Shown: positions 1 through 64,000 of the stretch, in pieces
How the letters are laid out: each line of letters starts with the position of its first letter
Numbering within the stretch: the stretch's first letter is position 1
Assembly: GCF_036898825.1 (NCBI RefSeq)
Contig: NZ_JARUND010000002.1
Coordinates: 2,046,001-2,110,000 of the forward strand
Direction: 5' to 3'
From: Streptomyces sp. B21-083
GTDB lineage: Bacteria; Actinomycetota; Actinomycetes; Streptomycetales; Streptomycetaceae
DNA length: 64,000 nucleotides
Notes under the pieces: model-generated
Database searches by the model: none
What the model saw: only the letters and a program-made list of their open reading frames with translations
Told to the model about the DNA's origin: nothing
Made by a program: the position numbers and the translations under genes

Positions 1-417
1 CAGCACCATCCGACCGCCGGCCCTGAGCAGTCCCCGCCAGTGGCGCAGCAGGCGCGCGGGGTCGGGCAGCGTCCACAGGACGTGCCGTACGAGCACGACG
101 TCGAAGCGCTCCTCCCCCACCGGTGGCGCCGCCGCGTCGCCGACGAGGAACACGGCGGCGCGGCCGGCCAGCTTGCTCCGGGCGTGCTCGACCATGGCCG
201 GGGAGGCGTCCACCCCGGTCACGCGGTGCCCCTGTTCGGACGCGAGGAGCGACAGGCTGCCGGTGCCGCAGCCCAGGTCGAGGATGTCGGCCGGCCGGTC
301 CGGCAGCCAGGACCGCAGCCGGTCCGCCCATGCCTCGCGGACGACGGGATCCCGCAGGCCGTGGTCGGGTTCGTCATCGAAGGTGGCGGCTTCCGCGTCC
401 CAGTCGGTGTGCGTCAT
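1..417 (-). CDS. Class I SAM-dependent methyltransferase, 3' part missing
   Basis: The reading frame is open from an ATG at 417 to the left edge, giving 139 N-terminal residues and no stop, so the C-terminus lies outside the window. The Rossmann motif I is clear (ILDLGCGTG, about residues 45-53), followed by an acidic motif II (GVDAS) and a motif IV region ending FDVVLVRHVLW. This is the profile of the small UbiE/COQ5-type methyltransferases that use S-adenosylmethionine. The substrate cannot be told from sequence. It diverges from the small gene at 555. The family assignment is firm; the function is open. Confidence 0.85.
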   Translation of the reverse strand, partial: MTHTDWDAEAATFDDEPDHGLRDPVVREAWADRLRSWLPDRPADILDLGCGTGSLSLLASEQGHRVTGVDASPAMVEHARSKLAGRAAVFLVGDAAAPPVGEERFDVVLVRHVLWTLPDPARLLRHWRGLLRAGGRMVL

Positions 418-554
418 GCGACCAAGAGTGACACCTGCCACTGACAATCGAATCGTGACGGCCGCCACTGACAGACCGGCGCCGATGAGTCACCCTCCCG
501 GAAATGGTCTATCTCCGTGAAAACGCGGAACCCGGTGGACCGAAGGAGGCAGCC

Positions 555-689
555 ATGCGCCGCGTAACCGTGCAGAAGCCTTTGAAGAAGTCGGATGCCC
601 GCCGGGTGCGGGAAGAGGCCGACGAACGCACCACCGAGCGTCCGGAGGTCCGCAAGGACATCGCACGTACGTGGTGGCCCGACGGCTGA
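555..689 (+). CDS. Small basic hypothetical protein, 44 aa
   Basis: This short frame starts at ATG 555, eight bases after a good AGGAGG-like ribosome site (544-549). An upstream in-frame start at 504 would add 17 residues but lacks a ribosome site. The product is highly charged, rich in Arg, Lys, Glu and Asp, and ends RTWWPDG, with no signal peptide or membrane segment. I recognise no domain. The strong ribosome site and typical third-position G+C argue that it is translated. Similar-sized charged orphans are frequent in Streptomyces. Function unknown. Confidence 0.55.
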   Translation: MRRVTVQKPLKKSDARRVREEADERTTERPEVRKDIARTWWPDG

Positions 690-856
690 GGTCGGCCGGC
701 CTGTCGCGAACTCGCGAACCGTCGGACCGGCGCGTGCCCTGCCCGTCGTCGCGTACCTGAGCGCAGTCCGAAGCCTTCCTTAAGCCGACCATAAGGATCT
801 CCCTCACCCGCCTCCAGCAGGCGATTCCGCGGTTTCTCGGGGCGAGGAGATCCCGC

Positions 857-1884
857 ATGCCCGCATACCGCCACCCCGCCGCCGCAGTCACCATCGTCAC
901 CACCCTCGGGATCGCCGCGCTCACCCTGAGCGCCACGCCCGCGTCGGCGCACGGCTCCATGGGCGACCCGGTCAGCAAGGTCGCCCAGTGCTACGCCGAG
1001 GGCCCCGAGGCCCCACGTCGGCGGCGTGCCGGGCGGCGGTGGCGGCAGGCGGCACACAGGCGCTGTACGACTGGAACGGCGTCCGTATCGGTGACGCGGG
1101 CGGGCGGCACCGGGCGTTGATCCCGGACGGTGAGCTGTGCGGCGCGGGCATCGACGAGTTCAAGGGCCTCGACCTGGCCCGCGCGGACTGGCCGGCGACC
1201 GGCGTGCACAGCGGCTCGTTCCCGTTCAGGTACCGCGTGACCGCCCCGCACAAGGGCACCTTCGAGGTGTACCTCACCAAGGCGGGCTACGACCCGGCCA
1301 AACCCCTCGCCTGGGCCGACCTGGACCTCGAACACCCGGTCGCGACGGCCACGGACCCGGTCGCGGCGAACGGTTTCTACACGTTCTCCGGCACCCTGCC
1401 GCAACGTTCCGGCAGACAGGTCCTGTACGCGATCTGGCAGCGCTCGGACAGCCCGGAGTCGTTCTACTCGTGCTCCGACGTGACGTTCGGCGCGAGTGAG
1501 GGAGCGAGTGGAGGGGCGGGCAGCGGCGCGTCAGGCAGCGCCTCCGCACCCTCCGAGGAGCAGATCGAGGCCGGCGCCGACCAGTCGACGGTCGGACACG
1601 GGGGCCACGAGAGCCACGGGGAGCCCGCGACCGACGCGTCCCGCGCTCCCTCCGCCACTCCGTCCCCCGCTCCGTCGGCCACGCCGTCCGCCGTTACGTC
1701 CACCCGGACGCCGGTCGCGCAACCGCAGGCGGCGGGCGCCGCGGTGAACCTCGCCGAGACGGGCGGCGCTTCCGGCACCCCTTACCCAGCGGTGGGCGGC
1801 GCGGGCGCCCTGGCGCTGGGCGCGACGGCCCTGTTGCTCTCGGTCCGGCGTCGCGCGGTGGGCGCCGGCCGGTCCGGCCACTGA
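857..1884 (+). pseudogene. AA10 lytic polysaccharide monooxygenase with a -1 frameshift and LAXTG anchor
   Basis: A GAGGAG site precedes ATG 857. Residues 1-32 form a signal peptide ending in ASA, and the mature protein would begin HGSM, so the N-terminal His of the copper histidine brace is present. The first frame runs HGSMGDPVSKVAQCYAEGPEAP and is then lost. Homology resumes one frame over at TSAACRAAV and continues through YDWNGVRI, APHKGTFEVYLTK (second brace His) and YAIWQRSDSPESFYSCSDV. One extra C in the CCCC run at 1011-1014 would restore a single frame of about 343 codons. After a Ser/Pro/Ala-rich linker comes LAETG, a hydrophobic segment and RRR, a class E sortase substrate tail. 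It is either a recent null mutation or a base-calling error; the intact remainder favours a recent change. Confidence 0.8.
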
Positions 1885-1947
1885 ACTCGCCGGGGCCCGG
1901 CCGGCGGCTCAGGCCTGCCGGACCTCGGCGGATGTTCTGCGACCGGG

Positions 1948-2832
1948 TCAGCCGACCGCCGACAGACAGGTGGTGGGGGTGGCGTGCGCCGGATCGAGGG
2001 CGTTCGTCACCTCGTGGAACGCGATCCGGTCGAGCAGCCCGACGGCGGCGTGTTCGGAGAGGTCCAGCGGGCACAGGTCCTGGATCACGACGTTGTGTAC
2101 GTCGGAGCCGCTCAGGAACTGGCTGCGGTACGGCGTGACCACCTCGTCGTACCTGGTCGCGAGGACCGTGTAGTGGACGCCCGGGACGGTGTCACCGCCC
2201 GCGTTGAGCTTGGTGAGGAAGGCGGACCCGGTCACCTGGTCGGCGAGGGCGGGGGTGGCCGTGGAGAGCAGGTCGGCGGCGCCGGGGAAGTAGGCCAGCA
2301 GGTTCGTCAGGCCGTTCAGGGTGGTGCCGTGGTTGCTGGGCGCGATGCCGACGAGGGTGTGCACCTCGGCGGCGCCGCCGAGGAACTTGAGGTAGTAGCG
2401 TGGCATCATGCCGCCCTGCGAGTGGCCGACGAGGTCGGTCTCGGCGGCGCCGGTCGCGGCGAGCACCTTGTCGACGAAGGCGGCGAGCTGCTCGGCCGAC
2501 CTGTCGATGGGGCCGAGGCCGTAGAAGAGGGGTACTCCGGCCAGTTGGCCGTAGTCGAACGAGAAGACGCAGTAGCCGCGGTTCGTCAGGTACGGCGCGA
2601 GGGTGAGCCAGTTGTCCACCCCGTTGGCGAAGGTGCCGTGGACGAGGACGACGGGGCGGGGATGGGCGGCGGACGGCTTGCAGGAGTAGTCGTTCCAGCC
2701 TCCCCCACTCTCGGCTTCGGCCTGGGCTTCCGACTGCGTCTCGGCCTGTGCGGTGGCGACGGGCACGACGGTGGCCGCGGCGGCCAGCAGCAGTGCGGCG
2801 AGAGGTCTGAGTGCGCGTTTCCAGGGCAGCAT
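1948..2832 (-). CDS. Secreted triacylglycerol lipase (class 2 / LipA-like alpha/beta hydrolase)
   Basis: A 294-residue protein with a cleavable signal peptide (about 1-30, cut after AQA). The nucleophile elbow GHSQG places the catalytic Ser at about residue 138; the HG oxyanion motif VHGTF is at 64-68, and Asp219 and His251 are the likely acid and base. Two Cys pairs suggest disulfides. This matches the Streptomyces lipase family of about 260-300 aa that hydrolyses esters outside the cell. The linker after the signal peptide (EAQAEAESGGG) is encoded partly by DNA resembling one half of a small dispersed repeat (see the copy at 25768). The gene stands alone, divergent from the remnant at 3169. 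Confidence 0.85.
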   Translation of the reverse strand: MLPWKRALRPLAALLLAAAATVVPVATAQAETQSEAQAEAESGGGWNDYSCKPSAAHPRPVVLVHGTFANGVDNWLTLAPYLTNRGYCVFSFDYGQLAGVPLFYGLGPIDRSAEQLAAFVDKVLAATGAAETDLVGHSQGGMMPRYYLKFLGGAAEVHTLVGIAPSNHGTTLNGLTNLLAYFPGAADLLSTATPALADQVTGSAFLTKLNAGGDTVPGVHYTVLATRYDEVVTPYRSQFLSGSDVHNVVIQDLCPLDLSEHAAVGLLDRIAFHEVTNALDPAHATPTTCLSAVG

Positions 2833-3168
2833 CGAGTGATCTCCTTGCGGCTCAAGGGAGTTGCGACGGCTCTACGCCCTGTGATCCGGATCACGAGGAT
2901 GCTGTTCACTCGTCAAGTTACGAGCGAGTAGCGCGACGGGGAAGTTACGCGTCAGTAAAAACTTCTGGCGGCAACCGGAGACCGTGATAAAGGGGGTCCC
3001 GAGACCCCCTCCCCGAGGATGAGCTCCGCCGGTACCGGGGTACTGCCCGGCCGCCGGATTGGGTCCCGCGGTGCCGGGGGGTGTGCGGAAACGGCGCTCA
3101 TAGCGTGAACACAGGGTCGATCAAGCCCCTGTTCGCGCAATGCTCCATCTCCTGCTGGGAGTACTTCC
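2833..3168. other. Intergenic region with a G/C hairpin
   Basis: This 336-bp gap separates the leftward lipase from the rightward MmpL remnant. It holds the lipase promoter region, which is less G+C-rich near 2880-2960, and a perfect 8-bp inverted repeat at 2991-3010 (AGGGGGTC, 4-nt loop, GACCCCCT). No T-run follows on either strand, so the hairpin could be a terminator or only a structured site. No coding signal was seen. Confidence 0.4.
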
Positions 3169-3325
3169 GTGGCCACGTTCCTCTACCGGCTGGGCCGGCT
3201 CGCCTTCAGACGTCGACGGCTCTTCCTGATGTTCTGGATCGTCGTCCTCGCCGCCGTCGGCATAGGCGCCGCCGGTGTCTCCGGCAGGACGACGGACGAC
3301 TTCTCCCTGCCCGGCACCCCGTCGT
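3169..3325 (+). pseudogene. MmpL/RND transporter remnant, N-terminus only
   Basis: ATG 3169 opens a frame of 68 codons whose first 50 residues are a typical MmpL start: MATFLYRLGRLAFRRRR, one hydrophobic segment (about 20-38), then GVSGRTTDDFSLPGT. In intact MmpL proteins of about 700 residues this leads into the first periplasmic loop. Here the match stops near 3325 and the frame ends at 3375. The rest of the transporter is absent, and the DNA passes directly into part of a different gene. The fragment is too short to be a working transporter. Confidence 0.7.
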
Positions 3326-3362
3326 CGGCGTCCGCGCCGACGACGGGGCCAGGAGCATCGGG

Positions 3363-4055
3363 CCGGCGTTGTTGACCGATGAGGCCGAACGCATCCACCT
3401 CCTCGACCTTCTGCGCGGCGCCGGTACCACCCGTCCGCCACGCCGCCGGCCCGCCCAGCAGCGCGTGCGGCCCGCCGTACAGCGCGACCTCGACTCGATG
3501 AGCGGCACACCCGCGTTCGTCCTCAACGGCCGCGGAGACATCCTGGCCACCAACCACCTCGGGCGTGCCCTGTTCTCCCCGGTCTACGCCGACCCGGCGC
3601 GGCCCCCCAACAACGCCCGGTTCGTCTTCCTCAGCCCCCACGCGACGGAGTTCTTCCCCGACTGGGACCAGGTCGCAGGCGACACTGTCGCGATGCTGCG
3701 CGCCGAGGCCGGCCGCGATCTCTACGACCGGCGGCTGACGGACCTGATCGGCGAACTGTCCACCCGCAGCGAGGAGTTCCGTCACCGCTGGGCCGCCCAC
3801 AACGTCCGGATGCACACCACCGGCGTGAAGCTTCTGCACCACCCAGTCGTCGGCGACCTCGACCTGCCGTTCGAAACCCTCCCGGTGGGCGGCGACCCCA
3901 GCCAGGTCCTCCTCACCTACACCGCCGAGCCCGCCTCCCCCTCCCAGGACGCCCTGAACCTGCTGGCCAGCTGGGCCGCGACCGACGACGACATCGAGCG
4001 GTCCACGCCGGCCGACGACTCCGAGCCGGCCGACTCGACCGATACACCCGGCTGA
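3363..4055 (+). pseudogene. MmyB-like regulator, N-terminal helix-turn-helix lost
   Basis: From about 3363 one frame encodes LLTDEAERIHLLDLLR, then SGTPAFVLNGRGDILATNHLG, FFPDWDQVAGDTVAMLRAEAG, SEEFRHRWAAHNVR and GVKLLHHPVVGDLDLPFETL. This is the ligand-binding half of the MmyB family of HTH regulators. Intact members begin with about 80 residues of XRE-type helix-turn-helix, and none of it is here: upstream DNA is the MmpL fragment in another frame. The first plausible internal start is ATG 3500. A protein made from it would lack DNA binding. The junction at about 3325-3363 looks like a deletion that fused two neighbouring genes. Confidence 0.65.
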
Positions 4056-4163
4056 TCGACCCATGAGGCCCTGTCCGTCGATGCCGCCGCAGGAGACGGG
4101 GGCCGGCCCTCATGCCCCACACGCCCTCTTTCGCCAGGAACCTGGGATTCTCGGCGAACGCAG

Positions 4164-5150
4164 TCAGTCAGCCAGAGCGGCTGGACGCACAGCCTTCGAC
4201 CCGAAGCGTCGACGAGCCCGGTCCGCGGCGGCTTCGGCCGCGCGGGCGCGGGCATCACCTGGATCCAGAGAAAGCTGGTGGTAGGCGCTGCCGGCCGGCA
4301 TCAGGCCGTCGGCACGGATCGCGAAGGCGCGAACTCGTGCTCGCTGCAACCCCAGGGCGGTCAGTAGCCCCAGGACAGCGGTGGCGAGTGCGGGTGAGTG
4401 GCTGGTCGGATCTGACAGCGTGCGCGTACGTGTGGTGGAGCTGGAGTCGGCGTACCGCACCGTGAGGGTGAGTCGGCCGGCAACCTGGTTTTCACCGCGC
4501 AGGCGCTGGCCGATCCGCTCGGCAAGCCCGAGGACGGCTCGGTGATGCTGTGCCGGGTCGAGGCAGTCCCGTTCGAGTACGAGGTCGGCGAGCAGCTGCG
4601 CCGCCGGTTCCGATCGGGTGACCGGGCGGGGATCGTGGCCGCGGGCGCGTTCGGCCAGCAGCCGGGCGGTGCCGGCTCCGAGAAGTCGCTGCAGGGTTGC
4701 CGGGGGTATCTCGACGATTTGCCCGATGGCGTGCAGTCCGTATCTGTTGAGTGTGTCCGCCGTGGCTCGGCCGATCCCCGGCAGCGCGGTGACCGGGCGG
4801 GGGTACAGCCAAGCGGCGGCCTGCCCGTCGGGGACCAGGGTGGTATCGCCCGGCGCGGACGCGTCGGCCGCCATGGCAGCCAGCATGCGGTTGTTCGCAA
4901 GCCCGGCGCTGCTGTCGATGTCGTAGAAGAGCTTCAGCCTCATCCTCGCCAACTGGACCACGTCGTAGGGAGACAGGTCGAAGTATCTGAGCGCTGATGT
5001 CAGGTCCAGCTGGACCGCGTCGGGCGGGACGGCCTGGACGTGAGGCGTGATACCAGACATTAGTTCGATTATGTCGGCGTACTGATCCTCACGGAGTGCC
5101 GCGTGCAGGTGGAGGTGGAGGTGGGCGATGTGCCGCTGCCGCGTCGTCAT
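4164..5150 (-). CDS. imuB: ImuB-like Y-family polymerase homologue lacking catalytic acids
   Basis: A 328-residue protein whose start overlaps the dnaE2 stop by 4 bp (ATGA at 5147-5150). It keeps the Y-family layout: a palm-like N-terminus, the helix-hairpin-helix thumb (LPGIGRATADTLNRYGLHAIGQI, about 125-147) and a little-finger-like C-terminal part. The two catalytic sites are not conserved. Where active enzymes read HVDLDxF this has AHLHLHLH, and where they have the SIDE motif this has PPDAVQLDLTSAL. Mycobacterial ImuB likewise lacks catalytic residues and serves as a scaffold linking DnaE2 to the sliding clamp. I infer the same role in SOS mutagenesis. The symbol is by analogy; it could also be called simply a Y-family protein. 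Confidence 0.75.
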   Translation of the reverse strand: MTTRQRHIAHLHLHLHAALREDQYADIIELMSGITPHVQAVPPDAVQLDLTSALRYFDLSPYDVVQLARMRLKLFYDIDSSAGLANNRMLAAMAADASAPGDTTLVPDGQAAAWLYPRPVTALPGIGRATADTLNRYGLHAIGQIVEIPPATLQRLLGAGTARLLAERARGHDPRPVTRSEPAAQLLADLVLERDCLDPAQHHRAVLGLAERIGQRLRGENQVAGRLTLTVRYADSSSTTRTRTLSDPTSHSPALATAVLGLLTALGLQRARVRAFAIRADGLMPAGSAYHQLSLDPGDARARAAEAAADRARRRFGSKAVRPAALAD

Positions 5151-8100
5151 CCCGCGCTCCCCGGGCTGGTGTAGCCGAACTTCTTCAGGTCGGCCGACCG
5201 GGTGCCGGCGGGCTGCAGGTCGGCGTACGGGTGCAGTCGAGCGCCTGTAGTGCCGTTGGCCAAGGTCCGTCGCGGCTGTGCGGGGGTCGGGTGCGGGTGG
5301 TCGGCTCCGAGGAGGGCGAGCGCGGCCTCGGGGCCGTTGTCGCGGCGGGTGGCAGCGACCTCGTCCAGGTCCCAGGCCATGGAGCCGACGACGGTACGAC
5401 GGGTGCCGCGGACCTGGACCGTGCCGCGGACCAGCAGCAGGCCGCTGTGGAAGACGGTGTGCGCGCAGGCAGGGTGGGAGTCTTCGAAGAAGGCCAGGTC
5501 GACCAGGCCGGAGCCGTCCTCCAGGGTGACGAAGATGATGCGCTTGCCGCTGGCGATCGGCGGAGTCTGGGTGGAGGCCCGTACGCCGGCGACGAGGACC
5601 TGCTGCCCGGCGCGCAGGCCGACCAGATGGGCCGCGTCGGTCGCGCCGATCTCGCGCAGCAGTCGGTGGTGGTGCTCCATCAGGTGCCTGGAGACGTCGA
5701 TGCCCAGGGTGCTCAACTCGGCGCTGAGGGCTTCACGTCCGGTCATCTCCGGCAGGCCGCTCGGCTCCGCCCCGCCGACGGCACCCGCGACGATGGGCAG
5801 CTGGCCCTCGCCTGCGGACCGAGTGCGGGAGGCACGGTGCAGCTCGGCGATCTGGAGCAGCAGATCACGCCGGGTGAGCCGGCCGTCATGGAGACAGTTC
5901 AGGGCGCCGATCTCGGCGAGTCGTTCGGCGACCGGCCTGCTCGGGCGGGCCCGCTGCCAGAAGTCCGACAGCGATCCGTACGGCTGCCCCTCCTCGATCC
6001 GGGCGCACTCCTCCTCGCCGATGCCGCGCACCTCGGACAGCGCGAGGCGTACATCCCACCGCTCTCCGTCGGCCTTCTCCACGGTGTGTCTCACCCGGGA
6101 GCGGTTGATGTCGACGGGCAGGACCTGTACGCCGCCCCGGCGGGCGTCGGCGACCAGGACGCGCTTGGGCCACATGCCCGGGTCGTGTTCGAGCAGACCG
6201 GCCAGCAGGTACGCCGGATAGTGGGCCTTGAGCCAGGCGCTCTGCAGCGCGGGTACGGCGAAGGCGACCGCGTGGGCGCGGCAGAAGCCGTAGGCGCCGA
6301 AGGCCTCGACGGTCTGCCAGACCTCGTCCCGTACGGCCGCGCTGTAGCCACGCGCGCGTGCCAGGCCGTGGAACCAGTCCCTGACCCGTGGCAGCCGGGC
6401 CTTGTCACCGAGCGCCCGCCGGGCGATCTCCGCCATCGCGTAGTCGCAGCCGGTCATGACCGACAGCGTCTCGATGATCTGCTCGTGCCAGATGGTCACG
6501 CCGTTGGTGTCGGCGAGCACCGGTTCCAGGTCCGGGTGGGCGTACGACGGTGCGCCGCCGTGCCGGGCGGCGATGTACCGCTCGGGCATACCGCCCGCGA
6601 CCGGGCCGGGGCGGAAGAGGCTGATGTCGGCGATGACGTCCTGCACGTCGCGGGGCTGCAACCGGGACAGAAGATCCTGCTGGCCCGGCGACTCCAGCTG
6701 GAACAGGCCCAGGGTCCGGCTCTCCTGGATGAGCTTGAAGGCGAAGACGTCGTCCAGCGGAACCTGCTCCGGGTCGTCGAGGTCGATGCGGTTGCCGGTG
6801 GTCCGTTCGATCTCGGTGACGGCGTGGGCCATCGCGGACTGCATCCGCACGCCCAGGACGTCGAGTTTGATGTTGCCCAGCGCCTCGATCTCCTCCTTCG
6901 CCGCCATCGCCATGGGGTAGTCGCCCTGCGGGGTGGGCTGCACCGGCAGCCGGTCCAGGAGGGTGGCGTCACTGATGACCACTCCGCAGGGGTGCATGGC
7001 CATGCCGTGGACCAGCGAGTCGAGGCCTTCCGCCAGCTCCCACAGCGGTCCGAACCGGTGTGCCTCGGCGGCCAGTTGACGCAACTCGGGCAGTTCGGCG
7101 AGGGCGCCGGTGATGTCGGAGGCGCGCAGGTGCGGGAAACTCTTGGCGATCCGGTCGACGTCCATGGGCGCGACACCGAGGGCGAGGCCGGTGTCACGCA
7201 GGGCGCGGCGGGCTCGGTAGGTCTCGGGCATGGCGGTGACCGCGACCCGTTCCTTGCCGAACCGGTCGAAGATCGCGTCGTAGCACTCCAGGCGCCGGGC
7301 GGACTCCACGTCGATGTCGATGTCGGGCAGCCCCCTGCGCCGCTCGCTGAGGAACCGTTCGAACAGCAGCCGGTGTTCGAGAGGGTTGGCGGTGGCGATG
7401 CCCAGCGCGTGGCAGACCATCGAACCGGCGCCCGAGCCGCGGGCGGCGACCCGGATGCCCAGTTCCCGGATGTCGGCGACGACCTGGCCGACGGCGAGGA
7501 AGTACGGGTCGTAGTTCAACTTGGTGATCACGGTGAGCTCTTGGTCCAGCCGGTCGAGCGCCACGCGGTCGCGGTCGAGGCCGCGTCCGGCCAGGCCGGT
7601 CTCGCATCGCTCGCGCAGCAACCGGACGGCAGCGCCCGCATCGGGCCCGGCACCGAATACCGACGGTTCCGGCAAGTGGGCGGTGCCCAGGCCCAGGTCG
7701 GCCTCGGGGTCGAGGGTGCAGGCGTCCGCCGTGGCGGCGGTGTCGGCCAGCAGCCGTCGGGCCCGCCGGGCGTCGGCTCCGGCGCACTCGGCGACCGCGT
7801 ACGCGATCTCCGTCATCCTTCCCTCGTCCTTCAGCCAGCGCTCCCCGCTGTCGAGGCGGCGCCGGTCGATCGGCCGCAGCAGCCGGGCGGCGTCCAGGAC
7901 GTCGGCGAGACGGTGCTGGTCGGGGTCGGCGTAGCGGACGGCATTGGTGAGGACGGCGGGGGTACGGGTGCGGTCGGCCAGGGCGAGGGTACGGGCGGCG
8001 AGGCGCAGGGAGCCGGGTCCGGTACCAGTACCAGTAGCTGCACCAGTACCCGTAGCTGCACCGCCACCGCCACCGCCGCGGTCACCACCGCCCTTACCGC

Positions 8101-8701
8101 TGCCGCTGCCCTCAGCATCGCCGGAGAAACGTTTATGCATGATCACCTCCAACCGCACCCCGCCCCCGAACACCTCCCGCCAAGGCGCCAGCAACCGCAC
8201 CGCGACGTCCTCCCGGCCCACCACCAGCGCCCGCACCGGCTCCGAGAGCGGGCCGAGCAGCACGGTCAGACCGGGACCGCCGTACTCACGCAGCGCCTCC
8301 CACGGCACCACCACCGGCGCCGCGCCGGACGCCGTACCGACATACGCGGCCGAGGTGATCCGGCACAGCCGCGCCCAGCCGGCCCGGTCCTGCGCGAGCA
8401 GCGTGAACCGCAGCGGCGGCTCGGCCACATGTGCGCCGCCGCGCACCGGGGTACGGCGCCGCCGTTCCGGGGGCGGCGGCGCGAGGGCGGCCACCGCCAG
8501 GTCGACGCCGAAGACCGGCCGGACCCCTTCCTTCGCACAGGCCCGGGCGAACCGTACGGCGCCGGTGACCGTGTCCCGGTCGGTGAGGGCCAGCGTCCCC
8601 ATACCGCGCTCGGCGGCCCGCCGGGCGAGCTGCTCAGGGTGGGCGGCGCCATAGCGGGCGGAATAACCGGACGCGACGTGCAGATGGGCGAAGCCCGTCA
8701 T
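5147..8701 (-). CDS. dnaE2: Error-prone DNA polymerase III alpha subunit DnaE2
   Basis: A 1184-residue C-family polymerase. The N-terminal PHP domain (HLHVASGYSARYGAAHP) is followed by the polymerase core with RGSGAGSMVCHALGI and GLPDIDIDVES, which carries catalytic Asp residues, then helix-hairpin-helix and OB domains (VLVAGVRASTQTPP, about 1030) and the DnaE2-type tail DLKKFGYTSPGS. It is about the usual DnaE2 length, but a Gly/Thr/Ala-rich low-complexity insert encoded at about 8000-8115 is unusual. DnaE2 copies damaged templates in the SOS response. Its stop overlaps the imuB-like start, and a LexA-like box lies 74 bp upstream. No imuA' homologue is adjacent. Confidence 0.93.
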   Translation of the reverse strand: MTGFAHLHVASGYSARYGAAHPEQLARRAAERGMGTLALTDRDTVTGAVRFARACAKEGVRPVFGVDLAVAALAPPPPERRRRTPVRGGAHVAEPPLRFTLLAQDRAGWARLCRITSAAYVGTASGAAPVVVPWEALREYGGPGLTVLLGPLSEPVRALVVGREDVAVRLLAPWREVFGGGVRLEVIMHKRFSGDAEGSGSGKGGGDRGGGGGGAATGTGAATGTGTGPGSLRLAARTLALADRTRTPAVLTNAVRYADPDQHRLADVLDAARLLRPIDRRRLDSGERWLKDEGRMTEIAYAVAECAGADARRARRLLADTAATADACTLDPEADLGLGTAHLPEPSVFGAGPDAGAAVRLLRERCETGLAGRGLDRDRVALDRLDQELTVITKLNYDPYFLAVGQVVADIRELGIRVAARGSGAGSMVCHALGIATANPLEHRLLFERFLSERRRGLPDIDIDVESARRLECYDAIFDRFGKERVAVTAMPETYRARRALRDTGLALGVAPMDVDRIAKSFPHLRASDITGALAELPELRQLAAEAHRFGPLWELAEGLDSLVHGMAMHPCGVVISDATLLDRLPVQPTPQGDYPMAMAAKEEIEALGNIKLDVLGVRMQSAMAHAVTEIERTTGNRIDLDDPEQVPLDDVFAFKLIQESRTLGLFQLESPGQQDLLSRLQPRDVQDVIADISLFRPGPVAGGMPERYIAARHGGAPSYAHPDLEPVLADTNGVTIWHEQIIETLSVMTGCDYAMAEIARRALGDKARLPRVRDWFHGLARARGYSAAVRDEVWQTVEAFGAYGFCRAHAVAFAVPALQSAWLKAHYPAYLLAGLLEHDPGMWPKRVLVADARRGGVQVLPVDINRSRVRHTVEKADGERWDVRLALSEVRGIGEEECARIEEGQPYGSLSDFWQRARPSRPVAERLAEIGALNCLHDGRLTRRDLLLQIAELHRASRTRSAGEGQLPIVAGAVGGAEPSGLPEMTGREALSAELSTLGIDVSRHLMEHHHRLLREIGATDAAHLVGLRAGQQVLVAGVRASTQTPPIASGKRIIFVTLEDGSGLVDLAFFEDSHPACAHTVFHSGLLLVRGTVQVRGTRRTVVGSMAWDLDEVAATRRDNGPEAALALLGADHPHPTPAQPRRTLANGTTGARLHPYADLQPAGTRSADLKKFGYTSPGSAG

Positions 8702-8774
8702 GCCGCACCTCCATCACTCCGCCCCTTTTCAGCCACCAGATCGATCACCAGTTCGATGATCGACCCTACGAGAT

Positions 8775-8790
8775 TCGTACTTCCGTTCGA
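8775..8790 (-). promoter_or_regulatory. LexA (SOS) box of the dnaE2-imuB operon
   Basis: On the minus strand the site reads TCGAAC-GGAA-GTACGA. The actinobacterial and Gram-positive LexA consensus is TCGAAC-N4-GTTCGA, so 11 of 12 arm positions match. It lies 74 bp before the dnaE2 ATG, where a LexA operator would cover the promoter. This is a sequence match plus known biology of dnaE2 regulation; binding was not tested. Confidence 0.8.
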
Positions 8791-8935
8791 TTGATTAGTT
8801 CACTCTAGCCCCATCGGCCCCGGTCAGCGACCTGATCAAGGACGACTGCGGGCGCCCGAAGAGCGTCGACGCCGCCGCAGCCCCGTCCGTACGGCATCGC
8901 GAACGACCTCGCGCACGTCCCCCCGAACGGCGAAA

Positions 8936-8962
8936 TCCCGCCCCCGGAAACCAGGGGCGGGA
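8936..8962 (-). terminator. Rho-independent terminator after the sprD-like gene
   Basis: Perfect 9-bp inverted repeat TCCCGCCCC / GGGGCGGGA with a 9-nt loop, followed on the minus strand by ATTTCG. It sits 61 bp past the protease stop codon, so it most likely ends that transcript. Confidence 0.65.
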
Positions 8963-9022
8963 CCGTCCCGGACCGATCAACCCGGGAGAGGGGCGGCGCG
9001 TGAAGGACGCGCGGGAAAGGGG

Positions 9023-10102
9023 TCAGCCGATCTGCGTACCGGTGGCCGACAGTGCTTCCGTGACCGGTTGGAAGAAGGTCTCCCCGCCCGAGCCGCAGTC
9101 GCCGCTGCCGCCGGAGGTGAGACCGATCGCGCTGCTGCCCGAGAAGAGCGAGCCGCCGCTGTCGCCGGGCTCGGCGCAGACGTCGGTCTGGATGAGCCCG
9201 TTGACGATGTCGCCGTTGCCGTAGTTCACGGTCGCGTTCAGACCGGTGACCGTGCCGGAGTGCACCTGGGTCGTGGAGCCGCTGCGGGTCACCGACTGGC
9301 CGACGGTGGCCGAGGCGGCGCCGGTGATCCGCTGGGAGCTGCCGTTGTAGAGGTTGACCTGACTCGGGTGGGCGACATCGGCCGTGTACTTGACCAGGCC
9401 GTAGTCGTTGCCGGGGAAGCTGGACGACTCGTTCTGGCCGATCACGCCGGACGAGTCGGACCACGTCGAGATCGACTCGGTGCAGTGCCCGGCGGTCAGG
9501 AAGTACGACTCGCCGCCCTTGACCACGTTGAAGCCGAGCGAGCAGCGGCCCCCGCTGCCGGTGATCGCGTCGCCGCCCGCGACGAAGGTCCTGAACTCCC
9601 CCTTCGTACGCTTGAGTTCGGCCGTGCCGCCGAGACCGTCGACGACCTTGGTGAGTTTGCTCCACTCGGCCGCCGAGACCGTGCGGTCGGCGGTGACGAC
9701 GACCTTGTTGGCCGTCGGGTCGACCGCCCACGAGGTGCCGGGGATGGTCGCGTCCTGCTTCAGGGTCGTACGGGCGCTGTCGAGTTCGGCGACGGAGTTC
9801 TCGACGATCCGGGCCCGGGCGCCGGCCGACTCGACGGTCCGGGCCGCCATTTCGTCGAGCACGTTGACGACGAGGTTCTTCGTCTTCGCGTCGTAATACG
9901 CTCCCGCGACGTCGGCGCCGAGGTCCTTGCCGAGTATCGAGGCGATCTTTCCGGCCGCCGGGACCGAAAGGACCCTGGGTTCAGCGGTCTTGGTGACCTC
10001 GCTCGCGTTCGCACTCTGGAAGGTCACTCCCGCGGCGACGAGTGCGGTGATGCCCGCACCTACCACGGTGGCGCGGCGCCCTGATATGCGTCGGTGCTTC
10101 AA
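9023..10102 (-). CDS. sprD: Streptogrisin D-like secreted serine protease (S1E)
   Basis: I start this gene at TTG 10102, seven bases after AGGAGG; a longer frame to 10198 has no ribosome site. The 359-residue precursor has a signal peptide (to about ANAS, 34), an alpha-lytic protease-type propeptide, and a mature chymotrypsin-fold domain from about VAGGDAIT. The triad is His in LTAGHC, Asp in NDYGLVKY and Ser in CAEPGDSGG. The mature part ([19 protein letters not shown], ending FFQPVTEAL) closely resembles S. griseus SGPD as I remember it. It digests extracellular protein and is autoprocessed. It is transcribed alone, with a terminator at 8936. Confidence 0.88.
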
Positions 10103-10349
10103 CTTGCGTCCTCCTGTGGGGGGTTCGGCCGGGAGGTTGTGGGGACCTCCTTGTGCCGGTTGGACGCCACCCACTATTCCGAGACGTTCGGGGAGCACAC
10201 AAGGTCGACTTCAGGACGCGCGTAGACAAACGGGCGTGCGCCCCCACCCGCCAGCCCGCCTTGACGGTCCACGGTCATTTCACAGTTGCTTCACGCGAAT
10301 TCGCACTGCAAACACTACGAGTGAGTAAGGAGTGGGCAGACCGTGAGGT

Positions 10350-11339
10350 CTAGTCCTGTCTTGAATTCGCCCTATCGGGACCCAACTCCAACAGGGACGC
10401 GGCGGAAGGTAGTTGCTCCCGCACCGATTGCTCAGAAGACCCGGACGGCTCGGACAGCTCAGACGGCTCGGACGGATCGGATGGCCCGGACGGCTCAGCG
10501 ATCTCCCGCCTCACCCCGTCCTGTGGCGCACGCGCCACCTGCGCCGGCTCCACCGGGGGCACGCCCGGCGGCGGCTGCTGGCTCTGGGCCCGTTCGAGGA
10601 AGCGGAGCAGTTCCACCGGGAAGGGCAGGACGAGTGTGGAGTTCTTCTCGGCCGCGACCGCCACCACCGTCTGGAGGAGCCGGAGTTGGAGTGCTGCGGG
10701 CTGCTCGGACATCACTCCGGCGGCTTCCGCGAGCTTCTTCGAGGCCTGCAACTCGGCGTCCGCGTTGATGATCCGAGCCCGGCGTTCCCGGTCGGCCTCG
10801 GCCTGCCGGGCCATCGAGCGCTTCATGGTCTCCGGCAGTGACACGTCCTTGATCTCGACCCGGTCGATCTGCACGCCCCATCCCATGGCCGGGCTGTCGA
10901 TCATCAGCTCCAGCCCCTGGTTGAGCTGCTCCCGGTTGGACAGGAGATCGTCCAGGTCGCTCTTGCCGATGATGGAGCGCAGCGAGGTCTGCGCCATCTG
11001 CGAGACCGCGAACCGGTAGTCCTCGACCTGGATGATCGCCTCGGCCGCGTCGACCACCTTGAAGTAGACGACAGCGTCCACGCGCACGGTCACGTTGTCC
11101 CGGGTGATGCCCTCCTGGGCCGGGATCGGCAGGGTGACGATCTGCATGTTGACTTTGCGGATCTTGTCCACGAAGGGCACGATCACGGTGAACCCGGGCC
11201 CGCGCACACTCGACGTGAGGCGCCCGAGCCGGAACACCACACCTCGCTCGTACTGTTTGACGACCCGCGCCGCAGCAGCCGCATACAGCACTCCGGCGGA
11301 CGCGACAGCGACTCCCGCCGTCACCAGCTCCTCGACCAT
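10350..11339 (-). CDS. Slipin / SPFH (band 7) membrane protein
   Basis: A 329-residue protein with one N-terminal membrane segment (about 5-24) followed by the stomatin-type SPFH domain (YERGVVFRLGRL, GPGFTVIVPFVDKIRKVNMQ, ITRDNVTVRVDAVVYFKV) and a coiled-coil region rich in Ala, Glu and Arg (MARQAEADRERRARIINADAE). The last 80 residues are a disordered tail of Pro, Ser and Glu with repeated SEPS-like units, longer than in most slipins. Bacterial slipins scaffold membrane microdomains and often pair with an NfeD partner; none is adjacent here. It lies between two secreted proteases and may be its own unit. A GGGGG ribosome site precedes the ATG. Confidence 0.88.
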   Translation of the reverse strand: MVEELVTAGVAVASAGVLYAAAAARVVKQYERGVVFRLGRLTSSVRGPGFTVIVPFVDKIRKVNMQIVTLPIPAQEGITRDNVTVRVDAVVYFKVVDAAEAIIQVEDYRFAVSQMAQTSLRSIIGKSDLDDLLSNREQLNQGLELMIDSPAMGWGVQIDRVEIKDVSLPETMKRSMARQAEADRERRARIINADAELQASKKLAEAAGVMSEQPAALQLRLLQTVVAVAAEKNSTLVLPFPVELLRFLERAQSQQPPPGVPPVEPAQVARAPQDGVRREIAEPSGPSDPSEPSELSEPSGSSEQSVREQLPSAASLLELGPDRANSRQD

Positions 11340-11422
11340 GCCGGCCCCCAGAGTCCGAAGTGGGCGTACGCAGGGGAGACTTTCCTGTACTTCGAAGGTA
11401 ACTCCGCCAGGCGGACAAGGGC

Positions 11423-11460
11423 GAGCCCCCGCACGCGGAGGAGCTCGCGTACGGGGGCTC
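11423..11460 (-). terminator. Long hairpin between the sprB-like gene and the slipin
   Basis: Perfect 9-bp outer arms GAGCCCCCG / CGGGGGCTC enclose a second complementary pair (ACGCG / CGCGT). It lies 63 bp past the protease stop. There is only a weak pyrimidine tract after it, so termination efficiency is uncertain. Confidence 0.6.
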
Positions 11461-11522
11461 TCCTGCTGCTGCCGGCTGCAGGGTCAGGTCGTGCGGAAAC
11501 CGATGGTGCCTTGGAGTGAGCC

Positions 11523-12431
11523 CTAGAAGACGCTGACGCCGTAGGCGCTCAGGGCCTCCGTGACGGGCTGGAAGAAGGTCGTACCACCGGAGGAGCAGTT
11601 GCCACTGCCTCCCGAGGTCAGACCGTAGGCGACGCCGCTGTTGGAGTAGAGCGGGCCACCGGAGTCGCCGGGCTCGGCGCAGACCGTGGTCTGGATCATG
11701 CCGTAGACGACGTCGCCGCCGCCGTAGTTGACGGTCGCGTTCAGCGCGGTGACCCGGCCGCTGTGGATGCCGGTGGTGGAGCCGCGACGGTAGACCGTGG
11801 TGTTCACGGACGGGGTGGCGGCGCTGGTGATGTCGACGCTGCCGACGGTGCCCGAGATCGAGCTCGTGGGGTAACTGCTCGCGTACTTGACGATCCCGTA
11901 GTCGTTCGTCGGGAAGCTGGAGCCCGAGGTCGCGCCGAGCAGCGTCGTACGAGCGGAGTTGGACCACCAGTTGCCCGCGCCGTCGGTGCAGTGGCCGGCG
12001 GTCAGGAAGTAGTAGGTGGAGCCGCTACGGACGTTGAAGCCCAGGGAGCAGCGCCAGCTACTCGCATAGATGGCGTCGCCGCCGGAGATCAGTTTGCTGA
12101 ACTTGCCCGGGGTCCTCTTGATGGTGATGGCGTCGGCGGTGCTGCCCGCCTGCTGCTTGATCTTCGCGATCTCCGCCTTGGAGACCGTGCTGTCGGCGGT
12201 GACGACAACGCGGTTCGTCCTGGCGTCGACGGCCCAGGCGGTGCCCGGGACATCGGCCTTGAGCACCGAGCCGCTCGCCTTGGTGAGCTGGGCGGTGCTG
12301 AAGGTGGTGACGTCGGCGGCTGTCGCGTTGGGGATGGCGATGGCGGCCGCGGCCACGAGTCCGGTGCTGACGGCGATCAGCCGGGTCCGTCTCGTGATGC
12401 CACTGCGGGGGGTGGTGCGCTTGATCCTCAC
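11523..12431 (-). CDS. sprB: Streptogrisin B-like secreted serine protease (S1E)
   Basis: GTG 12431 is chosen because GGAGG stands eight bases upstream; the longer frame to 12617 has no ribosome site. The 302-residue precursor has a signal peptide (about 1-38), a propeptide shorter than that of the sprD-like neighbour, and a mature enzyme starting near ISGGDAIY. Triad motifs are [14 protein letters not shown] and CAEPGDSGG. The mature sequence ([32 protein letters not shown], ending [11 protein letters not shown]) is nearly that of S. griseus SGPB from memory. It is the second such protease within 3 kb, reading the same way but with its own promoter region. A perfect inverted repeat at 12601-12637 lies upstream. 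Confidence 0.9.
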
Positions 12432-12600
12432 TTGTCGTTCCTCCACATGGGAAGTCGGGGGCCCGCGTGGGGTCGGGGCCCGTGAGGCGCAGTCGGAGCC
12501 GTTCTGCCCGGATTCCGGACATGCTGTGACCCTGACAAGCGCTGGGTGGGAGTATTCGGCCGTTCGACCGGTCGACGCAAGGGCGCCTTTCGGCCTCGCA

Positions 12601-12637
12601 TTGATCAACTCCCGCATGAACTACAGGAGTTGATCAA
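12601..12637. promoter_or_regulatory. Perfect 12-bp inverted repeat upstream of the sprB-like gene
   Basis: TTGATCAACTCC at 12601-12612 is mirrored exactly at 12626-12637 across a 13-nt spacer. Each arm also contains the self-palindrome TTGATCAA. It lies about 170 bp before the protease start and 61 bp after the DUF1684 stop, so it may be an operator for the protease, or a hairpin ending the DUF1684 transcript; no T-run supports the latter. Confidence 0.5.
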
Positions 12638-12697
12638 GGGACTCGCTGGTCAGCGTTCCGGAGGAACTGGGTAGGAACCTGGTAAGAATTCGGTGTT

Positions 12698-13480
12698 CTA
12701 GCGGAGATCGCGCTCCCCTGCGGCTATGGCGACGCCCAGCGTATTCCCCGGCGGGGGAAAGGGGCAGACGAAATGGTCGGCGAACGCGCACGGTGGAAGC
12801 AGGCTCCGATTGAAGTCCACCGTTGTGCGCCCCTCGGCGTCCGGGGCCGCGGGGCGCAGGAATCGGAAGCGGTAACTGCCGTCGCCGCTGGTGGAGTCGG
12901 CGAAGACGGCCCACAGTGTGCCGTCCTCCTCGACCGCCACACGCAGCGTCAGCTCCTGCTCGTCGATAGTGAACGTCAGTTCACCGCCGAGCCCGAGCCC
13001 GCGCTCCCGCCCGTCCGCGTTCGCGACGCGCACGGTCCGCCGCCCGTCGTACGGCGTGAACCTGCCGGGCACCGACCAGCGCGGGTCGTACGGAGTCGCC
13101 TCGACGCCCTTGAACGCCGTACGCGTCTCGGCGGCGGGGTCGAAGTCGCGTACGCCCCAGCTGCCCTCGCGCACCAGTACGACCAGGCGTCGGTCGCCGA
13201 GACCGACCCGGGCCGCGCCCGCCGGACCGGCGTCGGCGGCCAGCCGGACCTTCCCGGCGAAGGGCTCGCCGTCGAGCGTCAGCCCGTCCGTGGCCCCGGC
13301 GTCCAGGACGATCCCGTCGGCGTCGGCCGTCCAGCGGCCGGGGACGGACGGAAGCCGACCGCCCGGAAAGTCCTCGATCCAGTGCGTACCGACGAGTGCG
13401 AGGGGCCCGTAGGGCGCCGACACCGTCTCGACGCGCCGTTCGTGCCACCTCTGCCACGCCTCGGACACGTCCGCCGTCAT
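12698..13480 (-). CDS. DUF1684 domain protein
   Basis: A 260-residue soluble protein from ATG 13480 (GGAG 8-11 bases upstream). The family signature is present: EAWQRWHERRVETVSAPYG at the N-terminus, LVGTHWIEDF, YDPRWSVPGRFTPYDG, and the C-terminal DFNRSLLPPCAFADHFVCPFPPPGNTL with its conserved Cys, His and Cys. DUF1684 proteins are about 200-270 aa, cytoplasmic and of unknown function. The conserved His and Cys near the end suggest a metal or active site, but that is only a guess. It stands alone between the sprB-like protease and the monooxygenase at 13725. Confidence 0.85.
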   Translation of the reverse strand: MTADVSEAWQRWHERRVETVSAPYGPLALVGTHWIEDFPGGRLPSVPGRWTADADGIVLDAGATDGLTLDGEPFAGKVRLAADAGPAGAARVGLGDRRLVVLVREGSWGVRDFDPAAETRTAFKGVEATPYDPRWSVPGRFTPYDGRRTVRVANADGRERGLGLGGELTFTIDEQELTLRVAVEEDGTLWAVFADSTSGDGSYRFRFLRPAAPDAEGRTTVDFNRSLLPPCAFADHFVCPFPPPGNTLGVAIAAGERDLR

Positions 13481-13637
13481 GAACTCACTCCAGCTCACTC
13501 CCTGGAAACACTCCGTGCGCCGCCTCCGGCCCACGTCCCGGACCACGCGTTCCGTGCGCGGCCGGTACACAACCTGTATGTCATCTTTATCGGTGCGACG
13601 CCCTGTCAGCCCGTCCATACGGGTCTCGCAGCACGAG

Positions 13638-13701
13638 GCACGAGTACAAGGCATGAGTACAAGGGCGCGAGTGCAAGGCGCGGGTAGAGGCACGAGCGCA
13701 G
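13638..13701. repeat. Five imperfect 12-14 bp tandem repeats
   Basis: Units start at 13638, 13651, 13664, 13678 and 13690, with best form GCACGAGTACAAG; the first two differ at one base and later units decay. The tract lies in the 244-bp gap between DUF1684 and the LLM gene. It may be slippage-derived or a multi-site operator. Confidence 0.6.
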
Positions 13702-13724
13702 GTCCGCGCCCGGTGCCCGTACGG

Positions 13725-14831
13725 TCATGACGCTCCCCCGGCGCTCACGACCCGCCCGGCGCACTGCTTGACCGGCGGGGCCAGCCCCAGGTGCTCCCGG
13801 AGGGTGCTGCCCGGATAGAAGGTACGGAACAGGCTCCGGTGCTGGAGCAGCGCCACCGTGCCGTTGACGAGGCGCTCCAGGTCGCGGCGCGGCTCGGCGG
13901 GCACGAGGTGGAAGCCGTCGACGGCGCCGGACGCGTGCCAGGCGGTGATCAGTTCGGCGAGGTCGACTGGTCCGCCCCGGTACAGCGGGCCGTGCGCACT
14001 CGGCCGGGGGCCACCGCCCCCGTGCCCCGGCTCGGCCGCGTACTCGCCGCCGCCCAGGTCGACGACAAGGCTCGCGAGGACCCTCAACTCGTCCGGGTCA
14101 CGTCCCAAGTCCTTTGCGGTAAGCCTCAGTTCGTCCCGAACGGCATCCGCCTGCGCGGCGCTCACCGCCCGGACGAGCACCACGTCGGCGTACTGGGCCG
14201 CGAGTTGCCGAGTCTGCCCCTCGGTGGCGTCGACGACATGGACGGGGTGCCCCTGGGACGGCCTCGGAGCGGCGGAAGGGTCCGTGACGGAGAAGGTGGC
14301 GCTCTCGAACTCGATGTGGTGCGGCTTGCCTTCGCCGACGAAACGGCCGGTCGCCAGGTCCCGTGTCTTGGCGTCACCCTCCTTGCCGTCCGGCGGTGCG
14401 CCCCCGGGAGCGGCGCGGCGGCGCCCGAAAAGCCGGGCCGCGACCTCGGCCTCGTTCTCGGCCCCGTCCCCGGCCTCGTTCTCGTTCCCGGTCGCGTGCA
14501 CGTCGAGCTGCCGGCCGGCCCGGCCGCCGCTGACCCGGTCGAGGGTCGCCAGGGCCGCCCGGGCATGGAAGGGCTCGGCGTACGTGGTGGTCCCGGTGGC
14601 CACCAGACCGATCCGCGCGGTGGCGGGCGCGATCCGGGCGAGCATGCCGAGCGCGTCAGGACCGGGGTGCGCGAAGGAGTCGCCGAGCGTCACGAAGTCG
14701 AGGCCGCCGCTCTCGGCGAGCCGCGCCGCCTCGACGTACAGGTCGGCGTCGGGCAGGGCCTGCCGTCCGGCCACGGACTGATCGACGGCGGCGGCCAGGT
14801 GCAGCAGCCCCCGGCCGTGCGTTGAGGTCAT
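13725..14831 (-). CDS. LLM-class flavin-dependent monooxygenase
   Basis: A 368-residue member of the bacterial luciferase-like TIM-barrel family, nearest the NtaA/SnaA/DszA branch that uses FMNH2 from a separate reductase. Visible blocks are GLDFVTLGDSFAHPGPDALGMLARIAPATARIGL, EPFHARAALATLDRVSGGRAG and VHVVDATEGQTRQLAAQYADVVLV. The segment after SGGRAG is rich in Asn, Glu and Gly and seems to have drifted from the usual NxVTS-type motif, so activity should not be assumed. Members of this branch often oxidise sulfonates or other organosulfur compounds. It lies 57 bp after the FAD gene at 14889 and is probably cotranscribed with it. Confidence 0.82.
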   Translation of the reverse strand: MTSTHGRGLLHLAAAVDQSVAGRQALPDADLYVEAARLAESGGLDFVTLGDSFAHPGPDALGMLARIAPATARIGLVATGTTTYAEPFHARAALATLDRVSGGRAGRQLDVHATGNENEAGDGAENEAEVAARLFGRRRAAPGGAPPDGKEGDAKTRDLATGRFVGEGKPHHIEFESATFSVTDPSAAPRPSQGHPVHVVDATEGQTRQLAAQYADVVLVRAVSAAQADAVRDELRLTAKDLGRDPDELRVLASLVVDLGGGEYAAEPGHGGGGPRPSAHGPLYRGGPVDLAELITAWHASGAVDGFHLVPAEPRRDLERLVNGTVALLQHRSLFRTFYPGSTLREHLGLAPPVKQCAGRVVSAGGAS

Positions 14832-14888
14832 GAGGATGAACCTTTCGTCGGTGCGTCACAGCACCCGCGTAACAAGCAGAGGGAGGCC

Positions 14889-16988
14889 TCATGCGGCAGT
14901 GCCGTGATCGGCCACCGGTTCGGCACCGCGCTCGGCATTGAGGGCGTCACTGAGCTCGTCAGCGCGCCCGTCCCCGACCCGCTCAGCACCACACCCGACA
15001 CCACGCACATCACCGTGCCCGGCACCACGCCCGTCCCCGACGCGCTCAGCACCACGCCCGTCCCCGTGCCGGACACCACGCCCGTCCCCCACGCGCTCAG
15101 CACCACACCCGGCACCGTGCCGGACACCACGCCCGTCCCCCACGCGCTCAGCACCACACCCGGCACCACGCACGTCACCGTAACCGGCATCACGCACGTC
15201 GTCGCGCTTGTGCCGGGCGAGCGTCCGTAGAAAGGCCAGTGCGGCGCGCGCGGTCGCGTCGTTCTGCCGGAACGCGGGTCCGCCGGTGCGCGGTCGGGTG
15301 AACGCTCCGGAGCCCCGCGCCTCCGTGTGCGGCCCGAGCGCGAAGCGCCGTGGGTGCGGCCGGCCGTCCCGGTCCAGGAGCCGCCCGTCACCGCGGTCCA
15401 CGGCGAGCAGCCCCTCGGCGGTCACGCCGACGCCGTCGTCGTACAACGCGCGCAGCAGGGTGTCGCGGGCCCGCTCCAGCGTGGGTTCCGGCAGCCGCGC
15501 CTCGACAAGCGCGCGGGCCTCCACCGAAGCACCGGGCACACTGGCACCCCCCGCCCGGAACACCCCGTCCTCGGCGGTGACGGTCACCTCGGCGCCGAGG
15601 AAGTTGAGGAGTCCGGCCCGGGACAGCGCGAGCAACTGCCGCAGCCGGGGTCCGGGCGGCCCGGAGGCGAGACAGCTGAAGTAGCCGTGCCACCAGGCGC
15701 CGATGTCCCCGAGCCGCACCAGTCGCCCGTAGACGGAGAGCAGCCCGAGAAAGACAGCCAGATCCGGGCTGTACGAGGGATCATGACGCCGCGTCAGATC
15801 GTCTCGGATGTAACCCCGCAGCCCCTCTTGAAGCGCTTCGTACGACGGATACCGCACCCCCTCCAGCGGCCGGTCGAGGGCGCCGAGGTCGAGCCGGTCG
15901 GCCGGATCGGGCACGGTGGAGGAGACCAGCACCTCCCGCTCCGCCGGGTCCGCGGCGGCGTACTTCTCCTCGAAGTCCGCCCAGGTGCCGCCGGTGCGCT
16001 CCGGGTGGACGGTGAACAGCCGGTGGTAGTGCGCGAATCCCAACTCCTTCTCCACCAGCGGCCACACGTCCCGCCGGAAGTCGAAGCCGTCCGGCCGCGC
16101 GAGCAGGGCGTCCACCTCCCCCGGCCCGAAGAACCGTGGCAGGGGCGGCCGTTCACCGGTCCACTCGTAGTCGATCTTCGAGTGGTACGGCACCCCGCGC
16201 CGAGAGCCGACGTACAGCACCGGCTCACGCCCGGACGGCAGATAGGTCAACTCCCCCTCGCCGCTGCCGGGATCGCTCCCGGAGTTCTCCTCGAAGCGCC
16301 CGCCGCGCCCCTCCGTGAGCAGCACCATCAGGTCGACGAAGGCCAGCCCGAAACCCCGCACGAGGACAGGCTCACCGGCCCGTAGTGCGGACAGGTCACT
16401 GTCGGCGGTGAAGTCGGGCGGCAGATGGATGAGCCCGTTGGCCCGCGCGTACGTAGCCAACTCACGCTGCTCGTCGTCGAGTTCGGCGTCGAGATGGCCG
16501 AGCGTCAGCACGACGAGGTCGGCGAGCAACGGCCGGGCACGCCCCTCAAGCCACACCCGCTGGCGCCCCTCGCGCGGCCCGGCGACCCGCAGGGCGCGCC
16601 CGACGTGGTGCTGGACGCGGATGCCGGGCGGCAGGGCGGCCACCGTGTCCTCGTACACCCAGTTCAGGTAGGCGCCGAGGCGTTGGCGGTCCGAGAAGAC
16701 GCGGCCGTCGATGTCCGCCCACTCGTGCAACGTGGGCCCCGGGCGCACCGGGCCCGCCATGGCCACCGTCTCGTCGGTGAACATGGTGACGTCCTGGGCC
16801 TGCGAGTTCATCCACAGCAGCGGGGACTGCTCCTGGCGCCAGATACGGCCGGCGCCCGGCGGATGGGGGTCGACGAGATGGATGTCGAGGCCCGAATCCC
16901 CGTACAGCTCGGGGGCGTTGGCGGCGATCCGCTCCAGTACACCGGTCCCCCGCGGACCGGCCCCCACGATGACGAGCACAGGCCTCAT
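14889..16988 (-). CDS. FAD/NAD(P)-binding protein with a repeat-rich tail
   Basis: I start at ATG 16988 (GGAG nine bases upstream), giving 699 residues. The N-terminus VLVIVGAGPRGTGVLERIAANAP is the dinucleotide-binding fold of the NAD_binding_9 family, followed by HPPGAGRIWRQEQSPLLWMNSQAQDVTMFTDE and a central GEPVLVRGFGLAFVDLMVLLTEGRGG block. The core ends near residue 590 (GGPAFRQNDATARAALAFLRTLARHKRDD). The last 100 residues are degenerate repeats of GCGAERVGDGRGVRH-like units from a 51-bp DNA repeat, unlike the family and probably disordered. With the LLM gene downstream it forms a likely two-component flavin oxidation unit, perhaps for sulfur compounds given the cysteine leader at 17346. 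Confidence 0.8.
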   Translation of the reverse strand: MRPVLVIVGAGPRGTGVLERIAANAPELYGDSGLDIHLVDPHPPGAGRIWRQEQSPLLWMNSQAQDVTMFTDETVAMAGPVRPGPTLHEWADIDGRVFSDRQRLGAYLNWVYEDTVAALPPGIRVQHHVGRALRVAGPREGRQRVWLEGRARPLLADLVVLTLGHLDAELDDEQRELATYARANGLIHLPPDFTADSDLSALRAGEPVLVRGFGLAFVDLMVLLTEGRGGRFEENSGSDPGSGEGELTYLPSGREPVLYVGSRRGVPYHSKIDYEWTGERPPLPRFFGPGEVDALLARPDGFDFRRDVWPLVEKELGFAHYHRLFTVHPERTGGTWADFEEKYAAADPAEREVLVSSTVPDPADRLDLGALDRPLEGVRYPSYEALQEGLRGYIRDDLTRRHDPSYSPDLAVFLGLLSVYGRLVRLGDIGAWWHGYFSCLASGPPGPRLRQLLALSRAGLLNFLGAEVTVTAEDGVFRAGGASVPGASVEARALVEARLPEPTLERARDTLLRALYDDGVGVTAEGLLAVDRGDGRLLDRDGRPHPRRFALGPHTEARGSGAFTRPRTGGPAFRQNDATARAALAFLRTLARHKRDDVRDAGYGDVRGAGCGAERVGDGRGVRHGAGCGAERVGDGRGVRHGDGRGAERVGDGRGAGHGDVRGVGCGAERVGDGRADELSDALNAERGAEPVADHGTAA
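14965..15200. repeat. Degenerate 51-bp direct repeats inside the FAD gene
   Basis: The block GCTCAGCACCAC recurs at 14981, 15044, 15095 and 15146, giving spacings of 63, 51 and 51 bp; flanking CACGCCCGTCCCC and GTGCCGGACACC blocks repeat with it. Spacings are all multiples of 3, so the reading frame is kept while the tail length can vary. Confidence 0.75.
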
Positions 16989-17345
16989 CGCACACGCTCC
17001 GACCTGTGCGTGTGCGTGCCGTGCGGTTGTTCCAGGTATGCGGAGGCGGATGGGAGTGGGGGTGGGGGTGGGGCCGACTCGGCCAGGGTGTGCGAGGACA
17101 TGGGAAGGCTCCGTGACGCGATGGGTCGAACACGGTGACGCCTTCACACGGGGGTCGCAGGGCGCGCGGTACGGCGCACATGACAGCAGTACGACGTACA
17201 GGGCGCGCGATACGGCCGAGCCCCTCAGCAGGGCCGTCCACCGACTCTACGGCGACGTTTCCCCTCACTGTCAAGGGTGTCCGAAGTGTGAGCACTTCGT
17301 CTCACGTCGGTTGACGCCACACCGGATGCCTGTTCCACTTGCCCC
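16989..17345. other. Divergent promoter region of the FAD gene and the leader peptide
   Basis: This 357-bp gap should hold the leftward FAD-LLM promoter and the rightward leader promoter. For the latter, TTGACG (17311-17316), an 18-bp spacer and CCACTT (17335-17340) would start RNA at about the leader ATG, with no ribosome site, as in leaderless mRNAs. A G-rich purine tract (17056-17078) is notable. No gene seen. Confidence 0.45.
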
Positions 17346-17417
17346 ATGCATCCACAGCAGTGGCTGGTCAAACGCTCCCACATCGACCTCGGTCGAGTGT
17401 GGTCCTCCTCCTGTTGA
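17346..17417 (+). CDS. Cysteine-responsive leader peptide, 23 aa
   Basis: ATG 17346 opens 23 codons ending ...RSHIDLGRVWSSSC then TGA. The HIDLGRV-x-S-x-C pattern with a terminal Cys is the hallmark of the short actinobacterial leader peptides found ahead of sulfur assimilation and organosulfur uptake genes, where ribosome stalling at Cys codons controls an attenuator. A strong hairpin with a T-run begins 13 bp after the stop. No sulfur gene follows on this strand: the next rightward gene is sepF, 546 bp away. The divergent FAD and LLM genes are the only plausible sulfur partners. Peptide identity is secure from the motif; its target is unknown. Confidence 0.8.
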   Translation: MHPQQWLVKRSHIDLGRVWSSSC

Positions 17418-17963
17418 GCTGACCCCCTGCGCGCCCGCTCGTCCGGGCGCCTTTTCGCGTTCTCTCGCGCACCTCACCTTTCACCCGAGCCTTCACACAC
17501 CGCACACCCACTCCCCTCATGCACCTCCCTTTTCCCTTTCCGGTTCCGGTTTCCTTTCGCGCGCGTTCGCGCATGTTCGCGCGGACACGGGCAAGAAGAC
17601 GTACATCGTGCCCACGTACATCGTGCAGACCTACAGCCAGCCTGATTGGGCATCAGACGCGCCCCGGACGCGACTGGACCTCCCGCGACCGTGTCTGAGG
17701 ATCCGTCAGGAAAGCGGGCAGGCCGCCCATTCACCCATACGTCCCAACGCTCACCCATACGCCACGAAGAATCATATTTCACTCTCAGTCAGCAGTCGGA
17801 CACAGCAGGACCCTTGCGGCACCGGGCCTCTCGACGAAATGGTTGTGCACCAGTACCGTCACGAAACCCCCGCGCGGCGTCTATTCACTTGGCGCGCCGT
17901 CCGCATCATGGATGACCATAGGGATGCGGAATGCATGAGAGACCGCTGTGAGAGGAGGCGTCC
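17418..17963. other. 546-bp gap between the cysteine leader and sepF
   Basis: After the attenuator (17431-17455) the DNA is less G+C-rich than its surroundings and pyrimidine-rich near 17460-17560. It contains a near-perfect direct repeat ACGTACATCGTGC (17599-17611 and 17614-17626 region) and a TTCGCGC triple near 17555-17585. No frame shows Streptomyces codon bias. The end holds the sepF promoter. It may be where a sulfur operon once stood. Confidence 0.5.
17431..17455 (+). terminator. Attenuator of the cysteine leader
   Basis: Perfect 7-bp stem GCGCCCG / CGGGCGC with a 6-nt loop, then CTTTT. It starts 13 bp after the leader stop codon, the position expected for transcription attenuation by a stalled ribosome. 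Confidence 0.8.
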
Positions 17964-18404
17964 ATGGGATCGGTACGCAAGGCGAGTGCCTGGCTTGGCC
18001 TCGTCGACGACAACGATGACGAGCGTTACTACGACGACGACTACTCCGAGGGGACCGAGCAGCCCGGGGATGCCTGGGTCACGGACCCCCGGGTCAAGGT
18101 CGCGGGCGAGGTGGCCGAGGAGAAGGGCCGCCGGATCGGCACGGTCACCCCGGACAGCTTCCGGGACGCCCGCGCCATCGGCGAGCTCTTCCGGGACGGC
18201 GTTCCGGTCATCATGAACCTCACCGCCATGGAGGCCGCCGACGCCAAGCGCGTCGTCGACTTCGCGGCAGGCCTCATCTTCGGCCTGCGCGGCTCCATCG
18301 AGCGGGTGTCCAACCGCGTGTTCCTGCTGACCCCCGCCGACACGGAGATCGTCAGCGGGGAGGCGCAGCCGCACCGGGCGGACGGTTTCTTCAACCAGAG
18401 CTGA
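17964..18404 (+). CDS. sepF: Cell division protein SepF
   Basis: A 146-residue protein behind a strong GAGAGGAGG site. The N-terminus [16 protein letters not shown] is the short membrane-binding helix, then an acidic linker ([16 protein letters not shown]), then the SepF fold (about 55-135): [65 protein letters not shown]. SepF tethers FtsZ to the membrane at division septa and bundles its filaments. Streptomyces has several paralogues. This one stands outside the dcw cluster and, from position, matches the copy near SCO1749. Whether it works in sporulation septation or is an accessory cannot be told here. Confidence 0.92.
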
Positions 18405-18442
18405 GCAAGGCCGCTCACCGGCACCGCCGTCCGTTGTTCAGG

Positions 18443-19639
18443 TCAGCGGAAGGCGTCAAGTCCGGTGAGCGCCTTGCCCAGCACCAGCTGGTGCATCTCG
18501 ACGGTGCCCTCGTACGTGAGCACCGACTCAAGGTTCGTCGCGTGCCGCATCACGGGGTATTCGAGCGAGATCCCGTTGGCGCCGAGGATCGTCCGGGCCG
18601 TACGACAGATGTCGATGGCCTCTCGAACGTTGTTGAGCTTGCCGAAGCTGACCTGCTCGGGACGCAGGCGGCCGGCGTCCATGCGCCGCCCCAGATGGTG
18701 GGCGAGCAGAATCCCCTTGTGCAGCTCGACCGCCATGTCGGCGAGCTTGGCCTGCGTGAGCTGGAACCCTCCGATGGGCCGTCCGAACTGCTCACGCGTC
18801 TTCGCGTAGTCGACAGCGGCCTCGAAACAGGACCGGGCCGCTCCCATGGCACCCCAGACGATCCCGTAGCGGGCGTGCGAGAGACAGCTCAGGGGACCGC
18901 GAAGGCCGGTGACCTCAGGCAGTACGGCATCGGCGGGCAGCCTCACGTCGTCGAGCACCAGTTCGCTGGTGACGGAGGCGCGCAGGGACCACTTGTGCTT
19001 GATCTCGGGCGCGGAGAACCCGGGGGTGTCGGTGGGGACGACGAACCCGCGGATGCCGTCGTCGGTCTGCGCCCATACGACGGCCACGCCGGCGACCGAC
19101 CCGTTGGTGATCCACATCTTCCGCCCGTTGAGCACCCAGTCACCGTTGCCGCCGTCGCGCTTGGCGTACGTACGCATGCCGGCGGGGTCGGAGCCGTGGT
19201 CGGGCTCGGTCAGCCCGAAGCAGCCGATGACGTCGCCGGAGGCCATCTGCGGCAGCCAGTGCTGCTTCTGCTCCTCGCTGCCGAAGGCGTGGACGGCGTA
19301 CATGGCGAGCGATCCCTGTACGGAGACGAGGGAGCGGATACCGGAGTCGGCGGCCTCCAGCTCCAGGCAGGCGAGCCCGTACTGCACGGCGGAAGCACCG
19401 GCGCACCCATACCCCGTGAGGGACATCCCGAGGGCGCCGATGCCACCCAGCTCTCGGGCGAGCCCCCTGATGTCCGGCAGCTCACCCTCCTCGAACCACC
19501 CGGCGACATGGGGCAGCACACGGTCCGCCGCCCAGGTCCGGACGGTGTCCCTGACGGCCAGGTCCTCCGCGTCCAGCTGGTCGTCGAGGCCGAGCGGGTC
19601 GGCGGGGTCGAAAGGGGGCAGCTTCGCGAACACAGCCAC
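18443..19639 (-). CDS. Acyl-CoA dehydrogenase, glutaryl-CoA dehydrogenase-like
   Basis: I start at GTG 19639, five bases after GGAGG; a TTG at 19654 lies upstream of that site. The 398-residue flavoenzyme has the acyl-CoA dehydrogenase N-terminal domain (DTVRTWAADRVLPHVAGWFEEG), the middle domain with CFGLTEPDHGSDPAGM and WVLNGRKMWITNGSVAG, and the C-terminal helical domain. The catalytic Glu is in VLTYEGTVEMHQL, at the position used by glutaryl-CoA dehydrogenase. The expected reaction is FAD-linked oxidation of a short acyl-CoA, with electrons to ETF. The promoter carries a perfect palindrome (19659-19675) 20 bp before the start, so repression by a TetR-type protein is likely. Confidence 0.88.
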   Translation of the reverse strand: MAVFAKLPPFDPADPLGLDDQLDAEDLAVRDTVRTWAADRVLPHVAGWFEEGELPDIRGLARELGGIGALGMSLTGYGCAGASAVQYGLACLELEAADSGIRSLVSVQGSLAMYAVHAFGSEEQKQHWLPQMASGDVIGCFGLTEPDHGSDPAGMRTYAKRDGGNGDWVLNGRKMWITNGSVAGVAVVWAQTDDGIRGFVVPTDTPGFSAPEIKHKWSLRASVTSELVLDDVRLPADAVLPEVTGLRGPLSCLSHARYGIVWGAMGAARSCFEAAVDYAKTREQFGRPIGGFQLTQAKLADMAVELHKGILLAHHLGRRMDAGRLRPEQVSFGKLNNVREAIDICRTARTILGANGISLEYPVMRHATNLESVLTYEGTVEMHQLVLGKALTGLDAFR

Positions 19640-19658
19640 AGGAGCCTCCGGCAATTTA

Positions 19659-19675
19659 AACTAGCACCGCTAGTT
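19659..19675. promoter_or_regulatory. 17-bp palindrome, likely TetR-family operator
   Basis: AACTAGC-ACC-GCTAGTT is a perfect inverted repeat with 7-bp arms and a 3-bp centre. It lies directly before the acyl-CoA dehydrogenase start. Palindromes of this size and A/T-rich ends suit TetR-type regulators of acyl-CoA metabolism. No regulator gene is adjacent, so the binding protein would act in trans. Confidence 0.7.
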
Positions 19676-19941
19676 ACGATACGGCTGACGCTACGCCCGC
19701 GCATCGCCCCGTACAACCCGGCGGGCGCCTGCCGACACCTCTGGTCGGCACGCGCACATAGCCGTCAACCATCCCACCGCACTCCACCCCGCTCCGCCCG
19801 CCGCCCGCCGCCCCAGCAATGGTCGGGCCCCGCCCGTCGATGGCCCGCACCCGCACCCGCCGACGCACCCGCACCCCCACAGGAGAGGCTCACCCCTCAA
19901 GTGACCGTCACGGGCGGTGCGTGGGTGGGAGATCTCGGCGG
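19676..19941. other. Gap between acyl-CoA dehydrogenase and the MFS gene
   Basis: About 266 bp with the upstream promoter of the acyl-CoA dehydrogenase and a run of CGCACCCGC units (19850-19880) like that found next to the dispersed repeat at 59144. No coding signal. Confidence 0.4.
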
Positions 19942-21549
19942 TCACACCGAGACACGGGACCCCGCGACCTCCCGAGGACCAGGCACGGCAACCGGCTCAG
20001 CGGCGCCGCCACACATCACCCGCGGCAACCGCAACGCCATCACCGCCCCCAGCACCAACAACCCCGCGCTCACCAGCAACGTCACATGCAGCCCGTGCAC
20101 AAACGCGTCCCGAGCCGCCGCCCGCAGGGCCACACCCGGCGACCCCCCGAGCCGCCCGGCAACCTCGTACGCCTCGCCCAGTGAATGCCCCGCCGAGGCC
20201 GACGCCGACGCCGGAACCCCCGGCACCGACCCCACCCCCGGCGCGTACGCCGCGTTCATCACGCTTCCCAGGAGCGCGATCCCGATCCCCGCGCCCAGCT
20301 GGTACGACGTCTCACCGATCGCCGCCGCCCCGCCCGCCTGCGCCGCCGGAGCCTCGCTCAGCATCGACTCGTACGCCCCGAAGAGCGTCGTCTCCAGACC
20401 GAAGCCCAGCAACACGAACCCGGACAGCATCAGCCCCGCGTTGTCCTCGCCGCCCATCGCCGTCAGCAGTCCGACCGCCGCCGCGGTGAGGCAGAACCCG
20501 GCGCACACCGTCGTCCGCGGCCCGAACCTCCGCAGCAGCCGCGCGCCCGCGAGCCCGGCCGCCATCGCCGCCAACGTCAGCGGCAGCAGCCGTAGCCCGG
20601 TCTCCAACGGCGAGAGGTCCAGTACCAGTTGCAGATACTGCGCCGCGATCAGCTCAAGTCCGACCAGCGCGAGCATCGCCAGCACGATGCACCCGACGGA
20701 CGTACTGAAGGCCGGCCGCGCGAACATCCGCAGGTCGACCAGCGGATACGTACGCCGCCGCTGCCTCCGTACGAAGACGACCAGCAGCGCCGCGCCCACC
20801 ACCAGCGGCACGACCGTCAGGAAGTTCCCGGCACCTTCGCCACCGCCCAGCCGCTTGACGCCCAGGACGACGCCGAACAGCCCGCCCGCCGCCGTCAGCG
20901 CGCCGACCACGTCCCACGGGCCGGCACCGCGCTCACCGCGCGACTCGGGCAGCAGCAGCCGGCCGACCGGCAGGCTGACCAGCATCAGGGGGATGTTGAC
21001 GAGGAAGACCGAACCCCACCAGAAGTGCTCCAGCAGGAAGCCGCCGAGCAGCGGTCCGACCGCCGCGCCCACCGCCGCCACCGCACTCCAGACACCGATC
21101 GCCATCGCCCGTTCGCGCCGGTCGGGAAAGACCTGGCGCAGGATCGAGAGCGTCGCCGGCATGATCATCGCGCCGCCGACGCCCAGCAGCGCCCGCGCCA
21201 GGATCAGCACCAGAGCACTGTCGGCGAAAGCGGCCAGACCGGAGGCGACGCCGAACAGCCCGTATCCGAGGAGCAGGATCCGTCGGCGGCCGACACGGTC
21301 GCCCAGCGTGCCGAAAAGGATCAGCAGCGAGGCACAGACCAGCGGGTAGACGTCGACGATCCAGAGCAGCTCTATCGCGCCGGGCCGGAGATCCTCACTG
21401 ACGGCGGGCACCGCCACATGCAGCACGGTCGCGTCGACCGCGACGAGCAGCAGACTCGTGCAGAGGACAAGGAGGACGACCCAGCGATTGGCACTCGCAC
21501 CGGCCGTCCGACCGCGCGGCGCTGCGGCAGCCGTGGTCGTCCCGGACAT
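19942..21549 (-). CDS. DHA2-family (14-helix) MFS efflux transporter
   Basis: ATG 21549 follows GGAGG by seven bases, giving 535 residues. There are about 14 hydrophobic helices. Motif A (GTLGDRVGRRRILLLGYGLFG) follows helix 2, and motif C-like glycine patterns (AVGAAVGPLLGGFLLEHFWWGSVFLVNIPL) mark an antiporter of the EmrB/QacA/SmvA group. Helix 1 begins NRWVVLLVLCTSLLLVAVDATVLHVAVPAV, which is typical. It should export cationic or hydrophobic drugs or a metabolite using the proton gradient. No TetR gene is next to it, although the palindrome at 19659 is about 280 bp past its stop. Substrate unknown. Confidence 0.9.
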   Translation of the reverse strand: MSGTTTAAAAPRGRTAGASANRWVVLLVLCTSLLLVAVDATVLHVAVPAVSEDLRPGAIELLWIVDVYPLVCASLLILFGTLGDRVGRRRILLLGYGLFGVASGLAAFADSALVLILARALLGVGGAMIMPATLSILRQVFPDRRERAMAIGVWSAVAAVGAAVGPLLGGFLLEHFWWGSVFLVNIPLMLVSLPVGRLLLPESRGERGAGPWDVVGALTAAGGLFGVVLGVKRLGGGEGAGNFLTVVPLVVGAALLVVFVRRQRRRTYPLVDLRMFARPAFSTSVGCIVLAMLALVGLELIAAQYLQLVLDLSPLETGLRLLPLTLAAMAAGLAGARLLRRFGPRTTVCAGFCLTAAAVGLLTAMGGEDNAGLMLSGFVLLGFGLETTLFGAYESMLSEAPAAQAGGAAAIGETSYQLGAGIGIALLGSVMNAAYAPGVGSVPGVPASASASAGHSLGEAYEVAGRLGGSPGVALRAAARDAFVHGLHVTLLVSAGLLVLGAVMALRLPRVMCGGAAEPVAVPGPREVAGSRVSV

Positions 21550-21809
21550 GTACGTACCTCCAAGATTCCCTCGCGTTCGGCGATCCTCGGGGTGGGGACT
21601 CCCCGGGGGTCTCGGCCGAGGAGGAGCGGTGGTCCTCGGTCCGCGCGGCGAAAGGCGAGTGGTCCGACAGCGTACGCGAGTTCGCACCGGCGAAAAGTGG
21701 CGGACCTCTCACCCCTCCACGGCGCCCGTGTGGCGTACACCACGCGTCCGGCGGCCCGCCCGCTCCCCCGCCCGCCCTCGTTCTGTCACCCCCCGTCGAT
21801 AATCGACCG

Positions 21810-23057
21810 GTGACCGATCTTGGAACCCGCCCGCTCCCCGCGCCGCCCACGCTCCGCCGAGCCGCGCCCGCCCTCCTCGGGTACGTGGCCGTCCGTGTGC
21901 TGGGCCTGGTCACGCTGGCCCTGTGGAGCGCGGCACGGGACAAGAGCACGTACAAACTGCTCACCGCCCGCTGGGATTCGCTCTGGTACACGCGGGTCGC
22001 CGAAGTCGGCTACGGCTACGAGGTGCGCCTGCCGAACGGTGACGTGCACTCGAACCTCGCCTTCTTCCCGCTGCTGCCCTGGCTGGAGCGGCTCCTGGCG
22101 TCGGTGACCCCGATGTCGTACGCCGACGGGGGCTTCACGGTGAGCGCCCTGGCCTCCCTGGCCGCCGCGTGGGGCGTGTTCGCGGTCGCCGACCATGTGT
22201 ACGGGCGTCGGGCCGGGGTGTACGCCGTGCTGCTGTGGGCGGTGCTGCCGGTCGGGATCGTCCAGTCGATGGCGTACAGCGAGTCACTGTTCACGGCCCT
22301 GGCCGCCTGGTCCCTGTACGCGGTCCTCACCGGCCGCTGGCTGACGGCGGGCACCCTGGCCCTGCTGGCGGGCCTGACCCGCCCGGTGGGACTCGCGGTG
22401 GTGGCGGCGATATGGGCGACCGCCATCGCCTCGTTCAGTACGTGGTCCAGCAACTCCTCCAGTACCTCGACCAACCCCTCGCCCAACCCCTCGTCCAGTA
22501 CCTCGTCCATTACTTCCTTCGTACGAGAGCGAAGCGCGCCCGCTCCGCACAGCGCACCCGCCTGGCGCCGCGCCCTCGGCATGCTGCTCGCGCCGCTCGG
22601 CGCCGCCGGTTACGTGCTGTGGGTAGGTCATCACACCGGCAAGGGTCCACTGGGTTACCTGGACGTCCAGGCCGGCTGGCGCAACGGTTTCGACGGCGGC
22701 GCCGCGTTCGCCCGCTTCGTCGCCGACAAGTTCACGTCCTTCCCGTCGGCGCCGGCCGGGGTCGGGCTGATCCTCGGTGTGGGCCTGCTGATCTGGCTGT
22801 TCGTCACCTGTGTACGGCAGCGCCAGCCACTGGCGTTGCTCGTGTACGCCGGTGTCGTCACCGCGCTCGCCCTGTGCGCGTCGAGCTACTTCGGCTCGAA
22901 ACCACGCCTGTTGGTGCCCGCCTTCCCCCTCCTGCTGCCGCTCGCCGTGGCCTTGGCCCGGCTGCGTACGTCCAGGTCGGTGCTGGTGACGGGCGTGGTC
23001 GCGGTGGCCTCGGCGGTCTACGGGGCGTTCTGGCTGAACGGCTCGGGTCCGCCCTGA
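21810..23057 (+). CDS. PIG-V-like membrane mannosyltransferase
   Basis: A 415-residue polytopic protein starting at GTG 21810. Family blocks include ARWDSLWYTRVAEVGY after helix 1, NLAFFPLLPWLERLL, and VQSMAYSESLFTALAAWSLY, matching the PIG-V/GT-C type membrane glycosyltransferases that use polyprenyl-phosphate sugars. The acidic residue in WDSxWY sits on the outer face as expected for GT-C enzymes. A loop near residues 210-245 is a low-complexity Ser/Thr/Asn/Pro run encoded by short repeats (22440-22510). It diverges from the MFS gene. Its acceptor is unknown; protein O-glycosylation or a lipid-linked glycan are both possible. Confidence 0.78.
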   Translation: MTDLGTRPLPAPPTLRRAAPALLGYVAVRVLGLVTLALWSAARDKSTYKLLTARWDSLWYTRVAEVGYGYEVRLPNGDVHSNLAFFPLLPWLERLLASVTPMSYADGGFTVSALASLAAAWGVFAVADHVYGRRAGVYAVLLWAVLPVGIVQSMAYSESLFTALAAWSLYAVLTGRWLTAGTLALLAGLTRPVGLAVVAAIWATAIASFSTWSSNSSSTSTNPSPNPSSSTSSITSFVRERSAPAPHSAPAWRRALGMLLAPLGAAGYVLWVGHHTGKGPLGYLDVQAGWRNGFDGGAAFARFVADKFTSFPSAPAGVGLILGVGLLIWLFVTCVRQRQPLALLVYAGVVTALALCASSYFGSKPRLLVPAFPLLLPLAVALARLRTSRSVLVTGVVAVASAVYGAFWLNGSGPP

Positions 23058-23291
23058 GCGACCGTCCGGCGAATTCCGGACAACCAACTGGTGAACCAAT
23101 TCGAAAGAGCCATAAACGGCACGCCCGTCTGGCCACACCCGCTTGACCGATGAAAAGGAAGGGAACACGGGCCACCGAATAGGGATTCCGGTGAATTAAA
23201 CATCACCTTGAGAGCAATCCCACATCACATCGTCATTACAAACCGGCGGATCGGCCGGAGATCCGCACTCACTCGCTGTAACGTCGATTGG

Positions 23292-24329
23292 GTGCGTACC
23301 GAAGGAAACCTCGCCCGTCTGGACCGGGTGTTCGCGAGGCTGGACCGTGAACCGGGTCGGCCGACCCACATCGATGTGCCGAAGATGAGCAGGCACAGGA
23401 TCGCGCTTCTTGTCGCGACCCTGGTCTTCTATCTCGCCACCGTGTGGGCCGTCGTGATCACCTCGTGGTTGGTCCGGCTCGACTGGCAGGTCATGTTCTT
23501 CCGGCCCTACCAGCAGTGGCCGGAGATCCACGCGTTCCTCGACTACTACGTGGTGCTCGGTCAGCGCGGCCCCACCGCGGTGATGATCTCGGCCTGGCTG
23601 GGCTGGCGAGCCTGGCGTCAGCACACCCTGCGTCCGCTGCTCACGTTCGGCGCGGCGCTGCTGCTGCTCAACATCACGGTCGGTGCCGCCAAGATCGGCA
23701 TGGGCCGCCTCGGACCGCACTACGCGACCACCATCGGCTCGAACGAGATGGGTATGGGCGGGGACATATTCCCCAGCGGTCACACCGCGAACGCCGTCGT
23801 GACCTGGGGCATCCTGGCCTATCTGGCCTCGACCCCGCGGGCGAGGCGCTGGTTGTCCGCCAGTTCGGCGCTGATGTCGCTCGGCGTCGGCCTCACCACG
23901 GTCTATCTGGGTACGCACTGGCTGAGCGATGTCGTCCTGGGCTGGGTCGCGGGTCTGCTGGTCCTGCTGGCGCTGCCGTGGTGCGAGCCGATGATCACTC
24001 GCGCCGAGACCTGGATACTGGAGCAGCGCGACCGCAGGCGCGCCCGGGGCACCAGCCCCGCGCCCGTCCCGGCCCGGGTCGGCACGCCGGCGATGCTCAC
24101 GCCGCACGCGACCGCCGGGCAGGAGGCCACGGCTCGCGAGAACAGCGTCCCGGCGGCCCACCTGTCACGGGCACCCGCGCACCCCGCGCATCCGGCCCCG
24201 CACCCGCACGCGAGCCGTTCGGAGCGCACGCCGGTCACACCTGCCGGCAGCCGCCGCCCGCCGCACGCGGACCGCGCCCCGCGCGTCACCGGCAACCCGT
24301 CGACCCGCCCCCTGCCCGGCAACAGCTGA
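23292..24329 (+). CDS. PAP2-superfamily membrane phosphatase
   Basis: GTG 23292 is the likeliest start (345 residues); an upstream in-frame start at 23208 has no support, and the weak ribosome site leaves room for a leaderless mRNA. Five or six membrane helices span about residues 35-235. The PAP2 signature is present in modified form: KIGMGRLGP, the central FPSGHTANAVVTWG with catalytic His, and LGTHWLSDVVLGW with the second His and Asp. Such enzymes dephosphorylate lipid phosphates, for example undecaprenyl pyrophosphate or phosphatidic acid. The last 100 residues are a basic, His/Pro/Ala-rich disordered tail not usual in the family. Confidence 0.88.
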   Translation: MRTEGNLARLDRVFARLDREPGRPTHIDVPKMSRHRIALLVATLVFYLATVWAVVITSWLVRLDWQVMFFRPYQQWPEIHAFLDYYVVLGQRGPTAVMISAWLGWRAWRQHTLRPLLTFGAALLLLNITVGAAKIGMGRLGPHYATTIGSNEMGMGGDIFPSGHTANAVVTWGILAYLASTPRARRWLSASSALMSLGVGLTTVYLGTHWLSDVVLGWVAGLLVLLALPWCEPMITRAETWILEQRDRRRARGTSPAPVPARVGTPAMLTPHATAGQEATARENSVPAAHLSRAPAHPAHPAPHPHASRSERTPVTPAGSRRPPHADRAPRVTGNPSTRPLPGNS

Positions 24330-24366
24330 GCCACCCAGGGCCAGGGGGGCGCGGCGGGGCCGGGCT

Positions 24367-24579
24367 TCAGCCCTTCCAGCAGCGCGTCACCCGACCGCCG
24401 GTGACCTCGAAATTGAGCCGCCCGGACCGGTACTCCATGGTGATGATCGCCCCGGGCGGGAGAGACCTCACCGCAGACCAGCCGCGCTCCCGGGCGAGCC
24501 GCTCCGCTCCCGCCGCTTCGAGGCCGACGTAGGTGTCCGGGGTGTCCTGGGGTTCTTCGGGCCTGGGATTCGGTGCCAT
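24367..24579 (-). CDS. Small protein with peptidase inhibitor I78-like fold
   Basis: ATG 24579 gives 70 residues. The sequence GLEAAGAERLARERGWSAVRSLPPGAIITMEYRSGRLNFEV followed by GGRVTRCWKG matches the pattern of the I78 inhibitor family, in which a reactive loop lies before a RLNV strand and a C-terminal glycine-rich turn. There is no signal peptide, so any role as a protease inhibitor would be intracellular. Convergent with the PAP2 gene, 37 bp apart. Confidence 0.6.
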   Translation of the reverse strand: MAPNPRPEEPQDTPDTYVGLEAAGAERLARERGWSAVRSLPPGAIITMEYRSGRLNFEVTGGRVTRCWKG

Positions 24580-25016
24580 GCCCGTCACGGTAGGCGCCCA
24601 CCGGCGGCCGGGGAAGCCCGGACCCGGCACCGCGCATCACTCGGGTACGACCCCGGTCACACTTCTGTCACAAGATCACGACACTCGTTTCAAGCGATAA
24701 TCAGCACGCGCACAACACGCACAAGGCCGGTCACCCAAACTTCCGGCGGCCATTCGAACGTAATTCGCCACCTCTCCGCGATCCCCTCATAAACCCCGTT
24801 GGAGATCGCCGCGAAGGCACTGCGGAGGGGGCGAATTGCCCCGGCCACCTCCACCACGGCGTCTTACTCGTTTCTTATACAAGCCATACGTGTCGACGCC
24901 ACGCGTCTCGGTCCCCGCCCCTGGCGACAGAACGCATAAAACACCCACGACTTCCCCACATAACCTCCGCACGCCACTGCCCTACATCGTCACGAGACCA
25001 CCCCTGAGCTGCTTCC
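24580..25016. other. Non-coding gap of 437 bp
   Basis: It lies between the I78-like gene promoter and the broken WYL regulator stop. The sequence is less G+C-rich than the window and shows no frame with Streptomyces codon use. A small perfect palindrome GGGGC-GAATT-GCCCC occurs near 24829. I see nothing else. Confidence 0.5.
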
Positions 25017-26038
25017 CTAGCTCTCGATACGCGGTGATCGCTCCATCGCTCGGGACAACCGGTCCCGGGAGGTCCTGATCGCGTCGACGAGTTCCGCGGG
25101 CTCCAGCACCTCGAACTCGAAGCCCATCAGCATGACGTGGATGACCATCACGTCGAGGCTCGCGGCCCCGGTGCGCAACAGACAGGCCTCTTCGCCGTCC
25201 GGCTCCAACGTCCCGGCGGAGGGCGAGATCCGCGCGGCGGCCTCGGCGAGGGGCGCCAGCAGCCGGACGACGGCGTGCGTGGCGTACGCGCGCGTGGACA
25301 CGCCTTTGGAGACGTACGCGGCGAGATCGTCGGCAGGAGGCGTACGGGGAGCGAAGCGCGGCCCGTGCGGCGGCTTCGGCGTGATGCGGTCCACGCGGAA
25401 CGTACGCCAGTCGGCGCGGTCGACGTCCCAGGCGACCAGGTACCAGCGCCGCTCGGTGCACACCAGTCGATACGGTTCGACGGTACGGCGGGCCATCGGC
25501 GCGGTCCCTTCGTGGCCCCGGTACTCGAAGCGCAGCCGCTCCGTGTCCCGGCAGAGATGGGCGAGTTCGGTGAGGACGGCCGGATCGACGGCGGAGGGCT
25601 GCGGCCCGCGCAGCATCGGCACGGTGAAGGCGTTCAGGGCCCCGACCCGCCGCCGCAGCCGGTCGGGCAACACCTGTTCGAGCTTGGCCAGCGCCCGTAC
25701 GGAGGTCTCGCCGATGCCCTCGATGCCCTGCCCGGCGGCGGTCCGCAGCCCGACGGCCACGGCGACCTCCCCCACCCTCGAACCCACTCGGGCGGGGGGA
25801 CCCCCACGTCGTCGTCCAGCAGCAGCGGCGGCAACTCGGCCCCGGCGCCGAGCCGGTAGCCGCCGCCGGTGCCGGGACTGGCGTCCACGGGATAGCCCAG
25901 GTCGCGCAGCCGGTCCACGTCCCGGCGGACGGTACGCGGGGTCACACCGAGACGGTCGGCCAGGTCGGGGCCGGACCATTCCCGGTGTGCCTGAAGCAGC
26001 GAGAGCAGGCGCAGCAGCCGTGCCGAGGTCTCCAACAT
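25017..26038 (-). pseudogene. WYL-domain transcriptional regulator broken by a 41-bp insertion
   Basis: ATG 26038 begins a YafY-type regulator: winged helix-turn-helix SARLLRLLSLLQAHREWSGPDLADRLGVTPRTVRRDVDRL, GYPVDASPGTGGGYRLG, then LPPLLLDDD. The frame is then lost. The remainder continues in another frame with EVAVAVGLRTAAGQGIEG, the WYL domain (LRFEYRGHEG, VEPYRLVCTERRWYLVAWD, WRTFRVDRI) and the C-terminal WCX region, ending at 25017. Between the halves is a 41-bp insert (25768-25808); removing it rejoins the frames and gives LLLDDEVAVAVGL, as in intact relatives. WYL regulators sense ligands or nucleic acids and often control DNA damage or defence genes. Here the protein is truncated unless the frame is corrected. 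Confidence 0.82.
25768..25808. repeat. Small dispersed Streptomyces repeat inserted in a gene
   Basis: The plus strand carries CTCCCCCACCCTCGAACC and then GGGCGGGGGGACCCCCA, a G/C-rich element with short terminal complementarity. From memory it matches a roughly 40-bp sequence found many times in Streptomyces genomes. A half copy (CTCCCCCACTCTCGGCTTCG) is in the lipase gene at 2701-2720. Confidence 0.7.
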
Positions 26039-26116
26039 GGGGGCGAGTCTGCCAGCGGTCGCGGACAGCCACTGTCCTCAACGGTCCTGGCCGGTGGGCC
26101 GACCGCGCGGGACGCC

Positions 26117-26152
26117 GGTGCCCCACCCGGTCCGGAGACCGGGTGGGGCACC
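26117..26152. terminator. 15-bp stem hairpin after the Rpf gene
   Basis: GGTGCCCCACCCGGT and ACCGGGTGGGGCACC are perfect complements around a 6-nt loop. It lies 24 bp after the Rpf-like stop codon. No T-run follows, but such U-less hairpins are common 3' ends in Streptomyces. Confidence 0.7.
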
Positions 26153-26175
26153 GTGCCCGAAGCAGGGGGACCAGC

Positions 26176-27036
<861 letters not shown>

Positions 27037-27057
27037 CTAGGTGCACTCGGCGGAGGA

Positions 27058-27086
27058 ATCTATGGACCACGACGAGGGGATATCAA
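27058..27086 (-). promoter_or_regulatory. Putative housekeeping promoter of the Rpf gene
   Basis: Minus strand TTGATA (27081-27086), 17-bp spacer, ATAGAT (27058-27063): a good sigma-70 type match. RNA would begin near 27050 and carry a leader of about 160 nt. Confidence 0.5.
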
Positions 27087-27429
27087 CCAACTCCCTGTTG
27101 TCCCAGGCCAGTTCACCGTTACCGCCGGTATCGGCGAGTTCCGGCCACCCACTTCATGGCCTCATTTCATGATTTGTCGACCACTCACTCGAACAAACTG
27201 TGAGTCAGTTCACCGAGCCAACTTCCGTAACCCGTCCGTTACTTGACATGGAGTGACCAATTCCGCACTTACTGTGACCGCGCGCGCAGGATGGTTCGAT
27301 TCCGTTCGCCGTGCAGCGTGACCCCCACCACAGGTCGCCCGTTGTCATCTTCATGAGCCCGGACTGTCCGGGCTCACCGGCCGGGGGCGACCCGGCCTCG
27401 CCACGCACCGCATCCCGAGGGAGCCACCC

Positions 27430-28203
27430 GTGCCGCGCATGCTCGATGTCAGCGACGAGGTCCGCGCCGAGATCGGCGACGAAGAAGCCGACCGGTTGCT
27501 CACCGGCGACAACGCCCCGGGCAGTTACGACTGCACGTCCTGCCGCACGCCGGGCGACTCCGCCCAGGAGCGCACCAGCACCGTCCTCTTCATCGGGGAC
27601 GAGACCGCCGTCCTCGCCTTCGCCCACGCCGGCTGCCTGCCTTCGCAGGTCGTCCAGGTCACCGAGGAGCAGCTCCAGGGCGCGGTCCGCTCCATCAACG
27701 CCGACGAGGAGGCCCCGATGGCCGCACCCGAGCAGGCCGTACTGGGCGTCACCAGCGGACTTGTTCTGATCGAGGGCGAGTTGCACCCAGCCCTGGTCGT
27801 CGAACCGACCGCCCCGATCGTCCGGCCCGGCGCGACCGGCGCCGGCGACGACTTCCTTCCGCTCCTCATCGAGCAGGGGTTCATGCCACTGACCGAGCTG
27901 ACGGAGGTACCGCCCGTGCTGCACGGCTGGTCGGTGCTGCTCGCGGCCGGCCAGCTGCACGCCGTACTCCAGCCGGGCCCGAACGGCGGCTCGGCGGTGG
28001 CCTGGTGGCAGGCGCACCAGCCGCTCCAGGTCACGGAGAGCTGGCGCGCCGCCGCCAACAAGCACCAGCAGGTGCTGGTGTTCGCGGCGCCGGTCGGCTC
28101 GATCGGCCGCCAGCCCCGCGAGGACCTGCTGCGCGACGCGCTGGACAAGGCGGCGGGCATCGGGAAGCTGGTCGCCAGCGCGTTGCCTCTGGCGGGTACG
28201 TGA
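27430..28203 (+). CDS. Conserved hypothetical protein with a CxxC-x-C motif
   Basis: GTG 27430 (GGGAG 8 bases upstream) gives 257 residues. No signal peptide or membrane helix is seen. The N-terminal third has YDCTSCRTPGDSAQ and AFAHAGCLPSQV, which could bind zinc. The rest alternates hydrophobic and acidic stretches (GVTSGLVLIEGELHPALVVEPTAPIV, LLIEQGFMPLTELTEV, GWSVLLAAGQLHAVLQPG) and looks globular. Codon use is typical of a well-kept gene. I recognise no named domain; I believe it is conserved in Streptomyces at this position. It is followed by a dispersed repeat (28261) and an unknown gene. Confidence 0.75.
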   Translation: MPRMLDVSDEVRAEIGDEEADRLLTGDNAPGSYDCTSCRTPGDSAQERTSTVLFIGDETAVLAFAHAGCLPSQVVQVTEEQLQGAVRSINADEEAPMAAPEQAVLGVTSGLVLIEGELHPALVVEPTAPIVRPGATGAGDDFLPLLIEQGFMPLTELTEVPPVLHGWSVLLAAGQLHAVLQPGPNGGSAVAWWQAHQPLQVTESWRAAANKHQQVLVFAAPVGSIGRQPREDLLRDALDKAAGIGKLVASALPLAGT

Positions 28204-28260
28204 GCGTTTTAGACCGGGGGTGCGTCAGTAGATTGGCGGCTGACGGTTGAGTGGGGCTGG

Positions 28261-28291
28261 TCGCGCAGTTCCCCGCGCCCCTGCAGGGCGC
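28261..28291 (-). repeat. Dispersed terminator-like repeat, copy A
   Basis: Positions 28261-28283 are the exact reverse complement of the 23-bp core found at 52698 and 59144 (central part GGGGCGCGGGGAACTGCGCG). A local hairpin GCGCCC / GGGCGC (28275-28291) overlaps it. It stands 57 bp after the stop of the 27430 gene. Confidence 0.8.
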
Positions 28292-28356
28292 TCCGCGGCC
28301 CTGCGAAGTCGGGGCACTGACCGCATCTGTTGGGCGGCGGGGTCGTTTGCACGTAC

Positions 28357-28842
28357 GTGCACACCTACGACGTCCCCCGCCGCCAGTCCTATCAGTCGCT
28401 CCCGTCCGCGCGAGCGACCCAGGACTACCCGAGCGTCACCTCGGCCACGCCGATCTTCGACGCGCTGTACGCCGAGTACGGCAAGTCCTTCCGTTCGCTG
28501 CCGGGCGACCGCAGCGGCGAGGAGGAGCTGGACTTCGCGGCCTTCGGAGCCAATCCGAACAGCCACACCCCGTACGGCCGTACGTACGGCTCGAACGTGA
28601 ACTCCGGCTCGTACAGCGCCTACAGCGCGGGGGCGTTCAGCGCTCGCAACGGCGGTACGGGCGGCCAGGGCGGCGGGCAGCAGTCCGTGTGGCAGCGGGT
28701 CGGCCAACTCGACGCGCAGCAGGAGCAGCCGGCGGCCCCGACTCCGACCGCCGTGTGGCCGACGGGCGCACGCCAGCAGCACTACACCGGGATGACCCAC
28801 ATCCCGGCGGCGCTGCCACCGGGCTCGCGCCGGGGCGCGTGA
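28357..28842 (+). CDS. Hypothetical Ser/Gly/Gln-rich protein
   Basis: I take GTG 28357 (161 residues, beginning HTYDVPRRQSYQSLPS); TTG 28330 would add nine residues and neither has a strong ribosome site. An ordered N-terminal segment (ATPIFDALYAEYGKSFRSLPGDRSGEEELDFAAFG) is followed by a low-complexity tail rich in Ser, Tyr, Gly and Gln and a final HYTGMTHIPAALPPGSRRG. No signal peptide or membrane helix. The N-terminal block looks conserved and functional. It is convergent with der across a strong bidirectional terminator. Confidence 0.65.
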   Translation: MHTYDVPRRQSYQSLPSARATQDYPSVTSATPIFDALYAEYGKSFRSLPGDRSGEEELDFAAFGANPNSHTPYGRTYGSNVNSGSYSAYSAGAFSARNGGTGGQGGGQQSVWQRVGQLDAQQEQPAAPTPTAVWPTGARQQHYTGMTHIPAALPPGSRRGA

Positions 28843-28855
28843 CCACCCCCTGCAC

Positions 28856-28896
28856 GTGACTGAGGGCGGCTCCCATCCGGAGCCGCCCTCAGTCAC
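28856..28896. terminator. Bidirectional terminator, 18-bp perfect stem
   Basis: GTGACTGAGGGCGGCTCC pairs perfectly with 28879-28896 across the loop CATCC. It lies between the convergent stops at 28842 and 28967 and can serve both. Confidence 0.85.
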
Positions 28897-28903
28897 GTAC
28901 GAG

Positions 28904-28955
28904 ACGTACAACCACTACGTACAACCACGACGTACGACCACTACGTACGACAGCT
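28904..28955. repeat. Four 13-bp tandem repeats
   Basis: Units at 28904, 28917, 28930 and 28943 have the form ACGTACRACCACT, with changes mainly in the last units. They lie between the terminator and the der stop. Origin by slippage is likely; a role is not evident. Confidence 0.8.
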
Positions 28956-28966
28956 ACCCGCGACCG

Positions 28967-30439
28967 CTACTTCTTCCTGCCGCGCTTCTCGCGCACCCGC
29001 ACCGAGATGTGGATCGGCGTGCCCTCGAAGCTGAACTCCTCGCGCAGACGGCGCTCGATGAAGCGCCGGTAGCCCGCCTCGATGAAGCCGGAGGCGAAGA
29101 GCACGAACCGCGGCGGCTTGACGCCCGCCTGCGTGCCGAACAGGATGCGCGGCTGCTTGCCGCCCCGGATCGGGTGCGGGTGGGCGGCGACCAGCTCGCC
29201 GAGGAAGGCGTTCAGCCGGCCGGTCGGAACCCGGGTCTCCCAGCCCGCGAGGGCGGCCTCGATCGCGGGGACCAGCTTCTCCATGTGGCGGCCGGTACGC
29301 GCCGAGACGTTGACGCGGGGCGCCCACGCCACCTGGGCGAGCTCGGTCTCGATCTCCCGCTCCAGGTAGTAGCGGCGCTCCTCGTCGAGCGTGTCCCACT
29401 TGTTGTACGCGAGGACGATCGCACGGCCCGCGTCGACGGCCATGGTGACGATCCGCTGGTCCTGGATGGAGATGTTCTCGGAGCCGTCGATCAGGATGAC
29501 GGCGACCTCTGCCTTCTCCACTGCGGCGGCAGTACGCAGCGAGGCGTAGTAGTCGGCGCCCTGCTGGAGGTGGACGCGCTTACGGATGCCCGCCGTGTCG
29601 ATGAACTTCCAGGTGACGCCGCCGAGTTCGATCAGCTCGTCGACCGGGTCACGGGTGGTGCCCGCGATCTCGTTGACGACGACGCGCTCCTGGCCCGCCA
29701 CCTTGTTCAGCAGCGAGGACTTGCCGACGTTCGGGCGGCCGATGAGGGCGATGCGGCGCGGGCCGCCGACCCCGGCGCCGAAGGTCTGCGCGGGCGCCTC
29801 GGGCAGCGCCTCCAGGACGGCGTCCAGCATGTCGCCGGTGCCACGGCCGTGCAGCGCGGAGACGGGGTGCGGCTCGCCGAGACCGAGGGCCCAGAGATAC
29901 GAGGCGTCGGCCTCGCCGCTCAGCCCGTCGACCTTGTTGGCGCACAGGACGACCGGCTTGCCGGCCTTGCGCAGCAGCCGGACGACAGCCTCGTCGGTGT
30001 CGGTCGCGCCGACCTTGGCGTCGACGACGAAGACGACAGCGTCGGACGCCTCGATCGCGTACTCGGCCTGCGCGGCCACGGAGGCGTCGATGCCGAGGAC
30101 GTCCTGCTCCCAGCCGCCGGTGTCGACGAGCTTGAAGCGCCGCCCGGCCCATTCGGCCTCGTAGGTGACACGGTCCCGGGTGACGCCGGGCTTGTCCTCG
30201 ACGACGGCCTCACGGCGCCCGATGATGCGGTTGACGAGTGTCGACTTGCCGACGTTCGGCCGCCCCACGACGGCGAGGACGGGCAGCGGCCCGTGTCCCG
30301 CCTCGCCGAGCGCGCCCTCGACATCCTCGACGTCGAAGCCCTCCACCGCGGCGAGCTCCATGAACTCCGCGTACTCGGCATCGCCAAGCTCTCCGTGCTC
30401 GTGCTCTCCCGAGCCGTCGGAGGGAATGTGGTCGTTCAT
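28967..30439 (-). CDS. der: Ribosome biogenesis GTPase Der (EngA)
   Basis: ATG 30439 (GAGG upstream) gives 490 residues. After a 50-residue acidic extension come two tandem GTPase domains, each with the G1 motif GRPNVGKST or [10 protein letters not shown]3 (DTGG and DTAG) and G4 (NKVD and NKWD), then the C-terminal KH-like domain ending [10 protein letters not shown]. Der helps 50S subunit assembly and is essential in bacteria. Length is slightly above the usual 440-460 because of the acidic N-terminus, which is normal for actinobacteria. It follows plsC by 91 bp and is probably the last gene of the cmk-plsC-der operon. Confidence 0.97.
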
Positions 30440-30530
30440 GAAGTCCGTACCTCGTTCATCGTGGTGATCGGTGGAACCCCCCGTTATCGGGTGATCCACT
30501 ACTGAAACCGCTCAAGTACTCAAGTGTCGC

Positions 30531-31244
30531 TCAGTGCTCAGCGGGGCGCCCGGCGTTTTCCTGACGGCCGGTGAGCCGTCTGGCGTTCTCCAGGTGCGCG
30601 GTGAGCTGCTTCTGAATGCGTACGGTCGCCTCGTCCAGCGCCGCCCGCGTACGCCGCCCGGTGCCGTCGCCCGCCTCGAACGGGTCTCCGAAAACCACGT
30701 CGACGCGGCTGCGCAGCGGAGGCAGCCCCTTTATCAACCGTCCGCGCCGGTCGGTACTTCCCAGGACGGCCACCGGAACGACCTGCGCACCGCTGCGCAC
30801 GGCGAAGTAGGCCAGCCCGGCGCGCAGCGAGGCGAAGTCGCCCTCGCCACGGCTGCCCTCGGGAAAGATCCCGAGGACTCCGCCGTTCGTCAGCACCGCC
30901 AGGGCCTGGGCGATCGCCGTGCGGTCGGCGGTCGAGCGGTCCACCTTGACCTGTCCGAGGGCGTGCATGGCGGGCCCGAGCGGCCCGATGAACGCCTCCT
31001 TCTTGACCAGGAAGTGTGACGCTCGGGGCGCCACGCCGATGACCATCGGGCCGTCGATGTTGTGCGAGTGGTTGACGGCGAGGATCACCGGACCGGTCGC
31101 GGGGACCTTCCAGGCGCCCAGGACGCGCGGCTTCCACAGCCCGTACATCAGGCCGACACCTATACGCCGGCCGACCTCGGCACCCCGCTGGGTGGGAACC
31201 TCGGCCGTCTTCGACGCCTGCGGCGACTTCGACGGTCCGCTCAC
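30531..31244 (-). CDS. plsC: 1-acyl-sn-glycerol-3-phosphate acyltransferase (PlsC-like)
   Basis: GTG 31244 overlaps the cmk stop by 4 bp (GTGA), giving 237 residues. The acyltransferase motifs are present: NHSHNIDGP (HX4D catalytic pair), VKKEAFIGPLG, and FPEGSRGEGD for the acceptor phosphate. There is no strong transmembrane helix, so it may attach to the membrane by a hydrophobic N-terminal part (GLMYGLWKPRVLG). It should acylate lysophosphatidic acid in phospholipid synthesis, although the exact acceptor is inferred. The cmk-plsC-der order is conserved in actinobacteria. Several PlsC paralogues exist in Streptomyces, so the symbol is generic. Confidence 0.9.
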   Translation of the reverse strand: MSGPSKSPQASKTAEVPTQRGAEVGRRIGVGLMYGLWKPRVLGAWKVPATGPVILAVNHSHNIDGPMVIGVAPRASHFLVKKEAFIGPLGPAMHALGQVKVDRSTADRTAIAQALAVLTNGGVLGIFPEGSRGEGDFASLRAGLAYFAVRSGAQVVPVAVLGSTDRRGRLIKGLPPLRSRVDVVFGDPFEAGDGTGRRTRAALDEATVRIQKQLTAHLENARRLTGRQENAGRPAEH

Positions 31245-31918
31245 TTCGCGTCCCGCTTCTCCTCGACAAGGGTGACGACGCATTCGATGACCTGCTGCAG
31301 AGTCAGCTCGGAGGTGTCGACCTCCACCGCGTCGTCCGCCTTGGCGAGCGGCGAGGTCTTACGGCTGGAGTCGGCCGCGTCCCGCTTCAGCAGCGCCTCA
31401 CGGGTGGCGTCGACGTCGGCGCCCTTCAGCTCACCGCTGCGGCGGGCGGCCCGCGCCTCGGGGGAAGCCGTGAGGAAGATCTTCAGGTCGGCGCCGGGCA
31501 GGACGGTCGTCCCGATGTCCCGCCCCTCGACGACGATCCCCTTCTCGGCCCCTGCGGCGATGGACCGCTGCAGCTCGGTGATCAGGGCACGCACCTCCGG
31601 TACGGCGCTCACCGCGCTGACCTTGGAGGTGACCTCCTGGGTGCGGATCGGGCCACCGACGTCGGTGCCGTCCACGGTGATCGTCGGGTTCGCCGGGTCC
31701 GTACCGGAGACGATCTCTGCCTTGCCCACCACGGCGGCGATCGCGGAGGGGTCGGTGAGGTCGATCCCGTTGGTCACCATCCACCAGGTGATGGCCCGGT
31801 ACTGGGCCCCGGTGTCCAGGTAGCTCAGCCCGAGCTGCGCGGCGACAGCCTTCGACGTGCTCGACTTGCCGGTGCCGGAGGGCCCGTCTATGGCGACAAT
31901 CACTGCGGCGCGATCCAC
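31241..31918 (-). CDS. cmk: Cytidylate kinase
   Basis: I start at GTG 31918, giving 225 residues, the usual Cmk length; the longer frame to 32002 adds a proline-rich stretch unlike the family. The P-loop is AIDGPSGTGKSSTSKAVA (about 8-25), followed by LDTGAQYRAITWWM, the CMP-binding EGRDIGTTVLPGADLKIFLTASPE and the lid region RDAADSSRKTSPL. The enzyme phosphorylates CMP and dCMP to the diphosphates with ATP. plsC overlaps its stop. A repeat-rich 270-bp gap separates it from tyrA upstream, so it probably has its own promoter. Confidence 0.96.
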   Translation of the reverse strand: MDRAAVIVAIDGPSGTGKSSTSKAVAAQLGLSYLDTGAQYRAITWWMVTNGIDLTDPSAIAAVVGKAEIVSGTDPANPTITVDGTDVGGPIRTQEVTSKVSAVSAVPEVRALITELQRSIAAGAEKGIVVEGRDIGTTVLPGADLKIFLTASPEARAARRSGELKGADVDATREALLKRDAADSSRKTSPLAKADDAVEVDTSELTLQQVIECVVTLVEEKRDAK

Positions 31919-32037
31919 TGTGGAGGCACCTTTCCTGGTCCGGGGTGGTGGGGCGGGGGCGCTGGGTGCCCCGGACAAGGTTACTGGGTGCGGGTCACTC
32001 ATCCGGCCGCACGCCTACAGCCCGCCCCCTGCCGCCC

Positions 32038-32168
32038 GACACCGGCCCCGGCATTTTCAGCCCGTCCGGTACCTCTCGACACCGGCCCCGGCAATCCCAG
32101 CCCGTCCGGCGATTGAGGACGAGGCCCCTTCAGGGCCGACAGCGGGGGTCTGGGGGCGCAGCCCCCAG
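32038..32168. repeat. Repeat-rich 3' region of tyrA with terminator hairpin
   Basis: A 32-bp unit (ACACCGGCCCCGGCA, then CAGCCCGTCCGG) occurs at 32038-32069 and 32078-32109, period 40 bp. Then CCGGCGATTGAGGACGAGG and a perfect hairpin CTGGGGGC-GCA-GCCCCCAG (32150-32168) follow. From memory this combination is a common dispersed 3' element in Streptomyces. The hairpin is 25 bp past the tyrA stop. Confidence 0.75.
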
Positions 32169-32192
32169 CGAGGCCGGCACCAACACCGCTCA

Positions 32193-33278
32193 CTACTGCC
32201 GAATCGCCCACCCTCTCTCCCGCAGCGAAGCCGAAAGCACAGGCGCCGCCTCGGGTTCGACCATCAACTGCACAAGCCCCGCCTGCTGCCCCGTCGCATG
32301 CTCGATCCGCACGTCCTCGATGTTGACCCCCGCCCGCCCCGCATCGGCGAAGATCCGGGCCAGCTGCCCCGGCTGGTCGTCGATGAGCACGGCCACGACC
32401 TCGTACACCAGCGGAGCGGACCCGTGCTTGCCGGGCACTCGCACCTGCCCCGCGTTACCGCGCCGCAGCATGTCCTCGACCCCGGACACACCCTCGCGCC
32501 GCTTCGCCTCGTCGGAGGACTGGAGGGACCGCAGCGCCTGAACCGTCTCCTCCAGGTCCGCGGCGACGTCCGTGAGGAGATCGGCGACCGGGCCGGGGTT
32601 GGCGGAGAGGATGTCGATCCACATGCCGGGATCGGACGCGGCGATCCGGGTCACGTCCCGGATGCCCTGCCCGCACAGCCGTACGGCCGCCTCCTCCGCG
32701 TTCTCCAGCCGCGCGGCGACCATGCTGGAGACCAGGTGGGGCATGTGGGAGACGAGGGCCACGGCGCGGTCGTGGGCGTCCGCGTCCATGACGACGGGGA
32801 CCGCACGGCAGTGCGAGACCAGTTCGAGGGCGAGGTTCAGCACCTCCGTGTCCGTGTCGCGGGTCGGCGTCAGCACCCAGGGACGGCCCTCGAAGAGGTC
32901 GCCGGTCGCGGCCAGCGGGCCGGACTTCTCGCGCCCCGACATGGGATGCGAGCCGATGTAGGACGCGAGATCCAGACCCAGCGCCTCCAGCTCGCGGCGC
33001 GGGCCGCCCTTGACGCTGGCCACGTCGAGGTAGCCGCGCGCGACACCCCGGCGCATCGCGTCGGCGAGGGTGCCGGCCACGTGCGCGGGCGGCGCGGCGA
33101 TGATCGCGAGGTCGACCGGACCCTGCGGTGCCTCGTCCGTCCCGGCGCCCAGCGCGGACGCCGTACGGGCCTGCTCGGGGTCGTGGTCGGCGAGGTGGAC
33201 GACGACGCCGCGCGAGGCGAGGGCGAGCGCGGCTGACGTACCGATGAGGCCCGTGCCGATGACGAGTGCGGTCCTCAC
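32193..33278 (-). CDS. tyrA: Prephenate dehydrogenase with ACT domain
   Basis: GTG 33278 overlaps the aroH stop (GTGA), giving 361 residues. The N-terminal Rossmann fold (ALVIGTGLIGTSAALALASRG) binds NAD, the catalytic region contains GSHPMSGREKSGP with the conserved His, and an ACT domain fills the C-terminal 75 residues (YEVVAVLIDDQPGQLARIFADAGRAGVNIEDVRIEHA). It oxidatively decarboxylates prephenate to 4-hydroxyphenylpyruvate in tyrosine synthesis, and the ACT part probably mediates feedback by tyrosine. Pairing with a chorismate mutase upstream makes two consecutive pathway steps translationally coupled. Confidence 0.95.
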   Translation of the reverse strand: MRTALVIGTGLIGTSAALALASRGVVVHLADHDPEQARTASALGAGTDEAPQGPVDLAIIAAPPAHVAGTLADAMRRGVARGYLDVASVKGGPRRELEALGLDLASYIGSHPMSGREKSGPLAATGDLFEGRPWVLTPTRDTDTEVLNLALELVSHCRAVPVVMDADAHDRAVALVSHMPHLVSSMVAARLENAEEAAVRLCGQGIRDVTRIAASDPGMWIDILSANPGPVADLLTDVAADLEETVQALRSLQSSDEAKRREGVSGVEDMLRRGNAGQVRVPGKHGSAPLVYEVVAVLIDDQPGQLARIFADAGRAGVNIEDVRIEHATGQQAGLVQLMVEPEAAPVLSASLRERGWAIRQ

Positions 33279-33637
33279 TGGGCGATGTCCTTGCGCAGGG
33301 CCCCCGCGGCACCGAGGTAGACGTGTGCGATGTCCGCGCGGGGCAGGTCCGACTCGATGTGCGCGAGGATCCGCACCACTCGGGGCATCGCGCCCTCGAT
33401 GTCCAGCTCCTGGGCGCAGATCAGCGGTACGTCGACGATGCCGAGCTTGCGGGCCGCGGCGGCCGGGAAGTCGCTGTGCAGGTCGGGGGTGGCCGTGAAC
33501 CAGACGCTGATCAGGTCGTCCGCGGTGAGGCTGTTGCGCTCCAGGACCGCGACGAGCAGCTCACTGACCCGCTCGTCCATGTGCCCGGCCTCGTCCCGGT
33601 CCAGTTGGACGGCGCCCCGGACCGCTCGTACCGCCAC
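33275..33637 (-). CDS. aroH: Chorismate mutase, AroH class
   Basis: GTG 33637 has GGAG seven bases upstream; the protein is 120 residues, the normal size of the AroH trimer subunit. The start VRAVRGAVQLDRDE carries the active-site Arg, FTATPDLHSDFPAAAARKLG follows, and CAQELDIEGAMPRVVRIL carries the Glu and Arg equivalents of B. subtilis Glu78 and Arg90. It rearranges chorismate to prephenate, the substrate of the next gene. The pair is a compact tyrosine/phenylalanine branch operon. Confidence 0.95.
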   Translation of the reverse strand: MAVRAVRGAVQLDRDEAGHMDERVSELLVAVLERNSLTADDLISVWFTATPDLHSDFPAAAARKLGIVDVPLICAQELDIEGAMPRVVRILAHIESDLPRADIAHVYLGAAGALRKDIAQ

Positions 33638-33907
33638 GGTGATGCTCCTTGCTGATGTACATGGGTGGAGCTGATGTACGTATTCGTATCTACGTATCGG
33701 CTCTTGGCGCATCCAGCCTAGCCAGCCCACGTGGAGTGGACCCGCGGCGCCCGCCCGCTGAGACGCGCCCCCGCCTCACACCGGGCTCTGCCAATGTCAC
33801 CCGATTCGCCCCATTCCGCGACTTGGAGCGCGAACACGCCCGTGCGCTCTGGACGCGGGGGCCCGGCTCCGCTCTCATGGCAGGAAGCTCGCCTCGGGGG
33901 AGGCCCG

Positions 33908-34603
33908 ATGAAGCGCACCGGACCGCTTTTCACACTGCTCGCGGGACTGTTGTTGGCCCTGTTCATGCTGTCGCTCAACGCGACTACAGGGACGAAGCCG
34001 GCGTCCACGCCCCGGACGGACTCACCCGGCTACAAGGTGTCACGGTCGCCGGCAGCTCCGAACACGAAGGCGTCTCCATCGTCTTCCCCACCCGTGGCCC
34101 CGTCCCCGTCTCCGTCCCAGTCGCCCTCCAGGACCCCAGCACCGAACGCGGACTACGCGGGCCGTACGGACGACGACTCCTCCGCGGTGTCGGTCTCGCT
34201 GCGCGACGGCAGGGCGATCGCGTATTTCTGCGACGGACGTGACAAGGAGTCGTGGCTGAAGGGCGATGTCGAGGCCGACGGTTCCATGAAGCTCACCGGC
34301 GAGGGCGGCTCGGTACTGAACGGCACCCTCAAGGGCAGCCGCATCCGCGGCACGGTCGACATCGAGGGCGGGCACTACGCCTTCACCGCGGACAAGGCGG
34401 TCAAGCCGTCGGGGCTGTACCGGGCGACCGCGACCGTGCGCGACGCCAAGATCGACGGCGGCTGGATCGTGCTGTCGACCGGGGAGCAGGTCGGCATCCT
34501 CAGGCGCGACGGCAAGCCCTCCCCCGCGCCCCGGATCGACCCGGAGACCGGCGCGGTCACGATCGACGGCCGGCGGCTCACGGCGCGCCCGGTCACACCC
34601 TGA
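33908..34603 (+). CDS. Membrane-anchored hypothetical protein
   Basis: ATG 33908 (GGGGGAGG upstream) gives 231 residues. One hydrophobic segment (about 5-24) is followed by a Pro/Ser-rich linker (50-80), so the rest is outside the membrane. The C-terminal domain (SAVSVSLRDGRAIAYFCDGRDKESWLKGDVEADGSMKLTGEGGSVLNGTLKGSRIRGTVDIEGGHYAFTADKAVKPSGLYRATA in short blocks of strands and turns) looks all-beta with a lone Cys. I recognise no family name. It reads toward DUF6529 and the Rieske gene, 44 bp away, and may be cotranscribed. Confidence 0.75.
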   Translation: MKRTGPLFTLLAGLLLALFMLSLNATTGTKPASTPRTDSPGYKVSRSPAAPNTKASPSSSPPVAPSPSPSQSPSRTPAPNADYAGRTDDDSSAVSVSLRDGRAIAYFCDGRDKESWLKGDVEADGSMKLTGEGGSVLNGTLKGSRIRGTVDIEGGHYAFTADKAVKPSGLYRATATVRDAKIDGGWIVLSTGEQVGILRRDGKPSPAPRIDPETGAVTIDGRRLTARPVTP

Positions 34604-34647
34604 CACCCTGACACCCCGCTCCTCCCACTCCTCGCAGGGAGCCGAAC

Positions 34648-35232
34648 ATGACCGTGGACCCGAACGCCGCCACCCAGAGCTTCCCTCCGCGCCCCCCTGC
34701 CCCCAGCGGCCCGCGCGCGGCCCGCTATCTCGTCCCGGCGCTCGTCGCCGCCGCCGTGGCCGTGGGCCTGGGGGTGTACGGCAAGGTCCACGACCCGCGG
34801 GGCACCGCCTTCGACCTGGCCGGATTCAGCAGCGCGGGCGCGGTGAAGTCCTGGCTCGCGACTACGGCGTTCGGCTTCGCGCTCGTCCAGGTCGTGTCGG
34901 CGCTCATGGTGTACGGGAAGCTGCCGGGCCCGAGCTGGTCGGCGAGGCTGCACCGCTGGTCGGGGCGGATCGCGTTCCTGGTGGCGGTTCCGGTGGCGGT
35001 GCACTGTCTGTACGCGTTCGGATATCAAACATACGATTCACGCGTGATGTGGCACTCCCTCCTGGGATGCTTCTTCTTCGGCGTGTTCAGTGCCAAGATG
35101 CTGCTGCTTCGCTGGGATCGCCTGCCCGGCTGGCTGCTGCCGGTCGTCGGCGGACTGGTCTTCACCGTCCTGACGATCATCTGGCTCACGTCCGCCCTCT
35201 GGTTCTTCCGCAACATCGGAGTGACGACATGA
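34648..35232 (+). CDS. DUF6529 membrane protein, cytochrome b561-like
   Basis: A 194-residue protein with a proline-rich cytosolic start and five likely helices (about 26-44, 67-88, 106-126, 134-153, 160-186). Histidines at 102 (LHRWSG), 119 (AVHCLY) and 136 (MWHSLLG) lie near helix ends, the arrangement of diheme b-type membrane cytochromes, so heme binding is plausible but unproven. Its stop overlaps the start of the Rieske lipoprotein (ATGA at 35229). Together they resemble a two-subunit electron transfer unit. The substrate and the partner in the respiratory chain are unknown. Confidence 0.82.
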   Translation: MTVDPNAATQSFPPRPPAPSGPRAARYLVPALVAAAVAVGLGVYGKVHDPRGTAFDLAGFSSAGAVKSWLATTAFGFALVQVVSALMVYGKLPGPSWSARLHRWSGRIAFLVAVPVAVHCLYAFGYQTYDSRVMWHSLLGCFFFGVFSAKMLLLRWDRLPGWLLPVVGGLVFTVLTIIWLTSALWFFRNIGVTT

Positions 35233-35636
35233 CGCAACGCCCGACGCGGCGCACGATCCTCCTCGCGACGGGCGCGGCGGCGCTCACAGTGGGATGCAGC
35301 GAGTACGGCGACACATCCGGGTCGTCGAAGGTCTCCGCCGGCTCCCCCGGTCAGGAGCTGGCCACGACGGCCGACATCCCGGTCGGCGGCGGCAAGATCT
35401 TCGAGGACGAGCAGGTCGTGGTGACGCAGCCGAAGGAGGGCGAGTTCAAGGCCTTCACCTCCATCTGCACGCATCAGCAGTGCCCCGTGGCCAGCGTCAA
35501 GGGCGGCACCATCAACTGCACCTGCCACGGCAGCAAGTTCAACATCACGGACGGTTCGGTGGCCAACCCGCCTGCGACGCGGCCCCTGGCGGAGAAGAAG
35601 ATCACGGTGACGGGAAATTCGATCCACCTGGCGTGA
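35229..35636 (+). CDS. Tat-type Rieske (2Fe-2S) lipoprotein
   Basis: 135 residues starting in the ATGA overlap with DUF6529. The N-terminus RPTRRTILLATGAAALTVGC has twin Arg and a lipobox Cys at 23, so it is probably exported folded by Tat and lipid-anchored. The Rieske motifs are complete: C80-T-H82 with C85, and C97-T-C99-H100, where 80, 82, 97 and 100 bind the cluster and 85 and 99 form the disulfide. The fold is the small one-domain type of about 100 residues. It should carry single electrons on the outer face of the membrane. Confidence 0.92.
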   Translation: MTQRPTRRTILLATGAAALTVGCSEYGDTSGSSKVSAGSPGQELATTADIPVGGGKIFEDEQVVVTQPKEGEFKAFTSICTHQQCPVASVKGGTINCTCHGSKFNITDGSVANPPATRPLAEKKITVTGNSIHLA

Positions 35637-35658
35637 CCTTCCCCCGTACGCTCCCGGA

Positions 35659-36432
35659 ATGAGCCCGCGTTCCGGCACCCAGAGCTCCGAGATCCCCGAG
35701 ACCCTGGTGCGCGACCACACGATCTACGCCTGTGTGATGGGCTCGCGCGCCTTCGGCCTGGCCACGGACGGCAGCGACACGGACAGGCGCGGGGTCTTCC
35801 TCGCTCCCACTCCCCTGTTCTGGCGCTTCGAGAAGCCGCCCACGCATGTGGAGGGCCCGGCGGAGGAGCAGTTCAGCTGGGAGCTGGAACGCTTCTGCAC
35901 TCTGGCTCTGCGGGCCAACCCGAACATCCTGGAGTGCCTCCACTCGCCTCTCGTGGAGTACGCCGACGACACCGGCCGTGAACTCCTCGCCCTGCGCGAG
36001 GCGTTCCTCTCCCGCCAGGCGCACGAGACGTTCGCGCGCTACGCGCTCGGTCAGCGCAAGAAGCTGGAGGCCCACGTCCGCGTCCACGGCGTCCCGCGCT
36101 GGAAACACGCGATGCACCTGCTGCGCCTCCTGATGAGCTGCCGCGACCTGCTGCGCACGGGCACACTGACGATCGACGTCGGCGACGAGCGCGGCCCGCT
36201 GCTGGCGGTGAAACGGGGCGAGGTGGGCTGGCCGGAGATCGAGTCCCGAATGAACCGCCTGGCGGAGGAAGCCGAACTGGCCTCGCGCACCAGCCCGCTC
36301 CCCGAGGAACCGGACCGCCCCCGCGTCGAGGACTTCCTGATCCGCACCCGCCGAACCTCAGCCCACCACCCGGGCCCGTACGACGAGGTCGTCCAGGGCG
36401 TCGTACGCGGTAGGGGCATCCGGCAGCCCTGA
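35659..36432 (+). CDS. RlaP/YcgL-family nucleotidyltransferase, copy 1
   Basis: 257 residues from ATG 35659. The nucleotidyltransferase core is clear: YACVMGSRAFGLATDGSDTDRRGVFLAP has the GS and DxD motifs, followed by FSWELERFCTLALRANPNILECLHSP and HAMHLLRLLMSCRDLLRTG. The family (PF10127) is a minimal nucleotidyltransferase which, in Burroughs and Aravind's work, is named RlaP and predicted to act in RNA repair. Its last 75 bp overlap the 3' end of a second, convergent copy. No ribosome site is obvious. The start is 22 bp after the Rieske stop, but function suggests membership of the next locus. Confidence 0.82.
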   Translation: MSPRSGTQSSEIPETLVRDHTIYACVMGSRAFGLATDGSDTDRRGVFLAPTPLFWRFEKPPTHVEGPAEEQFSWELERFCTLALRANPNILECLHSPLVEYADDTGRELLALREAFLSRQAHETFARYALGQRKKLEAHVRVHGVPRWKHAMHLLRLLMSCRDLLRTGTLTIDVGDERGPLLAVKRGEVGWPEIESRMNRLAEEAELASRTSPLPEEPDRPRVEDFLIRTRRTSAHHPGPYDEVVQGVVRGRGIRQP

Positions 36433-37119
36433 GGCGGCCTGCGCGTCGTCCAGTAGGCGGTGCAGCCGCTCCACATCGGCCGCCACGCGCGCGTGGCCTA
36501 CATCGGCCGCCCCGTGTTCCTGCTCGGCCTTGGCCGCGACGAGTTCGGGCAGATACACGGGGGCCTCGCCGATCTCCCCGACGAGCGTGGGCAGATGGGC
36601 CCGCACCTCGCCACTGCGCATCAGATGGACGCCGGTGAGCAGCACGCGGAACGTGTAGAGCAGTGGCTTGAGTTCGCCGGTCTTCTCGAAGAGCCGCCAC
36701 TGCGTCACCGCGAAGCCTCTGTAGTGGTGCGCGTGGTGGCCGGTGAGGACACCGGGGGCGAGCGCGGCGAGTTCCCGGTGCGTGTCGGACGTGTGCACGA
36801 CCAGCGGGGACAGCAGCTGCTCCAGCACATAACCGTTGCGGCGCAGCAGCAGCCGTACGAACTTGCGCAGATCGTGGGTGACCAGGTCCAGTTCGACGCC
36901 GTCCCGCTCCCACATCCGCGAGCGGGTCTCCTCCGGCTCGCGGAGACCGACCAGGTCGGCGGTCGGCAGGAGATGGACGCCCCGGAGGTCCACATCCGAG
37001 TCGCGGGACGGGAAGCCGTAGAGGTGGGCGCCCGACACGGTGGCGAAAAGCACCGGGTCGGGCTGCTCGGCGACCACGGACGTCAGGTCGAGGTCTGTGA
37101 GATCCAGGGCGTCGCGCAT
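36358..37119 (-). CDS. RlaP/YcgL-family nucleotidyltransferase, copy 2
   Basis: 253 residues from ATG 37119. The core is PVLFATVSGAHLYGFPSRDSDVDLRGVHLLP: SG in place of GS, and the DxD pair intact. It is followed by the family blocks VELDLVTHDLRKFVRLLLRRNGYVLEQLLSPLVV and LKPLLYTFRVLLTGVHLM. It is a divergent paralogue of copy 1, and the two genes meet tail to tail with 75 bp of antisense coding. It begins 3 bp after the DraG-type stop (37123), so the three genes NrtR-like, DraG-like and this one form one leftward operon. Substrate unknown; RNA ends or nucleotides are plausible. Confidence 0.82.
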   Translation of the reverse strand: MRDALDLTDLDLTSVVAEQPDPVLFATVSGAHLYGFPSRDSDVDLRGVHLLPTADLVGLREPEETRSRMWERDGVELDLVTHDLRKFVRLLLRRNGYVLEQLLSPLVVHTSDTHRELAALAPGVLTGHHAHHYRGFAVTQWRLFEKTGELKPLLYTFRVLLTGVHLMRSGEVRAHLPTLVGEIGEAPVYLPELVAAKAEQEHGAADVGHARVAADVERLHRLLDDAQAASGLPDAPTAYDALDDLVVRARVVG

Positions 37120-37122
37120 CCG

Positions 37123-38145
37123 TCAAGCGTCCCAGAGCGCGCCCAGTGTCTGCAGGTCACCCCCGTACTCGATGCGGTCCGCCCAGGGAGTCGGCCAGGC
37201 GTCGGTGCCGTGGTGGGCGCCGGCGAAGGCTCCGGTCAGGCAGGCGATCGAGTCCGAGTCGCCGGAGGTGCAGGCCGCCCGGCGCAGGGCTGTGAGGGGC
37301 TCGCCCGGGAAGAGCAGGAAGCACAGCAGGCCGGTGGCGAGGGCCTCTTCGGCTGTCCAGCCGGCGCCGGTGGCGAGGCAGGGGTCGTCCTCGGGCGAGG
37401 CCGTACGGACGGCGAGCTGGAGCTTGTCCAGGATCGCCAGGCACTCGTCCCAGCCGCGGGCGATGAAGTGCTCGGGGCTCGGATCGTGGCTGTGCGTCCA
37501 CAGGTCGCCCAGCCAGCGGTGGTAGTAGTGGCTCCGGCTCTCGTGCGCGTAGGTACGCAGCAGGGTCACCAGCCCGGCCGGTTCGGCGCCCTGGGCGAGC
37601 AGCCGTACGGCGTGTGCGGTGAGGTCGGACGCGGCCAGCGCCGTCGGGTGGCCGTGGGTGAGCGCGGCCTGCAACTGGGCGGCGCCCGCGCGCTGTTCGT
37701 CGCTGAGGGTCGCGATCAGGCCGAGGGGCGCGACGCGCATGTTGGCGCCACAGCCCTTCGAGCCGATCTGGCTGGCCTCCTGCCAGGGCAGCCGCTCGTT
37801 CTCCAGCAGGTCGCAGGCGACCAGGCAGGTGTGGCCCGGCGCCCGGTTGTTGTCCGGTGACCGGTACCACTTCACGAACTCCTCGCGCACCGGCCGTTCC
37901 ATCCCCGCCGGGGCGAGCAGCCCCCGGTCCATCGCCGCGCGCAGCCCGTGGGCGAGCGCCAGCGTCATCTGGGTGTCGTCAGTGACGAACGCGGGCGTGG
38001 GCAGCTCCATGCGCCGCCACGGCCCGCACTTGGCGAGGATGGACGGGATGTCGTTGAACTCGGTCGGGAAGCCCAGGGCGTCACCGAGCGCGAGCCCGAT
38101 CAACGCCCCGCTAGCGGCGCGCTTCCTGACGGTCGTGGTGGTCAT
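37123..38145 (-). CDS. DraG-type ADP-ribosylglycohydrolase
   Basis: ATG 38145 overlaps the stop of the Nudix gene (ATGA), giving 340 residues. The family signatures are present: SGALIGLALGDALGFPTEF at the N-terminus, FVTDDTQMTLALAHGL (about 53-68) with the Asp pair that binds Mg, GCGANMRVAPLGL in the middle, and SGDSDSIACLTGAFAGAHHG near the C-terminus completing the metal site. The enzyme should remove ADP-ribose from a protein, nucleic acid or small molecule. The pairing with an ADP-ribose-sensing NrtR-type Nudix protein and two nucleotidyltransferases suggests NAD/ADP-ribose or RNA-end metabolism. Confidence 0.92.
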   Translation of the reverse strand: MTTTTVRKRAASGALIGLALGDALGFPTEFNDIPSILAKCGPWRRMELPTPAFVTDDTQMTLALAHGLRAAMDRGLLAPAGMERPVREEFVKWYRSPDNNRAPGHTCLVACDLLENERLPWQEASQIGSKGCGANMRVAPLGLIATLSDEQRAGAAQLQAALTHGHPTALAASDLTAHAVRLLAQGAEPAGLVTLLRTYAHESRSHYYHRWLGDLWTHSHDPSPEHFIARGWDECLAILDKLQLAVRTASPEDDPCLATGAGWTAEEALATGLLCFLLFPGEPLTALRRAACTSGDSDSIACLTGAFAGAHHGTDAWPTPWADRIEYGGDLQTLGALWDA

Positions 38146-38978
38146 GCGGGGCGTCCTTCCGGTGACGTGGGAGACGGTGACGAAGGGGACGGCGAGGAGG
38201 GGGACGGTGAGAACGGCGGCGGGGCCGGCGACGCCGACGTGGTCGGGCGCAGCAGCGGCGGGTGCAGGGTGGCCGCCGTGCCCGCGCGGTACAGCGCGGC
38301 GGGTTTGCCCCGGCCGCCGGTGAGGCGCGCGGCGCCCGGCACGGGCTCGACGAAGCCCGGGGTGGCGAGCACCTTGCGGCGGAAGTTGGGTGGGTCGAGC
38401 GCGGTGCCCCACACGGTCTCGTAGACCTGCCGCAGCTCGCCGAGGGTGAACTCGGGCGGGCAGAAGGCGGTCGCGATGCAGGAGTACTCCAGCTTGGCGC
38501 CGACCCGGTCGTGGGCGTCGGCCAGGATGCGGTCGTGGTCGAAGGCGAGCGGCTCGAGCGCGTTGTACCGCAGCCATTGGGCCTGTGCCGCGTCGCCGCC
38601 GCCGTGCGGTTCGGGCGCGTGCGGCAGCAGCGCGGCGAAGGCCACCGACACGACCCGCATTCTCGGGTCGCGGTCGGGCTCGCTGTAGGTGCGCAGCTGC
38701 TCCAGGTGCAGCCCGGACACGTCCGACAGGCCGGTCTCCTCGGCGAGTTCACGCCGGGCCGCCGTCTCCGCGGACTCGTCGGGCAGGACGAACCCGCCGG
38801 GCAGCGCCCAGCGGCCCGCGTACGGTTCGTGACCGCGCTCGACGAGCAGCACGTGCAGCGCGCCCGCGCGCAGGGTGAGTACCGCCAGATCGACGGTGAC
38901 GGCGAAGGGTTCGAAGGCGTACTTGTCGTACCCCTCCGGGGCCTGGCCCCGAGCCGCTCCGTTCACAGGTGCGGTCAT
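38142..38978 (-). CDS. NrtR-type Nudix regulator
   Basis: I start at ATG 38978 (AGGGGGG ten bases upstream); 278 residues. The N-terminal Nudix domain has GGFVLPDESAETAARRELAEETGL, a box with the key Glu residues, and the C-terminal half (FTLGELRQVYETVWGTALDPPNFRRKVLATPGFVEPV) is the winged helix that binds DNA in NrtR proteins. The tail is a Ser/Pro low-complexity run. NrtR senses ADP-ribose and controls NAD synthesis or ADP-ribosylglycohydrolase genes. Two palindromes just upstream (39010-39040) are likely its autoregulatory operators, controlling the DraG and nucleotidyltransferase genes downstream. Confidence 0.87.
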   Translation of the reverse strand: MTAPVNGAARGQAPEGYDKYAFEPFAVTVDLAVLTLRAGALHVLLVERGHEPYAGRWALPGGFVLPDESAETAARRELAEETGLSDVSGLHLEQLRTYSEPDRDPRMRVVSVAFAALLPHAPEPHGGGDAAQAQWLRYNALEPLAFDHDRILADAHDRVGAKLEYSCIATAFCPPEFTLGELRQVYETVWGTALDPPNFRRKVLATPGFVEPVPGAARLTGGRGKPAALYRAGTAATLHPPLLRPTTSASPAPPPFSPSPSSPSPSSPSPTSPEGRPA

Positions 38979-39009
38979 GCCCACCCACCCCCCTGCGGTG
39001 ACTCTTTAT

Positions 39010-39040
39010 GGTCACCATGACCAATAGTCATACCGACTAT
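39010..39040. promoter_or_regulatory. Two adjacent palindromes, likely NrtR operators
   Basis: GGTCA-CCA-TGACC (39010-39022) and ATAGTC-ATACC-GACTAT (39024-39040) are both perfect and have centres 16 bp apart. They begin 31 bp before the Nudix start codon. An outer, 11-of-12 match inverted repeat CTCTTTATGGTC / GACTATAAAGAG embraces both. This A/T-rich island stands out from its G/C-rich surroundings. Confidence 0.7.
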
Positions 39041-39214
39041 AAAGAGCGCGAGCGGACCCCACAACCCTTCTTGACGACTCCCATACGCCCAAAAAGCCCC
39101 TGAGCGGCCCTCAGTGACCCCTCAGACGCCCGGGAGGGCCTGGAAGGGCCACGGAGGCGTCCAAGGCTCTCCTGTGCCCGCAGTCGCGCGTCGACGGCCT
39201 TTCCGGCGTACGAA

Positions 39215-39251
39215 AACGGCCGGTCCCGGAGCAGCTCCGGGACCGGCCGTT
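39215..39251 (-). terminator. Terminator of the parA-scp-rsuA operon
   Basis: A perfect 16-bp stem AACGGCCGGTCCCGGA / TCCGGGACCGGCCGTT with a 5-nt loop, then TTCG on the minus strand. It lies 23 bp after the rsuA-type stop. Confidence 0.85.
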
Positions 39252-39273
39252 CGGTGCGAGCACATCCACTCGC

Positions 39274-40530
39274 CTACAGATCGACTTCCTGCATCAGCAT
39301 GCCGACCTCGGTGTTGGACAGCCGACGCAGCCAGCCCGACTTCTGGTCGCCGAGGGTGATCGGACCGAAGGAGACGCGCACCAGCTTGTCGACCGGGAAG
39401 CCGGCCTCCGCGAGCATGCGGCGCACGATGTGCTTGCGGCCCTCGTGAAGGGTGACCTCCACGAGATAGTTCTTGCCGGTCTGCTCGACGACGCGGAAGT
39501 GGTCCGCGCGGGCGTATCCGTCCTCCAGCTGGATGCCGTCCTTGAGCTGCTTGCCGAGGTCCCGCGGGATCGGGCCCACGATGTGCGCGAGGTAGACCTT
39601 CTTCACGCCGTACTTGGGGTGGGTCAGCCGGTGCGCCAGCTCACCGTGGTTGGTGAGCAGGATGACGCCCTCGGTCTCGGTGTCGAGACGTCCGACGTGG
39701 AAGAGCCGCGTCTCGCGGTTCGTCACGTAGTCGCCGAGGCACTGCCGGCCCTCGTTGTCCTCCATCGTGGAGACGACGCCCGCGGGCTTGTTCAGCGAGA
39801 AGAACTGGTACGACTGCGTGGCCACCGTCAGCCCGTCGACCTTGATCTCGTCGTGCTCGGGGTCGACGCGCAGCCCCTGCTCCACCACGATCTCGCCGTT
39901 GACCTCCACGCGCGCGTGCTCGATCAGCTCCTCGCAGGTCCGCCGGGAACCGTAGCCCGCGCGTGCCAGGACCTTCTGGAGCCGCTCGCCCTCCTGCTCG
40001 GCGCCCGGGAACGTCTTGGGCAGCTGGACGTCCTTCTTGTCGGCGTACCGCTCCCGGTTGCGCTCCTCGGCCCGCGCGTCGTACTCGCGAGAGGTCGCCG
40101 GAACCCAGCGCCCGCGTCCGGTGCTGTTGTGGCCCTGCCTGGGCCCTCCCTTGGCACCGCCACGCGCGGAGGCACCGCGCCCGGACTTCGGGCCGTCCGG
40201 AGTGGCACCCGGTCCCACGTCGTAGCGGCGCTCCTCGGGGCGCGGCTTACTGGGCCGCCCCTGCTCCTGACCCTGACCCGGGCCCTGCTTCTGGCCTGGG
40301 CCCTGTCCCTGACCGCGCCCCTGAGCCTGACCTCGCCCCTGACTCGGACCCTGACCGCGCCCCTGACTCGGACCCTGGCCTCGCCCCTGGCTCTGACCGC
40401 GCCCTTGACCTTGACCTTGGCCCTGGCCCTGGCCGCGCCTGTCGCCCCCGCCGCTGCCGGCGCCGCGAGAGTTACCGCGCCCGCCACCGCTCTTGCCGCC
40501 ACCGCTACCGCTGCCGCTACTGCTTCGCAT
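39274..40530 (-). CDS. RsuA/RluB-family pseudouridine synthase with Gln-Gly repeat extension
   Basis: ATG 40530 overlaps the scpB stop, giving 418 residues. The first 180 are a basic low-complexity region of GRGQGQGPSQ-type repeats ending RPEERRYDVGPG. Then comes an S4 RNA-binding domain (LQKVLARAGYGSRRTCEELI, about 184) and the pseudouridine synthase core with catalytic Asp in GRLDTETEGVILLTNHG and the HEGRKHIVRRML motif. It should modify 23S or 16S rRNA. Fusion of this gene to scpA-scpB is conserved in Gram-positive bacteria. The repeat extension is much longer than in Bacillus RluB and may bind RNA loosely. Confidence 0.93.
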   Translation of the reverse strand: MRSSSGSGSGGGKSGGGRGNSRGAGSGGGDRRGQGQGQGQGQGRGQSQGRGQGPSQGRGQGPSQGRGQAQGRGQGQGPGQKQGPGQGQEQGRPSKPRPEERRYDVGPGATPDGPKSGRGASARGGAKGGPRQGHNSTGRGRWVPATSREYDARAEERNRERYADKKDVQLPKTFPGAEQEGERLQKVLARAGYGSRRTCEELIEHARVEVNGEIVVEQGLRVDPEHDEIKVDGLTVATQSYQFFSLNKPAGVVSTMEDNEGRQCLGDYVTNRETRLFHVGRLDTETEGVILLTNHGELAHRLTHPKYGVKKVYLAHIVGPIPRDLGKQLKDGIQLEDGYARADHFRVVEQTGKNYLVEVTLHEGRKHIVRRMLAEAGFPVDKLVRVSFGPITLGDQKSGWLRRLSNTEVGMLMQEVDL

Positions 40531-41192
40531 CAAAATTCCGTCTGGTCGTCTGCGTCGTCTGCACCCGGAGCATCGGGAGCATCCGGATCGAACGACGGAA
40601 CACCTTCCTGCGTCTCGGCCTCGATCGCGTCCGCCTCCGGAAGGAAGGGTGCGAGCTCCGGGAGTTCGTCCAGGCCTCGCAGGCCCATCCGCTCCAGGAA
40701 GTAGTTCGTCGTCGTGTACAGGATCGCACCTGTTTCGGGTTCCGTGCCCGCCTCCTGGACCAGACCGCGCTGCAACAGGGTCCGCATGACCCCGTCACAG
40801 TTGACTCCGCGGACGGCCGAGACCCGGCTACGGCTGACCGGCTGCCGGTACGCGACGACCGCGAGCGTCTCCAGCGCCGCCTGGGTGAGCCGGGCCTGCT
40901 GCCCGTCCAGCACGAAGCCCTCGACGGCCGCCGCGTACTCGGGCCGGGAGTAGAAACGCCAGCCGCCGGCGATGAGCCGCAGCTCGAAACCGCGCCCCTG
41001 AACGGTGTACTCGTCGGCCAGCGCGCGCAGGGCGTCCGCGATCTGCCGCGGAGGCCGCTGCAGGATCTTCGCGAGGTGCTCCTCGGTCGCGGGTTCGTCC
41101 ACGACCATGAGGACGGCCTCCAGGGCGGGCCTGAGATCGAGATCGGCGACGGTCCGCGGCCCGGCCGGCACCTCTGTGGTCTCCTCGCTCAC
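40530..41192 (-). CDS. scpB: Segregation and condensation protein ScpB
   Basis: GTG 41192 overlaps the scpA stop (GTGA), giving 220 residues. The two winged-helix domains show LRPALEAVLMVVDEPATEEHLAKIL and LTQAALETLAVVAYRQPVSRSRVSAVRGVNCDGVMRTLLQRGLV, then LYTTTNYFLERMGLRGLDELPELAPFLP. An acidic tail (FDPDAPDAPGADDADD) is typical of actinobacterial copies. With ScpA and SMC it forms condensin, which compacts and resolves replicated chromosomes. It is in the middle of a five-gene overlapping operon. Confidence 0.96.
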   Translation of the reverse strand: MSEETTEVPAGPRTVADLDLRPALEAVLMVVDEPATEEHLAKILQRPPRQIADALRALADEYTVQGRGFELRLIAGGWRFYSRPEYAAAVEGFVLDGQQARLTQAALETLAVVAYRQPVSRSRVSAVRGVNCDGVMRTLLQRGLVQEAGTEPETGAILYTTTNYFLERMGLRGLDELPELAPFLPEADAIEAETQEGVPSFDPDAPDAPGADDADDQTEF

Positions 41193-42199
41193 GCCTTCTT
41201 CTCCTCCTTCGCCGGCTCCGGCGGCCGGTCGAACTCGTCGGTGACCGTCGGCTCCCGATCGCCCTCCCCGCCCGTCCAGCGCACCACCAGCTCCCCGAGC
41301 GCGGTCTCCTGGTCCAGGACGACGACCTTCTCCCGGTACAGCTCCAGAAGGGCCAGGAAGCGCGCCACGACGGTCAGTGTGTCGTCGGTGTCCTCGACGA
41401 GGTCCTGGAAGGTGGCCTCACCCAGCTCCCGCAGCCGCGCGACGACGATCTGGGCCTGCTCCTGCACGCTCACCAGGGGTGCGTGGATGTGGTCGACGTA
41501 CACCTGCGGCCTCGGCCTGGGCTGCATCGCCTTCACGGCGAGCTTCGCGAACCCCTCGGCCCCGATGCTGATGACGACCTCGGGCAGCAGTTCGGCGTGG
41601 TGCGGTTCCAGTCCGACGGTACGGGGATAGCGGCGGGCCTCGTCGTCGAGGCGGCGGCTGAAGATGTCGGCGACCTTTTTGTACGCGCGGTACTGGAGCA
41701 GCCGCGCGAACAGCAGGTCGCGCGCCTCCAGCAGGGCCAGGTCGGCCTCGTCCTCGACCTCGGCGGCGGGCAGCAGCCGCGCGGCCTTCAGGTCCAGCAG
41801 AGTGGCCGCGACGACCAGGAACTCGGTCGTCTGGTCGAGATCCCAGTCGGGGCCCATCGCCCTGATGTGTGTGATGAACTCGTCGGTCACCTTGGAGAGG
41901 GCGACCTCGGTGACGTCGAGCTTGTGCTTCGAGATCAGCTGGAGGAGGAGATCGAAGGGCCCCTCGAAGTTGGCCAGCCGGACCTTGAAGACCCCGTCAT
42001 CGGCTTCGGCCGACGCCGCCGACTCCACCGCCTCGGCAGACGGTTCCCGCTCGGATTCCGCCTCCACCGACGGCACCGGGGACTCCGGTACTTCGTCGGC
42101 GACCGCCGGGGCCGCCACCGGCGGCGAGCCCCCCGGGCCCCGCCCCAGCACACGCCGACGACCGGCGGAGCCGGGGGCAGGGGCGTCGTTCGAGGTCAT
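41189..42199 (-). CDS. scpA: Segregation and condensation protein ScpA
   Basis: 336 residues from ATG 42199. An 80-residue disordered acidic N-terminus precedes the kleisin core: VRLANFEGPFDLLLQLISKHKLDVTEVALSKVTDEFITHI, LVVAATLLDLKAARLLP, and C-terminal FQDLVEDTDDTLTVVARFLALLELYREKVVVLDQE, which binds the SMC head. ScpA bridges the SMC dimer and recruits ScpB. The long N-terminal extension is usual in Streptomyces. scpB overlaps its stop. Confidence 0.95.
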   Translation of the reverse strand: MTSNDAPAPGSAGRRRVLGRGPGGSPPVAAPAVADEVPESPVPSVEAESEREPSAEAVESAASAEADDGVFKVRLANFEGPFDLLLQLISKHKLDVTEVALSKVTDEFITHIRAMGPDWDLDQTTEFLVVAATLLDLKAARLLPAAEVEDEADLALLEARDLLFARLLQYRAYKKVADIFSRRLDDEARRYPRTVGLEPHHAELLPEVVISIGAEGFAKLAVKAMQPRPRPQVYVDHIHAPLVSVQEQAQIVVARLRELGEATFQDLVEDTDDTLTVVARFLALLELYREKVVVLDQETALGELVVRWTGGEGDREPTVTDEFDRPPEPAKEEKKA

Positions 42200-42217
42200 G
42201 GCCCACGCAGGCTACCG

Positions 42218-42811
42218 CTAGCGGCCGCGCAACCGTCGTACGAGGATGCTCGCGTCCCCACGGGATTCGAGATCCGCGAGCACCACCGCGACCGCCTCGC
42301 GCACGATCCGCCCGCGGTCGACCGCGAGTCCGTGCTCGCCCCGCAGCACGAGACGCGCGTGCTCCAGGTCCATCAGCTCCTCGGCGGAGACGTACACCGT
42401 GATCTTCTCGTCGTGCCGCTCGCGCCCGCTGGGCCGCCGCGAGGGGGCCCGGCCGCGCTTGCGGGACGCCGACACCGACTGCGGCGACGGCCCCTGCTGT
42501 CCGGAGGCAGAACCTTCCTGCTCGCCCTGGCGCCGCATCGAACGCTCCGCGGCGGCCCCTCGGCTGCGCGACGACTCCCCGGCCGGGTCGACGCCGGCGG
42601 CGACATGCTCGTCACCGTCGCCGTCGCCACCCTGGACGGGCACCGAGTGCGGCGCGTCCTCCGAGGCGGCGGCCCCGTCGCTCTCCCCGGCGGGACCCGG
42701 AACCCGGGCCTCGCCGTTGGCCTGGCGCCTGGGAGTGGACGACTGGAGCGCCATGCCCCCGGTGGTACGGAACAGTTCGTCGGCCCCCGGCAGACTCACT
42801 CGGCGTGACAC
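42218..42811 (-). CDS. ParB-substitute candidate with RHH-like C-terminus
   Basis: 197 residues from GTG 42811, 16 bp inside the end of parA; GTG 42799, in a GTGA overlap with the parA stop, is an equally good start. Residues 1-130 are disordered (Ser/Gly/Glu, then an Arg-rich patch RKRGRAPSRRPSGRERHD). The C-terminus HDEKITVYVSAEELMDLEHARLVLRGEHGLAVDRGRIVREAVAVVLADLE reads as a beta strand followed by two helices, the ribbon-helix-helix pattern of small partition proteins. It sits where a ParB partner of the ParA would be, and no true ParB is here. Partner role is inferred. Confidence 0.72.
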   Translation of the reverse strand: MSRRVSLPGADELFRTTGGMALQSSTPRRQANGEARVPGPAGESDGAAASEDAPHSVPVQGGDGDGDEHVAAGVDPAGESSRSRGAAAERSMRRQGEQEGSASGQQGPSPQSVSASRKRGRAPSRRPSGRERHDEKITVYVSAEELMDLEHARLVLRGEHGLAVDRGRIVREAVAVVLADLESRGDASILVRRLRGR

Positions 42812-43974
42812 CGGGCGAGCACCTCCCTGGCGAGCTGGCGATAGGCGGCGGCACCGACGGAGTTCGAGGCGTACGTGGTGATCGGCTCACCGGCGACCGT
42901 GGTCTCCGGGAAGCGGACCGTGCGTCCGATGACCGTGTGGTAGACGTGGTCGTCGAAGGCCTCGACGACACGTGCGAGCACCTCACGGCTGTGCACCGTG
43001 CGCGAGTCGTACATCGTGGCGAGGATGCCGTCGAGCTCAAGTTCCGGGTTCAGCCGCTCCTGGACCTTCTCGATGGTCTCCGTCAGCAGCGCGACACCGC
43101 GCAGTGCGAAGAACTCGCACTCCAGCGGCACTATCACCCGGTGGGCGGCCGTGAGGGCGTTCACGGTGAGCAGGCCTAGCGAGGGCTGACAGTCGATCAC
43201 GATGTAGTCGTAGTCGGCCATGAGCGGCTTCAGGGCGCGCTGGAGCGTCGACTCGCGCGCGACCTCCGACACCAGCTGCACCTCGGCCGCCGACAGGTCG
43301 ATGTTGCTCGGCAGCAGGTCCATGTTCGGGACCGCGGTCTTCAGCAGGATCTCGTCCACGGACATCCCCCGCTCCATGAGCAGGTTGTAGACCGTCAGGT
43401 CGAGTTCCATCGGGTTCACACCGAGGCCCACCGAGAGGGCGCCCTGCGGGTCGAAGTCGACCAGCAGGACCCGGCGTCCGTACTCCGCGAGCGCCGCACC
43501 CAGGTTGATGGTCGACGTGGTCTTGCCCACGCCGCCCTTCTGGTTGCACATCGCGATGATCGTCGCGGGGCCGTGACTGGTCAGCGGACCCGGGATCGGG
43601 AAGTAGGGCAGCGGGCGTCCGGTGGGGCCGATGCGCTCACGGCGCTGACGGGCCGCGTCGGGCGCGAGCGTGGCCGCGTACTCCGGATCGGGCTCGTACT
43701 CGGCGTCGGGGTCGTAGAAGTGCCCGTCGGGCAGTTCGTCGTAGTCGGCGAAGTGGTTGTGGACCCCGCCACTACCGTCGCCGGCCCTGGCGTTCACGTG
43801 ATGACCATCCATGCTCATGTGTCCTGGCCGAGTCACCTGGGACATCTGGTGACCTTGGTGGGCTGCGAAGGTGCGGACCGCGACGGAGCCGACAGCCGCG
43901 AGCCCCGTGGGGCCCGATCCCCGCGCCGGCATTCCTGGTTGACCACCCCCGGGAGTAAATGTCGACTCATTCAC
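42796..43974 (-). CDS. ParA/Soj-family ATPase
   Basis: 392 residues from ATG 43974. A 140-residue His/Gly-rich extension precedes the ATPase: IIAMCNQKGGVGKTTSTINLGAALAEYGRRVLLVDFDPQGALSVGLG carries the deviant Walker A, and YDYIVIDCQPSLGLLTVNAL carries Walker B. It belongs to the orphan ParA group and is not the replication-origin parAB pair. ParA ATPases position chromosomes or complexes by DNA-bound gradients. Operon order parA-RHH-scpA-scpB-rsuA couples it to condensin. The gene begins the operon, with its promoter in the gap at 43975. Confidence 0.9.
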   Translation of the reverse strand: MNESTFTPGGGQPGMPARGSGPTGLAAVGSVAVRTFAAHQGHQMSQVTRPGHMSMDGHHVNARAGDGSGGVHNHFADYDELPDGHFYDPDAEYEPDPEYAATLAPDAARQRRERIGPTGRPLPYFPIPGPLTSHGPATIIAMCNQKGGVGKTTSTINLGAALAEYGRRVLLVDFDPQGALSVGLGVNPMELDLTVYNLLMERGMSVDEILLKTAVPNMDLLPSNIDLSAAEVQLVSEVARESTLQRALKPLMADYDYIVIDCQPSLGLLTVNALTAAHRVIVPLECEFFALRGVALLTETIEKVQERLNPELELDGILATMYDSRTVHSREVLARVVEAFDDHVYHTVIGRTVRFPETTVAGEPITTYASNSVGAAAYRQLAREVLARCHAE

Positions 43975-44366
43975 AAGTCGTCTTACCTCCTTGGTGACCA
44001 GGAAACTTCTCGATAGGTCAGCGTGGCACCATGCCGACGGTTGGCGACTCTATGGCGTGTCGGCCGTTCGCAGCAACACAATCCGCCGTACCCGGCCCGA
44101 TGTGTCGGCAATGAAACATCCCTCTGTCAAGGGCGTACGGCCGTCGCACGGCAGGGTTCACCGGTGCGCGAATCGGTTGAAGCGTTACGTTCGAGGCGAG
44201 TTGAACGAGTGTCGCAAAGTGACCATACACACATCCGGCCGAACCTTGTCGGGCAAGGTCCGGCGGGGTGCGGGGCGTTGACGACCCCTGTTGACGTATC
44301 GCCTTTTACCCGTTGATGACTTGGTCGTTTAGTCGACCGGGAGCCCCGGCGGGGCGGCCCTGAACG
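43975..44366. other. Promoter region of the parA operon
   Basis: 392 bp between the ald stop and the parA start, both leftward, so it also holds the 3' end of nothing else and the ParA-operon promoter. It is A/T-richer (44020-44300) and without a coding frame. No parS-like site was found. A TTGACG (44278) and TTGACG (44291) pair read rightward and have no gene to serve. Confidence 0.5.
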
Positions 44367-45482
44367 TCAGCCGAGCAGTGTCTCCAACTCCGCGTGCTCC
44401 AGCCCGTGCGCCTCTGCGACCTCCCGGTAAACGACCTTGCCGTCATGGGTGTTGAGGCCCCGGGCGAGGGCGGGATCGCGACGCAGCGCCGCCACCCAGC
44501 CACGGTCGGCGAGTTCCACGATGTACGGCAGCGTGGCGTTGGTGAGCGCGTAGGTCGAGGTGTTGGGCACCGCGCCGGGCATGTTGGCGACGCAGTAGAA
44601 GACCGATCCGTGGACCGGGAAGGTCGGTTCGGCGTGGGTCGTGGGGCGCGAGTCCTCGAAGCAGCCGCCCTGGTCGATCGCGATGTCGACGAGAACACTC
44701 CCCGGCTTCATCCGCGACACCAGCTCGTTGGTGACCAGCTTCGGGGCCTTGGCGCCGGGGATGAGCACCGCGCCGATGACGAGGTCGGCGTCCAGGACGG
44801 CCTTCTCCAGCTCGAAGGAGTTGGACATGATGGCCCGGACCTTGGTACCGAAGACCTTGTCGGCCTCGCGCAGCTTGTTGATGTCGCGGTCGAGCAACGT
44901 GACGTGGAAGCCCATGCCGACGGCGATCTGCGTGGCGTTCCAGCCGGAGACACCGCCGCCGATGACGACAGCCCGCGCGGGCTGCGTGCCGGGGACGCCG
45001 CCGGGGAGCACGCCACGTCCGCCGACCGAGCGCATCAGGTGGTAGGCGCCGACCTGCGGGGCCAGCCGGCCGGCGACCTCCGACATCGGGGCGAGCAGTG
45101 GCAGGGCGCGGCCGGGCAGCTCGACGGTCTCGTAGGCGATCGCCGTGGTGCCGGACGCGACGAGCGCGTCGGTGCACTCCTTGGACGCGGCCAGGTGCAG
45201 GTAGGTGAAGAGCGTCTGGTCCTTGCGGAGGCGGTGGTACTCCTCGGCGATGGGCTCCTTGACCTTCAGCAGCAGGTCGGCGGTGGCCCACACCTCGTCG
45301 GCCGTGGGCAGGATGCGCGCACCGGCGGCCACGAACTCGTCGTCCGTGATCGAGGAGCCGACACCGGCGTTCCGCTCGATGACGACCTGGTGGCCGTGGC
45401 GCACCAGCTCGTGCACGCCGGCCGGGGTGATGGCGACGCGGAACTCGTTGTTCTTGACCTCGCGGGGGATGCCGACCTTCAC
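44367..45482 (-). CDS. ald: Alanine dehydrogenase
   Basis: I take GTG 45482, the start giving [22 protein letters not shown] and 371 residues, the family norm, with AAGGA eleven bases upstream; GTG 45491 would add three residues. Catalytic Lys (LLKVKEP) and His ([11 protein letters not shown]) are present, as is the NAD site [19 protein letters not shown]. It interconverts L-alanine with pyruvate and ammonia using NAD, in nitrogen and redox balance, and in streptomycetes is often induced by alanine or low oxygen. It stands alone with its own promoter. Confidence 0.96.
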
Positions 45483-45625
45483 GTCGATCACGGTCCTTGG
45501 CTCAGAGGATGCGGGGGCATAGCAATACATACCCGGACGTGCGGGGGCACACCAGGAGACCGCAGGAGAAGGCGCGGTAGAGCCAGTCTAATGAAGGCGT
45601 TCTCGGTGTCTAGCCTTTCAATGCA

Positions 45626-47722
45626 TCAATCTTCGACTGATGCGCTACGGATTTCGTAGGTGTTAGCGTCGTGTTCCAGGTCAGGTTCGCCTTCGAGGAT
45701 CTCCGGCCCGCTCTCCTGAGGGTCCGGCTCGTCGCCCAGCAGCCGCTCGGCGGCGCTCCGGTGCAGTCGCGCCGCCACCGGATCCCCGAGGTGCTCCAGC
45801 GTGTCCGCCAGCCGCAGCTGAAGCGCTCCCTGCAGCCGTACGTCGTCGGCGCGGCGGGCCCAATCCACCGCCTCCTGGCAGGTACGCAGCGACTCCTCGG
45901 GCCGCCCCGCGTACTCCTGGACCCGCGCCAGCTCGCTCAACGCCCGTGCCTGCGCGCCCACATCACCGTTCTTGCGGTGACCTGCCACCGCGGCACGCCA
46001 GTTGCGCAGCGCCTCGCCGTAACGGCCCGCGTAGGTGTGCGCGGTGGCGATACGGCCGTACAGCCGGGCGGCGTCCTCGCGCTCGTCGCGTGCCAGTCGC
46101 TGGGCGAGCGCACGCCCGTACCAGTCGGCGGCGCGGTCGTAGTCCCCGAGCTCCTGGTGTGCGCCCCCTACGGATTCCATCGCGCGCCCGGTCGCGTACG
46201 GGTCGTTCGCCTCGCGTCCGGCGTCCAGAGCCGCCCGGTAGCGGATCAGCGCATCGCCCGTTCGGCCGGTCCGCGCGTCCAGGTCGGCGAGGTTCAGCAG
46301 GGCGGCGGCCCGCTCGCGGGGCAGTTCGCGGCGCTCGGCGACGTCGAGGACGAGACGGTGGACGCCGTACAGGTCGGGCGCGGCGGCCTGGGTTCCGACG
46401 TGCGCGACCATGGCCTTGACCAGGGCGGACATCAGGCGTCTGGCCAGGGTGTCCAGCTCCCCGTCGGCCACGGCGAGGCGGGCCGCGGCGAGCAGGGCGG
46501 GCCTTCGGATGGTGAGCCAGTCCGCCGCCGCCCTCGGGTTCGGGAAGCGCAGCGCGCTGGGCATGCCGAGAAGCTTCTCGCGGGCCAGTGGGCTGTCGGT
46601 CTCGGTGATCGCCCGGCAGGACACCAGCAGCCGTACCGTCCGCTCCAGCATCCGGGCCCGGGCCAGCTGGAGCTCGGCCGGGCGGTCCTGGGACACCGCG
46701 AGAGGGCGTAGGAGGGGCATCAGGCAGCCGGGGACCTCGTACTGCGGCAGCGGCGAGTCCACGGCCGTCAGAAGGCTCAGGGCGACGAAGTCGTCCAGGG
46801 TGGCGCGGGCGCCGCCGACCGAGCAGCCGGCCAGCGCGGAGGCCGTCTGCGGGTCGACCAGGCCGCCGGGGGCGAGGGCGAGCAGTCGCAGTGTCCGGGC
46901 GGCCGGGGTGGGCAGCGACGCGTACACGAGGCGGAACACGCGGCTGAGGGCGGTGCCCTCGTCGCCCTCGGCGTGCAGCTGCTTGGCGAGGTCGGAGACG
47001 GCCGCCTTGGGCCGGGCCTCCAGCCAGCCGCCGGCCAGCATCAGTGCGGCGGGCTGCCCCTGGCACACCTCGGCGAGGGCTTCGGCGGAGCGCGGGTCCA
47101 CGGTGACGCGCACCGACCCGGTGAAGCGTTCGAGCAGTTCCACGGCGGACTTGGTGTCGAGGCCGCCCAGCGTGCACGGCCGGACGTCGGAGATCCCGGT
47201 CAGCGGGCCCCCGGAGACGGCGACGGCAAGACAGTCCGGGTTGTCCGGCAGGAGCGCGTCGACCTGCTCGGCGTCGGCCGCGTCGTCGAGCAGGAGCAGC
47301 ATCCGGCGGTCGGCGAGCGCGTCGCGCAGCGCCTCGGACAGTTCGTCCTCGTCGGCGCCGGGCGGGGTGGGCAGCTCCAGGGCGGTCAGCAGCTCGCGGG
47401 CGGTGCGTTCGGTGGGCACGCGCGTGCCGTCGGGCTCGGTGAGCCGGGCGCGCAGCACACCGTCCGGGTAACTGTCCGCGACCTGGCGGACCAGTTCCTC
47501 GGCGAGCGCGCTGCGGCCCGATCCGGGCTTGCCGGCGATGAGGAGCACGCGCGCGCGGGGAGCCTTCCGACCCGCGAGAGTGTCGAGTCCGGCGCGCTCG
47601 ATGTCGGCGCGCAGTTCCTTCAACTCTCTTGTCCGGCCGAGGAACTGACTGTCCGTAGGAACGGGCGACCGATCGTTTCCGGACAGCTTCGTGCCGTCTG
47701 CGTCCACCGCCTGATCCGTCAC
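45626..47722 (-). CDS. NB-ARC-type ATPase with TPR repeats
   Basis: GTG 47722 has GGGAG eight bases upstream; the protein is 698 residues. After a short start, FLGRTRELKELRADI leads to the P-loop VLLIAGKPGSGRSALAEELV (about 63-82), Walker B RRMLLLLDDAADAEQVDALL and a GxP-like helix (CQGQPAALMLAGGWLEARP). The C-terminal half consists of TPR units (AAALLNLADLDARTGRTGDALIRYRAALD, AMESVGGAHQELGDYDRAADWYGRALAQR, RIATAHTYAGRYGEALRNWRAAVAG). No effector domain is fused. Such STAND ATPases act as signal sensors or regulators in Streptomyces. No partner gene is evident. Confidence 0.87.
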   Translation of the reverse strand: MTDQAVDADGTKLSGNDRSPVPTDSQFLGRTRELKELRADIERAGLDTLAGRKAPRARVLLIAGKPGSGRSALAEELVRQVADSYPDGVLRARLTEPDGTRVPTERTARELLTALELPTPPGADEDELSEALRDALADRRMLLLLDDAADAEQVDALLPDNPDCLAVAVSGGPLTGISDVRPCTLGGLDTKSAVELLERFTGSVRVTVDPRSAEALAEVCQGQPAALMLAGGWLEARPKAAVSDLAKQLHAEGDEGTALSRVFRLVYASLPTPAARTLRLLALAPGGLVDPQTASALAGCSVGGARATLDDFVALSLLTAVDSPLPQYEVPGCLMPLLRPLAVSQDRPAELQLARARMLERTVRLLVSCRAITETDSPLAREKLLGMPSALRFPNPRAAADWLTIRRPALLAAARLAVADGELDTLARRLMSALVKAMVAHVGTQAAAPDLYGVHRLVLDVAERRELPRERAAALLNLADLDARTGRTGDALIRYRAALDAGREANDPYATGRAMESVGGAHQELGDYDRAADWYGRALAQRLARDEREDAARLYGRIATAHTYAGRYGEALRNWRAAVAGHRKNGDVGAQARALSELARVQEYAGRPEESLRTCQEAVDWARRADDVRLQGALQLRLADTLEHLGDPVAARLHRSAAERLLGDEPDPQESGPEILEGEPDLEHDANTYEIRSASVED

Positions 47723-47893
47723 GGGCCACACTCCCGTCCACCTGCACGCGCAAGCCCGCCGGGACTCCGGTTCGGGCGTTTCCAGAGCCTAGTTCACGCT
47801 CTGCGACGATCTGTGCGGAGCGCGGCGGGCAGGTCGCCCGATCGGATCAGCCGATGGTCACACCGGGCGCGGCAGCTGGCCCCTACGGGCGCC

Positions 47894-48523
47894 TCAGGCC
47901 TCGAAGGGCCGGGCCGGCCACGCCGCGTCGGCCGGGCGCAGCGAGTCGAGTCCGTCGCCCTTCTCGGCCGCCACCAGCGAAAGGACGCCCACGACCAGGC
48001 AGTTGCTGTGCACTTCGCCGGCGAGGACACCCCGGACCAGTTCCTCGACGGACACGCGCGCGTACTCCATGTCGGCCTCCTCGTCCTCGACCTCGAAGCG
48101 CTCCCCCTCGGCCTCGGACAGATTCCGGGCCAGGAAGATCCGTACGGCCTCGTCGCAGCCGCCCGCCGTGGGGTAGACGTCGGTCAGCACCCGCCAGTCC
48201 TCGGCCTTGACGTGCGCCTCCTCGTACAGCTCGCGCTGGGCGGCGTGCAGCGGGTTCTCGCCAGGTACGTCGAGCAGGCCGGCCGGGATCTCCCACATCC
48301 GTTGGCGCACGGGGTGGCGGTACTGCCGGATCAGCAGGACCCTGCCTTCCGCGTCGAGGGCGAGGACGCCCACGGATCCTGGGTGGACCTGGTAGTCCCG
48401 GCCCACGACCGAGCCGTCGGGCATGACCACCTCGTCGGTGCGCACGGAGGTCTTGTTGCCCACGAAGGGGGTCTCCGTCGCCCGGATCTCCCACTCCTCC
48501 GGAGTGTCCTTGATGGTGGTCAT
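47894..48523 (-). CDS. Nudix hydrolase, ADP-ribose/ADP-sugar pyrophosphatase-like
   Basis: ATG 48523 (GGGAGG ten bases upstream) gives 209 residues. The Nudix box GLLDVPGENPLHAAQRELYEEAHV fits G-x5-E-x7-R-E-x2-E-E-x-G with the final Gly shifted. Upstream, VLALDAEGRVLLIRQYRHPVRQRMWEIPAG is the ADP-ribose pyrophosphatase substrate region. It should cleave ADP-ribose or related sugars to AMP. It lies 125 bp after pyrG stop and 171 bp from the NB-ARC gene. A second Nudix protein in the window (38142) is a regulator instead. Confidence 0.88.
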   Translation of the reverse strand: MTTIKDTPEEWEIRATETPFVGNKTSVRTDEVVMPDGSVVGRDYQVHPGSVGVLALDAEGRVLLIRQYRHPVRQRMWEIPAGLLDVPGENPLHAAQRELYEEAHVKAEDWRVLTDVYPTAGGCDEAVRIFLARNLSEAEGERFEVEDEEADMEYARVSVEELVRGVLAGEVHSNCLVVGVLSLVAAEKGDGLDSLRPADAAWPARPFEA

Positions 48524-48648
48524 GTCGACTCGTCCTCCCGCATCCCGCGTCCCGCCCCGTACACAAGAAACCGGCCCCGGAAGCCGGCACAGAAAACCGG
48601 GGCACGCACCCCCAAAGGCGCGCACCCCGGTCACCGTACAGCCTGGCG

Positions 48649-50331
<1,683 letters not shown>

Positions 50332-50861
50332 GGCCAAGGCGGGGCTCCCGTGGTCGCGGTCTGGGGTGCGGTACGGCCGCCCGGCCCGGAGCTTTCCGGG
50401 TTTTCAGGGGAGGATCCGTCGCTGCGGTTCGGGGGTTTCGTGCCCACCGGTCCACGGGCTACCAGGGTATCAGCGACCCGAGGAGATGGCTTCCGGCCAC
50501 GCTCCGCGCACACGCGGACACGCATCCCGTACACGAGTCACCATCACCCTGTCCGGCGCTCACCCGAAACAGTGCCCGCTCACCAGAGCTTCACTCGTTC
50601 AGCGGACCCGGGTTCTCCGGAGCGGCACGCGGACCGTCTGAGTGCGTCGTATGCTCCTCGGACACTCGCTGCCGAGCCCTTCCGACAACACGGCACCACC
50701 CCCGCCCGTGACACCGGAACAACGAGCGCTCGTCAGTCCGTTGAGCAAAGATTGGTGTTTGCTTCACCGCTCAACGATGCTGGACAACGAACCCTTGACC
50801 GCAAGATCGAGACCCCCGTTTTCCTTTTGGGGGCGACGTGGCCGTTCGACTGGAGTTGCAC
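50332..50861. other. Divergent promoter region of pyrG and the GH15 gene
   Basis: This 530-bp gap carries leftward and rightward promoters and no coding signal. At 50740-50775 two inverted repeats nest: GTTGAGC / GCTCAAC outside and AGCAAA / TTTGCT inside. They lie about 90 bp before the GH15 start and could be a sugar-responsive operator. Confidence 0.45.
50740..50775. promoter_or_regulatory. Nested inverted repeats ahead of GH15
   Basis: Outer 7-bp arms GTTGAGC / GCTCAAC and inner 6-bp arms AGCAAA / TTTGCT are both perfect. The A/T-rich inner part in a G/C-rich background is typical of a repressor site. Which protein binds is unknown. Confidence 0.4.
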
Positions 50862-52664
50862 GTGGCCGGGCTCATCGAAGACTACGCACTCATCGGGGAC
50901 ATGCAGACTGCCGCGCTGGTCTGCCGGGACGGCACAGTCGACTGGCTGTGCCTGCCCCGCTTCGACTCCCATGCCGTCTTCGCGGGACTGCTCGGCACCG
51001 AGGAGCATGGCTTCTGGCGCCTCGGTCCCGCGCACGCGGCGGACGCGAAACCCCCCGTGGCGGCCCGTCGCCGTTACCGGGGCGACTCGCTGATCCTCGA
51101 ATCCGAGTGGGACACCCCACGTGGCACGGTCAGAGTGACCGATTTCATGCCCCCTCGCGACGGCGCCCCGCAGCTGATCCGCATCGTGGAGGGCGTCAGC
51201 GGCCGGGTGCCGATGCGTTCGGCCCTGCGCATGCGGTTCTCGTACGGTCGTGTCGTGCCGTGGGTGCACAAGCACGAGGGGCGGACGGTCGCCGTCGCGG
51301 GCCCCGACTCGGTGTGGTTCGACACCACCGCGGAGACCTACGGCAAGTCGCTGACGACGTACGCCGACTTCACGGTGGCGCCGGGTGACCGGATCGCGTT
51401 CACCATCTCCTGGGAGCCCTCGCACAAGCAGCCGCCCGCGCTGCCCGAGCCCGAGCAGTCCCTCGACGCCACCGAGGATTTCTGGCGCGAGTGGGTCGAG
51501 CAGTGCACGTACCACGGCCCCTACCGGGAGGCCGTCGTCCGCTCGCTCATCACGCTGAAGGCGCTGACGTACGCGCCGACCGGCGGCATCGTGGCCGCGC
51601 CGACCACCTCCCTCCCGGAGGACATCGGCGGCGTACGCAACTGGGACTACCGCTACACCTGGCTGCGCGACGCGGCCATCACCCTCTCCTCCCTCCTGCG
51701 CACCGGCTACCGCGACGAGGCCCGCGCCTGGCGCGAGTGGCTGCTGCGCGCGGTCGCCGGCGACCCGGAGAACCTGCAGATCATGTACGGGATCGCGGGC
51801 GAACGAGAGCTGGGCGAGGCCGAGTTGGACTGGCTTCCCGGCTACGAGAACTCGGGCCCCGTCCGGGTCGGCAACGGCGCCGCGCACCAGCTCCAGCTGG
51901 ACGTGTACGGCGAGGTCACCGAGGCCCTGCACCTGGCCCATATGACGGGTCTGGCCCGCAACGACTACGCCTCCCTGCTCCAGCTGAAGCTGATCCGCTA
52001 TCTGGAGCAGCACTGGGACGAGCCCGACGAGGGCATCTGGGAGGTGCGCGGTCCGCGCCGCCACTTCGTGCACTCCAAGGTCATGGCCTGGGTCGCGGTG
52101 GACCGGACGATCAAGCTCATCGAGTCCGGCGACGCGGACGGCCCGCTGGAGAAGTGGCGCGAGCTGCGCGACGACATCCACCGGGACGTGTGTGAGAAGG
52201 GTTACGACAAGGAGCGCAACACCTTCACACAGTCGTACGGCTCGAAGGAACTGGACGCCTCCCTGCTGCTGATCCCGCAGATGGGCTTCCTGCCTCCCGA
52301 CGACAAGCGCGTCATCGGCACCATCGAGGCGATCCAGCGCGAGCTGTCCACCTCGGACGGCTTCATCCTGCGCTACCCGACCTCGGGCGGCGAGGAGAAC
52401 CTCGACGGCCTCCCCGGCGACGAGGGCGCGTTCCTGGCCTGCTCGTTCTGGATGGCGGACGACCTGGCGATGATCGGCCGCGTCGACGAGGCCCGCAAGC
52501 TCTTCGAGAAGCTCCTCGACCTCCGCAACGACCTGGGCCTGCTGGCCGAGGAGTGGGACCCGCGACTCAAGCGCCAGGTGGGCAACTTCCCCCAGGCCTT
52601 CAGCCACGTCCCGCTGATCGACACGGCCCTGAGGCTGACGGCTTCGGGGGCGTACGGCGGCTAG
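50862..52664 (+). CDS. GH15 glycoside hydrolase (glucoamylase/trehalase-like)
   Basis: GTG 50862 has GGAG six bases upstream and starts the family sequence AGLIEDYALIGDMQTAALV; GTG 50838 is poorer. The 600-residue protein has GH15 features: GTVDWLCLPRFDSHAVFAGLLG, GGVRNWDYRYTWLRDAAITL with the general acid region, and LLAEEWDPRLKRQVGNFPQAFSH with a catalytic Glu. No signal peptide, so it is cytosolic. In actinobacteria this family has been found to include trehalases, alongside glucoamylases. Trehalose as the substrate is a reasonable guess. A repeat-terminator follows at 52683. Confidence 0.9.
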   Translation: MAGLIEDYALIGDMQTAALVCRDGTVDWLCLPRFDSHAVFAGLLGTEEHGFWRLGPAHAADAKPPVAARRRYRGDSLILESEWDTPRGTVRVTDFMPPRDGAPQLIRIVEGVSGRVPMRSALRMRFSYGRVVPWVHKHEGRTVAVAGPDSVWFDTTAETYGKSLTTYADFTVAPGDRIAFTISWEPSHKQPPALPEPEQSLDATEDFWREWVEQCTYHGPYREAVVRSLITLKALTYAPTGGIVAAPTTSLPEDIGGVRNWDYRYTWLRDAAITLSSLLRTGYRDEARAWREWLLRAVAGDPENLQIMYGIAGERELGEAELDWLPGYENSGPVRVGNGAAHQLQLDVYGEVTEALHLAHMTGLARNDYASLLQLKLIRYLEQHWDEPDEGIWEVRGPRRHFVHSKVMAWVAVDRTIKLIESGDADGPLEKWRELRDDIHRDVCEKGYDKERNTFTQSYGSKELDASLLLIPQMGFLPPDDKRVIGTIEAIQRELSTSDGFILRYPTSGGEENLDGLPGDEGAFLACSFWMADDLAMIGRVDEARKLFEKLLDLRNDLGLLAEEWDPRLKRQVGNFPQAFSHVPLIDTALRLTASGAYGG

Positions 52665-52682
52665 AAACTCACGCCCGGCAAA

Positions 52683-52730
52683 CCGCGCCCCGGTTTTCAG
52701 GGGCGCGGGGAACTGCGCGATCAGCCACGA
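52683..52730 (+). terminator. Terminator of GH15, dispersed repeat copy B
   Basis: A 9-bp perfect stem (52683-52691 / 52700-52708) with an 8-nt loop starts 19 bp after the GH15 stop. Its right part belongs to the 23-bp core (52698-52720) shared with 28261 and 59144, followed by TCAGCCACGA. Confidence 0.8.
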
Positions 52731-52815
52731 GGGCGCCGCACCTCAAAGCGGCGCAATCGTAACCAAGCGCCTACCCTGGAAGCACATAAATGCCCCCTAT
52801 CGGAAGGGGGCCGCC

Positions 52816-54198
52816 ATGGCTTCCCCCTCAAAGGCGGGCACAGCCCTCTCCGCGCTCCGCGAAGACCTCACCGGCGACGTACTCGCCCCGGGCGACCCCG
52901 GATACGACGACGCCCGCACCGTCTTCAACGCCATGATCGACAAACGCCCCGCAGTGATCGCGCAGTGCGTGGACGAGGCCGACGTGACCCGTTCCGTGCG
53001 CTTCGCCCGCGATCTGGACCTGCCGATCGCGGTGCGCGGCGGCGGCCACAGTGTGGCGGGCATGGGCCTGAACGACGCGGGTCTGGTGATCGACCTGCGC
53101 CGGATGGACGAGGTGACCGTCTACCGCGCGGCGCAGTCGGTACGGGTCCAGGGCGGGGCGCTGATGAGCCACCTGGACCGGGCGACCCAGCCGTACGGGC
53201 TGTCGACCACCGGCGGCCGGGTCTCCACGACCGGCGTCGCCGGCTTCGTGCTCGGCGGCGGCAGCGGCTGGCTCGACCGGACGTACGGCCTCGCCGTCGA
53301 CAACCTCATCGGGGTCGACCTGGTCACCGCCGACGGCACCGCGGTCCACGCGAGCGCCGAGCAGAACCCGGAGTTGTTCTGGGCGCTGCACGGTGGCGGC
53401 GGAAACTTCGGGGTCGCCACCTCGCTCACCCTGAGACTGCACGAGATGCCCGCCTTCTCCGTCGCGCTGCTGCTCTACCTCCCCGAGTTCGGCCCCGAGG
53501 TCATCCGCACCTACCGCGACGTGATCGAGGCCGGCCCGGTCGAGGCGAGCGGCGGGGCCATTTATCTCACCGCCCCGCCCGAGGAGTTCGTCCCACCGCA
53601 TCTGGTCGGACATCTGCTGTGCGGCGCACTGCTGACGTACACGGGTGCCGAGGACGACATGCGCAAGCTCGCAGAGCCGCTGCTCTCGCTGCCGCACGAG
53701 GTGGAGATCGTCACCGCGATCCCGTACGCCGACTTCCAGTGCATGCTCGACGACCCGCCCGACATGCGGAACTACTGGTCGGCCGAGTACCTGACGGGCG
53801 CGCCCGACGAGTTCGTGGACGCCTTCTGCGCTCTCGGGGACGCCGTTCCCGTGCCGACCGGCACGCAGAGCGCGCTGTTCCCGCTCGGCGGGGCCATCGC
53901 CGACGGCCCGTCCGAGTACCCGGTCCCCTACCGGGACGCCCAGTGGGCCGTGCACCCCTTCGGCTGCTGGGAGGATCCGGCGGACGACGAGCGCTGCGTC
54001 CAGTGGGTCCACGACGTCCGTAGCCGCGTCCGCCCGTGGAGCACCGGCGCGGTCTATCTCAACTTCATCGGCGACGAGGGCGCGGAGCGCGTGATCGCGG
54101 GCCTGGGCGCCGAGAACACGCGCCGGCTGGCGTCGGTGAAGCGCCAGTACGACCCGGACAACGTGTTCCGCTTCAACCACAACATCGTTCCGGCGTAG
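52816..54198 (+). CDS. FAD-binding oxidoreductase (BBE family)
   Basis: 460 residues from ATG 52816 (GGAAGGGGG upstream). The PCMH FAD fold has LPIAVRGGGHSVAGMGLNDAG, where His is the likely covalent flavin link; the second, cysteinyl site of bicovalent enzymes is replaced (VSTTGVAGFVLGGGSGWLDR), so one link is expected. The C-terminal BBE segment YLNFIGDEGAERV and ASVKRQYDPDNVFRFNHNI is intact. It oxidises an alcohol, sugar or similar substrate with FAD. No signal peptide. It is followed by a PucR regulator that may control it, but no shared site was seen. Confidence 0.9.
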   Translation: MASPSKAGTALSALREDLTGDVLAPGDPGYDDARTVFNAMIDKRPAVIAQCVDEADVTRSVRFARDLDLPIAVRGGGHSVAGMGLNDAGLVIDLRRMDEVTVYRAAQSVRVQGGALMSHLDRATQPYGLSTTGGRVSTTGVAGFVLGGGSGWLDRTYGLAVDNLIGVDLVTADGTAVHASAEQNPELFWALHGGGGNFGVATSLTLRLHEMPAFSVALLLYLPEFGPEVIRTYRDVIEAGPVEASGGAIYLTAPPEEFVPPHLVGHLLCGALLTYTGAEDDMRKLAEPLLSLPHEVEIVTAIPYADFQCMLDDPPDMRNYWSAEYLTGAPDEFVDAFCALGDAVPVPTGTQSALFPLGGAIADGPSEYPVPYRDAQWAVHPFGCWEDPADDERCVQWVHDVRSRVRPWSTGAVYLNFIGDEGAERVIAGLGAENTRRLASVKRQYDPDNVFRFNHNIVPA

Positions 54199-54264
54199 CC
54201 GGGCCGCGCGTGCCGTTGACGCGCGGATCGTCAGTGCTGCGTAGGTGCGGGTAGCGTCCGCTGC

Positions 54265-55908
54265 ATGGACAGCCGTACGGACAGCCGTTTCGCGACCCGG
54301 GGCGCCGGCATCACCGTGCAGCGGGCGCTCGAACTGCCGGGGCTGCGCAGCGGGCTGCCGGAGGTCCTGGCGGGCGCCGACCGGCTGCGGCGGACCGTCC
54401 GGTGGGTGCACGCGGGCGAGGTCCCGCACATCGCCTCGCTGCTCAAGGGCGGCGAACTGCTCCTGACGACCGGCTACGGGCTCGGCACCCGTCCGGCCGA
54501 GCAGCGCGCGTTCGTCCGTACGCTCGCCGAGCGGGACATCGCGGCGCTCGTCGTGGAGCTGGGCCCGCGCTTCACCCGGCTGCCCGCGGCCCTCGTGGAG
54601 ACGGCCCGCGCGACCGGTCTCCCGCTGGTCCAGCTGCACCGCGAGGTGGCGTTCGTGGCCGTCACCGAGGAGATCCACACCGAGATCGTCAACGGCCACT
54701 ACGCACTGCTCCAGCGGGCCGAGGAGATCCACCGGCGCTGCACGGAGGCCCTGCTCGGCGGCGGCGGTGTCCCACAGGTCCTCGGCATCCTGGCGGACTT
54801 CAGCGGCAACCCGGTGTTCCTGGAGACGGCCGACGGCCAGCTCCTGTACGCCGCCGGAGCCGGCCCCGAGGGCGCCGACCCGCTCCAGGTGTGGGAGGGC
54901 CTGCGCACCCAGCCCAAGGACGCGCCGCCGCCCGCCGGTTCCGCTCTCGTCGACGTCCCCGGGGGCGGCCCCGGCACCGGGTCGGTCCGCGCACGGCTGG
55001 TCCTGCTTCCCGTCCTCGAACCCCTTGCCCTCGTGCACCGTATGGCCGCCGAACGGGCCGCGGGCATCCTGGCCGTCGTCCTGATGCAGGCCCGCCAGGA
55101 GGAGGAGCTGGCGGCGCGTGGCCGCGGCGACTTCCTCACCGACCTCGCCGAGGGCCGTGTCGACGCGGAGGCCGCGCCCGCGCAGGCCCGCGTTCTCGGC
55201 TTCCGGCCCGGCGCCGGGCCGTTGCTGCCCATGGTGATGCGGCTCGGCGACACACTCACCCCGGGCGGGGGCTGGGCGGTGCTGGCCCGCGCGGTCACCG
55301 AGGAGCTGGCGTCGGTCGGTGTGCCGGTACTGCTGGGCGTACGGCCGGTGGAGGGCCGGGTGCCGCTGCTGGTGGGCCTGCGCGCGGAGTCGGAGCGCCC
55401 GGCGGTCGCCGACCGGGTCGCGACGGCGCTGCGGGCGGGTGTGGAACGCGCGGGGATGCAGCGGCCTGGCGCCCAGCCGCCGGTCGTCGTGGTCGGGGTC
55501 GCCGGCGGCTGGGCGGCGGCCTCGGCGGGGCTGCGCCACGCGGCGGAGACGGCGACGGCGGCCCAGGGGCTGCCGGACCGCCCGTGGTACGACGCCCGCC
55601 GCCTGGACATCGACCTGTTGCTGTGGCGGCTGCGCGACCACCCGGACCTGGCGGCCTTCGTGGAGCGCGCGATCGGTCCGCTGCGCACCCACGACCACCG
55701 CTCCAAGCCGCCGTTGCTGCCCACCCTGGAGACGTATCTCGCCCATGCGGGCCGCAAGGCGGAGACGGCCCGAGAACTCCACCTCAACCGCCAGACCCTC
55801 TACAACCGCCTCGCACGGATCGGGGAGTTGCTGGGCACCGACCTGGACGACCCGCAGACCGTACTGGCGTTGAGTTTGGCGCTACGGGCCCGCAGACACC
55901 TGCCCTGA
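54265..55908 (+). CDS. PucR-family transcriptional regulator
   Basis: 547 residues from ATG 54265. The N-terminal PucR-like sensing domain (TVQRALELPGLRSGLPEVLAGADRLRRTVRWVHAGEV, LLKGGELLLTTGYGLG) is followed by a GAF-like middle and a C-terminal helix-turn-helix (LETYLAHAGRKAETARELHLNRQTLYNRLARIGELLG). PucR proteins regulate purine and other nitrogen catabolism in response to a small ligand. It reads the same way as the BBE gene 66 bp upstream, and convergent with the glycosyltransferase, stops 22 bp apart. Confidence 0.9.
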   Translation: MDSRTDSRFATRGAGITVQRALELPGLRSGLPEVLAGADRLRRTVRWVHAGEVPHIASLLKGGELLLTTGYGLGTRPAEQRAFVRTLAERDIAALVVELGPRFTRLPAALVETARATGLPLVQLHREVAFVAVTEEIHTEIVNGHYALLQRAEEIHRRCTEALLGGGGVPQVLGILADFSGNPVFLETADGQLLYAAGAGPEGADPLQVWEGLRTQPKDAPPPAGSALVDVPGGGPGTGSVRARLVLLPVLEPLALVHRMAAERAAGILAVVLMQARQEEELAARGRGDFLTDLAEGRVDAEAAPAQARVLGFRPGAGPLLPMVMRLGDTLTPGGGWAVLARAVTEELASVGVPVLLGVRPVEGRVPLLVGLRAESERPAVADRVATALRAGVERAGMQRPGAQPPVVVVGVAGGWAAASAGLRHAAETATAAQGLPDRPWYDARRLDIDLLLWRLRDHPDLAAFVERAIGPLRTHDHRSKPPLLPTLETYLAHAGRKAETARELHLNRQTLYNRLARIGELLGTDLDDPQTVLALSLALRARRHLP

Positions 55909-55930
55909 CCCCGGGCTTGCGCCCGATCCC

Positions 55931-57061
55931 TCAGGGCAGCGGCCGGGGCTGCGTGAACTCGTCGTAGACACTGAGCACTTGGGCGACGGTCTCGTCCTCG
56001 GTGGGCCAGGTGGCGATCTGCCGGACGCCCCGCTCCCGGAGGAGATCCCGGCGCTCAGGGTCACCGAGAAGCCGTACGACAGCCCTGCCGAGCGCCACCG
56101 CGTCGCCGTAGGGGACGAGTTCGGCCGCGTCCCCGACGAGCTCCGGAACGCCTCCCACGGCCGTCGCGATCAGCGGCACGCGCGCGTGGAGAGCCTGCTG
56201 TGCGAGAACGGAGCGCGACTCCCAACGGCTGGGCAGCAGGGCGAGGTCGGCGGCGAACAGCAGTTCGCTCACGTCGTCGCGCCGCCCGATGAGCCGGACG
56301 GGCAGCCCCTCGTTCTCGATGCGGCCCTGCAACTCGGCCCGCAGCGGCCCCTCCCCCGCGATCACGAGGAGCGGCGCCGGATCGAGACCACGCCACGCGT
56401 GTACGGCGTCCAGCAGGACGTCGTACCCCCGGTGCCGGTCGAGGGAGCCGACGGACATGAGCAACGGACGGTCCGTGGCGCCGAGTTCGGCCCGTGTCTT
56501 GGACCGGTCGGACTCGTCCCGCCCGACGGCCCCACGCGGGGCGGACAGCGCCACGGCGGACAGCCGGACATCCCGGGCCCCGCGCCGCCGGGCCCGGTCG
56601 ACGAGGTCGGAGGAGGTTCCCAGGACGACGGCGGCGGTCTTCACGACCCGCCGCTCCAGCACCCTCAGCAGTTGGGCGCGCGGCCCCTCGGCGTACGCCC
56701 GGTTGTGCCAGGTGACGACGAGCGGAGTGCGCCGCCCGCTGAGCGCGAGGGCGGCCCGGAAGGAGGCGTGCAGCCCGTGCGCGTGCACCAGGTCGGCGTT
56801 CGAACAGGCCGCGCGCAGCGCCGCCACCGAGCCGGGATCGCTGCTGCGCGGGATGGGCACGTGTTCCGCGCCGGCGCCCGTGAAGTCGTAGGCGCTGTCG
56901 GCGTCGGAGGGGGCGCACACGATGACCCGCACGCCTCTCGCGACGAGCCCCGCCGCCAGCGAACGCACGTGCGCGCTGCTGCCGGCGTTGCCGCCGCCGA
57001 GCACCTGAACGGTGCGCAGCGGCGACTGACCGTGCGGTGAGTGGCTGCTCGCGAGGCTCAC
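55931..57061 (-). CDS. Glycosyltransferase family 4
   Basis: 376 residues from GTG 57061. Fold GT-B: VQVLGGGNAGSSAHVRSLAAGLVARGVRVIV at the N-terminus, HAHGLHASFRAALAL, and the C-terminal donor part LLMSVGSLDRHRGYDVLLDAV, VRLIGRRDDVSELLFAADLALLPSRWESRSVLAQQALHARVPLIATAVGGVPELVGD, with the E-x7-E motif (E in WESR, A-Q-Q-A). It should transfer a sugar from a nucleotide donor; the acceptor is unknown. It stands alone, upstream region 57062-57289 is 228 bp. No partner gene for polysaccharide synthesis is in the window. Confidence 0.88.
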   Translation of the reverse strand: MSLASSHSPHGQSPLRTVQVLGGGNAGSSAHVRSLAAGLVARGVRVIVCAPSDADSAYDFTGAGAEHVPIPRSSDPGSVAALRAACSNADLVHAHGLHASFRAALALSGRRTPLVVTWHNRAYAEGPRAQLLRVLERRVVKTAAVVLGTSSDLVDRARRRGARDVRLSAVALSAPRGAVGRDESDRSKTRAELGATDRPLLMSVGSLDRHRGYDVLLDAVHAWRGLDPAPLLVIAGEGPLRAELQGRIENEGLPVRLIGRRDDVSELLFAADLALLPSRWESRSVLAQQALHARVPLIATAVGGVPELVGDAAELVPYGDAVALGRAVVRLLGDPERRDLLRERGVRQIATWPTEDETVAQVLSVYDEFTQPRPLP

Positions 57062-57289
57062 GTGGCCGGGGGCTCCTGGTTCGGCGTCGGGCGGTCACGA
57101 AGAAAGGACACGGAGAAACGTACAGAAGGTTTGGGCGGAAGGGGTGTACCGCGCTGCTTTCTCCGTGTACGGGGGTATCCGTACTCCTTCAAGGATGCCA
57201 GTACGTACGGGTGTTCCGGACCAAGGAGGGGTGGGGCGGGTCACTCACTCGGGTGAGAGAGACCCCACTAAACGTCAGCTGTTCGAACG

Positions 57290-59032
57290 TCAGCCGTCCG
57301 CCCGGGCCGCCGCCAGCAATTCCTCCGCATGCGCCCGCGCCGTCTCCGAGTCCTCCTGCCCTGCCAGCATCCGCGACAGCTCCCGTACCCGGTCCTCGCC
57401 CTCCAGCACCTTCACGCCGGACCGGGTCACCGATCCGTCGTTGGTCTTCTCCACCAGCAGCTGCCGGTCGGCGAACGCGGCGACCTGCGGCAGATGCGTC
57501 ACGACGACGACCTGCGCGCTCTTCGCCAGCTTGGCCAGGCGACGCCCGATCTCCACGGCCGCCTTGCCGCCCACCCCGGCGTCCACCTCGTCGAACAGAT
57601 AGGTGGGCACCGGGTCGGTCCCCGCGAACACGACCTCAACGGCCAGCATCACGCGCGACAGCTCACCTCCGGACGCTCCCTTGGCGATGGGCCGGGCGGG
57701 AGCCCCGGGATGGGGTGCGAGGAGCAGCTCGACCTCGTCAGCGCCGGACGGCCCGTAGGCGACCGTGCGGCCGTCGACCTCGACGCCCTCGGGGTCCTCC
57801 GTCTGCCGGATGTCGAACGACACGCGCGCGTGGGGCATGGCCAGCGAGGCCAGCTCGGCGGTCACGGCGGCGGCGAACCGTGCGGCCGCCTCCGTCCGCG
57901 CGTCCGTCAACGCCTGTGCCATCCCGCCCAGTTCGCCGCGCAGCACGTCCCGCTCGACGGTCAGCTCACCGATCCGCTCGTCGTCGCCGTCGAGTTCGAG
58001 CAGCCGCGCGGAGCCCTCCTCGGCCCACGCCAGCACACCGGCGACATCGGAGCCGTACTTCCGCGTGAGCGCGGTGAGCGCGGCCCGCCGTTCCTCGACG
58101 GCCGCCAGCCGCAGCGGATCGGCGTCCAGGTCGTCGGCGTACCCCGCCAGCTCCCCGGCGACGTCCCCGAGGAGGATGCCGACCTCGCCGATCCGGTCGG
58201 CGAGCGCGGCCAGGGCCGAGTCGTGCGACCGTACGGCCTCCAGGGCCCGGTGGGCGCCCGCGACAAGCGTGGCGGCGTCGATGCCCTCGGGGTCCTCGGG
58301 GTTGCCGGCGAGGCCGGCGTGGGCGACGGTCGCGGCCGAGGCCAGCGCCTCCGCGTGCCCGAGCCGCTCCGCTTCCTCGGAGAGTTCGGCGTCCTCACCG
58401 GCCCGTGGCTCCACGGCGGCGATCTCGTCGAGCCCGTACCGCAGCATGTCGGCTTCCTGGGCCCGCTCACGCGCGCGCGTGGTGATCTCGTCCAGCTCGT
58501 TGGCGACGGCCCGCAGCCGCCGGTAGGCCTCCCCGTACTTGGCGAGTGGCGCGGCGACCGCGTCCCCCGCGTACCGGTCGAGCGCCGCCCGCTGCCGGGA
58601 CAGCTTGAGCAGCCCCTGCTGGTCGGTCTGCCCGTGCACGGCCACCAGCTCGTCGGCCAGCTCGGCCAGCACCCCCACGGGCACCGACCGGCCGCCCAGA
58701 TGCGCCCGGGAGCGCCCCTCGGCGGAAACGGTACGGCTGATGAGCAGCGCCCCGTCGTCCAGCTCGGCACCGGCCTCCTCGGCCCGTACGACGGCCGCCC
58801 CGCCCGGGGGCACGGTGATCCGCCCCTCCACGACCGCGTTCTTGGCCCCGATCCGCACCAACGCCGCGTCAGCCCGCCCACCGAGCAAAAGCCCCAGGCT
58901 GGTCACGACCATGGTCTTTCCCGCACCGGTCTCACCGGTCACGGCGGTAAAGCCGGGCGACAACTCGACGACCGCGTCGTCGATCACGCCGAGCGACCGT
59001 ATCCGCATCTCCTCCAACACGAACACGACCAT
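57290..59032 (-). CDS. recN: DNA repair protein RecN
   Basis: 580 residues from ATG 59032. The SMC-like architecture has N-terminal Walker A AVTGETGAGKTMVVTSLGLLLGG, a central coiled-coil arm, and C-terminal LSRVMLAVEVVFAGTDPVPTYLFDEVDAGVGG with Walker B and RQLLVVTHLPQVAAFADRQLLV. RecN works in double-strand break repair by holding DNA ends or sister chromosomes together. No LexA box is obvious within 190 bp upstream. It reads leftward in line with nadK and tlyA. Confidence 0.96.
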   Translation of the reverse strand: MVVFVLEEMRIRSLGVIDDAVVELSPGFTAVTGETGAGKTMVVTSLGLLLGGRADAALVRIGAKNAVVEGRITVPPGGAAVVRAEEAGAELDDGALLISRTVSAEGRSRAHLGGRSVPVGVLAELADELVAVHGQTDQQGLLKLSRQRAALDRYAGDAVAAPLAKYGEAYRRLRAVANELDEITTRARERAQEADMLRYGLDEIAAVEPRAGEDAELSEEAERLGHAEALASAATVAHAGLAGNPEDPEGIDAATLVAGAHRALEAVRSHDSALAALADRIGEVGILLGDVAGELAGYADDLDADPLRLAAVEERRAALTALTRKYGSDVAGVLAWAEEGSARLLELDGDDERIGELTVERDVLRGELGGMAQALTDARTEAAARFAAAVTAELASLAMPHARVSFDIRQTEDPEGVEVDGRTVAYGPSGADEVELLLAPHPGAPARPIAKGASGGELSRVMLAVEVVFAGTDPVPTYLFDEVDAGVGGKAAVEIGRRLAKLAKSAQVVVVTHLPQVAAFADRQLLVEKTNDGSVTRSGVKVLEGEDRVRELSRMLAGQEDSETARAHAEELLAAARADG

Positions 59033-59136
59033 ACGAGGTCAGCCGCTCAATGTGCGACGCCCCCCACCTCGAATGAGAGAACCCGCAGGTAACGAATGAC
59101 TATCGGCCTCCACATGTCACCCAGGGGAGTGGCACG

Positions 59137-59166
59137 GCCCCGACAGGGGCGCGGGGAACTGCGCGA
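59137..59166. repeat. Dispersed terminator-like repeat, copy C
   Basis: The 23-bp core at 59144-59166 is identical to 52698-52720 and to the reverse strand of 28261-28283. GCCCC / GGGGC (59137-59150) forms a hairpin next to it. It lies after the nadK stop (59224) and before recN, so it may end the tlyA-nadK transcript. Confidence 0.8.
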
Positions 59167-59223
59167 ACGACCACAGCGCACCCGCACCCGCCGACGAACC
59201 CGTTCCACCCCCCACAAACCGCG

Positions 59224-60129
59224 TCAGTGAGGCGCCCCCCGCCACCCGGAAACAGGCAACGCGAACTTGGCGACCAGCCGATCGGTGAACGAAGCATGAT
59301 GCAGCCGGGCCAACCGAACCGGCACAGCCCCCCGCCGAACCTCCACCCGCGCCCCGGGCGGCAACTCGACAGTCCGCCGCCCGTCACACCACAGCACACC
59401 CGGCGGAATATGAGGCAGAACCTCCACAGCCAGCACAGAATCCGGCGACGTCACCAACGGCTTCGCGAACAGCGCGTGCGCACTGATCGGCACCATCAGC
59501 AGTGCCTCCACCTCGGGCCACACCACAGGCCCACCCGCGGAGAAGGCATACGCGGTCGACCCGGTGGGCGTCGACAGGCAGATGCCGTCACACCCGAACC
59601 CGGTCACCGGCCGACCGTCGATCTCCAGGACGACCTCGAGAAGCTTCTCCGCGGACACCTTCTGCACGGCCGCCTCGTTCAGCGCCCAGTCGGTGTGCAC
59701 GATGTTGCTGTTCTGGCTCACGACGACGTCGATGGTCATCCGTTCCTCGACCTCGTACGCCTTTGTCACCACCCGGTCGACCACTTTGTCGAGGTCGTCG
59801 CGCTCGGCCTCGGCGAGGAAGCCGACGCTACCGAGGTTGACGCCGAGCATCGGCACCCCGGACGCCCGGGCGAACTCGGCGCCGCGCAGCAGCGTGCCGT
59901 CGCCGCCCAGCACGATGAGCAGCTCGCAGCCGTCGAGGCACTGTGCGGTGGCCTCCTCGATCAGCTCCACCTCGGGCGGCAGCGGCAGGTCGGCCGCCTC
60001 GGCCGCGAGGACCCGCACTCCGAGTCCGGAGCGCACCAAGCCCTCGACCACGAGTTCGGCGCTTCTGATCGCGGCCGGCCGCCCGGTGTGGGCGAGCAGG
60101 AAAACAGTACGATCTCGGGTCTGAGTCAA
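59224..60129 (-). CDS. nadK: NAD kinase
   Basis: TTG 60129 overlaps the tlyA stop (TTGA) and has GGAGGGG five bases upstream; 301 residues. The signature GGDGT (LIVLGGDGTLLRGAEFARA) carries the catalytic Asp, and NEAAVQ, GDGICLSTPTGSTAYAFSAGGPVVWP and DGRRTVELPPGA mark the NAD site. It phosphorylates NAD to NADP with ATP or polyphosphate. tlyA-nadK-recN is a conserved order in actinobacteria. Confidence 0.96.
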   Translation of the reverse strand: MTQTRDRTVFLLAHTGRPAAIRSAELVVEGLVRSGLGVRVLAAEAADLPLPPEVELIEEATAQCLDGCELLIVLGGDGTLLRGAEFARASGVPMLGVNLGSVGFLAEAERDDLDKVVDRVVTKAYEVEERMTIDVVVSQNSNIVHTDWALNEAAVQKVSAEKLLEVVLEIDGRPVTGFGCDGICLSTPTGSTAYAFSAGGPVVWPEVEALLMVPISAHALFAKPLVTSPDSVLAVEVLPHIPPGVLWCDGRRTVELPPGARVEVRRGAVPVRLARLHHASFTDRLVAKFALPVSGWRGAPH

Positions 60130-60941
60130 CGAGGCCCCTCCGCCACTGCACGGTCGACATCGGCCGGGTCGAGTTCGGGTGCGCCGGCCCGCAGCCACAG
60201 AAAGTACTCGACGTTCCCCTTCGGCCCGGGCAGCGGGCTGGCGGTCACGCCCCGCACCCCGAGCCCCAACTGCCCTGCGCGGGTGGCGACTCCGCGTACC
60301 GCCTCGGCACGCAGTTCGGGACTGCGTACGACTCCTCCACTGCCCAGCCGTTCCTTCCCCACTTCGAACTGTGGTTTGACCATCATCACCAGGTCGGCAT
60401 CAGGTGCCGCGCACCGCGCAAGGGCGGGCAGCACGAGACCGAGCGGGATGAAGGACAGATCCCCCACGACAAGATCCACTGGTTCCCCATCGATCGCTTC
60501 GAGCGTCAACTCGCGTACGTTCGTACGGTCCTTGACGGTGACGCGTTCATCGCTTTGGAGAGACCACGCGAGTTGGCCGTACCCCACGTCGACGGCGACG
60601 ACGTGCGCCGCACCGGCGCGCAGGAGCACGTCGGTGAATCCGCCGGTGGACGCGCCCGCGTCCAGCGCCCGCCGGCCGCCGACCTTCAGTCCCTGCGGGA
60701 CGAAGACCTCCAGGGCGCCGGCGAGCTTGTGGCCGCCCCGGGAGACGTACTCGGGATCGTCGTCGTCGGTCACGACGACGATCGCGGCGGCGGTCTCCAC
60801 CTGGGTGGCGGGCTTCGTCGCGACGGTCTTGCCGACGGTGACCCGCCCGGCGGCGATCAGCTGGCTCGCGTGCTCGCGCGAGCGGGCGAGCTTCCGACGC
60901 ACCAGCTCGGCGTCAAGGCGGTGGCGTGCCACTCCTGCCAC
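60126..60941 (-). CDS. tlyA: TlyA-family rRNA 2'-O-methyltransferase
   Basis: GTG 60941 is chosen over 60932 because AGGAG is about ten bases upstream; 271 residues. An S4 domain (HRLDAELVRRKLARSREHASQLIAAGRVTV, 7-36) precedes the FtsJ-like fold with GRRALDAGASTGGFTDVLL binding SAM and VMMVKPQFEVG with catalytic Lys. In mycobacteria TlyA methylates 16S and 23S rRNA and its loss gives capreomycin resistance. It overlaps nadK by 4 bp and follows the small gene at 60949 by 8 bp. Confidence 0.95.
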   Translation of the reverse strand: MAGVARHRLDAELVRRKLARSREHASQLIAAGRVTVGKTVATKPATQVETAAAIVVVTDDDDPEYVSRGGHKLAGALEVFVPQGLKVGGRRALDAGASTGGFTDVLLRAGAAHVVAVDVGYGQLAWSLQSDERVTVKDRTNVRELTLEAIDGEPVDLVVGDLSFIPLGLVLPALARCAAPDADLVMMVKPQFEVGKERLGSGGVVRSPELRAEAVRGVATRAGQLGLGVRGVTASPLPGPKGNVEYFLWLRAGAPELDPADVDRAVAEGPR

Positions 60942-60948
60942 GTTCGGT

Positions 60949-61269
60949 TCAGCTCCTATTGCCGTACGTCGATGGGGGCGCCGGAGGTCCCGGGCGGGCG
61001 TCGAGCGCGGTGAGCGTGTCGCGCAGCCCCCGGTGTACATCCTCGTACACCTCGACATGACCGTCCGTGGCGAGGTGGTCGGCGTCACCGAGCCGGCCGA
61101 GCAGGGCGTCGACGTCGGCGTCGCCCGTGGGGGCGCGGGGGAGGTCCAGCGGGGCCGGCGCGGCGGGGTCCGCCTCGGGTTCGACGGCCGCTTCCGCGAC
61201 CGCGCCAGGAACCGGATCCGGAACGGGAGTCTCCGCCGGGCCCGGGGCCAGGGGCACTGAGTCGTTCAT
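60949..61269 (-). CDS. Small acidic hypothetical protein
   Basis: 106 residues from ATG 61269, 8 bp before tlyA, so probably in its operon. The first half is Pro/Ala/Glu-rich and disordered. The second has GDADVDALLGRLGDADHLATDGHVEVYEDVHRGLRDTLTALDA, predicted as helices and shared, I believe, by actinobacterial proteins at this position. No named domain. The role may be linked to ribosome modification, but there is no direct evidence. Confidence 0.75.
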   Translation of the reverse strand: MNDSVPLAPGPAETPVPDPVPGAVAEAAVEPEADPAAPAPLDLPRAPTGDADVDALLGRLGDADHLATDGHVEVYEDVHRGLRDTLTALDARPGPPAPPSTYGNRS

Positions 61270-61311
61270 GCCCCGACGCTACCCCGAACGGCTGAGGTAC
61301 CGTCGTCCGCG

Positions 61312-61659
61312 ATGGCCACGATTGAGGAGTGCCGCAGCGCACTCGACAAGCTCTCGGACAACATGGCGGGCGCGAGCGGGGACGTACGCGAGGCGGCGGC
61401 CCTGGACCGTTCGCTGAGCTGCCGTATCACCGACCTGGACGTCACCTTCGTAGGACGCCTTCGGGGCGGCCGTATCGAGGTGCGGGACACCCTCCAGGGT
61501 CCGCCCCGGGAGAAGGCCGAGATCCGGCTCACCATGACCGGCGACGACCTGCTGGCGATGGTCGCCGGGGAGCTGAACTTCGCGAAGGCGTGGGGCTCGG
61601 GCCGGGTGAAACTGGAGGCCGGCCTGCGGGACCTGTTCCGCCTCAGGAAACTCCTGTAG
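61312..61659 (+). CDS. SCP2-type sterol-binding domain protein
   Basis: 115 residues from ATG 61312. It fits the alpha/beta SCP2 fold: LDKLSDNMAGASGDVREAAALDRSLSCRITDLDVTFVGRL, then DTLQGPPREKAEIRLTMTGDDLLAMVAGELNFAKAWGSGRVKLEAGLRDLFRLRKLL with the typical TGDDLLAM segment. It should bind a lipid in a hydrophobic pocket; the ligand is unknown. It diverges from the 60949 gene by 42 bp and overlaps the ABC ATPase stop by 17 bp tail to tail. Confidence 0.85.
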   Translation: MATIEECRSALDKLSDNMAGASGDVREAAALDRSLSCRITDLDVTFVGRLRGGRIEVRDTLQGPPREKAEIRLTMTGDDLLAMVAGELNFAKAWGSGRVKLEAGLRDLFRLRKLL

Positions 61660-62527
61660 CCAGCCTGCTACGGACCTTGCGCGCGGCCGGCACCACCAGT
61701 GGCGTCCCCGTCTCCGGATCGTCGATGACCTGGCAGCGCAGCCCGAACACCTCCTCGACCAGCCCGGCGGTGACGATGTCACCCGGCGCGCCCTCGGCGA
61801 TGACGGCGCCCTCGCGCAGCGCGATCAGGTGTGTGGCGTAGCGGGCCGCGTGATTGAGGTCGTGCAGTACGGCGACCAGGGTCCGGCCCTGTTCCTCGTG
61901 CAGCTCGGCACAGAGGTCGAGGACGTCGATCTGGTGCTGGATGTCGAGGTAGGTCGTCGGCTCGTCGAGCAGCAGCAGCGGTGTCTGCTGGGCGAGCGCC
62001 ATGGCGATCCACACGCGCTGGCGCTGGCCGCCGGAGAGTTCGTCGACATATCGACCGGCGAGTTCGGCGACGCCGGTCGACTCCATGGACTCCCGTACGA
62101 TCCGCTCGTCGTCGTGGGACCACTGGCGCAGGATGCCCTGGTGAGGGTAGCGGCCCCGGCCCACCAGGTCGGCGACGGTGATCCCGTCGGGCGCGACCGA
62201 CGACTGGGGCAGCAACCCGAGGGTCCGCGCGACCTTCTTCGCGGGCATCGACTGGATGACCTGCCCGTCGAGCAGCACCCGGCCCTCACTCGGCTTCAGC
62301 ATCCGCGACAGGGCCCGCAGCAGCGTGGACTTGCCGCAGGCGTTCGGGCCGACGATGACGGTGAAGGAGTTGTCGGGGATCTCCACCGACAGCTGCTCGG
62401 CGATCACCCGCTGGTCGTAGGCGAGGGTGACGCTCTCTGCGGACAGGCGGTTCACGGTGTGGGTGCCCTTCTCGACGTTCTCGTTCACTGGACCGCTCCC
62501 GGTCGGCTCGTTCGCCGGCCCGCTCAT
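61643..62527 (-). CDS. Ferric siderophore ABC transporter ATPase
   Basis: ATG 62527 overlaps the permease stop (ATGA); 294 residues, with a 25-residue leader before SAESVTLAYDQRVIAEQLSVEIP. Walker A VIVGPNACGKSTLLRALSRML, signature LSGGQRQRVWIAMALAQ, Walker B LLLLDEPTTYLDIQHQ and H-loop AVLHDLNHAARYA are complete. It is of the FecE/FepC type that powers ferric-siderophore or heme uptake. It is third in an operon of two permeases and this ATPase; the substrate-binding protein must lie outside the window. No iron box is visible because the operon start is beyond 64000. Confidence 0.95.
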   Translation of the reverse strand: MSGPANEPTGSGPVNENVEKGTHTVNRLSAESVTLAYDQRVIAEQLSVEIPDNSFTVIVGPNACGKSTLLRALSRMLKPSEGRVLLDGQVIQSMPAKKVARTLGLLPQSSVAPDGITVADLVGRGRYPHQGILRQWSHDDERIVRESMESTGVAELAGRYVDELSGGQRQRVWIAMALAQQTPLLLLDEPTTYLDIQHQIDVLDLCAELHEEQGRTLVAVLHDLNHAARYATHLIALREGAVIAEGAPGDIVTAGLVEEVFGLRCQVIDDPETGTPLVVPAARKVRSRLATGVS

Positions 62528-63597
62528 ATCCGGCCCGCCTTCCGCTCGGTGACCAGCAGCCACAGCAGGTACACCCCGCCGAGCACACCGGTCACCACCC
62601 CCACGGGCAGCTGGTCGGCGCCGAAGAGCCGCTGCGAGGCCCAGTCGGCCACGATCAGCAGGGTGGCGCCCATACACATGGACGCCACCAGGTTGGGGCC
62701 GGGCGAGCGGGTCAGCCGCCGGGCGAGCTGCGGCGCGGTCAGCGCCACGAAGCCCACGGGACCGGCGGCGGCCGTGGCGGCCGCGGTGAGCAGCACGGCG
62801 GCCAGCATCAGCACCAGTCGTACGCGCTCGACGCGCACTCCGAGGGCGTACGACACGTCGTCGCCCATCTCCGTCATCCGCAGCCCGCGCGCGTTCGCGA
62901 GCGCCACGGGTACGAGGACCGCGCACAGCCACAGCAGCGGCCAGACCTGGTCCCAGCCACGCCCGTTGAGGGAGCCGGTCATCCACACCACCGCGCGGGC
63001 CGCGTCGACGAGGTCGGCCTTGGTGATCAGGTAGCCGTTGACCGCCGTGACGACCGCGGAGACCCCGATGCCGACGAGCACCAGCCGGTAGCCGTGCACG
63101 CCCTGCTTCCAGGCCAGCAGATAGATGGCGAGCCCGGTCACCAGCCCGCCCACGAGCGCCCCGGCGGTGACCTGGGCAGCGCTCCCCGAGAACAGCACGA
63201 TCACGACCAGCGCACCCGCTGTCGAGCCCTGACTGAGACCGAGTACGTCCGGACTGCCCAGCGGATTGCGGGAGATGGCCTGGAACAGGGCACCGCCCAG
63301 CCCGAGCGAGGCCCCGACCAGCAGCCCGACCAGCACCCGGGGCAGCCGCAGTTGGTTGACGATGAACTCCTGGCCGGCGTTCCCGTCGCCCAGCAGCGTC
63401 CTGAGGACGTCGCCGGCCGGGATCGGGAAGTCGCCGGTACCGATCAGCACCACGCTCGCGGTGAGCGCGGCCAGCAGCAGCGCCACGACGACGACCAGCG
63501 CACGCACGTCGAGGCGGACGGAAAGGCCCCCCGGTACCCGTACGAAACGTCCTGCGCCGGCGCCTCCCCGGCCGGGCCGGACAAGGTTGCTCTTCAC
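62524..63597 (-). CDS. FecCD-family iron-siderophore permease, second subunit
   Basis: GTG 63597 overlaps the upstream permease stop (GTGA); 357 residues with about nine helices. The FecCD motifs are LRLPRVLVGLLVGASLGLGGALFQAISRNPLGSPDVLGLSQGSTAGA and the coupling segment SYALGVRVERVRLVLML, then GPVGFVALTAPQLARRLTRSPGP. It forms a heterodimer with the partial permease that follows and is driven by the ATPase at 61643. Confidence 0.95.
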   Translation of the reverse strand: MKSNLVRPGRGGAGAGRFVRVPGGLSVRLDVRALVVVVALLLAALTASVVLIGTGDFPIPAGDVLRTLLGDGNAGQEFIVNQLRLPRVLVGLLVGASLGLGGALFQAISRNPLGSPDVLGLSQGSTAGALVVIVLFSGSAAQVTAGALVGGLVTGLAIYLLAWKQGVHGYRLVLVGIGVSAVVTAVNGYLITKADLVDAARAVVWMTGSLNGRGWDQVWPLLWLCAVLVPVALANARGLRMTEMGDDVSYALGVRVERVRLVLMLAAVLLTAAATAAAGPVGFVALTAPQLARRLTRSPGPNLVASMCMGATLLIVADWASQRLFGADQLPVGVVTGVLGGVYLLWLLVTERKAGRI

Positions 63598-64000
63598 AGC
63601 TGCGCCGTCCTCCGCCGTCGTACGAGAAAGATGAAGACCGGCCCGCCGATGACCGCGGTGACGATCCCGACCTGGAGTTCGGCGGGCCGGGCGACCATCC
63701 GCCCGATGACATCGGCGCCCAGCAGCAGCACCGGTGACAGGACGGCGGCGTACGGCAGGATCCAGCGCAGGTCGGGGCCGGTGAAGGATTGGACGACGTG
63801 CGGAACCATCAGCCCGACGAAGACGATCGGTCCGCAGGCGGCGGTCGCGGCCCCGCACAGCACGGTCGCGGCGGCCATGGACAGCGCGCGGGTGCGGTTC
63901 AGGTTCGCACCGAGGGCGCGGGCGGTGTCGTCGCCCATCGCCACGGCGTTGAGCGGCCGGGCGAGCAGCAGCGCGAGGACGGTGCCGACGACGATGAACG
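63594..64000 (-). CDS. FecCD-family iron-siderophore permease, first subunit, N-terminus outside
   Basis: The frame continues past 64000; 134 C-terminal residues are seen. MGDDTARALGANLNRTRALSMAAATVLCGAATAACGPIVFVGLMVPHVVQSFTGPDLRWILPYAAVLSPVLLLGADVIGRMVARPAELQVGIVTAVIGGPVFIFLV is the C-terminal half of FecC-type permeases including the coupling region. It overlaps the next permease by 4 bp and is the first of the visible genes of an iron uptake operon. Confidence 0.93.
   Translation of the reverse strand, partial: FIVVGTVLALLLARPLNAVAMGDDTARALGANLNRTRALSMAAATVLCGAATAACGPIVFVGLMVPHVVQSFTGPDLRWILPYAAVLSPVLLLGADVIGRMVARPAELQVGIVTAVIGGPVFIFLVRRRRTAQL

Follow-up and report, generated by a model that had tools for sequence, protein, structure and literature searches.

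A candidate ADP-ribose-responsive recovery operon joining NAD salvage and RlaP nucleotidyltransferases in Streptomyces

Why does a Streptomyces chromosome keep an NrtR-like regulator, a DraG-like hydrolase and two RlaP nucleotidyltransferases side by side? A preliminary description of the window, the whole 64,000-nucleotide stretch of Streptomyces sp. B21-083 that was analysed, had proposed that these genes process ADP-ribosylated or damaged RNA or nucleotides and that NrtR releases them when ADP-ribose rises. The features in question, in window positions, are:

35659..36432, forward strand: rlaP1, 257 aa, PF10127 match (115 bits, 4.7e-33)
36358..37119, reverse strand: rlaP2, 253 aa, PF10127 match (183 bits, 1e-53), final gene of the leftward operon
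37123..38145, reverse strand: draG-like gene, 340 aa, PF03747 match (216 bits, 8.4e-64)
38142..38984, reverse strand: nrtR-like gene, 280 aa, matches to NUDIX (79.7 bits, 2.6e-22) and NrtR_WHD (53.1 bits, 3.7e-14)
39009..39023, no strand assigned: putative operator 1, TGGTCACCATGACCA, a perfect match to TRGTCANNNTGACYA, kept at the operon head in relatives
39025..39039, no strand assigned: putative operator 2, TAGTCATACCGACTA, one mismatch to TRGTCANNNTGACYA

The coordinates bear out the leftward nrtR-draG-rlaP2 operon already described, with its 4 bp overlap (ATGA) between nrtR and draG and 3 bp gap between draG and rlaP2. The two tandem palindromes at its head are real, with a spacing of 16 bp, and the operon does face a second RlaP gene, rlaP1 and rlaP2 being convergent. 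The two genes share 75 bp at their 3' ends, a detail absent from the preliminary description. In a genome-wide search these were the sole RlaP genes found, while the DraG-like protein was one of 8 PF03747 matches and the nrtR-like protein one of 2 NrtR_WHD matches. The genes between rluB and aroH encode DUF6529, Rieske, RlaP1, RlaP2, DraG and NrtR proteins and one protein with no Pfam match. By eye, a TATAGT that may be a -10 box lies within the leftward reading of operator 2.

The regulator has the NrtR architecture, an N-terminal Nudix domain and a C-terminal winged helix that both score above cut-off, and its Nudix box is intact in 67/67 cluster members. Its sequence relatives in the PDB are AraR (5bs6) and a Nudix-family protein (3gz5) that we take to be Shewanella NrtR. 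It is related to the ADPR-responsive repressor equivalog NF050029 (116 bits vs a cut-off of 400) but falls outside that equivalog. The NrtR proteins of Streptococcus sobrinus (PMC12735969) and mycobacteria (PMC6800001) are likewise Nudix and winged-helix regulators, although both are reported there to have lost the Nudix box that the Streptomyces proteins retain. The DraG-like protein falls in the ADP-ribosylglycohydrolase superfamily both by its PF03747 profile match and by motif patterns: TDDT, DSDS-type and GDxxG-type motifs, which presumably form the metal site of ARH/DraG enzymes, occur in 59, 67 and 80 of 84 cluster members, respectively. Its PDB sequence relatives include DraG (2woe, 3g9d) and ARH3 entries; the nitrogenase DraG equivalog (TIGR02662, dinitro_DRAG) was rejected at 72 bits vs a cut-off of 337.

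Both RlaP proteins lie well above the PF10127 cut-off of 23 bits, and the family is a Pol-beta-type nucleotidyltransferase by its Pfam description. The predicted metal-binding triad of RlaP1 (group R1) is D40, D42 and E70, with D, D and E in 94/94 aligned R1 sequences; that of RlaP2 (group R2) is D42, D44 and D78, and among 60 R2 sequences D42 and D44 are conserved in 98% and D78 in all. We take these to be metal-binding nucleotidyltransferase residues after the Pol-beta superfamily. R1 and R2 are two old orthologous groups that often form a tandem pair elsewhere. The pair is kept in Actinomycetota and Deinococcota, including places without DraG/NrtR, and its retention points to two different nucleotidyltransferases acting jointly.

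The locus belongs to the core chromosome in Streptomyces, and comparison of orthologous loci places the operon in a setting that the preliminary description had not seen. In 31 of 78 loci the operon begins with pnuC-nadR, whose products import nicotinamide riboside and turn it into NAD; the PnuC, NadR, NrtR and DraG domains were verified in one locus (L095). Four-base overlaps join pnuC to nadR (31/31), nadR to nrtR (29/34) and nrtR to draG (59/67), and the draG-rlaP2 gap is 3-4 bp in 32/40 co-directional pairs. nrtR is present in all 34 loci carrying pnuC and/or nadR, whereas it is absent from 11 of the 44 loci without pnuC-nadR, so that pnuC-nadR is missing from every locus without nrtR. The absence of nrtR is confined to loci that also lack pnuC-nadR, a pattern that links the gene more closely with salvage than with draG-rlaP2. 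Even so, controlling draG(-rlaP2) may have a value of its own, since 33 of those 44 loci retain nrtR and 27 retain both nrtR and the box.

Of the 67 orthologous loci that carry nrtR, 60 have a TRGTCANNNTGACYA-type box at the operon head, and of the 11 that lack nrtR none does, which makes chance palindromes unlikely; box significance was also assessed by per-locus shuffles. Allowing at most 1 mismatch, the box precedes 31/31 pnuC-headed, 28/33 nrtR-headed and 2/3 nadR-headed operons. As the same palindrome both heads pnuC-nadR operons and follows the presence of nrtR, it is very probably the NrtR box of the NAD-salvage operon. The suggested tie between palindromes and NrtR thus holds, but in many relatives this is a regulator of NAD salvage. 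In S. sobrinus, NrtR is reported to govern pnuC-nadR and to be released by ADP-ribose (PMC12735969), and Streptomyces relatives share with that kind of system a palindromic box before pnuC-nadR and the gene layout. The Streptomyces operon differs in adding draG and often rlaP2, and its box is unlike the mycobacterial one (PMC6800001). The window strain differs further: only nrtR-draG-rlaP2 is found at its locus, with the box before nrtR itself. We infer that pnuC-nadR was lost there, as we infer generally the direction of gene gain or loss at the locus. In Streptomyces, the NrtR-like regulator, of an ADP-ribose-sensing type, probably switches on both the DraG-like enzyme and RlaP2.

Within Streptomyces, RlaP2 has a scattered distribution (25 parsimony changes over 85 tips; shuffled mean 28.5), which makes it an accessory member of the operon, and its gene is broken in some genomes. 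RlaP and DraG are associated across 101 Streptomyces genomes (77/8/5/11, p 1.3e-6), although linked genes can vanish together in one deletion. Between DraG and Pnkp no association was seen (p 0.17). Among 60 RlaP neighbourhoods outside Streptomyces, DraG occurs in 1, weak Nudix-level NrtR matches in 4, a partial PnuC-like match (~7 kb from RlaP) in 1 and NadR in none.

The predicted part of RlaP in RNA repair draws its evidence from elsewhere than the window locus. Deinococcus plasmids carry the pair inside Hen1/Pnkp RNA-repair operons: D. ficus and D. gobiensis have the order Hen1, R1, R2, Pnkp (with one hypothetical gene before Pnkp in D. ficus), and D. taeanensis has Hen1, R1, R2; Hen1/Pnkp were confirmed by TIGR04074/TIGR04075 in D. 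ficus and taken from record annotation in the other two. BLAST identity of these Deinococcus proteins is 48% for R1 and 51-54% for R2. Two actinomycete loci (L214, L217) also have R1 and R2 at a distance of ~3 kb from Pnkp-Hen1, and at another (L242) a third-group RlaP stands divergently beside Hen1-Pnkp. Pnkp is found outside Streptomyces in 64/75 genomes with RlaP vs 30/274 without (Fisher p 5e-35), and within 101 Streptomyces in 83/85 vs 10/16 (p 1.5e-4), both tests ignoring phylogeny. These runs and counts link the family to the Pnkp/Hen1 repair system, whose in vivo substrates PMC4411300 gives as unknown. At the window locus neither hen1 nor pnkp was found; R1/R2 stand apart from hen1-pnkp in this genome, and pnkp is interrupted, its pieces on another contig (C1; the window is on C2) and split by ~87 kb, so the RNA-repair pathway of the window strain may be off.

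The ligase-PARG-PNKP operon of D. radiodurans, DRB0100-DRB0098 (PMC11833690), resembles the Streptomyces locus in setting an ADP-ribose hydrolase beside RNA/DNA end-repair enzymes, but combines a PARG macrodomain, a ligase and a kinase rather than DraG/ARH and RlaP; the term NrtR does not occur in the main text of that paper. The same source reports that S. coelicolor SCO5809, an ARH-family protein other than the DraG of this locus, removes ADP-ribose from RNA phosphate ends. The window strain's genome also encodes a member of KptA/Tpt1, a family that can put ADP-ribose on 5' ends.

We give about even chances to an ADP-ribose-responsive recovery operon, in which a NAD-salvage operon has been joined by an RNA-repair nucleotidyltransferase. 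Its first module would be the NrtR-controlled nicotinamide-riboside salvage operon pnuC-nadR-nrtR-draG: NrtR would sit on TRGTCANNNTGACYA boxes as a presumed repressor until lifted off by its likely ligand, ADP-ribose, set free when NAD is broken down or when DraG removes it from its targets, and the released operon would refill NAD and strip ADP-ribose from modified macromolecules, the probable DraG substrates. The second module would be the RlaP1/RlaP2 pair of Pnkp/Hen1-type repair, putting lost nucleotides back on broken RNA ends ahead of sealing by the Pnkp ligase. The Streptomyces locus has rlaP2 at the end of the first module and rlaP1 opposite. Since pnuC-nadR is absent from its locus, the main targets of NrtR in the window strain would be its own gene, draG and rlaP2, and RlaP2 would there act in RNA repair. 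The arrangement hints that Streptomyces couples RNA repair to the state of the NAD pool. The role of RlaP is, to our knowledge, a prediction so far. With an RlaP enzyme placed under a regulator of an ADP-ribose-sensing type whose operator is defined, that role can be put to the test, and so can the natural substrates and triggers of Pnkp/Hen1 repair. A stronger version, which we hold tentatively and think somewhat doubtful, is a single-transcript alarm: NAD breakdown or an ADP-ribosylating attack would raise ADP-ribose and release NrtR, whereupon NAD would be refilled (by PnuC-NadR where present), DraG would strip ADP-ribose from proteins or RNA ends, and RlaP2/RlaP1 would rebuild ends for Pnkp/Hen1 ligation. 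NAD status would thus gate RNA repair.

Several observations weigh against the recovery operon: beyond Streptomyces RlaP does not sit beside DraG and NrtR, nrtR is tied more to salvage, RlaP2 is patchy, DraG is not associated with Pnkp, and the pnkp of the window strain is split. The common locus may reflect inherited gene order only. One alternative, which we consider rather unlikely, is a plain NAD-homeostasis operon. In it the management of NAD and ADP-ribose would fall to NrtR and DraG, joined by PnuC-NadR where present; RlaP1 and RlaP2 would be neighbours through inherited order, with rlaP2 carried by read-through and sharing no function. The pnuC-nadR-nrtR-draG order, a box that follows nrtR and not RlaP, the confinement of nrtR absence to loci without pnuC-nadR, the lack of these neighbours around RlaP in other genera and the patchiness of RlaP2 all fit it; the tight draG-rlaP2 junction, the RlaP-DraG association (a single deletion could remove both) and the persistence of nrtR and box without pnuC-nadR speak against it. 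Far less probable is a reading of RlaP1/RlaP2 by analogy with MenT and AbiEii, which are nucleotidyltransferase toxins, as toxins restrained within the locus. It would suit the Pol-beta family and the convergent, overlapping genes, yet the nearest informative contexts of RlaP are Hen1/Pnkp repair genes, RlaP co-occurs with Pnkp, and, among families other than antitoxins, only an S-adenosyl methyltransferase (17 of the 60 loci outside Streptomyces) recurs widely beside it.

We also think it unlikely, if less so than the toxins, that the locus is an ARG-centred anti-viral system, with DraG removing phage-added ADP-ribose, the Nudix factor releasing the operon on ADP-ribose and RlaP a variable RNA-repair add-on. 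PMC9503650 predicts systems, in actinobacteria among others, with an ARG and a Nudix or WYL regulator and no paired ADP-ribosyltransferase, and the locus has the ARG and Nudix regulator with no transferase domain among eight proteins scanned. However, the partners common (not universal) in such systems, a rhodanese-type phosphatase, TY-chaperones, vWA, SseB and REase, did not appear among the genes between rluB and aroH in a Pfam search that lacked models specific to the TY-chaperone and ARPP families. The locus is moreover conserved core chromosome, not a fast-changing island, and the main text of PMC9503650 contains no occurrence of RlaP. Phage RlaP proteins, also predicted to restore lost nucleotides, share the family name with those of the locus and are distant from RlaP2, with at most 31% identity among the best 20 of 92 phage records.

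The locus consists of a leftward operon facing rlaP1, with these features:

35659-36432, + strand, rlaP1, nucleotidyltransferase (PF10127)
36358-37119, - strand, rlaP2, nucleotidyltransferase (PF10127)
37123-38145, - strand, draG, hydrolase (PF03747)
38142-38984, - strand, nrtR, regulator with NUDIX and NrtR_WHD domains
39009-39023 and 39025-39039, paired palindromes upstream of nrtR, spaced 16 bp

Gene positions, families and palindromes all agree with the preliminary description, as do the tight junctions it reported, an ATGA overlap of nrtR and draG (4 bp) and a 3-bp gap between draG and rlaP2. The rlaP1 and rlaP2 genes are convergent, their 3' ends overlapping by 75 bp, and are the only RlaP genes found by searching the 10.5 Mb genome, which has 8 matches to PF03747 and 2 to NrtR_WHD. 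A perfect 18-bp inverted repeat at 39215-39251, directly past the rluB stop codon, probably terminates transcription of the rluB operon.

This is a core locus of Streptomyces. Among 101 evenly sampled genomes of the genus, 85 contain RlaP and 82 a DraG orthologue (E 1e-50 or better). We fetched 100 regions around RlaP or DraG matches, 78 of which have the orthologous draG together with rluB, aroH or tyrA; within 5 kb of draG these 78 orthologous loci encode RlaP1 (67), RlaP2 (44, fragments counted), NrtR (67), NadR (34) and PnuC (31). Gene order in the genus is scpB-rluB-[pnuC-nadR]-nrtR-draG-[rlaP2] facing [rlaP1]-[Rieske]-[DUF6529], then aroH-tyrA, and in some genomes sigma-70-type and MFS-transporter genes lie between rluB and nrtR instead of pnuC-nadR (identified by Pfam in locus L077). 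A further set of named loci, taken as the 80 most similar to RlaP2 among 584 and hence weighted towards near relatives, shows the same layout, with 50 of the form NrtR-DraG-RlaP2-RlaP1 (including Streptomyces scabiei 87.22), 14 in which no NrtR was detected (some on contigs that stop close by), 9 preceded by an MFS gene, 2 that include PnuC-NadR and 5 others; the palindrome before the operon's first gene, a putative NrtR operator we call the box, is present with at most one mismatch in 54 of the 62 scorable loci among these best 80 of 584.

RlaP2 is patchy in Streptomyces, at 25 parsimony changes over 85 tips compared to a shuffled mean of 28.5, in a scoring that entered broken rlaP2 copies as absent and locus L091 as lacking NrtR. 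At four loci (L073, L075, L076, L084) RlaP2 is fragmented or shortened, with DraG and RlaP1 matched over most of their length; it is as if RlaP2 were being lost in several Streptomyces. Adjacent RlaP1/RlaP2 pairs in the genus are convergent in 40 of 41 cases, the exception being a tandem pair with a 4-bp overlap away from the usual place (L156, G035:C8), next to a DraG that is divergent and only distantly related (28% identity). Genome G041 has pnuC-nadR-nrtR-draG without RlaP at the usual place (contig C90, L127) and RlaP1-RlaP2 on a 12.5-kb contig (C197, L126), which hints at a pair mobile as a unit, or at misassembly.

In 31 loci two further genes precede nrtR and encode PnuC and NadR, for nicotinamide-riboside import and conversion to NAD; domain matches in the sole locus tested (L095) are PF04973 for PnuC (198 bits) and AAA_28 (99 bits) plus a cytidylyltransferase-like domain for NadR. 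Overlaps of 4 bp join pnuC to nadR (31/31), nadR to nrtR (29/34) and nrtR to draG (59/67), and draG and rlaP2 are spaced by 3-4 bp in 32 of 40 co-directional pairs. Ahead of the operon's first gene lies the box, TRGTCANNNTGACYA, found with at most one mismatch before 31 of 31 pnuC-headed, 2 of 3 nadR-headed and 28 of 33 nrtR-headed operons (window counted). Its presence is tied to nrtR, as 60 of 67 orthologous loci with nrtR have the box vs 0 of 11 without. The latter number was reached from 17 'DraG-headed' upstream regions by dropping five that do not count as NrtR-less loci in the usual position (L136, L156, L170, L171, L257) and also L091, where the gene caller missed an NrtR and the box is degenerate only. 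Wherever pnuC and/or nadR occurs, nrtR does too (34 of 34 loci), and therefore every nrtR-less locus is also without pnuC-nadR; among the 44 orthologous loci without pnuC-nadR, nrtR is kept in 33, of which 27 have the box. The distribution of pnuC-nadR takes 5-7 parsimony changes, which may have been losses or gains. According to two published reports, pnuC-nadR of Streptococcus sobrinus is under NrtR and freed by ADP-ribose (PMC12735969), and mycobacterial NrtR is released by ADP-ribose (PMC6800001). Both regulators are reported to have lost a proper Nudix box, whereas that of Streptomyces NrtR is intact in 67 of 67, so that the protein may also degrade its own ligand.

In the window strain pnuC-nadR is absent at the locus, and the only PF04973 gene of the genome was rejected as a nicotinamide-riboside PnuC because it is flanked by riboflavin genes (Lum_binding; DHBP_synthase + GTP_cyclohydro2); PnuC-type import therefore appears to be absent. 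Two further perfect boxes in the genome fall within predicted coding sequences and were taken to be chance matches. Judged from these and a subset of the one-mismatch sites, NrtR here seems to act chiefly on its own gene, draG and rlaP2. The box pattern occurs at 63 sites per strand vs 28 for a reversed control, and a wider regulon is therefore possible. A second NrtR-like gene (C1:2481475, L040) lies beside a frame that reads as glycogen-debranching-like, though with no Pfam match in the frame tested, and may control sugar metabolism.

RlaP1 and RlaP2 form two well-separated groups (94 and 60 sequences aligned), with a predicted metal-binding triad of D, D, E in all RlaP1 and D, D, D in 98-100% of RlaP2. 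Structure prediction for RlaP2 from a 19-sequence alignment gave a mean pLDDT of 58.6 (residues 1-99 below 50), and a sequence search of solved structures returned one chance-level match (E 0.28) and no relative. RlaP occurs in 113 of 393 genomes of a class-level sample, 75 of them outside Streptomyces, and from 59 of these 75 we fetched 60 neighbourhoods. The two groups occur together in 16 of the 60, as 13 adjacent tandem pairs (7 with a 4-bp overlap) and 3 on the same strand but apart. The surrounding gene families reflect mostly local synteny; the widest, an S-adenosyl methyltransferase family at 17 of the 60 loci, was not retained as a partner, being without clear functional link. Viral contigs yielded one relative of the RlaP2 group and a plasmid collection 7 matching records, among them one from Nonomuraea and one from Embleya, the latter without annotation at the match.

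Three Deinococcus plasmids place RlaP within runs of the known bacterial RNA-repair genes, in the order Hen1 > RlaP1 > RlaP2, and in two of them Pnkp comes next, separated in D. ficus by a single hypothetical gene. Identity to RlaP1 is 48% for the first nucleotidyltransferase, and identity to RlaP2 is 51-54% for the second. A fourth Deinococcus match is partial and without this context, and an archaeal match has no Hen1/Pnkp-type neighbours. TIGR04074 and TIGR04075 confirm Hen1 and Pnkp in D. ficus and at two other loci, L217, where RlaP1-RlaP2 lies ~3 kb from Hen1/Pnkp (L214 is alike), and L242, where an RlaP of another group is divergent beside Hen1. On the Deinococcus taeanensis plasmid (L391), the annotation shows another RNA-end enzyme, a tRNA-His guanylyltransferase of the Thg1 family, encoded ~1 kb ahead of Hen1-RlaP1-RlaP2.

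RlaP and Pnkp also co-occur across genomes (table); Pnkp was called at a best hit < 1e-100 in the class-level sample and < 1e-60 in the 101-genome sample, thresholds we chose after viewing the match lists.

Co-occurrence across genomes, as both / first only / second only / neither; Fisher p values ignore shared ancestry.
RlaP vs Pnkp, outside Streptomyces: 64 / 11 / 30 / 244, p 5e-35
RlaP vs Pnkp, 44 Streptomyces of class-level sample: 37 / 1 / 0 / 6, p 1e-6
RlaP vs Pnkp, 101 Streptomyces: 83 / 2 / 10 / 6, p 1.5e-4
RlaP vs DraG, 101 Streptomyces: 77 / 8 / 5 / 11, p 1.3e-6

DraG does not track Pnkp (p 0.17, likewise ignoring shared ancestry). The co-occurrence of RlaP, DraG and NrtR that was to be sought across actinobacteria thus holds for RlaP and DraG within Streptomyces and does not extend to the 60 loci outside it, where DraG is near RlaP in 1, weak, Nudix-like NrtR-profile matches in 4, an incomplete PnuC-like match in 1 (~7 kb away from RlaP) and NadR in none. 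The RlaP-DraG tie is observed in Streptomyces alone, a genus in which gene order is inherited, so it falls short of proof of a common function.

The proposed mechanism starts from what the sequences show: the operon layout, a conserved box tied to nrtR, the catalytic residues and the place of RlaP in Hen1/Pnkp gene runs. In it ADP-ribose would be the signal and NrtR would act as repressor, and the substrate of DraG and the action of RlaP are likewise putative. From gene order we take SCO1766 to be the probable S. coelicolor orthologue of the window draG. One published source lists DraG SCO1766 as uncharacterised (PMC5087735); another reports that a different S. coelicolor ARH enzyme, SCO5809, strips ADP-ribose off RNA phosphate ends, and that 5' ADP-ribosylated RNA ends are made by a KptA/Tpt1-type enzyme (PMC11833690). 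With this activity and a KptA-family gene in the B21-083 genome, a chemical link between ADP-ribose and RNA ends is available. Every single part is of a known kind; in the searchable literature, which did not include Rodionov et al. 2008 and Burroughs and Aravind 2016, we found no description of an NAD-salvage operon under NrtR control that also carries DraG and RlaP2 and faces RlaP1.

The pnkp gene of the window strain is in two pieces on the same strand, about 87 kb apart (G000:C1:2271445-2272863 and 2359485-2360609; L388, L389), and the break carries a phage-integrase-family frame (PF00589, 53 bits) close to a Hen1-like one. It seems that an integrative element has inserted into pnkp, and because the gene is split the RNA-repair pathway of this strain may be non-working. 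Two other genomes also have a split pnkp (G025:C1:1456772-1467989 and G006:C7:554978-564747), broken after about residue 80 with the pieces 7-9 kb apart, and the gene may be a repeated insertion target in Streptomyces.
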